Source: Fusobacterium sp. (GTDB lineage Bacteria; Fusobacteriota; Fusobacteriia; Fusobacteriales; Fusobacteriaceae). From it: a stretch of 39,325 nt of DNA. This document shows, in pieces, positions 1 through 39,325 of the stretch. Position numbers and translations under genes: made by a program. The notes beneath the pieces were generated by a model. That model saw nothing but the letters and a program-made list of their open reading frames with translations. It did not search any database and had not been told where the DNA came from. Location: NCBI RefSeq assembly GCF_029258315.1, contig NZ_JARHZE010000059.1:1-39325 (forward strand). The letters are read 5' to 3'. Numbering within the stretch: the stretch's first letter is position 1; each line of letters starts with the position of its first letter.

Positions 1-126
1 TGGTCAAAATTACCTTATGAGTTCTTAGAAGTAGTTTCTAATAGAATTATCAACGAAGTTAAAGGAATCAATAGATTAACTTATGATATTTCTTCTAAAC
101 CACCTGCAACTATCGAGTGGGAATAA
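1..126 (+). CDS. guaA: GMP synthase (glutamine-hydrolysing), C-terminal end only (truncated by window)
   Basis: Frame 1 reads [41 protein letters not shown], the characteristic GuaA C-terminus; not in the ORF track. Confidence 0.93.
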
Positions 127-185
127 TTTTATAATAAATCAATATTATTTTAAAGGGGAGAAAAATTTCTACTCTTTAAATTTCT

Positions 186-217
186 AAAAAAAAGGAAGAA
201 AATTCTTCCTTTTTTTC
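186..217. terminator. Bidirectional rho-independent terminator between guaA and the AAA/nuclease ORF
   Basis: AAAAAAAAGGAAGAA-AA-TTCTTCCTTTTTTT: perfect inverted repeat with A-tract and T-tract, between convergent genes. Confidence 0.8.
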
Positions 218-223
218 ATTTAT

Positions 224-1854
224 TTAATAATATGCCACTGCTTTCTTTCCATCAAAAACTAAACCTATTTTTATAATATTTTCTACCCCATCATTTATAA
301 GCAAGGTATCATATTTCTTTTCTTCTATCTGTTCGAAAGCTCTTTCAGCTTCTTTTTCTAAATCTTTTGTCTTAGCTCTTTTTAATTCAAAAATATATCC
401 AGTCTTATTTTTATTTTTAGGTTTTAATATTATATCAGCTCTACCATATCCAGTTTCCACATTAGGTATCATTTTATAGTAATCATCTAAAGCATATAAA
501 AAACCTGCCAATAAAGTCTGATATGGATTTTCATATTTTTTGCTTGAATCATAAAAACTCATAGCATTAAGTACAACATTTTCTAAAATTCTTACAACAG
601 TTCTTATATTTCCATTATCCAAAGCACCCTTCATATTTGCTATATTATTTTTTTCTTTAAATACTATTTCTGCAAAAAGATTTTTAAAAAATGATTGTAT
701 CTCCCTATTTGGAATTTTTACTATATACTCTTCATTACTTATTTTTTCTTTTATTGTCAAGTATCCAGAAAAAAGCATTAGTTCCCATAAATTATCTGAC
801 TCTAAATTATTTCCTAAAGCTACACTTTCATTGATATATATATTTTTTTCTTTTCCTTTTACTAAGTCATCCAGCTCTTCAAAGACACTTCCTTCTGAAC
901 ATAATAATAAATTTTTTATTAAAATATTTCCTGAAGTATTAACCCAATATGGTTTTAATTCTTTGTTATCAATATAGTTTAATATACTCCACGGATTATA
1001 AACTTCAGCATTTCCAAATTTATAACCATCATACCAATTTTTTACCTCATCTATCTTATATTCAATATTATATTCTTTTAAAGAAATTTCAACTTCTGAC
1101 TCTGTTAAACCAAAATATTCATCATATGCTTTATTTAATATGGTATTCACTTTTAAATTATTAAGATCTGAAAAAATTCCTGCCTGTGCAACCCTTATTG
1201 CTCCAGTAAGAACTCCCATTTTAAGATTTGAATTAGTTTTTAAAACATTGCCGTATAAAGTTTTAAAAAAATCTACTGCTTCTTTATAATACCTGTGTCC
1301 ATAGGCATATGTTAAAGGAGCATCGTACTCATCTATTAAAATAATTACCTGTTGTTTGTAATAATTAGACAGTATATCACATAAAATTTTTAATCCTTTT
1401 TTGACTTCCTCTGTCGAAAGTTTTTCAGTTGCATACTTCATAAAAGTTAATTTATCAAATTCATCTAAATTTTTAAAAATATCTCTATACTCTTTAAATA
1501 AACTTTCTAATAGTAATCTTACAGATCTATACAATTTTCAATACTAGAAGACTGTATCCCTTTCATAGAGATAAAAATTACTGGATACTTTCCTTGTTCT
1601 ATAAAGATAGGGGATTTTTTTATATATAGTTTGTCAAATAATTCCTTATTATTTTTAGACTCCCTTATATCAAAAAAATATTTTAGCATAGACATATTCA
1701 AAGTTTTTCCAAATCTTCTTGGACGGGTAAATAGCTTAACCTTTGCTCCGTCATTTATAATCTCTTCTATAAATTTAGTTTTATCTATATATAAATAATT
1801 TTCATTTACTAAATCTTTAAAATTTTCTATCCCAATAGGAATTTTTTTTTGCAT
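224..1854 (-). pseudogene. AAA-ATPase-like / PD-(D/E)XK nuclease family protein, split by a frameshift (ORFs 1519-1854 and 224-1534)
   Basis: N-terminal ORF (IPIGIENFKDLVNENYLYIDKTKFIEEII...TRPRRFGKTLNMSMLKYFF) and C-terminal ORF (IILIDEYDAPLTYAY...GYGRADIILKPKNKNKTGYIFELKRA) are the two halves of one known family architecture. They lie in different frames and overlap at 1519-1534. Confidence 0.8.
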
Positions 1855-1958
1855 AGTCTACACCCCCACTTTATTTTTTATATATTATACCATAAATATA
1901 AAGTTATGAAAAATATCTCTAATTAATTTTCTAATCTCAAAAAAGAATATAATTTATT

Positions 1959-3020
1959 TTACAACCATTTTTTCTTTTTAAAAATTAAAAACATCATAAT
2001 AACAAGAGCTCCCATTATCCCCAAAAGAATAAAGTAACCATATTTCCAATTAAGCTCAGGAATATATTTAAAGTTCATTCCATATAGCCCAGCTAAAAAG
2101 CTAAGAGGCATAAATATAGTTGAGATTATAGCTAAAACCTTCATCACCTTATTCATATCATTACTCAATATAGAATAATAAAGATTAAAAAGTTCCGATG
2201 TTCTAGAAGTCATATTTTCTAACATATCACAGACTGTTATACTATGATCGTGTAAATCTGAAAAATATATTTTATTCTCCTCTCCAAAATATGATAATAT
2301 GCTTTCACTTTGAATTTTTGTACTTATCTCTCTCACAGGATAAATCTCTTTTTTCAAAAAAGCAATATCTGATTTTAATTTTAAAATTTTTTCAGCTAAC
2401 TTATCTGAAAAATCATTTAAAATTTTTCTTTCTAAATTATCAACTTTTTCTTCCATATAATCTAAAGCTACAAAATAATTATCAACCAAAATATCTATGA
2501 TAGAATAAGCAACATACCCTATTCCTCTTTTAAATACTTCCGAATTTATTTTTTCTATCCTTTTCTTTAATACATCTAAAATTTCACTCTCCCTCTCTTT
2601 AAAAGTTAGAAGATAATTTTCTCCTAGAATAAGAGAGATTTGTTCATACTCAATATTTTTACTTTTAGAATTAAAATCAGCTATCTTTAAAACTATAAAT
2701 ATATAATCTTCCCACTCCTCTATTTTTGTCCTTTGACTTGCATTGGTTAAATCCTCTAAAACAAGGGGATTTATATTTAAAGTTTTTCCTATCTTTGCAA
2801 TCGTTTCAGAGTCATCAATATTATTTAAATTCAACCAATTTAAACTTTCTTTATTTTTTAAAAAAGACAGATCATCCCCTCTTCCAACTATCTCTCTAGC
2901 AGTATTTTCCCCATCATATGTATAAAGTTCCATCTCTGTTTTTAAATTTTCATTTTCACTATCTAAAATTGTTCCTGGAGGAAGGCCTAATTTTTTTCTA
3001 TTATAAATTTCTCTTTTCAT
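1959..3020 (-). CDS. corA: CorA-type magnesium/cobalt transporter
   Basis: C-terminal double TM with the YGMNF signature, preceded by a CorA-like cytoplasmic domain. Confidence 0.93.
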   Translation of the reverse strand: MKREIYNRKKLGLPPGTILDSENENLKTEMELYTYDGENTAREIVGRGDDLSFLKNKESLNWLNLNNIDDSETIAKIGKTLNINPLVLEDLTNASQRTKIEEWEDYIFIVLKIADFNSKSKNIEYEQISLILGENYLLTFKERESEILDVLKKRIEKINSEVFKRGIGYVAYSIIDILVDNYFVALDYMEEKVDNLERKILNDFSDKLAEKILKLKSDIAFLKKEIYPVREISTKIQSESILSYFGEENKIYFSDLHDHSITVCDMLENMTSRTSELFNLYYSILSNDMNKVMKVLAIISTIFMPLSFLAGLYGMNFKYIPELNWKYGYFILLGIMGALVIMMFLIFKKKKWL

Positions 3021-3128
3021 ATAATAACTCCTTTTTCGAATTAGATTATCTATCCTCTTCGACTTTATTTCTGTGAAAATTGTTTTTTTCTAATTTTTTA
3101 TTAAGATTAAATTTTTATTTTTCAAAAA

Positions 3129-3162
3129 ATAAAAAAACTCGAGAAACTAATCCCGAGTTTAA
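3129..3162 (-). terminator. Rho-independent terminator after the 3167-3877 gene pair
   Basis: On the minus strand AAACTCG...CGAGTTT followed by a T-rich run. Confidence 0.65.
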
Positions 3163-3166
3163 TTTA

Positions 3167-3427
3167 TTATTCTTTTACTAATTTACCTTGTTTTATCATA
3201 GTGATAACAAACTGGTGTGCATCCACTATTGCATTAGTATAAGCAAATTTTGTTTCCCCTTCAAAAAGTCCATTCATAAGAACTTTTTGTTGCTCCTCTT
3301 CATTTCTTTCTAATGTATCTAAGTCAATCTCTCCAGCTTTGTACTCAGCTACTAATGAGTCATACATTTTATCAAATGTTTCTTGATATACTAATTCAGA
3401 TATATCAAATAAATCCATATTTTCCAT
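3167..3427 (-). CDS. Conserved hypothetical protein
   Basis: 86-aa ORF immediately downstream of 3437-3877, followed by a terminator; no family recognised. Confidence 0.7.
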   Translation of the reverse strand: MENMDLFDISELVYQETFDKMYDSLVAEYKAGEIDLDTLERNEEEQQKVLMNGLFEGETKFAYTNAIVDAHQFVITMIKQGKLVKE

Positions 3428-3436
3428 TATTTCCTC

Positions 3437-3877
3437 CTATTTCAATTGTGCCAAAATATCTTTATATTGAGCCTTCATCATTTTAAGAGTTGCTTTTTTA
3501 AGGAATTGATACCATTTTAATTGCATAGCTTCCATTCCTTTTAAGTTATCCATTAGCATTCTCTTTAAGAAATCAAACTCCTCATAACTTACATTTAATT
3601 CTTTTAGCTCTTTGTTTTCACAAGAAACTTTTATATAATCTAAAAATGATAAAACACCTTTCATTTGAGGTACATCTTTATATGTTTTTTCAAATTCTTT
3701 TTTTATGTCAACCATAAATCTTGCTAAAAATTTCTTATGATTTTTTTCAAGTTTTATAGAATACTTTCTTTTTCCTTTACCTATTTTTTGTAAAATACCC
3801 ATCATTCCCATCATAGAAGACATTGTATTTATTTCCATAGGATTAATTTTTTCTGGGTTAACTCTTTGACCTTTCAT
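3437..3877 (-). CDS. Hypothetical protein, Lys-rich with Met-rich N-terminus
   Basis: 146-aa ORF in tight spacing with its neighbours; RBS-like AGCGGAGG before the start; no family recognised. Confidence 0.75.
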   Translation of the reverse strand: MKGQRVNPEKINPMEINTMSSMMGMMGILQKIGKGKRKYSIKLEKNHKKFLARFMVDIKKEFEKTYKDVPQMKGVLSFLDYIKVSCENKELKELNVSYEEFDFLKRMLMDNLKGMEAMQLKWYQFLKKATLKMMKAQYKDILAQLK

Positions 3878-3890
3878 TTTTACCTCCGCT

Positions 3891-4499
3891 TTATATTTTC
3901 CCTATTATATTTTCTATTTCTTTTTTTGAGATACTTCCCTCTCTTAAAATTTTAATTTCAGATTTACTCATATCAATTATTGTTGATGCTGTCCCTATTG
4001 GACATTTTCCCCCATCCACAATAATATCCACTCTCTCTTTAAATATTGGAGAAAGTTCATTGAAAGATGATGGCGTTGCCTCTCCAGAAATATTTGCACT
4101 GGTAGTGGCTAAAATCCCCCCAGCACTCTCTATTATCTCTAAAGCTTTTTTTAAATTTGGCATTCTGACTCCAACAGTATCACCATTTGATACCATTATA
4201 GCAGGAACCTTATCTTTTTTCTTTAAGATAATAGTTAATCCACCTGGCCAAAATTTGTCGATTAATTTTTCTATCTTCTCTCTGTTTTCATCATTTATTA
4301 TTGCTATTTCATCAACTTTTTCAAGACTACTTACAAGAGCTATCAAAGGAGAAGAAAAACTTCTAGTTTTAGCTTCATATATTCTTTTTAGAGTGTCCTC
4401 TTTTAATACTCCTCCAACTCCATAAACCGTATCCGTTGGATAAATTATTATTTCTCCTTTTTTCAATCTTTCACTAATGTTTTCTAATGATATTTCCAT
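3891..4499 (-). CDS. tsaC: L-threonylcarbamoyladenylate synthase (Sua5/YciO/YrdC family)
   Basis: KGEIIIYPTDTVYGVGG...VGVRMPN...LATTSANISGEATP motifs. Confidence 0.92.
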   Translation of the reverse strand: MEISLENISERLKKGEIIIYPTDTVYGVGGVLKEDTLKRIYEAKTRSFSSPLIALVSSLEKVDEIAIINDENREKIEKLIDKFWPGGLTIILKKKDKVPAIMVSNGDTVGVRMPNLKKALEIIESAGGILATTSANISGEATPSSFNELSPIFKERVDIIVDGGKCPIGTASTIIDMSKSEIKILREGSISKKEIENIIGKI

Positions 4500-4575
4500 A
4501 GTTTTATTTCCTTTGTTCAGATAAAAGATTTATTATGTAAACTAAACTTCTGCAATATATTCTATCATAAAAATA

Positions 4576-4608
4576 AAAAAAAAGCTAGTGATAGACTAGC
4601 TTTTTTTC
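4576..4608 (-). terminator. Rho-independent terminator downstream of prs
   Basis: AAAGCTAGT-gatag-ACTAGCTTT flanked by A/T tracts. Confidence 0.8.
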
Positions 4609-4628
4609 TTTTATCATTGTTAAATTGA

Positions 4629-5606
4629 TTATTTTTCTTCTAAAGTGTCAATGCTTTCAAATAATTCAGAAACAGACTCATGATTTACTATTCTTTCAAT
4701 TGCTTTCGCAAATAATACATCAACAGATAATACTTTTATCTTATCTATTTTTTTCTCGTCAGCAAGTTTGATTGTGTCAGTTATTACAACTTCTTTAACT
4801 GGACAGTTTTCTAATCTTTCTACTGCTGGACCTGATAAGATTCCGTGGCTACAACAGATATAAGCTTCTTTAGCTCCTCTTTTGATTATAGCTTCTACAC
4901 CGTTTGTTATTGTTCCAGCTGTATCGATCATATCGTCTATGAAAATAGCTATTTTACCTTCAACATCTCCGATAAGGTTCATAACTTCTGATAAGTTTGG
5001 TTTTGGTCTTCTTTTGTCAATGATAGCTATTTTACAGTCTAACCATTCAGCTAATTTTCTAGCTCTTTTTACTCCACCGATGTCTGGAGAAACTACTACT
5101 ACGTCGTCACCTTTAAATCCTTTACTTAAGAAGTATTTAGCAAGTAATGGTAATGCTTGTAAGTGGTCTACTGGTATATCGTAGAATCCTTGAATTTGAT
5201 CTGCGTGTAAGTCCATAGTGATTATTCTGTTAGCTCCAGCAGTTGTTAATAAGTTAGCAACTAATTTAGCTGTGATTGGTTCTCTAGGGCTTGATTTTCT
5301 TTCTTGTCTAGCATATCCGTAGTAAGGCATTAATACGTTTATTGATTTAGCTGATGCTCTTTTTAAAGCGTCAATAAAAATTAAAAGTTCCATTAGGTTT
5401 TCATTAACTGGTCCTGAAGTAGGTTGGATAACAAATATATCTCTTCCTCTTACTGTTTCGTCAACTCTAACATAGATTTCTCCGTCTTTAAATCTTACGA
5501 TTTGAACGTCTCCTAAGCTACAGTTTAATCTCTTAGCTATTTTCTCAGCTAATTCAACATTTGATGTTCCTGAAAAGATTTTTACTTCTTTCATATCAAT
5601 TTGCAT
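4629..5606 (-). CDS. prs: Ribose-phosphate pyrophosphokinase
   Basis: [68 protein letters not shown]. Confidence 0.97.
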
Positions 5607-5610
5607 TTGT

Positions 5611-6957
5611 CTATTTCCTCCATTTAAGTTTTATTATTTGCTTATTTCTTTCTACTGCTAGAGCATCCTCTGGCACATCTTTAGTTATAACTGATCCTGC
5701 TCCTGTTAAAGCATTATCTCCTATATTAACTGGTGCAACCAACATTGTACTACTTCCTATAAATACTTTCTCTCCAATATGAGTATCAAATTTATTGACA
5801 CCATCATAGTTACAAGTTATTGTTCCCGCTCCTATATTTGTATCTTTTCCAACAGTAGCATTACCAAGATAAGTTAGATGTCCTGCCTTTACCCCTGGCT
5901 CTAATGTAGATTTTTTAACCTCAACAAAGTTTCCTATATGAACTTTTTCTTTTAAATGAGCTTTTGGTCTAAGATGTGCAAATGGTCCCATTGTTACCTT
6001 ATCTTCTAATATACTTTCTTCAATAACTGAAGATTCTACCCTTATATCATTTTTTAATATACTATCAATTATTCTTGTATTTCCTATTATTTCACAGTTT
6101 TCTCCAATTACTGTATTTCCTTGTAAAACAACCCCTGGATATATAACTGTATCCTTACCAATTTTTACTGTTTCTTCTATATAAGTAGTAGCTGGATCTA
6201 TAAGGATTACTCCCTCTTCCATCAACTCTTTATTTTTTCTTTCTCTTAATACTCTAGATGCTTGAGCAAGTTCCACTTTAGAATTAACTCCTAAAATTTC
6301 CTCACTATTTTCTAGTACAAAACTTGATACTTTTTTTCCTTCTTTAACTTGAATTCCAATTATATCAGTTAAGTAATACTCACCTTTTTCATTGTTATTG
6401 TCTATTTTATCTAAAGCCTTAAATAATTCTTTAGCATTGCAACAATATACTCCAGCATTTACTTCTTTTATTTTCTTTATCTCATCACTTGCTTCTTTTT
6501 CTTCAACTATTCCTATTACATTTCCATTTTCTTTTACTATTCTTCCATAACCAAATGGATTTTCATATACAGCAGTAAGAACTGTTGTAGTACAATTATT
6601 ATTTTTATGATAGTTGTACATATTTTCTAATGTACTACTTTTTAAAAGAGGTGTATCACCACAAAGGATCATTACATCTCCTTCATAATCTTTTAATTTT
6701 TCTTTTGCTTGCATTATTGCATGTCCAGTTCCTAATTGTTCTTCTTGAACAACATATGAAACCTCACCTATCTTTTTAAGAATCTCCTCTTTCTTATGTC
6801 CTAAGATTAAAATATTCTCTTCTATATTTATTTTCTCTAATTCTTTGATTATTTTTTGAACCATTGGTATTCCATTTACTGTATGAATTACTTTTGGTAA
6901 TTCTGATTTCATTCTAGTTCCTTTTCCAGCAGCTAGTATCAACGCTTTTAATTGCAT
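5611..6957 (-). CDS. glmU: Bifunctional UDP-GlcNAc pyrophosphorylase / GlcN-1-P N-acetyltransferase
   Basis: [23 protein letters not shown]..., left-handed beta-helix repeats, [17 protein letters not shown]. Start placed at 6957 rather than the ORF extreme 7008. Confidence 0.96.
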
Positions 6958-7038
6958 ACGATCCCTCTCTTTAAAAAAATATTCTACTAAATTATACCAT
7001 ATAAACAAAATTATGCAACATAAATTCTAAAAAATTTA

Positions 7039-7587
7039 TTATTTGGTTAACTTTTCATACGCTTCATTGATCTCTTTAAATTTTTTCTCATGATAATCTC
7101 TTTCTGCTTGAGTTGCATTAGCATATTTATCAGGGTGATGTTCTTTAGCTTTCGCTCTAAATGCTTTTTTTATTTCTTCTTGAGTTGCTCCCTGTTGAAT
7201 TCCTAACACACTATAATATTTTGTTTTATCTTCGAAATAGTTATTATAATTATTATAGTTTGAACCATTGTTTCCATAGTTTCCACCATAGTAATATCCA
7301 CTATTCTGTTGATTTGCTCTTTTAAAGAACTCCTCAAAATCTTCTGCATTTGATGTAGATCTATAATAATATGTCTTTGTTCTATTTGTGTTGCTCTTTC
7401 CTGTAAGCATATTCCAAATTATATATATAAGTATAAATGGGAAAAATACAACTATCATATAACCAAAAAAGACAATCAATACTGCCAATACCAACAATGC
7501 AGGAATAAAACTAATAGCTCTTTGTGGCCCTAAAACTCCTGCCAATATAAAAAATAAAATTAACACTATTATTAACGCAATTTCCAT
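7039..7587 (-). CDS. Membrane protein with C-terminal J domain (DnaJ family)
   Basis: N-terminal hydrophobic segments, Asn/Tyr/Gly-rich linker, then YYSVLGIQQGATQEEIKKAFRAKAKEHHPDKYAN...FKEINEAYEKL with HPD motif. Confidence 0.9.
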   Translation of the reverse strand: MEIALIIVLILFFILAGVLGPQRAISFIPALLVLAVLIVFFGYMIVVFFPFILIYIIWNMLTGKSNTNRTKTYYYRSTSNAEDFEEFFKRANQQNSGYYYGGNYGNNGSNYNNYNNYFEDKTKYYSVLGIQQGATQEEIKKAFRAKAKEHHPDKYANATQAERDYHEKKFKEINEAYEKLTK

Positions 7588-7694
7588 TTTTTCTCCTTAT
7601 TAAAAAAATTTCTATTATTTAGACTATTATTTTTCCAATATTTTCCCAAAATTCCAATTTTTTTAAAACTATTAATTAATTTCTATTTTTTAAT

Positions 7695-7723
7695 ATTCTA
7701 TTTACAAAGTTAAATTTTGTCAA
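7695..7723 (-). promoter_or_regulatory. Predicted sigma70-type promoter for the J-domain gene
   Basis: Minus strand TTGACA-N17-TAGAAT. Confidence 0.65.
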
Positions 7724-7757
7724 ACACAGACTAATAGAAATTATATCATTTAGTTTA

Positions 7758-8027
7758 CTAATATTCAATATTAAATTTAAAAAATTCTTCTTTTTCAACT
7801 ACATTTTTTCTAATATTTTCAACTTTACTCAGAGGACTACCCATTTTTAAATATTTTTCACCAATAAATATCTTTTCTTCATCTCCTTGTAAAAATATCT
7901 CTACATCTCCATTGTCTAAATTTTTAATTTTTCCATTTAATCCCAGCTTACTCAATCTATATCCCACATAAAATCTGTAACCAACCTTTTGAACTCTTCC
8001 CTCTACTATATAATGAAAAGTTTTCAT
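7758..8027 (-). CDS. acyP: Acylphosphatase
   Basis: HYIVEGRVQKVGYRFYVGYRLSKLGLNGKIKNLDNGDVEIFLQGDEE. Confidence 0.93.
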   Translation of the reverse strand: MKTFHYIVEGRVQKVGYRFYVGYRLSKLGLNGKIKNLDNGDVEIFLQGDEEKIFIGEKYLKMGSPLSKVENIRKNVVEKEEFFKFNIEY

Positions 8028-8036
8028 CTTTCACCT

Positions 8037-8951
8037 CTATTTTAGATTTATCATAGCTCCTTCAAGTCCATCACATTCAGATACAACTATTCTGTCAAGA
8101 TTTAACATCTCCATCACTTCTAAAATTATTGTAGTCCCCGCTATTATATTTTCTCCTCTCTCTGGCTGTAAACCTATCATCTTCATTCTTTCCTCTAGGT
8201 TTAAACTTAAATATTTTTTCATATTTTCTTCCAGCATCTCTTTTGTCAAAGTAAATAAATGAACTTTATCAGAGTCATACTCCTTCATTTTTTCATAAAC
8301 ACTAACATTTGTAGTTACAGTTCCTGCTACTCCAACAAATACAAAATCTCTCCCTCTAAACTTCTCTATCTCTCCTATTCTCTCTATAACAGACTCTCTA
8401 CACTCCTCTAACTTTCTATAATCATCATTTAAAAAGAATTTTTTTGTTTCTCTCACAGCTCCAACTTTAAAACTTTTTACATATTCTATTTTATTTCCAT
8501 TTCCATAAATAAACTCTGTACTTCCTCCACCTATATCCATAAGAAGTATATCATCTTTAAATTCTGTACTTGTACCTGCAAAAGTCATCTCTCCCTCTTG
8601 TGATCCAGATATAACTCTTACCTCAACCTCTGTTGTATCTAAAATTTCTTTTATAATCTCCTCTTTATTTTTAGATTCTCTTATTGCTGAAGTGGCAAAC
8701 CCTATTATTTTTTCACACTTTAATTCATCACTTATATTTTTAAAATATTTTATAATAGATATTAATTTATCTATCCCCTCTTTTGCAATACTTGTATCAC
8801 TCTGAATAAAGTTTCCTAGTTTTGTTATTCTAGTTTCCTTATAAATTTTTTTTAATATTTCAATTTTATTATTTTTTTCTTCAACCTCTGCTAAAAACAA
8901 TCTACAAGAATTTGTTCCTATATCAATTATCCCTTTTATATATTTTTTCAT
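8037..8951 (-). CDS. Ppx/GppA-family phosphatase
   Basis: GIIDIGTNSCRLFLAE, FATSAIRESKN, LLMDIGGGSTEFIYG, VAGTVTT. Confidence 0.93.
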   Translation of the reverse strand: MKKYIKGIIDIGTNSCRLFLAEVEEKNNKIEILKKIYKETRITKLGNFIQSDTSIAKEGIDKLISIIKYFKNISDELKCEKIIGFATSAIRESKNKEEIIKEILDTTEVEVRVISGSQEGEMTFAGTSTEFKDDILLMDIGGGSTEFIYGNGNKIEYVKSFKVGAVRETKKFFLNDDYRKLEECRESVIERIGEIEKFRGRDFVFVGVAGTVTTNVSVYEKMKEYDSDKVHLFTLTKEMLEENMKKYLSLNLEERMKMIGLQPERGENIIAGTTIILEVMEMLNLDRIVVSECDGLEGAMINLK

Positions 8952-9080
8952 TTTTTCTCCTATTTTTTCAACTATTTCAATACTTTCTACATCTAATACG
9001 ACAGTTACTCGTCGTAATTGTATATCATTATTATAACAAAAAATGAAAAAAATGTTTATAAAAAATTTTTAGGAGGAAAA

Positions 9081-9914
9081 ATGAAAAACTTTAAAACTTT
9101 TATCTTAATGGGAGTTATGACATTTTTAATGCTCTTCATTGGAAATTTAATAGGGGGAAGACAAGGAGTTTATTTTGCTTTTATCTTTGCTGGAATCACT
9201 AATTTTATATCGTATTGGTATAGTGATAAAATTGTTCTTTCTATGTATGGAGCAAGAGCTGTAAAAGAAAATACAAATCTTTATAAATTGGTTGAAAGAT
9301 TAGTTAGAAAAGCTGATTTGCCTATGCCTAAGGTATATATAATAGATTCACCACAACCAAATGCTTTTGCCACTGGAAGAAATCCTAAACACGCTGCTGT
9401 GGCTGTCACTACTGGAATTTTAGAAATTCTTGATGACAACGAGCTTTCTGGAGTAATTGGGCACGAATTAGGACACGTTAATAATATGGATATTTTAATC
9501 GGAACTGTTGCTGCCACTTTTGCTGGAGCTATATCTTTTCTAGCTAGTATTGCTAAGTGGGGAGCTATCTTTGGTTCTAGTAGAGATGATGAGGATAGAA
9601 ATCCTTTAGCTCTTATCTTAGTTTCTATCTTTGCTCCAATAGCTGCTATGTTAGTTCAAATGGCTATATCTCGTACTAGAGAATATAAAGCTGATGAGTT
9701 TGGTGCAAAACTTAGTGGAGATCCTCTTTATCTTGCAAATGCTCTAAAAAAATTGGAGCTTGGAGTTAGAAGAAATCCTATGGATGCTAATCCTGCCACA
9801 GAAAATATGTTTATTGTTAGCCCTCTAGCTGGTGATAAAATGGCAAATCTTTTTAGTACCCATCCATCTACACAAGATAGAATAGAGAGATTATATGAAA
9901 TGGCTAGAAAATAA
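9081..9914 (+). CDS. htpX: Protease HtpX homolog (M48 zinc metalloprotease)
   Basis: SGVIGHELGHVNNMDILIGT, SRTREYKADEFGA; AGGAGG RBS just upstream of ATG 9081 (ORF extreme 9018). Confidence 0.95.
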   Translation: MKNFKTFILMGVMTFLMLFIGNLIGGRQGVYFAFIFAGITNFISYWYSDKIVLSMYGARAVKENTNLYKLVERLVRKADLPMPKVYIIDSPQPNAFATGRNPKHAAVAVTTGILEILDDNELSGVIGHELGHVNNMDILIGTVAATFAGAISFLASIAKWGAIFGSSRDDEDRNPLALILVSIFAPIAAMLVQMAISRTREYKADEFGAKLSGDPLYLANALKKLELGVRRNPMDANPATENMFIVSPLAGDKMANLFSTHPSTQDRIERLYEMARK

Positions 9915-9943
9915 AAAAAGTCCTCTTTTATAGAGGATTTTTT
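9914..9943. terminator. Bidirectional terminator between htpX and yqeC
   Basis: AAAAAAAGTCCTCT-tttat-AGAGGATTTTTT. Confidence 0.75.
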
Positions 9944-10613
9944 AATATACAATTTTTATATTTTCTTTTGCTAATCTGTCTCTTATTTTTTCTACAATCT
10001 CTTTTCTTTCAACTGTATTCACTTCATTGAAAAAAATATATTTTTCACTATTTAAACTATTATGAAAAAATTTTCCTTTTAAAATAAATTTAATTAAAAA
10101 ATTTAAGTCCAATTTTTTTTCTAAATACTCAGAATAATTTCTTTTAAATATTTCAAATCTATGTATATTCTCTTCATTTATCTTAAGATCTAAAATATTA
10201 AGATTAATAACTCCTATAACTTTTGTAGAACTTGGAAATATACAAGGCTCCGTTTCATTCCAATCCTTCAATATTTTTTCTTTTGCTCCATCTCCCTCTA
10301 CAAGAATATAATCAAATTTTTCTTTTAACCTTTCTACCTCTTGATAATCAACACCTATTATCTTATTTCCTAAAATACTTTTCCCTATAACAAAAATATT
10401 TTTATTATCTCCGAAAATTTTTATCCTCTCCTCTATGATTTCTAAACTTTCAAACTTTTCTTTTGGAGGAATATAAATTTTTGTAGTTGTCGTTATAAGA
10501 ACCTTTCCCTTTTTTGAAAGCTCTTCACTTAAAAGATAGATAAGAGAAGTTTTTCCTCCAGCCCCTGTAACTGTTATTATATCCCCTTTTTTTATATTAA
10601 ATTTCTCAAACAT
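9942..10613 (-). CDS. yqeC: Putative selenium-dependent hydroxylase accessory protein YqeC
   Basis: DIITVTGAGGKTSLIYLLSEEL P-loop plus YILVEGDGAKEKILKDWNETEPCIFPSSTKVIGVINL; start chosen at 10613. Confidence 0.83.
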   Translation of the reverse strand: MFEKFNIKKGDIITVTGAGGKTSLIYLLSEELSKKGKVLITTTTKIYIPPKEKFESLEIIEERIKIFGDNKNIFVIGKSILGNKIIGVDYQEVERLKEKFDYILVEGDGAKEKILKDWNETEPCIFPSSTKVIGVINLNILDLKINEENIHRFEIFKRNYSEYLEKKLDLNFLIKFILKGKFFHNSLNSEKYIFFNEVNTVERKEIVEKIRDRLAKENIKIVY

Positions 10614-10682
10614 TTTTTCTCCCTCTCTAAACAATTTTTATTTTTTTTACATCAAAATGAAAAAATAATTTTAGGTGATTTT

Positions 10683-11225
10683 ATGGCAAAAATTTATGTA
10701 TTACTAGCTGAAGGTTTTGAACTTATGGAAACAACAGTTCCAATAGATATTTTAAAAAGAGCTGGCATTAAGGTAACAACCCTTTCTTTAAATAAAACTC
10801 CCTCTGTCAATTCAGCTCAAAATATCCCTATCATAGCTGATGAGATTTTTAAAGATTATAAAGATGCTGATGGTATTTTTCTAGCTGGAGGGTATAGTAA
10901 CTATGAAAATTTATTTAGAAGTGATGAGGCATTTAGAATGATAGATTTTTATTTAAAAAATAATAAATTTATCTTTGCAATTTCTGGAGCCCCTTACTCC
11001 TTAGCTAAACACAATCTAATTAACAATAGAACTATCTCTGTCCATAAAACTTATGAGGAAAAAGCAAAAGAATTTTGTAATATTTCCTCTCTTCCAATAA
11101 CTTTGGATAAAAATTTAATAACTTGTAAAAGTACAGGTTTTGTTCAAGATCTAGCTTTTGAAATAGTAAAAATCCTTGCTCCTGATAAACTTGAAAAAGT
11201 CAAAAAAGGTTTGGGTATCTTATAA
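10683..11225 (+). CDS. DJ-1/PfpI family protein
   Basis: KIYVLLAEGFELMETTVPIDILKRAGI...DADGIFLAGGYSN...; the usual nucleophile region reads FAISGAPYSLA. Confidence 0.9.
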   Translation: MAKIYVLLAEGFELMETTVPIDILKRAGIKVTTLSLNKTPSVNSAQNIPIIADEIFKDYKDADGIFLAGGYSNYENLFRSDEAFRMIDFYLKNNKFIFAISGAPYSLAKHNLINNRTISVHKTYEEKAKEFCNISSLPITLDKNLITCKSTGFVQDLAFEIVKILAPDKLEKVKKGLGIL

Positions 11226-11258
11226 GAAAAGGTGATCCTTAAGAATCACCTTTTTTAT
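11226..11258. terminator. Bidirectional rho-independent terminator
   Basis: AAAAGGTGATcc-ttaaga-ATCACCTTTTTT between convergent genes. Confidence 0.82.
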
Positions 11259-11817
11259 ATATCCCATTTTCTTTTATAAATTTTATAAGTTTTGGATCTA
11301 GTATATCACTACAATCTTCATCTTTTTTTAATTTTTGTTTTATTTCAGTAGAGGAGATATCGTAATAATCATTTTCAAATTCAATTATCTTATCTGATTT
11401 AATTTCACTTACATATCCCTTTCTTCTTAGAATAACAACTGTGGAATTTTCAAGAATTTCTTTATAATTTTTCCATTTTGTAAAATAAGCTGCTGAGTCC
11501 CCACCGATTATTTCAAAATATTCATTCTCTCTTCCGTAGATCTCCATAAGATTATCCAAAGTCTTATAAGTATAAGAAATTTCATCTTTTTCTATCTCAA
11601 TCTTAGAGATCTCTACCTTTTCTATATCTCCAAATACAAGATTGCACATCTCATATCTTAAAATATTGTCAGACAGATTATTTTTTCCGTGAGAGGCTCT
11701 TCCAACTGGTATAATCAAAAGTTTATCCAATTTAAGATTTTCTATTGCATATTGAGCTACATTTTTATGTCCAAAATGTGGAGGATCAAAACTTCCACCA
11801 TAAATACCTATTCTCAA
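11239..11817 (-). CDS. nadD: Nicotinate-nucleotide adenylyltransferase
   Basis: MRIGIYGGSFDPPHFGHKNVAQYA, FEIIGGDSAAYFTKWKNYKEI, YYDISSTEIKQKL. Confidence 0.93.
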   Translation of the reverse strand: MRIGIYGGSFDPPHFGHKNVAQYAIENLKLDKLLIIPVGRASHGKNNLSDNILRYEMCNLVFGDIEKVEISKIEIEKDEISYTYKTLDNLMEIYGRENEYFEIIGGDSAAYFTKWKNYKEILENSTVVILRRKGYVSEIKSDKIIEFENDYYDISSTEIKQKLKKDEDCSDILDPKLIKFIKENGIYKKGDS

Positions 11818-12266
11818 TTTTCTATCTCCATTATATTTTTTATTAGTTCCTCTTCATTTCTTGAAGTTTTTATATTATCTCTAATATCCTTTTCTCTGAA
11901 AATTCTAGCAATGCTAGACATAAGTTTTAAATATTCCTGCCCCTTTTCTTTTGGTCCACCTACTAAGACAACTACTTTTATAAGTTCTCCATCAATAGCC
12001 CCAAAATCAACAGCATTTTCTAAAACAGCAATACTTACAACTAGGTCTTTCACCCCATCACATCTAGTGTGAGGCATAGCTATTCCCATTCCTATCCCTG
12101 TACTACCTATATTTTCTCTTTCCATTATATTTTTAAAAAATATATCCTTATCTTCTACTAAATCTGTATTTTCACTAATTAAATTTACTATTTTTTCTAG
12201 TATTTCCTCTTTTGTGTTTTTTCCTTTGATAAATTTTATTAATTTTTCATTAGTATATTTAACCAT
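11814..12266 (-). CDS. PTS EIIA type-2 (fructose/nitrogen-type) domain protein
   Basis: REN..GSTGIGMGIAMPHTRCDGVKDLVVSIAVLENAVDFGAIDGELIKVVVLVGGPKE. Confidence 0.9.
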   Translation of the reverse strand: MVKYTNEKLIKFIKGKNTKEEILEKIVNLISENTDLVEDKDIFFKNIMERENIGSTGIGMGIAMPHTRCDGVKDLVVSIAVLENAVDFGAIDGELIKVVVLVGGPKEKGQEYLKLMSSIARIFREKDIRDNIKTSRNEEELIKNIMEIEN

Positions 12267-12277
12267 TTTTTCCCCTC

Positions 12278-13111
12278 TTATTTACTAAGATTTTCAAAAA
12301 TAACTTCCTTAATATCTATTAATTTTTCTACATTTTCTAATTTTTCTACTCTATCCATTTTTTCTTTTAAAATACTTATATATTTTTTATCATTAATATA
12401 CTCATATTTTTCTAATAGATTTAAATATCCTAAAACTTTTAATCCCTCAACATTTCTATATTTTTCTATGTTATTATTAAATCTCTCTCTTAAAGATTCC
12501 TTTGTTAAATTTTCATCTACATACACATTTTCATACTCATATAAATCAAATCTTAATTTTGTTATATAAGAGATTACAAAATAAAATACCTCTAAAGAAT
12601 ATCCAAATTTTTCAAAAAATTCTCTCATTGAATGGATATAAAGAGATTTTTCAGATTTTATATTGTCCATTAAAACTATTTCAGATATAAATTTAAAAAA
12701 TTCTTCCTCATCTCTCTTATAAAGTTCATATAAATATTTAATTCCATACTCTAATTTACCATTTACAACCAATTTTATTATATTTTTTTTCATTGAAACT
12801 GTATCAATATTTTGTATTCTACTAAGTGAATTATCTTTTAAACTATCTTGCTCAGAAAAGTCCATTTGACTTTGAAAATATCTTAAAAACTTTTCATCAT
12901 TTTCATAAAGAGCTGAAAATAAAACATAATTTCCCTCTTTTCTTTTTATTCTTCCCAATTCATCTATTGTAAAAAAAGCCTTTTTATTTGTAGTATGAAT
13001 TAATTTTCTTAAAAAACTCCCCCTAGATTTTTCACTTGCCTCATAGATTTTTTCTATTTCAAGAAATAACTCCTCACATTTAAAATCTTTTAGGTTTGAT
13101 ATATTACTCAT
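12278..13111 (-). CDS. Conserved hypothetical protein
   Basis: 277-aa ORF overlapping the lpxK end (13104-13111); no family recognised. Confidence 0.8.
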   Translation of the reverse strand: MSNISNLKDFKCEELFLEIEKIYEASEKSRGSFLRKLIHTTNKKAFFTIDELGRIKRKEGNYVLFSALYENDEKFLRYFQSQMDFSEQDSLKDNSLSRIQNIDTVSMKKNIIKLVVNGKLEYGIKYLYELYKRDEEEFFKFISEIVLMDNIKSEKSLYIHSMREFFEKFGYSLEVFYFVISYITKLRFDLYEYENVYVDENLTKESLRERFNNNIEKYRNVEGLKVLGYLNLLEKYEYINDKKYISILKEKMDRVEKLENVEKLIDIKEVIFENLSK

Positions 13112-14120
13112 TCATTTCTCCTCTCAAACACTCTAAAGTATTGTCCTCTAGTATATCAAATTCTATTTTTAAAACAAATAGTTTATTTATTTTCATATCT
13201 TTTGGTAGTTTTACCATATCTTTTTCTGTTGTGATTATATATTCGGCCTTCATATCCTCAGCACGCTTTTGTATAAGATCCAAATCTTTTTGTGTAAAAC
13301 TGTGGTGATCTAAAAAATCAACCCTCTCTATGTAAGCTGGATCCAATGAAATAACTGTCTTTTCAAAGTTCAATGGATTTGCAAGTCCTGAAAACAGTAG
13401 AACTCTTTTTCCCTTTACCCAGAAAAGCGGTTTCATATTTCCTTCCATATCATACAAAGCCTTTATCCCGTGAACTGCAACTGACACAGGTTTTTTATAT
13501 CTATCTTTTAAAAATCTTTTAAGCTGTCTTAAATCTCTCTGAGGTATAAGATCCGATTTTGTAATTATAAATTCTGACGCTCTCTTTGCTCCTGTATCAA
13601 ACTTTTCTCTAAGAGTTCCTTTTGGAAGTAAAGCTCTCCAACCAAATGGATTCGTTGCATCAATAAGAACTATATCCCAATTTCTAAAAAACTTTCTATG
13701 TTGAAATCCATCATCTAAAAGAATTGTATCAGCATTAAAAACTTTCTTAGCAAGTTTAGCAGCCTCATATCTACTTCTACCAACTATTACAGGAACTTTT
13801 AAATTTAAAGCGTGGCTATAAGGCTCATCTCCACTTTCCTTAGTACTCACCAATATTTTTTCTCCATCAGAAACAACCAAAGGATCAACTTTTCTCTTTC
13901 CTCTATATCCTCTTGAAACTACTACAACATTTCTTCCTTGATCGTGTAACTTTTTTGCAAAATATTGTACAGCTGGAGTTTTTCCTGTTCCTCCAACTGT
14001 TATATTTCCTATACAGATCACAAAAAGATCATCTATTCTATTTATTTTTAAAATTTTCTTATCATAGAGCCAGTTTCTCAAACTAGTAATAAGATAATAT
14101 ATATATGATAATAATTTCAT
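13104..14120 (-). CDS. lpxK: Tetraacyldisaccharide 4'-kinase
   Basis: VCIGNITVGGTGKTPAVQYFAKKL, VVSRGYRGK, DTILLDDGFQHRKFFRNWDIVLIDA. Confidence 0.95.
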   Translation of the reverse strand: MKLLSYIYYLITSLRNWLYDKKILKINRIDDLFVICIGNITVGGTGKTPAVQYFAKKLHDQGRNVVVVSRGYRGKRKVDPLVVSDGEKILVSTKESGDEPYSHALNLKVPVIVGRSRYEAAKLAKKVFNADTILLDDGFQHRKFFRNWDIVLIDATNPFGWRALLPKGTLREKFDTGAKRASEFIITKSDLIPQRDLRQLKRFLKDRYKKPVSVAVHGIKALYDMEGNMKPLFWVKGKRVLLFSGLANPLNFEKTVISLDPAYIERVDFLDHHSFTQKDLDLIQKRAEDMKAEYIITTEKDMVKLPKDMKINKLFVLKIEFDILEDNTLECLRGEMNE

Positions 14121-14218
14121 TTTTCCCTCTTCAAACTGTTTATTTTTATACTTTCTATATTTTACCCTTAATTTACATAAAAATCAAAGAAAAATTTATT
14201 TATTACAAAATATTTTTT

Positions 14219-17200
14219 CTAAAGTTTTACAGGGACTATCTTAGATATTCCTATTTTTTTATTCATAGTAACTCCAAATATACTATCAGAGGATCTCATT
14301 GTCTCCTTATTATGTGTTATTAAAATGAATTGCGATTTATCTGTAAATTCTTTTAATTTTCCAATAAGTTTTTTTGTGTTCTTTTCATCAAGAGCCGCCT
14401 CAATCTCATCAAGGAAAGTAAAAGGACTTGGTTTATACATAAATATAGCCATTATAAATGCTATTGCCACCATTGATTTTTCTCCACCTGAAAGAAGTGT
14501 CAATGATTGTCTTTTTTTATTTTTAAATTTAACAAAGATTTCAACTCCACAGTTTTCAAAATCCTCTTCATTTGATATAGTCAAACTTCCCTCTGAGTTG
14601 TCAATAGTTTCCATACACATCTGATTAAAATTATTATTTATACTATTGTATGCATCATAAAATCTCTGTCTTATAGAGTTTCCAATGTCCTCTATTATTT
14701 CAAGCAATGAATTTCTACTTGCCTCTAAATCATCTTTTTGGGATTTTATAAAATTATATCTTTGATCCAGTTCTTTAAACTCCTCAACTGCCAATAGGTT
14801 TACATTTTCAAAATCTTTTAATTTATTAGTCAGATATTTTACCCTTTCTAAAGAAGATTTATAAATATTTTCCTCAATAGGTTTCATATTTATGTTTTCC
14901 ATCTCGCCTATTTTCTCTTGTAAATTATTTATTTTTTCTTGATAATCTAAAGACTTTGCTTTTTCTCCAGATATTTTTTCTTCTTCCTTATATTTTTTTG
15001 TTTCAATATCTTTTATTATCCCTATCAATTCCTTCTCTTTTATTTGAAGAAGTTGCTCTTTCTCGTCAGCTACACTTAACTCTTTATTCTCTTTTTCAAA
15101 TTGTAACTCTTTTTCCTCTTTGCTCTTCTCAATATCCAAAAGATTTCTCTTAATATCTTCCATCTCTTTTTTCAGATTTTCAAGTCTTTGATCAGCAGTT
15201 AATCTTTCCTTTTGAAGTTCATCTTTTTCTATTTTATTTTTTTCTATATCATTTTTTATTTGCACAGTTCTGTCTTTAGTGTTTAAGAATTTTATCTTTA
15301 TATCTGAATAATCAGCTTTTATCTTACTGATATTCTCCCCTAAACTATTAAGTACCTCTGTATTCTTTTCTATAAACTCTCTTATCTCTTTTGTATTTTT
15401 TTCCAAGCTCTGTTTATTTTCATTTGATTCTTTTATTCTTTTGTTGTACTCCTCTAGATAGATCTCTTCCTCTTCCTTTTCACTAAAGGCTACTTTTTTC
15501 TCTTTTTCAAATCTTTGTTCTCTACTTTTTAAATTTTCAAACTCTTCAGTATAATTTTTAATATTTTTTCTAATTGTACTGTTTTCACTATCTAAACTTT
15601 GAGTTTTTTCCTCTAATTTATATAGTTTTTCATTATTTTCTTCTAAATATTTTTTTATCTTCTCTATTCTAATTTGATTTTCAGATATTATAGTTTCAAG
15701 TCTTCTAAGCTCTTTTCTTCTTTCAAACATCTGAGAGATAGCAGAGTTTTTATTTTCTCCCCCTGTTATTCTTCCAGATCCACTTATAAGCTCTCCTGAA
15801 AGGCTTACTATATTTCCAGAAAAAATATTTTTCTTTGAAATTGAAATAGCTGTATCAATATTTTCTACTATCAATAGGTTTCCTAAAACCATATCAATAA
15901 TTTTTTGATATTTTTTATCAAATTCAACAAGCTCAGAACCTCTACCAACTACCCCCTGAATATTTGGTATATCTTTTTTAGTAAAAGTTTTAATAGTATC
16001 CAAAGCTAAGAAAGAGGCCTTTCCAACCTTTCTTTCCTTTAAGATCTCAATACATCTTTTAGCCACTCCACTATTTTCAACAACTATATCCTGAAGATTT
16101 CCAGCTATTGATGCCTCAATAGCCTTTTCAAATTTTTCAGGTATATTTATAATAGATATTAAAGCTCCCTCTACACCTTTCATTCCAAGATTTAATATCT
16201 CTTTTACACCCTTATAAAATCCTTCATTATGCTCTTCAAATCTCTGAATAGTGTTATATTTACTTTGAGCCTTCTCAACCTCAATTTCACTTTTTCTAAA
16301 TTCATCGTTTGCTCTATTTATCTTTATACTGATTTCACTTATATTTTTTTCACATTCACTTTGAGACTTTTCATTTTCTTTTAATCTATTTTCAGAGTTA
16401 ATCTTATTTTTTTCAGCCTCTTCAAATAACTTTTTATTTTCTAAAAGTTTTTTCTCTATCTCTTCAAGTTCTTGATTAAGAGTTTTTATCTTAGACATAC
16501 TACCTTTTATTCTTTTTTCAGAACTTTCAATCTCATTATCATATTGAAGTTTAGTAACCTCAAAATCTAGTATCTGTCTTTTCTTAACTTCTAACTCTCT
16601 CTCTAGTTCTGTTTTTTTAGTTTCTAACTGATTAACCTCTTTCTCTAAAGTTTTTACTTTTTCCTCACTTGTTTCTAAGAAAGAGATTAACTTTTTATTT
16701 TCCTCTAAAAATCTTTCATACTCCTCTTTATTTTTTTGGATCTTTTCATTGAAAGTTTTTAATCTCTCTTCTCTCTCTTTTTCTTCTCTTTGATACCCTT
16801 TTTCTCTTTCAAGGAGTTTAGCTTTTTCCTTTTCAAAATTATTGATAATATTTTTTAGATCTTCATTTTTATTTATCAACTCTTGAATAGTATTTTTTAC
16901 CTCTTCTATACCTTGTCTTACTTGAGAGATCTCTTTTTCCTTATTCTCTTTTTCTTTTAAAATCTCCTCTAAATTTTTTATAATCTCAATCTGTCTTAGA
17001 TTTGATTTTTCTAAAAATTCTCTATTCTGTCCAAGTTCAAAAGTGATAACCCCTTTATTTAAAGAGTCTCTTTCCTCTTTCAAATTTAAAAATTCCAAAG
17101 CTTTTTCAGCTTGTTTTTTTATTTTTATCCTTTGTTCCCCTGTTTCTGTTAGGATAAGATCTATTTTTTCAACCTCATTGACTACATTGGCTAATTTTTT

Positions 17201-17734
17201 TTCAGATTCTATCTTTCTTATCTGATATTTTTTTACACCAGCAGCCTCTTCGATAATCTCCTTAACCTCTTTTTTAGAGGAAGATATTATTCTCTCAACC
17301 TTCCCCTGTCCTATAACAGAGTAAGCAGATTTTCCAATACCCGTATCCATAAACATATCACTAATATCTTTAAGTCTAGCTCTTTTATCATTTATAAGAT
17401 ATTCATTATCCCCTGAACTATAAATCTTTCTAGTGATTTTTAAAGTCTGTTCATCTGTTGGAAAATACCCATCTTTATTATCTATAAAAAGAGAAACCTC
17501 AGCACTTCCAGCACCTTTTTTAGACTCTCCACCAGAAAATATTATATCCTTACTCTCTTTTGCTCTAATATTTTTATATGATTGTTCTCCTAGCACCCAA
17601 AGGATAGAATCTAGTATATTAGATTTTCCAGATCCATTTGGTCCCACTATTGATGTTATCCCACCATTAAAATCTATTTTTATTCTTTCGCCAAAAGATT
17701 TAAATCCGTATATCTCTACTCCCTTTAAATGCAT
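14219..17734 (-). CDS. smc: Chromosome segregation protein SMC
   Basis: MHLKGVEIYGFKSFGERIKIDF, GPNGSGKSN, long coiled coils around a hinge, LTLLSGGEKSMVAIAF, FTFLDEIEAALDEKNT. Confidence 0.97.
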   Translation of the reverse strand: MHLKGVEIYGFKSFGERIKIDFNGGITSIVGPNGSGKSNILDSILWVLGEQSYKNIRAKESKDIIFSGGESKKGAGSAEVSLFIDNKDGYFPTDEQTLKITRKIYSSGDNEYLINDKRARLKDISDMFMDTGIGKSAYSVIGQGKVERIISSSKKEVKEIIEEAAGVKKYQIRKIESEKKLANVVNEVEKIDLILTETGEQRIKIKKQAEKALEFLNLKEERDSLNKGVITFELGQNREFLEKSNLRQIEIIKNLEEILKEKENKEKEISQVRQGIEEVKNTIQELINKNEDLKNIINNFEKEKAKLLEREKGYQREEKEREERLKTFNEKIQKNKEEYERFLEENKKLISFLETSEEKVKTLEKEVNQLETKKTELERELEVKKRQILDFEVTKLQYDNEIESSEKRIKGSMSKIKTLNQELEEIEKKLLENKKLFEEAEKNKINSENRLKENEKSQSECEKNISEISIKINRANDEFRKSEIEVEKAQSKYNTIQRFEEHNEGFYKGVKEILNLGMKGVEGALISIINIPEKFEKAIEASIAGNLQDIVVENSGVAKRCIEILKERKVGKASFLALDTIKTFTKKDIPNIQGVVGRGSELVEFDKKYQKIIDMVLGNLLIVENIDTAISISKKNIFSGNIVSLSGELISGSGRITGGENKNSAISQMFERRKELRRLETIISENQIRIEKIKKYLEENNEKLYKLEEKTQSLDSENSTIRKNIKNYTEEFENLKSREQRFEKEKKVAFSEKEEEEIYLEEYNKRIKESNENKQSLEKNTKEIREFIEKNTEVLNSLGENISKIKADYSDIKIKFLNTKDRTVQIKNDIEKNKIEKDELQKERLTADQRLENLKKEMEDIKRNLLDIEKSKEEKELQFEKENKELSVADEKEQLLQIKEKELIGIIKDIETKKYKEEEKISGEKAKSLDYQEKINNLQEKIGEMENINMKPIEENIYKSSLERVKYLTNKLKDFENVNLLAVEEFKELDQRYNFIKSQKDDLEASRNSLLEIIEDIGNSIRQRFYDAYNSINNNFNQMCMETIDNSEGSLTISNEEDFENCGVEIFVKFKNKKRQSLTLLSGGEKSMVAIAFIMAIFMYKPSPFTFLDEIEAALDEKNTKKLIGKLKEFTDKSQFILITHNKETMRSSDSIFGVTMNKKIGISKIVPVKL

Positions 17735-17751
17735 CTTCTCTCCTTAATCTT

Positions 17752-19056
17752 CTACAATATATATTTATCTAAATTTTCTTCTTCTTTATCTTCTTTTATA
17801 AATTTTTCAACCATTTTTTTATCAATAGTTATTTTCTTCATTTTTTCATATGGAGCCTCAAACATTATATCTCTAAGTACCATCTCAATTACTCCTGCAA
17901 GTCTTCTAGCTCCTATATTCTCAACATTACAGTTCTGTTCATAAGCATACTCTGCTATTCTTTCAATGGCAACCTTTGAAAAATTAATCTCAACATTGTC
18001 CACTAATAAAAGATTTTTATATTGATCTATTAGATTATAATCTACCTCTGTAAGAATTTTTACAAAGTCCTCTTTTGTAAGATCATTCATCTCTACTACA
18101 ATAGGAAATCTTCCCTGTAATTCTGGCATAAGATCTGAAAAACTAGACTCACTAAATGCTCCTGCTGCTATAAATAAAATATGTTCTGTCTTAACTGGTC
18201 CATATTTAGTTATAACTGTTGTTCCTTCTACTATCGGTAAAATATCTCTTTGAACCCCTTGCCTTGATACTTCCCCTCTTCCTTCACTATTAGTTGCTGC
18301 TATCTTATCTATCTCGTCTATAAAAATTATTCCATTGTCCTCTACTCTTCTTACTGCCTCTAATCCTATGGATTCCATATCTAAATTATCATCTATCTCT
18401 TTATTTATTATAATTTCAATAGCATCTTTTACTTTTGTCTTAGACTTTTTCGCCTTTTTATTATCACCTAAATTCATAACATTTTGAAGAACATTTTCAA
18501 TATCATTTTTTTCAGAATATCCCATTATCTCTATTATAGGTCCTCTTGTTTCATATTGACTTTTATCCATCTCAACATATTCTTCATCATATTTTCCTGA
18601 TTTTATATCATCCATAAGATTATTTTTAAATTCATCATTTAAACTATCTAATTCATTTATTAATTTAGCAACTTTTTCCACAGCATCTTCATAGTATTTT
18701 TCTCTTAATTTTTCTGTTTCTTCAGCTCTAACTCTTTTCACAGTAAGAGAAACTATATCTTTTATAATACTCTCAACATCTTTTCCAACATATCCAACCT
18801 CAGTATATTTTGTAGCCTCAACTTTTAGAAAAGGTGAATTTGTTATTTTTGCAAGTCTTCTTGCAAGTTCTGTTTTTCCCACTCCTGTTGAACCCATAAG
18901 GATTACATTTTTAGGAGTTATTTCTTTTCTCATAACCTCATCTTTTATATTTTGTCTTCTATATCTATTTCTCAAAGATATTGCTAGATTTTTTTTAGCC
19001 TCATCTTGAGAAACTATATATTTATCCAATTCTTTTACAATCTCTTTTGGAATCAT
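17752..19056 (-). CDS. hslU: ATP-dependent protease ATPase subunit HslU (ClpY)
   Basis: IPKEIVKELDKYIVSQDEAKKNLAISLRNRYRR, GSTGVGKTELARRLAK, FIDEIDKIA, QGVQRDILPIVEG; AAAGGAGAG RBS before ATG 19056. Confidence 0.95.
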   Translation of the reverse strand: MIPKEIVKELDKYIVSQDEAKKNLAISLRNRYRRQNIKDEVMRKEITPKNVILMGSTGVGKTELARRLAKITNSPFLKVEATKYTEVGYVGKDVESIIKDIVSLTVKRVRAEETEKLREKYYEDAVEKVAKLINELDSLNDEFKNNLMDDIKSGKYDEEYVEMDKSQYETRGPIIEIMGYSEKNDIENVLQNVMNLGDNKKAKKSKTKVKDAIEIIINKEIDDNLDMESIGLEAVRRVEDNGIIFIDEIDKIAATNSEGRGEVSRQGVQRDILPIVEGTTVITKYGPVKTEHILFIAAGAFSESSFSDLMPELQGRFPIVVEMNDLTKEDFVKILTEVDYNLIDQYKNLLLVDNVEINFSKVAIERIAEYAYEQNCNVENIGARRLAGVIEMVLRDIMFEAPYEKMKKITIDKKMVEKFIKEDKEEENLDKYIL

Positions 19057-19073
19057 CTTCTCTCCTTTATACA

Positions 19074-19101
19074 TAAAAAAAGCTAACTTTTCAGCTAGCT
19101 T
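19074..19101 (-). terminator. Possible terminator/attenuator between rdgB and hslU
   Basis: Minus strand AAGCTA-gctgaaaagt-TAGCTTTTTTT overlapping the rdgB stop. Confidence 0.5.
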
Positions 19102-19684
19102 ATTTTAATATCTCATCTATATTTTTCTTTAGCTCTGCTAAAGCTCTCGCTCTGTGACTTATTTGATTTTTTAAATCTTTCATTTCAGCTGTTGTTTGAC
19201 CATACTCTTTTATATAAAAATATGGATCATAACCAAATCCGTACTCTCCACGAGGCTCATCAATTATCTCTCCATGAACTTCTCCAGTAAAACTATATGT
19301 TTCTCCTGTTGGTTTTGCTAGAGTTATTACACAGACAAACTTAGCTTTTCTATTTTCAATCCCTTGAAGATTAGCAATAAGTTTTTTATTATTTTCTTCA
19401 TCTGTTGCATGTTCTCCAGCATATCTAGCTGAATATACTCCCGGAGCTCCATTTAAAGCTTCTACACATATTCCAGAATCATCAGCTATTGTTATCATAT
19501 TTGTAAATTTAGCTATTTCTAAAGCTTTTTTCTTAGAGTTCTCTTCAAAAGTATTTCCATCTTCAACAACTTCTGGAATATCTATCCCATCTTTTATTGA
19601 AAGTATCTCTGTATTTTCCATTGAAAATATCTTTTTTATCTCTTCAATCTTATTTTTATTTCCAGTTGCTAAAAATATTTTCAT
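19100..19684 (-). CDS. rdgB: XTP/dITP diphosphatase (RdgB/HAM1)
   Basis: MKIFLATGNKNKIEEIKKI, ADDSGICVEALNGAPGVYSARYAGE, YGFGYDPYF. Confidence 0.95.
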   Translation of the reverse strand: MKIFLATGNKNKIEEIKKIFSMENTEILSIKDGIDIPEVVEDGNTFEENSKKKALEIAKFTNMITIADDSGICVEALNGAPGVYSARYAGEHATDEENNKKLIANLQGIENRKAKFVCVITLAKPTGETYSFTGEVHGEIIDEPRGEYGFGYDPYFYIKEYGQTTAEMKDLKNQISHRARALAELKKNIDEILK

Positions 19685-19693
19685 TTTTTCTCC

Positions 19694-20440
19694 TTATTTT
19701 TCAGTTCCAAACTCTTCTTCTAAAGTTTTCTCTTGAATTTCAAACAGTTCATTTATTCCCTTTTCTGCTAAATCAAGAAGTATATTTAGCTGTGCTCTTG
19801 AATATGTAGCCTCTTCTCCTGTTCCTTGAACTTCTACATACTCTCCTTTATCAGTCATAATTACATTCATATCAACTTCAGCAGCTGAATCTTCACTGTA
19901 TTTAAGATCTAACATTGGTGTTCCTGCAACAATTCCAACACTTATAGCAGCTATTTTTGATTTTAATGGATTTTCTGTTAAAACTCCCTCTCTAACCATT
20001 CTTTCAATAGCCATATGAAGAGCAATATATCCACCTGTTATAGATGCTGTTCTTGTTCCACCATCAGCTTGAATTACATCACAATCTATTGTTATAGTTC
20101 TTTCTCCAATTTTATCCAAATCAATACAAGCTCTCAATGCTCTTCCAATAAGTCTTTGTATCTCCATTGTTCTTCCTGTAAGTTTTCCCTTAGCAGATTC
20201 TCTTTGATTTCTTTCCTCTGTGGCTCTTGGTAACATTGAGTACTCAGCAGTTATCCAACCCTTTCCTGTATTTCTTAAAAATGGAGGCACCTTATCTGAA
20301 ACAGATGCTGTACAAATTACTTTTGTATTTCCAAAAGCTATAAGAACAGATCCCTCTGCGTGCATTGTATAGTTTCTTACAACTTCAACTTTTCTAATAT
20401 TATCTACTTTTCTTCCATCTTCTCTTATAATTTCGTTCAT
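19694..20440 (-). CDS. rph: Ribonuclease PH
   Basis: [59 protein letters not shown]. Confidence 0.96.
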
Positions 20441-20453
20441 CTCTTTCCACCTT

Positions 20454-22226
20454 TTATTCTTCTTCTATTTTACTGTATTGAATATTATATAGTTTAGCAT
20501 ACAATCCATTTTTATCCAATAACTCTTGATGTTTTCCAATCTCTTTAATTTCACCTTTATTCATTACAACAATTTTATCAGCTGAAATTATTGTTGATAA
20601 TCTATGAGCTATTACAAAAGTTGTTCTTCCTAGCATAAGTTTATCTAACGCCTCTTGTACCAATCTTTCTGATTCTGTATCAAGAGCTGATGTAGCCTCG
20701 TCAAGTATCATAATAGCTGGGTTTTGTATTAAAGCTCTAGCTATCGCTATTCTTTGTTTTTGTCCACCAGATAATAAAACTCCTCTTTCTCCAACCTCTG
20801 TTTCAAAACCTTTCTCCAATTCTTCGATAAATTTATAGGCATTTGCCATTTTAGCTGCCTCTATTATCTCCTCTCTTGAAACATTTGGTTTTCCAAAAGC
20901 GATATTTTCTGCAATAGTCCCGCTAAATAAAAATGTATCTTGAGGAACCATTCCTATATATTGTCTATATTGTTTTAAAGAAAACTCTCTTATATCTGTA
21001 CCATTAATTTTAATACTTCCACTATCTATATCATAGAATCTTGGTAAAAGATTTACAATTGTAGTTTTTCCACTTCCACTACTTCCTACAAAGGCAACAA
21101 CCTCACCTTTTTTTACATCAAAACTTACATCTTTTAAAACTTTTGACTCTGTATTTGGATAAGTGAAATCTACATTTTCAAATTCTATTCTATCTACTTC
21201 ACCATTAAATATTTTGGGCTCTTCAACAAAACAATCAACCTCAGTTTTAACTTTAAATATCTCCATTACCCTATCACCCGAAGGAATAATCTCATAAAGT
21301 TCACTGTTTCTTCTTATAAATCTCTTAAGTGGTTGTTGCATAAGTCCAGCAGCTGTTAAGAAAGAGATTAAATCTCCAGGAGTAAATCCTTTTAAATATA
21401 TAATTGCATATCCTCCATAAGCAGCTATCATAACTAACATCAATGCTGTTAAAACCTCATTTATTGGAGATATTTTTGCTTTTACTTTAGCAGCCTTATA
21501 TATTTTTTGCATCTCATCATCTGTAACATCTCTATACTTATCTACCATCTCATCAACTTTATTGAAGCCTTTTACAACTTGGATACCTGCAAGAGATTCT
21601 TGCATAAAAGCTGTTGCTCCTCCAATTGTATCCTGTCTCTCTTTTCCCATACGCTTTAACTTTCTAGTATATCTTTTTACCATTGCAAATATAGCTGGTG
21701 CAACTATTAAAGCTATAAAAGACAAAACCAAATCCAGTTGGAACATTCTCACTAAAAATGCACAAACTGTTATTATCTCTCTAAGCATATCAAATAATAA
21801 GAAACCTATTCTTCCAAGACTAGATGAATCTCCAGACAGTCTAGCCATAATATCTCCCAATTTATTTTGAGTAAAGTACGACATTGGAAGGTGCTCTAAA
21901 TGTTTAAATATATCTATTTTAACCTCTCTTCTTATCTTTTCACTTAAATAAACAGAGGTAGTTTCAGCATAATAAGCTGATATGGATTTTATAACAGTTG
22001 TTAAAAATATTCCTGCTCCCACCATAAGCATCATTTTTCCATTTTTTGATATTAAAACGTCATCAACTAAATATTTTGATAACCAAGCTGGAACAGCTCC
22101 CATAGCTGATGAAAGAACTGATAACAATAAAGTTCCCAACAACCATTTTTTATATTTAAAACTATATTTTACAAATCCACCTAAGGCATCACTATTATAT
22201 ATCTTTGCTATTTTATCTCTAAACAT
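20454..22226 (-). CDS. msbA: ABC transporter, lipid A exporter MsbA-type
   Basis: TM domain plus [57 protein letters not shown]; next to lpxB. Confidence 0.9.
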
Positions 22227-23292
22227 CTTTTTTTCCTTTCAATATATATTTTCCATAACTTCTAGTTATATTTTCTCCATAAAGTTTCTTTCTTATATCA
22301 TTTATATTAGACTTAGTTTCATTTATATTGTCTAACATATATTCCATTTTTTCTAAAACTTTTTCTTTTGTAAAATCTTTTCCTATTAGTTCTGGATAAA
22401 CTTCTTTATTTTCAGTTAAATTTGGTAGAGATATATATTTTATTTTCAATAGATACTTTCCTATTAGATAGTTTAATAAACTTGTTTTATACACCACTAT
22501 TGCAGGTAATCCCATTATTGCTAGCTCTAAAGTTACAGTCCCTGAGGCAGCAATAGCAATCTTAGATCTTTTAACACACTCTTCTAAACTATCTTCTGAT
22601 ATCTCTAAATTTGAAAATTGAGATAAATCAAATTCAACCCATTTAAAAGTTTTTTTATCTGGTAATTTCAGTAAAAATTTTTCATCACTATTTTTTACTA
22701 AATCTATCATCACAGGCAACAATGAAGTAACCTCTTGCTTCCTACTCCCTGGTAATAATAATATCTTATCCCCTCTCTCTTCTATAAATGGATATTTTTC
22801 TATAAAAGGATTTCCATAATAGATAGCGTCTATTCCATACCTTTTATAAAATTCAACTTCCCAAGGGAAAATTACCATAATATGATCTGCTAATCTCAAT
22901 TTTTTTATTCTCTTTTTCCCCCATATCCAAAGTTTTGGAGGAATATAATAAAAAACTTCTACTTCTGGTAGATGTTCTTTTAAAAGTTTTAAAAATTCAA
23001 GGTTAAATCCACCATAATCAACAAGTATAACTTTTTCTATTTTATTTTCCTTTATAAAATCAAGATATTCATAGGCTTTTTGTTTTAAAAATTTATATTT
23101 TTTTAAAGCTTCAAAAAATCCCATTATTGCTAAATCTTTTATATCTAATATTGACTCTACACCCAAAGCTTTACAGTGTTCTCCCACAACTCCATAAAAT
23201 TCAACTGTATTATCTATACTCAAAATATTTTTTATTAAATAAGAAAGATGTAAGTCTCCTGATACCTCTCCTGTTGATACAAAAATTTTCAT
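22219..23292 (-). CDS. lpxB: Lipid-A-disaccharide synthase
   Basis: MKIFVSTGEVSGDLHLSYLIK, AIMGFFEALKKY, YYIPPKLWIWGKKRIKKLR, LLLPGSRKQEV. Confidence 0.95.
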   Translation of the reverse strand: MKIFVSTGEVSGDLHLSYLIKNILSIDNTVEFYGVVGEHCKALGVESILDIKDLAIMGFFEALKKYKFLKQKAYEYLDFIKENKIEKVILVDYGGFNLEFLKLLKEHLPEVEVFYYIPPKLWIWGKKRIKKLRLADHIMVIFPWEVEFYKRYGIDAIYYGNPFIEKYPFIEERGDKILLLPGSRKQEVTSLLPVMIDLVKNSDEKFLLKLPDKKTFKWVEFDLSQFSNLEISEDSLEECVKRSKIAIAASGTVTLELAIMGLPAIVVYKTSLLNYLIGKYLLKIKYISLPNLTENKEVYPELIGKDFTKEKVLEKMEYMLDNINETKSNINDIRKKLYGENITRSYGKYILKGKKDV

Positions 23293-23309
23293 AAATTTAC
23301 CTCAATATT

Positions 23310-24113
23310 TTATTTTATTCCAATGATAAATATATTGTTTTCATTTGCTAATTTTATTGCTTCCTCTTGGTCAGTGAATATCATTTTTCCTGCCTCTCCC
23401 ACAACTCCCTTTGCCTTTATCTTTATCAAAGTTTTTATAGTTTCAACTCCTATTGTTGGAATATCAACCCTCATATCTTGCTGTGGTCTTGACATTTTTA
23501 CAATGATACAACCCTCTCCACCAAGTTCTCCACCCCTTAGTATAGCCTTATCAGTTCCCTCTATCCCCTCTAATGCTATAACCGATGAATCTTTACATAC
23601 CACTGTTTGTCCTGCATCAACTTCACTTAAAGCCTTTGCAGCCTCTTTTCCTAATTTTATTGTTATATAATCCTCTTTATCTGGATTTTTTTCTGTGTAA
23701 CATCTATTCTCAAACAACACTTTTTTCAAGAAAAAATTTTGTGGAACAACTGAAATACCATTTAATTTAAAAAATGCGATAACTCCAAAAAGGAGAGTTT
23801 CATCTTTTTTATCTGGAAGATTTTCAAGAATTTTCTCTCCATATTTGTCAAATTTTACATTTTTAAAAATTAGTTCTTTTTCTACTTTGCCTAACATAAT
23901 AATTTTTTTTATATCGGATTTTATAAAATATTTTGTAATATTTCCAACTTCTCCAATATTAAATTTTTTAAAATTTTTATGTTTCTGTACATCTTTGTCA
24001 ACTGTATCAAAAAGTCCTACTGGAAAAAATTCTATATCATTGTTTCTCTCAATTTCTTTCATAATTGAAAATGGAAGTCTTCCATTTCCAACTATTACTC
24101 CTATTTTTTCCAT
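23310..24113 (-). CDS. lpxI: UDP-2,3-diacylglucosamine pyrophosphatase LpxI (DUF1009)
   Basis: IGVIVGNGRLPFSIMKEIER, ALEGIEGTDKAILRGGELGGEGCIIVKMSRPQQDMRVDIPTIGVETI. Confidence 0.93.
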   Translation of the reverse strand: MEKIGVIVGNGRLPFSIMKEIERNNDIEFFPVGLFDTVDKDVQKHKNFKKFNIGEVGNITKYFIKSDIKKIIMLGKVEKELIFKNVKFDKYGEKILENLPDKKDETLLFGVIAFFKLNGISVVPQNFFLKKVLFENRCYTEKNPDKEDYITIKLGKEAAKALSEVDAGQTVVCKDSSVIALEGIEGTDKAILRGGELGGEGCIIVKMSRPQQDMRVDIPTIGVETIKTLIKIKAKGVVGEAGKMIFTDQEEAIKLANENNIFIIGIK

Positions 24114-24886
24114 TATTTTGCAATCCCCCGTTTACTTTCATTTATAAAGTTAACTAGGGTCATCACATTTTTACTCTCTTTATAAGTTTCTTCCAGTTGA
24201 GCTAAAGCTTCTTTTAAAGGCAATCCTTTTCTAAATAATATTTTATAAGCTCTTTTTAAATCCAAAAGTTCTTCATCTGTAAATCCTCTTCTTCTCAAAC
24301 CTACATTATTAAGTCCTACTGGTATTGCTTTATTCCCATCTGCTAAAATAAACGGACATATATCTTGTGTAACTGCTGAAGCTCCTCCAACCATTGCATG
24401 ATCTCCTATTTTACAGAATTGATGAATTCCTGTTAATCCTCCAACTATTACCCAATTTCCTATTTCTACATGTCCTGCCATTGTTGCATTGTTAGAAAAA
24501 ATACAATTATCTCCTATAATAACATCATGAGCAACGTGAACATAAGCCATTAAAAGATTGTTGTTTCCTATTCTTGTCTCCCACTTATCATCTGTTCCTC
24601 TATGTATTGTTACAAACTCTCTTATTGTATTGTTGTTTCCTATTATAGTTTTTGTAGGTTCTCCCTTATATTTTAAATCTTGAGAAGCTTTTCCTATTGA
24701 AGCGAAAGAATAAATTGTATTATTCTCTCCTATTTCTGTTATTCCCTCTATGACTACATGAGACTGTAAAACTGTATTATTACCTATTTTTACATCTTTT
24801 CCAATTAGACAAAAAGGACCTATTTTTACATTATCGCCTATGATTGCACCATCTTCTATTATTGATGTACTGTGTATTTCAGTCAC
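24113..24886 (-). CDS. lpxA: Acyl-ACP--UDP-N-acetylglucosamine O-acyltransferase
   Basis: Hexapeptide repeats, NNTIREFVTIHRGT, LMAYVHVAHDVIIGDNC, HQFCKIGDHAMVGG; GTG start preceded by GGGGGAG. Confidence 0.95.
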   Translation of the reverse strand: MTEIHSTSIIEDGAIIGDNVKIGPFCLIGKDVKIGNNTVLQSHVVIEGITEIGENNTIYSFASIGKASQDLKYKGEPTKTIIGNNNTIREFVTIHRGTDDKWETRIGNNNLLMAYVHVAHDVIIGDNCIFSNNATMAGHVEIGNWVIVGGLTGIHQFCKIGDHAMVGGASAVTQDICPFILADGNKAIPVGLNNVGLRRRGFTDEELLDLKRAYKILFRKGLPLKEALAQLEETYKESKNVMTLVNFINESKRGIAK

Positions 24887-24906
24887 ATTAACTCCCCCAT
24901 TCCAAA

Positions 24907-25344
24907 TTATTTATCCATTATGCTAAAAGTAAATTTTACTTCTGTAACAATTTTTCCATCTACTTTAGCTACACCCTCTGCTTTTACTATATTTCTTCTT
25001 TGTTTTATTATTTGAGCTTCATATACTAATTGATCTCCAGGTCTTACTGGTGCCTTAAACTTTACATCTTCAACAGCTGCAAAATATGGAACTTTATCTT
25101 TCCCATCTTCACCAGCTAACTCAAATACTAATACTCCTAAAGCTTGTGCTATTCCTTCTATTATTAATACTCCTGGAAGTATTGGATGCCCTGGGAAATG
25201 TCCTTGGAAACAAGCTTCATTTATTGTTACATTTTTTAGCCCTACAACTTTGTTATTTTCTTTATCTATTTCCACTATTCTATCCACTAATAAAAAAGGA
25301 TATCTGTGTGGTATTCTTTCCATTATTTCATTTACTGTTAACAT
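24907..25344 (-). CDS. fabZ: 3-hydroxyacyl-ACP dehydratase FabZ
   Basis: MLTVNEIMERIPHRYPFLLVDRI, NEACFQGHFPGHPILPGVLIIEGIAQ; GGAGG RBS before ATG 25344. Confidence 0.96.
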   Translation of the reverse strand: MLTVNEIMERIPHRYPFLLVDRIVEIDKENNKVVGLKNVTINEACFQGHFPGHPILPGVLIIEGIAQALGVLVFELAGEDGKDKVPYFAAVEDVKFKAPVRPGDQLVYEAQIIKQRRNIVKAEGVAKVDGKIVTEVKFTFSIMDK

Positions 25345-25440
25345 ATTTTTTGTAACCTCCAAATTTTATCTATCATTATTATACTATATACTCTATTTTT
25401 TTGATAGATTTTTCTTTACATAATTATATATTTTTTTTAT

Positions 25441-26268
25441 TTATAAATTTTTTATTAAGTTTGCAAACTCAACATCAAGAGCATGTCCAGCTTTTATTGC
25501 TATTATATGTCCTTTTATTGGTCTATTTAAAACTTTTAAATCTCCAACTATATCAAGCATCTTGTGTCTAACAAATTCATCTTCATATCTAAGTCCATCA
25601 GGATTTAAAACTCCATCTTTTTTTATAACTATTGCATTGTCAAGACTTCCACCTAAAGCTAGATTATTTTTCTTTAGATACTCTATTTCATAATCAAATC
25701 CAAAAGTTCTTGCAAAAGATATCTCTTTTTTATAATTTTCTAAATTAACTTCAACTTCAAGCATCTGAGTTTTTAAAAATGTGTGATCAAATTTTATTGT
25801 ATAAGTTAATTTATATCCATCATATGGTAAAGCAACTATATGCTTATCTCCTTTTGAAAGATATACTGGTTCTTTTATTACAATATCTTCCACTTCTTCA
25901 TCAAGTTCTTCCAATCCTATTTTTTCTATCTCTTCTATAAATATATGAGAACTTCCATCACAGATAGGTAGCTCATTATCACTTAACTCAACCACTAAAT
26001 CTGTTATCCCTAAAATATATAGAGCTGATAAAAAATGTTCAACTGTATAAACGGCAGCTCCAAATTCATTTTTTAAATTTGTCCCTCTTGTTAGATCAAA
26101 AGTATTATTTATATCAAGAAGTATTTCATTTTTTCCCTCTTCTAAATCTGTTCTTCTAAAAACTATTCCCCCTTTTGTAGCAGGTATTAAATGAAGATCT
26201 ATATTTTTTCCTTTATGAAGTCCTATCCCTTGATAAAACATTTCATTTTTCAAAGTTTTTCTTTTCAT
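25441..26268 (-). CDS. lpxC: UDP-3-O-acyl-N-acetylglucosamine deacetylase
   Basis: GIGLHKGKNIDLHLIPA, VYTVEHFLSALYILGITDLVVELSDNELPICDGSSHIF, EFVRHKMLDIVGDL, GHIIAIKAGH. Confidence 0.96.
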   Translation of the reverse strand: MKRKTLKNEMFYQGIGLHKGKNIDLHLIPATKGGIVFRRTDLEEGKNEILLDINNTFDLTRGTNLKNEFGAAVYTVEHFLSALYILGITDLVVELSDNELPICDGSSHIFIEEIEKIGLEELDEEVEDIVIKEPVYLSKGDKHIVALPYDGYKLTYTIKFDHTFLKTQMLEVEVNLENYKKEISFARTFGFDYEIEYLKKNNLALGGSLDNAIVIKKDGVLNPDGLRYEDEFVRHKMLDIVGDLKVLNRPIKGHIIAIKAGHALDVEFANLIKNL

Positions 26269-26277
26269 GAACTCCTC

Positions 26278-28476
26278 CTATTTTTTTAAAAATTTACTTG
26301 CTAAAATAAGTGCTATATCCTTTTCCCCATCTACAAATTGGACTCTAACTTTCTTTTCATTTACTCCAATAACTTTTCCTAGTCCAAATTTTATATGAGT
26401 TACCTTATCTCCTATATTATATGGGAAATTCTTCATATTTTCAATTGTTTGTTTTAAATCTTTTGTACTTTCAAAAGTATTTAAAGATTTTTTTATATTT
26501 CCTCTTTCATAAATTCTATTTCCTATATTTTCCTCTCTAATTTGTTTCTCATTTTCAACTTTTTCCAATAAATCTTGTGATATTTCATTTATAAATCTTG
26601 ATGGAGTTCTAAAACTTTCTTTTCCATAAATATATCTAAATCCTGCCCAAGATATAAACAATCTCTCCTCTGCTCTAGTTATTGCAACATAGCAAACTCT
26701 TCTTTCCTCTTCTAACTCTTTTTCATCTAATATAACTTTTAAAGTATTTGGAAATACTTCATCTTCCATTCCAACTAAAAATACCACTGGAAACTCAAGC
26801 CCCTTAGAGTTATGAATTGTCATAAGTTTTACATACTCTTTTTCCTCGTCTAAATCATCTGTGGCACTAACCAATGAAACATTTTCTAAATATTCTCTAA
26901 GGCTTAAATTATCAACTATTTTTTCAAGTTCAACGATAGAAGTTTTTAATTCTTCTATATTTTCTATTCTAGATTCATAATCTTCATAATTTCCTTCTAA
27001 ATATCCTTTATAATTTATCATCTCTAATAAACTATTAAATACTTCTGAAACTGGTAACTCTTGGCTTTCCTCTGTTAAAGTATCAATAATTTTTGTAAAC
27101 TCTTTTATTTTTTCAACTGTTGTTTTTCCTATCCCTTCAATATTTTCTATTGATTTAAGTCCTTCGTAGTAAGTTATATTATTTTCTTCAGAATAATTTT
27201 TTATCTTTTCAACAGTTTTATCCCCTATCTTTCTTTTAGGTACATTTATTATTCTATCAAGATTTATTCCATCCATCTGGTTATTGATTACTGAAAGATA
27301 ACCTATTATATCTTTTATTTCAGCTCTTTGATAGAATTGCATTCCACCAAAAATTTTATAAGGGATATTTTCTCTCAATAATCCCTCTTCAAAAAGTCTT
27401 GATTGTGAATTTGTTCTATAAAGAATTGTAAAGTCATTATATCTTTTACCATCTTTTTTTAATTTTTTTATCTCATTTATTACAAAGTTAACCTCTTGTC
27501 TACCATCATCACTATGATTTAATACAATTCTATTTCCTGTGGCTTTTCTTGTCCAAAGATTTTTTTCTTTTGAGCTCTTATTATTTTTTATAACCGAATT
27601 TGCTGCCTCTAGTATAACTTTTGTTGAACGGTAATTTTCTTCAAGTTTGATAACAGTAGCCTCTTTATAATCTTTTTCAAAATCTAAAATATTTTTTATA
27701 TTAGCTCCTCTAAATCCATAGATACTTTGGTTTTCATCTCCAACTACACAAATATTTTTATATTTTTGAGCTATCTTATTTATTATTTGATACTGGATAT
27801 TATTTGTATCTTGATACTCATCTACCATTATATATTTAAATTTCTCTTGAACTTTTTCCAATATCTCTTGATTTTCCAATAATTTATTTGTATTTATTAA
27901 AATATCAGCAAAGTCCATTCCATTATTTGCTCTTAATTCCTGTTCATATTTTTTATAAACCTCAGCTATAACCACAGCATTTCCATCATATCTATTTTGT
28001 GATAGATAATCATCTGGACTTATTCCATCCTCTTTAACTTTTGATATGATTGATGCTACTTTTCCCTCTGTTAAATCCTTGTCTTTTATTACAAGTTTTT
28101 TCATTATAGGTTTTATTATTCTTTTTTGATCATCTGTATCATAGATAGTAAAATTTGGATTATAACCTATTTTTGAGCAATAAATTCTTAATAATTTTAA
28201 ACCAAATGAGTGGAATGTTGATAATAAAACTTTTCTTCCATCTTCTCCAACTAAATTTTCAACTCTCTCTTTCATCTCTTTAGCAGCCTTATTTGTAAAT
28301 GTAACTGCTAATATTGAATATGGTGAAATCCCTCTTTCCAATATCATATGTGCTATTCTATAAGTTATTGTTCTTGTCTTTCCAGATCCTGCACCTGCTA
28401 GAATTAATAAAGGACCTTCTATTTTTTCTCCAGCCTTCCTTTGTTGCTCATTTAATTCATCAAGTATACTTCTCAT
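26278..28476 (-). CDS. pcrA: UvrD/PcrA-type superfamily 1 DNA helicase
   Basis: LNEQQRKAGEKIEGPLLILAGAGSGKTRTITYRIAHMI, VDEYQDTNNIQYQI, GDENQSIYGFRGA, LMTIHNSKGLEFPVVF. Confidence 0.93.
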   Translation of the reverse strand: MRSILDELNEQQRKAGEKIEGPLLILAGAGSGKTRTITYRIAHMILERGISPYSILAVTFTNKAAKEMKERVENLVGEDGRKVLLSTFHSFGLKLLRIYCSKIGYNPNFTIYDTDDQKRIIKPIMKKLVIKDKDLTEGKVASIISKVKEDGISPDDYLSQNRYDGNAVVIAEVYKKYEQELRANNGMDFADILINTNKLLENQEILEKVQEKFKYIMVDEYQDTNNIQYQIINKIAQKYKNICVVGDENQSIYGFRGANIKNILDFEKDYKEATVIKLEENYRSTKVILEAANSVIKNNKSSKEKNLWTRKATGNRIVLNHSDDGRQEVNFVINEIKKLKKDGKRYNDFTILYRTNSQSRLFEEGLLRENIPYKIFGGMQFYQRAEIKDIIGYLSVINNQMDGINLDRIINVPKRKIGDKTVEKIKNYSEENNITYYEGLKSIENIEGIGKTTVEKIKEFTKIIDTLTEESQELPVSEVFNSLLEMINYKGYLEGNYEDYESRIENIEELKTSIVELEKIVDNLSLREYLENVSLVSATDDLDEEKEYVKLMTIHNSKGLEFPVVFLVGMEDEVFPNTLKVILDEKELEEERRVCYVAITRAEERLFISWAGFRYIYGKESFRTPSRFINEISQDLLEKVENEKQIREENIGNRIYERGNIKKSLNTFESTKDLKQTIENMKNFPYNIGDKVTHIKFGLGKVIGVNEKKVRVQFVDGEKDIALILASKFLKK

Positions 28477-28495
28477 TCTTATCTCCTTTTCTTGA

Positions 28496-29728
28496 TTAAT
28501 CTATCAAATAATCTATATGAATCATCACTTCTTTAACCTCTTTAAAATCAGCCATTATTGACTCCTCTAAGTTATCAGCCAAAGTATGTGCCTTATATAC
28601 ACTCATATCTTTATCAACTCTTATATGTAAACTTAAAAATATCTTATCCCCTGATCTTCTCATATATATATCGTGAACATTTTTTATGTCTGTATTATGG
28701 TAAACATATTCCTCTATCTCTTTTATAAAATCTTCCTCTTGTCTATCAAGAATTACATCAGATATTTCAAATAGAGTAATAACCCCCTCTTTTAATATAA
28801 GCCCAGCCACTATTATACTAAGTATCACGTCAAATATTGGAGAAATATAGATAGATAAAATTATTCCAAAAACAACTCCACTTGAAGAAAGAACATCACT
28901 TTTACTATCCCTTGCATCTGCTATCAAAGCTGTATTTTTTGTAGCCTTTCCCACTTTCATTTTATAAAAATACATTCCATATTTTACAATTATAGATACC
29001 ATAGCTAAATATACAGTTGAAAAGTTTGGAATCTCTTTATAATCTCCTGTAAGTAATTTTCCAACAGCATCTTTTCCAATTTCTATCCCAGTTATTACTA
29101 CAAATAGTCCAACTATTATTCCAACTATACTTTCTATTTTTTCATGTCCATAAGGATGATCTTCATCTCCAGGAATATTACTAAAATATATTCCTAAAAA
29201 TATTGCCATTGAACTTACAACATCTGCTAAAGAGTTAAATCCATCTGCTAAAAGGGCATTTGATCTTCCTTTTATTCCACCAAATATTTTTATAATAGCT
29301 AAAAATATATTAAGAAGTATCGAACTTACAACAACTGTAATTCCCTCTTTTTTTCTTTTCCTATCTTTCAAAAGATTTAAAACTATTTTTTCACCAATGA
29401 CTTCAAATCCATATTTTTTTAAAAAAGAAATCACTATCTTTTCATTACTTTTATATTCAATCTGTTTTCCATTATTTTTTTTACAGTGATTGATGAAAAA
29501 ATTTATCAATTTTGTTCCATTTGATTTATATCTTTCCTCTTTTTTTATAAAAATATTCTCTAAAATATAATTTTTTTCATCTCTCCAGTATGAAACATAC
29601 CCAATCATTTGATTATTTTCTTCTAAGATTATACATTCAGCTTTTTCTGGATTTTCTAAAATTTTTTCTAATCTTTTAAAAGTTGAAACATACTCTCTTA
29701 TTTCTTCTCCAGATAAAAATTTATACAT
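28496..29728 (-). CDS. Fusion protein: N-terminal GNAT-like acetyltransferase domain plus cation diffusion facilitator (CDF) transporter
   Basis: Residues ~1-125 look GNAT-like (ECIILEENNQMIGYVSYWRDEKNYILENIFIKKEERYKSNGTKLINFF); the remainder is CDF (SNALLADGFNSLADVVSS, DHPYGHEKIESI, ALIADARDSKSDVLSS). Confidence 0.85.
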   Translation of the reverse strand: MYKFLSGEEIREYVSTFKRLEKILENPEKAECIILEENNQMIGYVSYWRDEKNYILENIFIKKEERYKSNGTKLINFFINHCKKNNGKQIEYKSNEKIVISFLKKYGFEVIGEKIVLNLLKDRKRKKEGITVVVSSILLNIFLAIIKIFGGIKGRSNALLADGFNSLADVVSSMAIFLGIYFSNIPGDEDHPYGHEKIESIVGIIVGLFVVITGIEIGKDAVGKLLTGDYKEIPNFSTVYLAMVSIIVKYGMYFYKMKVGKATKNTALIADARDSKSDVLSSSGVVFGIILSIYISPIFDVILSIIVAGLILKEGVITLFEISDVILDRQEEDFIKEIEEYVYHNTDIKNVHDIYMRRSGDKIFLSLHIRVDKDMSVYKAHTLADNLEESIMADFKEVKEVMIHIDYLID

Positions 29729-29746
29729 ATTCTTACTCCTTGACTA

Positions 29747-29776
29747 TAAAAAAAAGGAGAAGTTTCCCTCTCCTAG
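29747..29776 (-). terminator. Rho-independent terminator of SRP RNA gene
   Basis: Minus strand TAGGAGAgggaaactTCTCCTTTTTTTTT. Confidence 0.85.
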
Positions 29777-29789
29777 CTATACATATTAA

Positions 29790-29904
29790 AACCGCAAAAA
29801 CAACTTTGAATCTACACCCGTAAAAATACCTTAGTGCTGCTTCCTTCCAGACCTGACACGGTTCGATACTGTTACGCCATAAACCTCCATTGTTCTCACG
29901 GCTT
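29790..29904 (-). ncRNA. ffs: Signal recognition particle RNA, small (4.5S-like) type
   Basis: Minus strand contains the GTCAGGTCTGGAAGGAAGCAGC apical core. The 5' CCGTGAGAACAA pairs (with G-U) to the 3' TTGTTTTTGCGG, closing the long hairpin. Confidence 0.95.
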
Positions 29905-29908
29905 TAGT

Positions 29909-29937
29909 ATTATAACATACATATTCACTTGAGTCAA
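29909..29937 (-). promoter_or_regulatory. Sigma70-type promoter of SRP RNA
   Basis: Minus strand TTGACT-N17-TATAAT just upstream of the RNA 5' end. Confidence 0.85.
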
Positions 29938-29944
29938 CAAAAAT

Positions 29945-30382
29945 CTATTTTTTATCAGTTACCTTTTGTTTTTGTGTAGCTAATTCTATTCTTTTTATCG
30001 CTATATCCCTAGCTTTTAAATACTGATCTTGGCTTATACATTGTTGTGCTTCATATTGAGCTCTTAATTTATCTTTTAATATTTCTGCTTCAATCTCTCC
30101 AATTTCATCTATCAACTTATAAACCTTATTCCAATTTTTATCAACACCAGCTAAAATATATTTATTTATTTCTAACTCTTTGCTTTTTTTATCAAGCAAA
30201 AGATATTCACACTTATTTCTTGAAGTGTTTATTATCTCCTTAGCTTTTAAAATTTTTTCCTTTGTAACCCCTACTTTGGCAAAATCCTCTTCTGTTATCA
30301 TTCCTAAATTTTCGCTATTAGTATCTCCAAAAGACAATGTTCCAAAAAGGACTGTAAATATTAGTATATACTTCTTCAACAT
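29945..30382 (-). CDS. Small exported alpha-helical protein (possibly Spy/CpxP-like) in ECF sigma operon
   Basis: Signal peptide MLKKYILIFTVLFGTLSFG followed by a charged helical sequence; adjacent to the sigma factor and membrane protein. Family assignment tentative. Confidence 0.6.
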   Translation of the reverse strand: MLKKYILIFTVLFGTLSFGDTNSENLGMITEEDFAKVGVTKEKILKAKEIINTSRNKCEYLLLDKKSKELEINKYILAGVDKNWNKVYKLIDEIGEIEAEILKDKLRAQYEAQQCISQDQYLKARDIAIKRIELATQKQKVTDKK

Positions 30383-30397
30383 CTCATTTTGCCTCCA

Positions 30398-30721
30398 CTA
30401 AGATTGCATATTTAAAACAAAATATTCATCTGTTTTCATTTCTGATTTTTTCTCATCTGAATTTACATTAAAGTAATTATCTATTGACTCATTAAATTCA
30501 TTACGATTTGATAAGTCCATTGTTTTTGTCATAGTATACTCTGATATATTATTATCTAAAACTGACGAGTTACTACTTGGAATAATATTATATAAAGAAC
30601 CTGCAAATATCCCAATAACAAATACAGACATCGTCAAATAAGATTTCTTCTTATTTTTTTCTTTTTCTTCTTTTAATAGAGTCTTATATACATTCAGTCT
30701 TACTCTTTCTTTTGGTGACAT
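30398..30721 (-). CDS. Single-TM membrane protein, putative anti-sigma factor
   Basis: TM segment SYLTMSVFVIGIFAGSLYNIIP; ATG overlaps the sigma factor stop (TAATG), indicating translational coupling. Confidence 0.6.
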   Translation of the reverse strand: MSPKERVRLNVYKTLLKEEKEKNKKKSYLTMSVFVIGIFAGSLYNIIPSSNSSVLDNNISEYTMTKTMDLSNRNEFNESIDNYFNVNSDEKKSEMKTDEYFVLNMQS

Positions 30722-31173
30722 TACTTATCCTCCTCCAAACTTTTTAACGCCTTATAATAAATTGACTTAATTGTCGATATATTCCGTCCTTTTAAATCAG
30801 ATATCTCACGTAATTTATATCCGTATACATCTTTTAATAATAGTATTTCTCTTTCCTCTTTGCTCAACTTTTTCAGATTTTCTTGAATAATCATAGGACT
30901 ATTCAAGTCACTATTGTCTTCAATATTTAGAATTTCTTCATTTAATTCTAGATCTATTTTTTTCTTCCTAAAGAAGTCATAAGTTTTATTGATAGCAATT
31001 CTATATATCCATGTATATATCTTACTATCAGCTCTAAACTTTGACAGATTTTTATAAACACTCACGAACACCTCTTGAGCGATATCTTCTGCATCTTCTG
31101 AATTCTTAACTGAGCTTAGGATTTTATAATAAATACGATCGAAATATTCATCATATATTTGATCAAAATCCAT
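30721..31173 (-). CDS. RNA polymerase ECF-type sigma factor (RpoE-like)
   Basis: DFDQIYDEYFDRIYYKILSSVKNSEDAEDIAQEVFVSVYKNLSKFR...YTWIYRIAINKTYDFFRKKK; sigma4 REILLLKDVYGYKLREISDLKGRNISTIKSIYYKALKSLEE. Start at 31173 behind an AGGGGGAGAG RBS. Confidence 0.9.
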   Translation of the reverse strand: MDFDQIYDEYFDRIYYKILSSVKNSEDAEDIAQEVFVSVYKNLSKFRADSKIYTWIYRIAINKTYDFFRKKKIDLELNEEILNIEDNSDLNSPMIIQENLKKLSKEEREILLLKDVYGYKLREISDLKGRNISTIKSIYYKALKSLEEDK

Positions 31174-31199
31174 CTCTCTCCCCCTGCTATTCTTTTTTA

Positions 31200-31640
31200 T
31201 TAGTTCCAACCAGCACCAACCTCAAAATTAACTCTGCACTTTCTTCCTTCTATATTTATTACTTTATCTTCGTTCATTATAACTTTTCTAACTGTTTCAT
31301 AATCATTTAAAGGACTACTTGAACCATGATCTTCATCATCAAAGGAATTTCTTGAAAATAGTAAAGAGATTGTATACTTTTCCTCCTCGATATATCTAAA
31401 CCAATACCTACCTTCTTTTACATAATATTTGACTCCTGGTCTTATTCTCACATTATCTAAGTATACCTGTCTTACATATTGAGGATCATAATTAACTTGA
31501 AAAATATATCTTCCTTTTGTATCTTCTAAAGATATTTCATCATTATAATCTTTAGGTAAAAGAGCATCCAAACCTTTACAGCCTGTAAAAATAGTTGCTA
31601 CAAACATAAAAATCATTAAAATTCCTATTTTTATCTTCAT
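31200..31640 (-). CDS. Putative lipoprotein, first gene of ECF sigma operon
   Basis: Lipobox-like signal MKIKIGILMIFMFVATIFTGCKG; TTAGGAGAT RBS. Confidence 0.75.
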   Translation of the reverse strand: MKIKIGILMIFMFVATIFTGCKGLDALLPKDYNDEISLEDTKGRYIFQVNYDPQYVRQVYLDNVRIRPGVKYYVKEGRYWFRYIEEEKYTISLLFSRNSFDDEDHGSSSPLNDYETVRKVIMNEDKVINIEGRKCRVNFEVGAGWN

Positions 31641-31672
31641 TTTTTTATCTCCTAACTAAGATTACTTATTCT

Positions 31673-31701
31673 TTTGACTAGATTTTTTTTAATTAAGTTT
31701 A
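31673..31701 (-). promoter_or_regulatory. Candidate ECF/sigmaE-type promoter
   Basis: Minus strand TAAACTT-N16-GTCAAA upstream of the lipoprotein/sigma operon; resembles E. coli sigmaE GGAACTT-N15/16-GTCNAA. Confidence 0.45.
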
Positions 31702-31705
31702 AATT

Positions 31706-32749
31706 TTATAAAATTTCCTTTAACATTTTTCCTAGTTCTTCCAAGATTTCCTCTTCCTTAACTTTTTTTACAACCTCTCCTTTTTTAAATAAAAGTCCCT
31801 CACCTTTTCCACCAGCTACTCCAATATCAGCCTCTTTAGCTTCACCAGGTCCATTAACAACACAACCCATTACAGCTATTTTTATATTTTTTTCTATATT
31901 TCCAAATTCTTTCTCTACTTTTTTAGCAAGTCCTATTAAATCTATCTGTGTTCTTCCACAAGTTGGACAAGATACAATCTCAACTCCCTCTCTCAAACCT
32001 AAAACTTTTAAAATCTCTTTAGCAACTTTTATTTCTTCAACAGGATTTTCTGTTAGAGAAACTCTTATGGTATTTCCTATTCCATCAACCAACAAACTTC
32101 CTATTCCTATTGAAGACTTTACTGTCCCTTGAAACTCTGTTCCAGCCTCTGTTACTCCTAAATGTAATGGATAATCAACCAATTCAGATATTTTTCTATA
32201 AGCATCCACCATCATTTTAACATTACTAGATTTTAAAGATATAACTATATTGTGAAAATCATATTTTTCTAATAGTCTAACATGGTACATTGCACTTTCT
32301 ACCATTCCATCTGCTGTCACTTTTCCATATTTTTCTAAAATCTTTTTCTCAACAGAACCACTATTTACCCCTATTCTTATAGGAATATTTAATTCTTTTG
32401 CCTTTTCGACAACCATTTTTACTTTTTCATCATCACCAATATTTCCTGGATTAATTCTTAATTTATCAATTCCATTTTCCATAGCTTTTAAAGCTAAACG
32501 ATAATCAAAATGTATGTCTGCTACTAATGGTATATTTATTTTTTCTTTTATAAATTTTATAGCTTCAGCTGCTTTTTCTGTATTAACAGTTACTCTTACT
32601 AACTGACAACCTGCTTTTTCCAGTTCTTTTATTTGCTCAACAGTTTTTTCAATATCTTCTGTGGGAGTATTTGTCATCGATTGAATAATTACAGGATTAT
32701 CTCCTCCCATAAAAAGATTTCCTATTTTTATTTCTCTTGTTTTTTTCAT
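31706..32749 (-). CDS. ispG: 4-hydroxy-3-methylbut-2-enyl diphosphate synthase
   Basis: [75 protein letters not shown]. Confidence 0.96.
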
Positions 32750-32786
32750 ATGAACACCTCTATATTTTATGAAATTTTACAAAGCT

Positions 32787-32815
32787 ATTTTACCATATTA
32801 ATTATAATTATTCAA
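32787..32815 (-). promoter_or_regulatory. Predicted sigma70-type promoter for ispG
   Basis: Minus strand TTGAAT-N17-TAAAAT. Confidence 0.6.
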
Positions 32816-32833
32816 AAATTTGTATTTTTTCTT

Positions 32834-32948
32834 TTGACACCTTTTTGACACATTATGTTATTATAATTACTCTATCATAATATTTTCCCCATTAGTTATA
32901 CTAATGAGAAAGAAGCTATTCCCCCAGAAAATAGCTTCTTTTTTTTTA
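32834..32948 (+). ncRNA. Predicted small RNA gene, copy 1 (promoter elements 32834-32873, putative transcript ~32875-32948)
   Basis: TTGACA(32834)-N5-TTGACA(32845)-N11-TATAAT(32862). Hairpin CATTAG-ttata-CTAATG (32890-32906). Terminator AAGAAGCTATT-CCCCCAGAA-AATAGCTTCTT-T8 (32910-32948). No ORF track entry covers it. Confidence 0.75.
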
Positions 32949-32978
32949 TTTATTTTTATCATTTTTTTATTTTTTCTT

Positions 32979-33092
32979 ATGACATCATTTTGACACATTG
33001 TGTTATTATAATTATTCTATCATAATATTTTCCCCATTAGTTATACTAATGAGAAAGAAGCTATTCCCCCAGAAAATAGCTTCTTTTTTTAT
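32979..33092 (+). ncRNA. Predicted small RNA gene, copy 2 (transcribed part identical to copy 1)
   Basis: ATGACA(32979)-N5-TTGACA(32990)-N11-TATAAT(33007). Same hairpin (33035-33051) and CCCCC-loop terminator (33055-33085 plus T-tract). 145-bp offset from copy 1. Confidence 0.75.
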
Positions 33093-33108
33093 TTGTTTTT
33101 ATTTTTTA

Positions 33109-33213
33109 GTTATGTCACTGTTTTGACATAACAAATTAGTACAATCATAGAGTCGTTGGACTTTCCTATTGATTGAAACTGATAAAAAGGACTATTTTTG
33201 TAGTTCTTTTTAT
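33109..33213 (+). ncRNA. Predicted small RNA gene, divergent unit 3
   Basis: TTGACA(33123)-N11-TACAAT(33140). Small hairpin AGTC-gttg-GACT (33151-33162). Terminator AAAAAGGACTA-tttttg-TAGTTCTTTTT (33184-33211). Confidence 0.5.
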
Positions 33214-33232
33214 TTTTTTAAATATTTTTGTT

Positions 33233-33350
33233 TTGACACAATTTTGACACATTTCATCACTATAATTAATCTATCATAATATTTCCCCATTAATCATATA
33301 GATTATATGGATTAAAGAAGCTATCCCCCCAAAAATAGCTTCTTTTTTTA
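33233..33350 (+). ncRNA. Predicted small RNA gene, copy 4
   Basis: TTGACA(33233)-N5-TTGACA(33244)-N11-TATAAT(33261). Remodelled hairpin TTAATCATATA-gat-TATATGGATTAA. Terminator AAGAAGCTAT-CCCCCCAAAA-ATAGCTTCTT-T-tract. Confidence 0.7.
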
Positions 33351-33372
33351 TACCTAAAATTTTTTATAATGT

Positions 33373-33406
33373 AAAAAGATCAGATAACACCTGATCTTTT
33401 TTTATT
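33373..33406. terminator. Bidirectional terminator
   Basis: AAAAAGATCAG-ataacac-CTGATCTTTTTTT between the sRNA cluster and the convergent DUF523 gene. Confidence 0.8.
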
Positions 33407-33411
33407 TTATA

Positions 33412-33840
33412 TTACTTTTCTTTAATGAAAGTCTCTACATCAATAACTTTATATCCTTTTTCTTTTAATGCTTTTGCAAACAATCCCATTCCTGAAATTA
33501 ATTTTCCTTCAAAACTACCATCATAAATTTGATTGGCACCACAAGTTGGACTTCTTGACTGTAATACCACCAAATCAATTTTTTGATTCTGTATTTTAGA
33601 TAAAGCCAAATTAACTGCATTAACATATTCTAAATGAACATTATTACCATTCTCATCAGTTACAAAACCATTAACAATTTCAGCACAAGGTCTAGGAGTT
33701 GACATTCCTGCCAATATCTCTGGACAAATAGAAAAAATTTCATTATTTTTAAATAAATCAATAGCTTTTTGATTTTTATTATTTTTTCCATTATATTTAC
33801 AATTTTCTCCTAATATACAAGCACTAACAAGTATTTTCAT
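33412..33840 (-). CDS. DUF523 family protein
   Basis: MKILVSACILGENCKYNGKNN...ICPEILAGMSTPRPCAEI...LQSRSPTCGANQIYDGSFEGKLISGMGLFAKAL. Confidence 0.9.
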   Translation of the reverse strand: MKILVSACILGENCKYNGKNNKNQKAIDLFKNNEIFSICPEILAGMSTPRPCAEIVNGFVTDENGNNVHLEYVNAVNLALSKIQNQKIDLVVLQSRSPTCGANQIYDGSFEGKLISGMGLFAKALKEKGYKVIDVETFIKEK

Positions 33841-33943
33841 AATTATCTCTCCTTGTGATTTCATTCTTTTTTATATAATACTTTAAAAAAATTATTTCAA
33901 CAAGATGATCTCTAATAAAAATTATTTTTTAAATTTCTTTACT

Positions 33944-34972
33944 TTATAGATCTAATTTTAAATCCCCATCTTTTATATATCCTTTTTTTCTCATCAAAGT
34001 AGAAAAGAATAAAGTTAGTATTGCTGGTAATATTATATGAAGCAATAATATTGTTAAATATAATTTATTTCCCCCTCTTCCAATCTCCTCCATAGCTCCT
34101 ATTGTAGCTATCTGTCCTACTAATCCACAAGTTCCCATTCCTGCACCTATTGGACTATTCTCCATTTTAAAAATTATAGTTGCCACTGGACCTAATATAG
34201 CTGAAGATAAAATTGATGGTATCCATATTTTCCAATTTTTTATAATATTTCCCATCTGTAACATTGATGTTCCTAATCCTTGAGCTGCAAGTCCACCAAA
34301 TCCATTCTCTTTAAAACTCATAACTGCAAACCCCACCATTTGACAACAACATCCAACAGTAGCTGCCCCTGCTGCTATACCACTAAGTCCAAGCATCATA
34401 CAAATAGCTGCACTACTTATCGGTAAAGTTAAAGCTATTCCCATAAGAACTGAAACACAAATTCCCATATAGAATGGTTGTAATTCTGTTGTTACCATTA
34501 TTATTTTACCAAATGATGACATAATTTTTGCTATTGATGGTCCCACCATCTCTGCCGCTAACATCCCTGTTAATATTGTGAAAATTGGAGTTAATATTAT
34601 ATCTATCTTAGTTTCTTTTGAAATAAGTTTACCTAACTCAACTCCTATTATTGTTCCAAAGAATGCTCCAACAGGTCCTCCAACTTCATTTCCAAAAGCC
34701 CCTGTAATAGTTGAAGCAAATAAAACCAATCCTGGAGCTTTAAGTCCATATGCAATTGATACTCCTATAGCTGGTCCTGTCATTCTCATAGCTAATGGTG
34801 ATACAACTTCTACTAAATATGGAATATCAAATTTACTTCCAATAGTTTTTAAAATTGTTCCTACTAATAAAGATGAAAAAAGTCCCATAGCCATATTACT
34901 CATTGCCACTATTAAATATCTCTCTGTACTTATGATAACATCTTTTTTTCTTAAAAAATCTCTTAAACTCAT
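33944..34972 (-). CDS. PTS EIIC-like membrane permease (PTS_EIIC_2 family)
   Basis: Multi-TM; FASTITGAFGNEVGGPVGAFFGTIIGVELGKLISKETKIDIILTP, SPIGAGMGTCGLVGQIATI. Start placed at 34972 (MSLRDFLRKKD). Confidence 0.8.
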   Translation of the reverse strand: MSLRDFLRKKDVIISTERYLIVAMSNMAMGLFSSLLVGTILKTIGSKFDIPYLVEVVSPLAMRMTGPAIGVSIAYGLKAPGLVLFASTITGAFGNEVGGPVGAFFGTIIGVELGKLISKETKIDIILTPIFTILTGMLAAEMVGPSIAKIMSSFGKIIMVTTELQPFYMGICVSVLMGIALTLPISSAAICMMLGLSGIAAGAATVGCCCQMVGFAVMSFKENGFGGLAAQGLGTSMLQMGNIIKNWKIWIPSILSSAILGPVATIIFKMENSPIGAGMGTCGLVGQIATIGAMEEIGRGGNKLYLTILLLHIILPAILTLFFSTLMRKKGYIKDGDLKLDL

Positions 34973-35094
34973 TTCTCTACCCCTTTTTTCTGTCTTGTCA
35001 TATGTAATATGCATTGCTATTATATAGTTTTTGATAAATTTTTGCAAACTTTTTTTATTATTTAAACTTTTCTGGCTTAATATCTGTCTTAAAG

Positions 35095-35118
35095 AAAAAG
35101 GAGATATCCTTTTTATTA
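35095..35118 (+). promoter_or_regulatory. Terminator-like hairpin in the leader of the glycine-zipper gene
   Basis: AAAAAGGA-gata-TCCTTTTT perfect stem-loop ~20 nt before ATG 35139. Confidence 0.4.
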
Positions 35119-35138
35119 TGAATTTTGGGAGGTAATTT

Positions 35139-35333
35139 ATGAAAAAATTAGTTATCGCTTGTATTCTTGCAAGTATCGCTTTTGTTGGTTGCACTAGAAC
35201 TGAAAAACATATTGCTACTGGAGCAGCAGTTGGAGCCGTAGCAGGACATATTATAGGAGGAGATACAGGAACTATTGTTGGAGCTGGTGTTGGAGCTGGA
35301 GCTGGAGCAATAATAGCTGATAAAAATAGATAA
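35139..35333 (+). CDS. Small glycine-zipper lipoprotein
   Basis: Lipobox signal KKLVIACILASIAFVGC and glycine zipper GAAVGAVAGHIIGGDTGTIVGAGVGAGAGAIIAD; GGGAGG RBS. Confidence 0.85.
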   Translation: MKKLVIACILASIAFVGCTRTEKHIATGAAVGAVAGHIIGGDTGTIVGAGVGAGAGAIIADKNR

Positions 35334-35353
35334 TAATAACAATATTAAAATGA

Positions 35354-35386
35354 AAATAGCACGATTTTAATCGTGCTATTATTTTT
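35354..35386. terminator. Bidirectional terminator
   Basis: AATAGCACGAT-ttta-ATCGTGCTATT with flanking A/T tracts between convergent genes. Confidence 0.82.
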
Positions 35387-36695
35387 ATTCTACTTCTATA
35401 TTATATCTTTTCATTTTATTATATAAGGCATTTCTACTAATTCCCAAAGCTTGAGCCATCTTTGTTATATTTTTTTCATAAACTCTCATAGCTTTTTTTA
35501 TCTCTCTTTTTTCAAGCTCCACAATAGACAAAACTTTTTCTTCTACTTCTATTTTACTCTCTTCAAACTCTCTATCTGCATATATTATTTTATTTCCCAG
35601 ATTATCATACTTCATACAATGACACTCATCAAAATTAATATCATAGGTACTGATACCATCAAGAACCACAAAGTTTTCTACAAAATTTTCGAGCTCTCTT
35701 ATATTTCCAGGCCAACAATAGGAAATTATTTTTTGAAATAATTTTTTTGAAACAACTGGTACTGGTTTATTAAATTCAATACTTTTTTCTTTTAAAAGGT
35801 AGTCTAAAAATATAGGAATATCCCCTTCCCTCTCCTTTAAAGGTGGAATATGTATATTAAAAGCATTTAATCTATAATACAAATCTTTTCTAAATTGATT
35901 TTCTGAAATAGCTTTTTTTAAATCTTTATTTGTTGCTGCTATTATTCTTACATCTATTCTTGTGCATTTTTTAGAACCTATTCTTGTTATACACTTATCT
36001 TGTAAAACTCTCAAAAGAGTGACCTGCATATTTAAAGGCATCTCTCCAATCTCATCTAGAAAAATAGTCCCTCCATTAGCAAGTTCAAATTTTCCAATGT
36101 AACCATTTTTATTTGCTCCTGTAAAAGCTCCACTCTCATAACCAAACAGTTCACTCTCTATCAAATCCTTAGGAATTGCCCCACAGTTTACTGGAATAAA
36201 TGGAGCATTTTTTCTTGAACTTTTATTATGGATAGCCCTTGCAAAAAATTCTTTTCCTGTTCCACTTTCTCCAGTAATAAGAACATTACTATTATTGTCA
36301 GATATTTTTTTACACTCTTCTATTATTTTTGTTATTTGTGGACTCTTCCCTATAACATTCTCAAAATTATACTTTCCTTTTTCTTCATATTGGTTTCCAC
36401 TAAGAATTGATAGAAAAAAATCTTTTTCTTTTACTAATACTACATAACCTGGTTCCCCTTTATCAGTTGTCCTTGAAAAAAGAAAAAACAGATTATTCTT
36501 ATATATTTTTGTTAAAATTTTAAAATTATCATTTAAACCATCAGTATTTAATTCTTTAAATATAGAAAATAGATTAAATCTTTTTTCTGAAAAATATTCT
36601 TTTAAATAATCATTAATAAACTCTGCTTTTCCATCTTTGTCACATAAAATAATTCCTAGTTGAATATTATTTAAATTTTTTTCTATAAAATTCAT
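35385..36695 (-). CDS. Sigma54-dependent transcriptional activator (PAS-like N-terminus, AAA+, Fis-type HTH)
   Basis: VLITGESGTGKEFFARAIHNKS, ESELFGYESGAFTGANKNGYIGKFELANGGTIFLDEIGEMPLNMQVTLLRVLQ (GAFTGA), C-terminal IKKAMRVYEKNITKMAQALGISRNALYNKMKRY. Confidence 0.95.
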   Translation of the reverse strand: MNFIEKNLNNIQLGIILCDKDGKAEFINDYLKEYFSEKRFNLFSIFKELNTDGLNDNFKILTKIYKNNLFFLFSRTTDKGEPGYVVLVKEKDFFLSILSGNQYEEKGKYNFENVIGKSPQITKIIEECKKISDNNSNVLITGESGTGKEFFARAIHNKSSRKNAPFIPVNCGAIPKDLIESELFGYESGAFTGANKNGYIGKFELANGGTIFLDEIGEMPLNMQVTLLRVLQDKCITRIGSKKCTRIDVRIIAATNKDLKKAISENQFRKDLYYRLNAFNIHIPPLKEREGDIPIFLDYLLKEKSIEFNKPVPVVSKKLFQKIISYCWPGNIRELENFVENFVVLDGISTYDINFDECHCMKYDNLGNKIIYADREFEESKIEVEEKVLSIVELEKREIKKAMRVYEKNITKMAQALGISRNALYNKMKRYNIEVE

Positions 36696-36709
36696 ACTAT
36701 CACCTTTTT

Positions 36710-36777
36710 TGTCATTTTTATTAGCACTGTCATTTTTAATGACAGTATTATATCACAAAAAATGACAATTTGTCATT
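36710..36777. promoter_or_regulatory. Clustered inverted repeats, candidate enhancer (UAS) sites
   Basis: TGTCATT (36710); ACTGTCATT-TTT-AATGACAGT (36726-36746, 9-bp arms); AATGACAA-T-TTGTCATT (36761-36777, 8-bp arms). Confidence 0.7.
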
Positions 36778-36826
36778 AAAAAAAATTTTTTTAATCTTAA
36801 CTTAGCTATATATGACAATTATTTTT

Positions 36827-36844
36827 TTGGTATAACTATTGCTT
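36827..36844 (+). promoter_or_regulatory. Sigma54 (-24/-12) promoter
   Basis: TTTGGTATAACTATTGCT: GG-N10-GC core, 37 nt upstream of ATG 36881, divergent from a sigma54 activator. Confidence 0.8.
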
Positions 36845-36880
36845 ATTTTTTAGTGACAAATTTTTTTAAGGGGGATTTAT

Positions 36881-37834
36881 ATGAACAAAAGAACAAAAGG
36901 AATAATGTTAGGTATCATCGTCGGTTTAGCCTGGGGGCTTGACTCTACTCTTATGGGAGTTGTAGGACAAAATAAGATTTTCGAAGGATTTGCTTCATCA
37001 CCTCTAGTTTCAGCATTTTTTCACGATAGTTTCGCTTTCTTTTGGATTGCTTTAACTTTATTATTTTCTCATCAATTAAAAGGAAGTTTTGAACTTTTAA
37101 AAACAAAAAAAGGAAAAGCTGCTGCTGTTGCTGCATTAGTTGGAGCTCCTGTTGGAATGAGTGCTTACTTACTTGCTATTAAATATGCTACTGCACCTTA
37201 TGCTTCTAGTATATCTGTTATCTACCCTGGAGTAGGAGCTGTACTTTCTTATTTATTACTGAAAGAAAAACTTTCTAAAAGAGCTTGTTTAGGAATTTTT
37301 ATCAGTTTATTAGGTTCATTTATGTTAGGGTTCAAACCTACTGGAGATATCCCTTCAACTTTCGGAACGGGAATTTTATTTGCATTATTAGCTGTTTTAG
37401 GTTGGGCATCTGAAGGTGTTATTATTGGTTTTGCTATGAAACATATAAAAAATGAAGATCATATCCAAGCAGCACCACAACAATTTTTATGTCTTAGATA
37501 TTTTATATCAATGATCAGCTATGGTTTAGTTGTTGTGCCTTTTTCTGGAGGAACTTCTATTGCTTTAGATGTCATTAAATCAGGTTTATTTTTACAATTT
37601 GCTGGAATCGCAACATTAGGGGCAATTACTTATCTTTGCTGGTATAAAGCAGTTGATCTTATAGGGGCAGCGATGGGAACAGCTTTAAACTCAACTGCAG
37701 CACTTTGGACTATCGTCTTTAGTATTATTTTATTTGGATCACCTATAAACTTACATTTAATATTATGGGGAATCGTAATTGTTGCAGGAGTATTTATTTT
37801 TGCTATTGAACCAAAAAGAAAAAAAGGAGAATAA
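36881..37834 (+). CDS. EamA/DMT-family transporter
   Basis: Ten-TM-like protein with internal repeat; SVIYPGVGAVLSYLLLKEKLSKRACLGIFISLLGSFML, AAMGTALNSTAALWTIVFSIILFG; AAGGGGGA RBS. Confidence 0.9.
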   Translation: MNKRTKGIMLGIIVGLAWGLDSTLMGVVGQNKIFEGFASSPLVSAFFHDSFAFFWIALTLLFSHQLKGSFELLKTKKGKAAAVAALVGAPVGMSAYLLAIKYATAPYASSISVIYPGVGAVLSYLLLKEKLSKRACLGIFISLLGSFMLGFKPTGDIPSTFGTGILFALLAVLGWASEGVIIGFAMKHIKNEDHIQAAPQQFLCLRYFISMISYGLVVVPFSGGTSIALDVIKSGLFLQFAGIATLGAITYLCWYKAVDLIGAAMGTALNSTAALWTIVFSIILFGSPINLHLILWGIVIVAGVFIFAIEPKRKKGE

Positions 37835-37836
37835 TA

Positions 37837-39325
37837 ATGTTAAAACAAGAGATTATTGAAAACATGGAAAAAATAGTTTCAGAATGTATGGGAGAAGAAA
37901 ACCCAGCTTGTGTCACTACTTGCCCAATGCACACAAATGTAAAAGAGTACATTAGATTATTAAGAGAGGGAAAAGGTGAAGAGGCTCTTTTAACTGTAAG
38001 AGAAAAATTATTTTTACCTGGAACTTTAGGTAGAATCTGTGCTCACCCTTGTGAAGGAAAATGTAAAATTAATGAAATAAGTTCTCCTATGTCAATAGCT
38101 GGTCTTAAAAGATATATAGCTGATAATTTTGATAAAGAAGAATTATGGAATTTAGAAAAAGAAGAAAAAAATGGAAAAAAAGTGGCAGTAATTGGTGCTG
38201 GACCTTCTGGACTTCAATCAGCTTTAGATTTAATAAGAAAAGGATATGAAGTAGTTGTATTTGAAAAATTACCTGTAAAAGGTGGTATGATGGCAGTTGG
38301 AATACCTGAATATAGATTACCTAGAGACATTCTTGCTCATGAAATTAGCTACCTTGAAAAATTAGGTGTAGAATTTAAAATGAACTGCGAAATTGGAAAA
38401 GATATTTCTATGAAGGAGATTGTTGATAATTTTGACTCTGTTATAGTAGCAGTTGGAAAGCATAAAGGAAGAGTTGGAACAGATATTATATCAAATTCTA
38501 TATATAGTGCTGGGGATTTTTTAAGAATGGCATCTCTAGAAAGAGAAAAATTATCTTTAGGTGAAAGAGTTTTAGTAATCGGTGGTGGAGATGTTGCTAT
38601 GGATTGTGCTAGAACTTCAAGAAGAATAAAAGGTGTAAAAGAAGTTTTCTCAGCTTGTCTTGAAAATTCTTTTGATGAAATGACTGCATCTAAACATGAA
38701 GTAAAAGGTGCTTATGATGAAGGGATTAATTTCTGCCACGGTCAAGGAATAAAAGAGATTATAATGTCAGATGATAATAAAATCAAAGAAGTAAAATTAA
38801 AAAAATGTCTATCTCTATTTGATGAAAATAAAAATTTCTCACCAGTATACGATGAAAATCAAATAACAGATTTAAAAGTTGATACTATTATTTTTGCAAT
38901 AGGTCAAGCTGTTGATGGAGATTTTGCAAAAGATTATTTAAACCAAAGAAGAAATACAACATTTGAATGTGATCCAGCAACTCTTCAAAGTAAAGATAAT
39001 GAAAAAATATTTATAACAGGAGATGCTAGTGGAGAATCTGTAATAGTTATTCAAGCTATGGCAACTGGTAGAAGGGCTGCAGAATCTGTTGATAGATACT
39101 TACAAAAGAAAGATCTATTAGAAGGAAGAAAAATAGAAGATACTAAGAGCTATGATACAAAATTAGTTAGAGAAGTTAACTGGGAAGATGTAAAAGAAAG
39201 AAGATTAGAAATAAATGAACTTGATCCAGAAGAGAGAATAAAATCTTTCGTGGAAGTTTCTAAAGGATATACAAAGGAACAAGCTCAATATGAGGCTGAT
39301 AGATGTCGTCAATGTGAATGTAGAC
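37837..39325 (+). CDS. GltD-like FAD/NAD(P)-dependent oxidoreductase with N-terminal Cys cluster, truncated by window end
   Basis: My translation: MLKQEIIENMEKIVSECMGEENPACVTTCPMHTNVKEYIRLLREG...GRICAHPCEGKCK...KVAVIGAGPSGLQSALDLIRKGYEVVVFEKLPVKGGMMAVGIPEYRLPRDI...VLVIGGGDVAMDCARTSRR...ADRCRQCECR. Open to the end; absent from the ORF track. Confidence 0.9.
   Translation, partial: MLKQEIIENMEKIVSECMGEENPACVTTCPMHTNVKEYIRLLREGKGEEALLTVREKLFLPGTLGRICAHPCEGKCKINEISSPMSIAGLKRYIADNFDKEELWNLEKEEKNGKKVAVIGAGPSGLQSALDLIRKGYEVVVFEKLPVKGGMMAVGIPEYRLPRDILAHEISYLEKLGVEFKMNCEIGKDISMKEIVDNFDSVIVAVGKHKGRVGTDIISNSIYSAGDFLRMASLEREKLSLGERVLVIGGGDVAMDCARTSRRIKGVKEVFSACLENSFDEMTASKHEVKGAYDEGINFCHGQGIKEIIMSDDNKIKEVKLKKCLSLFDENKNFSPVYDENQITDLKVDTIIFAIGQAVDGDFAKDYLNQRRNTTFECDPATLQSKDNEKIFITGDASGESVIVIQAMATGRRAAESVDRYLQKKDLLEGRKIEDTKSYDTKLVREVNWEDVKERRLEINELDPEERIKSFVEVSKGYTKEQAQYEADRCRQCECR

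What the first reader, a model, noticed from the sequence alone, without database searches (positions are those of the whole stretch)
32830..33350. Tandem array of four predicted small RNA genes, three sharing C-rich loops
Seen in sequence: four consecutive plus-strand units, each with promoter-like elements, a short non-coding body and a terminator hairpin. Copies 1 and 2 are identical throughout the putative transcript. Copy 4 keeps the terminator stem AAGAAGCTAT/ATAGCTTCTT and the C-run but has a rebuilt first hairpin, with a longer stem and one bulged G. The unpaired UUUUCCCC (UUUCCCC in copy 4) and the terminator loop CCCCCAGAA/CCCCCCAAAA are the preserved parts, while stem sequences change. 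That is what selection on C-rich seeds would look like. Inference: a multicopy sRNA family, not CRISPR, IS or tRNA. I do not know whether it has been described.
Basis: partly seen in the sequence, partly recalled or inferred. Interest (0 to 1): 0.88.

Follow-up and report, generated by a model that had tools for sequence, protein, structure and literature searches.

The report
Tandem stress-controlled small RNA gene array
A fusobacterium carries a row of near-duplicate small regulatory RNA genes, apparently switched on together by one membrane-stress sensor system through a shared DNA box; the same RNAs, box and sensor recur in three related species, so a complete and testable control circuit can be read from sequence, though its targets are unknown.

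Summary
Four plus-strand units (32834-33350) each have a promoter, a body of about 70 nt and a terminator; three share one RNA. Comparative evidence makes this a real sRNA family: 15 copies in 4 of 98 Fusobacteriota genomes, all one genus, in syntenic arrays beside ispG plus single copies. The 16-nt 5' end AUCAUAAUAUUUUCCC is near-invariant (1.89 bits/position against 0.84 for the six bases before it). The terminator C-loop and first hairpin are not generally kept, so 'C-rich loops' is only half right.

The main new point is the promoter. All units carry TTGACA-N5-TTGACA-N11-TATAAT (or near), an OmpR-family direct-repeat box replacing the normal -35. In the four array genomes 23 of 24 close box sites precede this sRNA (15), a second unrelated sRNA (4) or one autoregulated OmpR-type two-component operon (4). 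Best reading: a multicopy sRNA arm of an envelope-stress two-component system, whose C-run base-pairs with G-rich ribosome-binding sites, working like Listeria LhrC/LisRK and streptococcal csRNA/CiaRH. It is not in Rfam. Expression, regulator and targets are untested.

The parts
32834..32850 (+). Regulator box 1, TTGACA-N5-TTGACA
   Evidence: 0 mismatches to the pattern; same box in arrays of G001, G003, G006
32862..32867 (+). -10 element TATAAT of unit 1, 11 nt after the box
   Evidence: hexamer mean 1.94 bits over 15 copies
32874..32947 (+). sRNA copy 1 (start inferred from conservation and -10 spacing; end in the T-run)
   Evidence: z -6.7; model hit 85.4 bits, E 4e-12
32883..32890 (+). 5' UUUUCCCC, putative seed, predicted unpaired except the last C
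   Evidence: CCC at +14..+16 in 15 of 15 copies, U-run nearly so
32907..32943 (+). Intrinsic terminator hairpin of copy 1 with CCCCC loop (32921-32929)
   Evidence: stem 91.5% paired over 14 distinct sequences against 45-66% for slid versions
32979..32995 (+). Regulator box 2, ATGACA-N5-TTGACA
   Evidence: 1 mismatch
33019..33092 (+). sRNA copy 2, identical to copy 1 up to the T-run
33112..33128 (+). Regulator box 3, ATGTCA-N5-TTGACA; also an 8-bp inverted repeat TTATGTCA/TGACATAA
   Evidence: 3 mismatches to the full pattern; sequence
33146..33220 (+). Unit 3: unrelated short RNA with terminator hairpin (about 33181-33214)
   Evidence: z -4.3; no full-length relative in seven genomes, only terminator-like partial hits
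33233..33249 (+). Regulator box 4, TTGACA-N5-TTGACA
   Evidence: 0 mismatches
33273..33350 (+). sRNA copy 4, diverged first hairpin, CCCCCC terminator loop
   Evidence: z -5.2; model hit 73.5 bits; same type as G006 unit b
31706..32749 (-). ispG, conserved neighbour of the array (87-92% identical in G001, G003, G006)
33944..35194 (-). PTS IIC-like membrane protein, conserved neighbour on the other side (75-82%)

Best explanation
Units 1, 2 and 4 are copies of one trans-acting sRNA; unit 3 is probably another sRNA under the same control. Under envelope stress a sensor kinase phosphorylates its OmpR-family response regulator (operon on contig C78 of the same genome, called TCS-A here). The regulator binds the two TTGACA half-sites, one helical turn apart, and recruits RNA polymerase to TATAAT 11 bp downstream, firing all units at once along with its own operon and a second sRNA gene near proB. 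The RNAs end at their terminators (about 72-78 nt). Their unpaired 5' UUUUCCC, in some copies helped by the C-rich terminator loop, pairs with G-rich ribosome-binding sites and blocks translation, probably of envelope proteins. Several copies give fast, high dosage. Shown by sequence comparison: the family, its conserved 5' end, the box, and its link to TCS-A. Inferred: transcription, regulator binding, stress signal, seed pairing and targets.
For: Family: 15 copies in G000, G001, G003, G006 (E 4e-12 to 5e-6), none at E<=1e-4 in 94 other Fusobacteriota. Synteny beside ispG. Invariant 5' end: +1..+16 mean 1.89 bits against 0.84 for -6..-1 and 0.47 between box and -10. Terminator pairing kept. 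Box: with <=2 mismatches, 24 sites in the four array genomes, 23 before this sRNA (15), the second sRNA (4) or the TCS-A operon (4); reversed-pattern control at <=3 mismatches 1, 0, 0, 1. A box lies upstream of TCS-A in all seven genomes of the genus: G000, G001, G003 clear; G006 across a contig break and G005 weak; in G002 and G004 it precedes a small secreted protein gene ahead of the regulator. TCS-A is an OmpR/PhoB-type regulator with a HAMP-HisKA-HATPase kinase. Elsewhere in the family the box precedes small secreted proteins and, by eye, TolC-like and other outer-membrane proteins. Precedent for C-stretch seeds on envelope mRNAs in Fusobacterium: FoxI, FoxJ (PMC11005410).
Against: No expression data. 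A paralogous system (TCS-B, contig C96) has a related but distinguishable box (TTGACATATTGAGG...) next to its own small secreted protein, so the regulator could be TCS-B or both. The Spy/CpxP likeness of those proteins is by eye: Pfam gives only a sub-threshold Metal_resist match for one. Candidate targets with GGGGAAAA before a start codon exist but were not shown to be shared by all four genomes. The family is narrow: four genomes.
Confidence: 0.66

Rival explanations
1. The same sRNA array, but driven by the paralogous TCS-B regulator (contig C96) or by both systems.
For: TCS-B has a related recognition helix (DRVVDTLVKRIRKK) and a box-like site before its own small secreted protein gene in G000, G005, G006, G024, G026; in G048 a TCS-B-type regulator gene itself has the box.
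Against: TCS-B sites next to its own small protein carry GAGG/CAGG between the half-sites, absent from the array boxes; array boxes match TCS-A's own promoters; G001 and G003, which have arrays, show no box near their TCS-B-like operon.
Confidence: 0.18
2. The RNAs act mainly by binding or titrating a protein, or as sponges for other RNAs, rather than by pairing with ribosome-binding sites.
For: Many copies and repeated C-runs are compatible with titration; the LhrC authors discuss the parallel with Rsm/Csr RNAs (PMC4132741).
Against: The second C-run is not conserved; the conserved part is one 5' single-stranded segment, the usual place of a seed.
Confidence: 0.12
3. Duplicated promoter-terminator debris without a function in trans, or leaders of lost genes.
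For: Units lie in one intergenic region and two are near-identical, as after a recent duplication.
Against: Near-invariant 16-nt 5' end in 15 copies in four genomes beside fast-changing spacers; single copies in other places; the second, unrelated sRNA under the same box is also kept in four genomes.
Confidence: 0.04

Closest known systems
LhrC1-5 of Listeria monocytogenes (LisRK-dependent multicopy sRNA; PMC4132741)
   Same: Several near-identical sRNA copies; all copies need one two-component system; induced by cell envelope stress (here inferred); C-rich motif in a single-stranded stretch and in the terminator loop, pairing with a G-rich ribosome-binding site.
   Different: No sequence relation found; LhrC has CUCCC also in loop A and the authors cite no LisR consensus, whereas here the box is plain and the terminator-loop C-run is often lost. 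Phylum differs.
csRNAs of streptococci (CiaRH-dependent, RF02379; PMC3091779)
   Same: sRNA genes under direct-repeat N5 boxes of an OmpR-family regulator (TTTAAG-N5-TTTAAG) placed about 10 bp before -10; several copies per genome; unpaired sequence complementary to ribosome-binding sites.
   Different: Half-site TTGACA, not TTTAAG; csRNA model reaches only 30.4 of 57 bits and not on a unit; csRNAs carry the unpaired stretch between two hairpins, here it is the 5' end.
FoxI and FoxJ of Fusobacterium nucleatum (sigma-E-dependent; PMC11005410)
   Same: Fusobacterial sRNAs with a C-stretch seed linked to envelope stress; FoxI's C-stretch lies in a long linear region.
   Different: FoxI/FoxJ use sigma-E promoters; FoxJ is about 156 nt and precedes ylmH near 4.5S RNA. 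Here TATAAT with an OmpR-family box, about 72-78 nt, in an array beside ispG.
OmrA/OmrB of enterobacteria (OmpR-dependent; own knowledge)
   Same: Adjacent sRNA genes with a shared 5' end used as seed, activated by an OmpR-family regulator, acting on outer-membrane proteins.
   Different: Hfq-dependent and unrelated in sequence; the FoxJ paper states that F. nucleatum lacks Hfq and ProQ.

Membership tests
Any Rfam 15 family | Covariance-model score at or above the gathering score | tested here: not met
   No hit in the array at gathering threshold; permissive hits all far below it
csRNA (RF02379) / CiaRH regulon | TTTAAG-N5-TTTAAG box and csRNA model match | tested here: not met
   Box is TTGACA-N5-TTGACA; 30.4 bits against 57
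LhrC family | Sequence/structure match to LhrC | tested here: not met
   No LhrC match in the Rfam scans; host is in Fusobacteriota. Functional resemblance stands
FoxI/FoxJ | sigma-E promoter; FoxJ synteny der-foxJ-ylmH-4.5S RNA | tested here: not met
   Promoters have TATAAT; the 4.5S RNA in the window (29803-29888) is not beside a der-ylmH pair
FoxI/FoxJ | Sequence identity to published F. nucleatum sRNAs | not testable with these tools
   The sRNA catalogue papers are not held
Two-component-controlled multicopy sRNA (functional class) | Shared regulator box at all copies and at the regulator's own promoter | tested here: met
   23 of 24 sites in four genomes (with 42, 43, 48, 69)
Two-component-controlled multicopy sRNA (functional class) | Loss of expression in a regulator mutant | not testable with these tools
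   Needs RNA work
C-rich-seed translation repressor | Conserved unpaired C-run | tested here: met
   5' CCC at +14..+16 in 15 of 15 copies; predicted unpaired in units 1 and 2
C-rich-seed translation repressor | Conserved complementary target sites | tested here: inconclusive
   GGGGAAAA-N2-10-ATG sites found, no target shown to be shared by all four genomes

The most novel reading that the evidence does not exclude
In this fusobacterial lineage an envelope-stress two-component system has a direct regulon that is almost wholly noncoding: of 24 close binding sites in four genomes, 19 drive sRNA-like genes of at least two unrelated families (unit 3 would be a third), and the regulator's own leader contains a terminator that may release yet another RNA, while relatives in the same family use the same box for small secreted proteins and outer-membrane proteins instead.
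Probability: 0.45. Interest if true: 0.68.

Novelty: new member of a known kind. Interest (0 to 1): 0.57.

Why it matters
Two-component-controlled multicopy sRNAs with C-rich seeds are known from Firmicutes; a sequence-unrelated case in Fusobacteriota, which in F. nucleatum lack Hfq and ProQ, would be an independent, convergent instance. It gives a candidate regulator, a defined box, a seed and closely related genomes that lack the array, so the circuit can be tested directly. It would also add a second envelope-stress noncoding arm in fusobacteria beside the sigma-E sRNAs FoxI and FoxJ.

Tried and rejected
Named genomes: a pattern scan and a neighbour-protein scan (best 65% identity) found no member of this genus, so the species name and presence in F. 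nucleatum stay open. The two F. nucleatum sRNA papers are not held.

Off-target avoidance: GGGGAAAA-N2-10-ATG is rarer in array genomes (11, 15, 24, 24) than in array-less ones (48, 30, 25), and GGAGAAAA is not, but unrelated GGGGTTAA is also rarer, so this is not specific to the seed and is one phylogenetic contrast; rejected as evidence.

Targets: inspected sites before real starts include a LolC/E-like permease (G000 C100), an AbgT-like transporter (G001, G003), a BatA-like protein (G001, G003) and a putative outer-membrane protein (G001) (names by eye). None was shown in all four genomes, so none is claimed.

Covariation in the first hairpin: the hairpin is absent in several copies and RNAalifold predicts only the terminator, so it is not a defining part. 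Small ORFs in the array: longest 43 codons, none over a plausible ribosome site. The known F. nucleatum regulators CarR (17-bp motif) and ModR (no motif in the passages read) were considered; neither could be tied to this box.

Full report
Observation. The four units are there as described. Each has a direct-repeat element, a -10 hexamer and a short body ending in a hairpin with a T-run. All four fold far better than shuffled sequence, though much of that is the terminator. Units 1 and 2 are identical through the transcript; unit 4 is diverged; unit 3 is a different RNA. The bulged base in unit 4's first stem is a U. No tRNA, no Rfam family and no convincing ORF lies in the array.

A real family. 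A covariance model built from 15 units finds those 15 units in four genomes and nothing else at E<=1e-4 in 98 Fusobacteriota genomes. The hits are not independent of the model, since it was built from them; the independent evidence is that most copies were first found through the promoter box, not through the RNA. Arrays of three sit beside ispG in G001, G003 and G006, with the same PTS-like gene on the other side, and single copies lie elsewhere in G000, G001 and G003. Over 15 copies the first 16 nt of the predicted RNA average 1.89 bits per position, against 0.84 for the six bases just before and 0.47 for the box to -10 spacer. This contrast over a few bases is what a constrained RNA 5' end looks like. 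The terminator stem is kept with compensating changes (91.5% paired against 45-66% for slid versions), although that also follows from being a terminator. The first hairpin and the terminator C-loop vary or are lost.

The promoter. The TTGACA copies are not a -35: they sit 11 and 22 bp before TATAAT and 11 bp from each other, as in OmpR/PhoB-family direct-repeat boxes that replace the -35 (established knowledge; CiaR is an example). With one mismatch allowed, the pattern finds sites in 20 of 61 family genomes, and its reversed control finds none in any. With two mismatches in the four array genomes there are 24 sites: 15 before this sRNA, four before a second short RNA (TTTGTTCATAARACCTTTCCTTTTAAA..., conserved in all four genomes), four before the TCS-A operon, and one unexplained (G001 C6:60866).

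The regulator. TCS-A is an OmpR-type regulator followed by a HAMP-HisKA-HATPase kinase. A box lies upstream of its operon in all seven genomes of the genus: clear in G000, G001 and G003; in G006 on two contig ends that share 15 bases; weak in G005; in G002 and G004 before a small secreted protein that precedes the regulator gene. The recognition helix is conserved in all seven (AVDSQIKRLRKK, with Ile for Val in G002 and Ile for Leu in G005). A paralogous system, TCS-B, has its own small secreted protein and a related box marked by GAGG or CAGG between the half-sites. The array boxes lack this and resemble TCS-A promoters, so TCS-A is preferred, with TCS-B as the main rival. In other genera the box stands before small secreted proteins, proteins that look TolC-like by eye, and a regulator gene. 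That gene content suggests an envelope-stress system of the CpxRA kind; the Spy/CpxP likeness is by eye and not supported by Pfam.

How it most likely works. Stress, regulator phosphorylation, binding to the box, simultaneous transcription of all units, and translation block by the 5' UUUUCCC pairing with G-rich ribosome-binding sites. The promoter steps rest on comparative sequence evidence; the pairing step rests on the conserved unpaired C-run and on precedent: LhrC (PMC4132741), csRNAs (PMC3091779), FoxI/FoxJ (PMC11005410). Targets are unresolved, and an apparent avoidance signal did not survive its control.

Place among known things. It works like LhrC/LisRK and csRNA/CiaRH but fails the sequence tests of both. 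It is not FoxI/FoxJ by promoter and context. It is absent from Rfam 15. Whether the published F. nucleatum catalogue holds a relative could not be checked. Hence: a new member of a known kind, of good but not exceptional interest.

Noticed in passing
window 29945-31209 (-): ECF sigma factor (Pfam Sigma70_r2/r4) followed by a likely anti-sigma-like protein and a small secreted protein, about 1.7 kb from the array and next to 4.5S RNA; the sigma gene is 92-95% identical and syntenic in G001, G003, G006. Probably the fusobacterial rpoE operon.
   Followed up: partly
L010 (G000 C35:21228), L084, L077, L087: Second sRNA-like gene under the same box, 5' end TTTGTTCATAARACCTTTCCTTTTAAA then a terminator, downstream of a DUF2207-like gene (name by eye), conserved in four genomes.
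   Followed up: partly
L028 (G005 C8:34467): A perfect box in an array-less genome is followed by another short RNA-like unit with CCCTACCC and a strong terminator.
   Followed up: no
L011, L085, L092, L096 (TCS-A leaders): Between the box promoter and the regulator gene lies a terminator-like hairpin with a T-run, followed by what looks like a second promoter; may be an attenuator or release another small RNA.
   Followed up: no
G001 C6:60866-60899: Only close box site (2 mismatches) in the array genomes not assigned to an sRNA or the TCS-A operon.
   Followed up: no
L246-L251 (G030-G035), L253, L258 (G047), L254 (G048): The box precedes small secreted proteins, some Met/His-rich, in other genera: candidates for a fusobacterial periplasmic chaperone or metal-stress family not covered by Pfam.
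   Followed up: partly
window 33378-33404: Terminator-like inverted repeat AAAAAGATCAG/CTGATCTTTTTTT between the array and the DUF523-like gene, probably a terminator.
   Followed up: no
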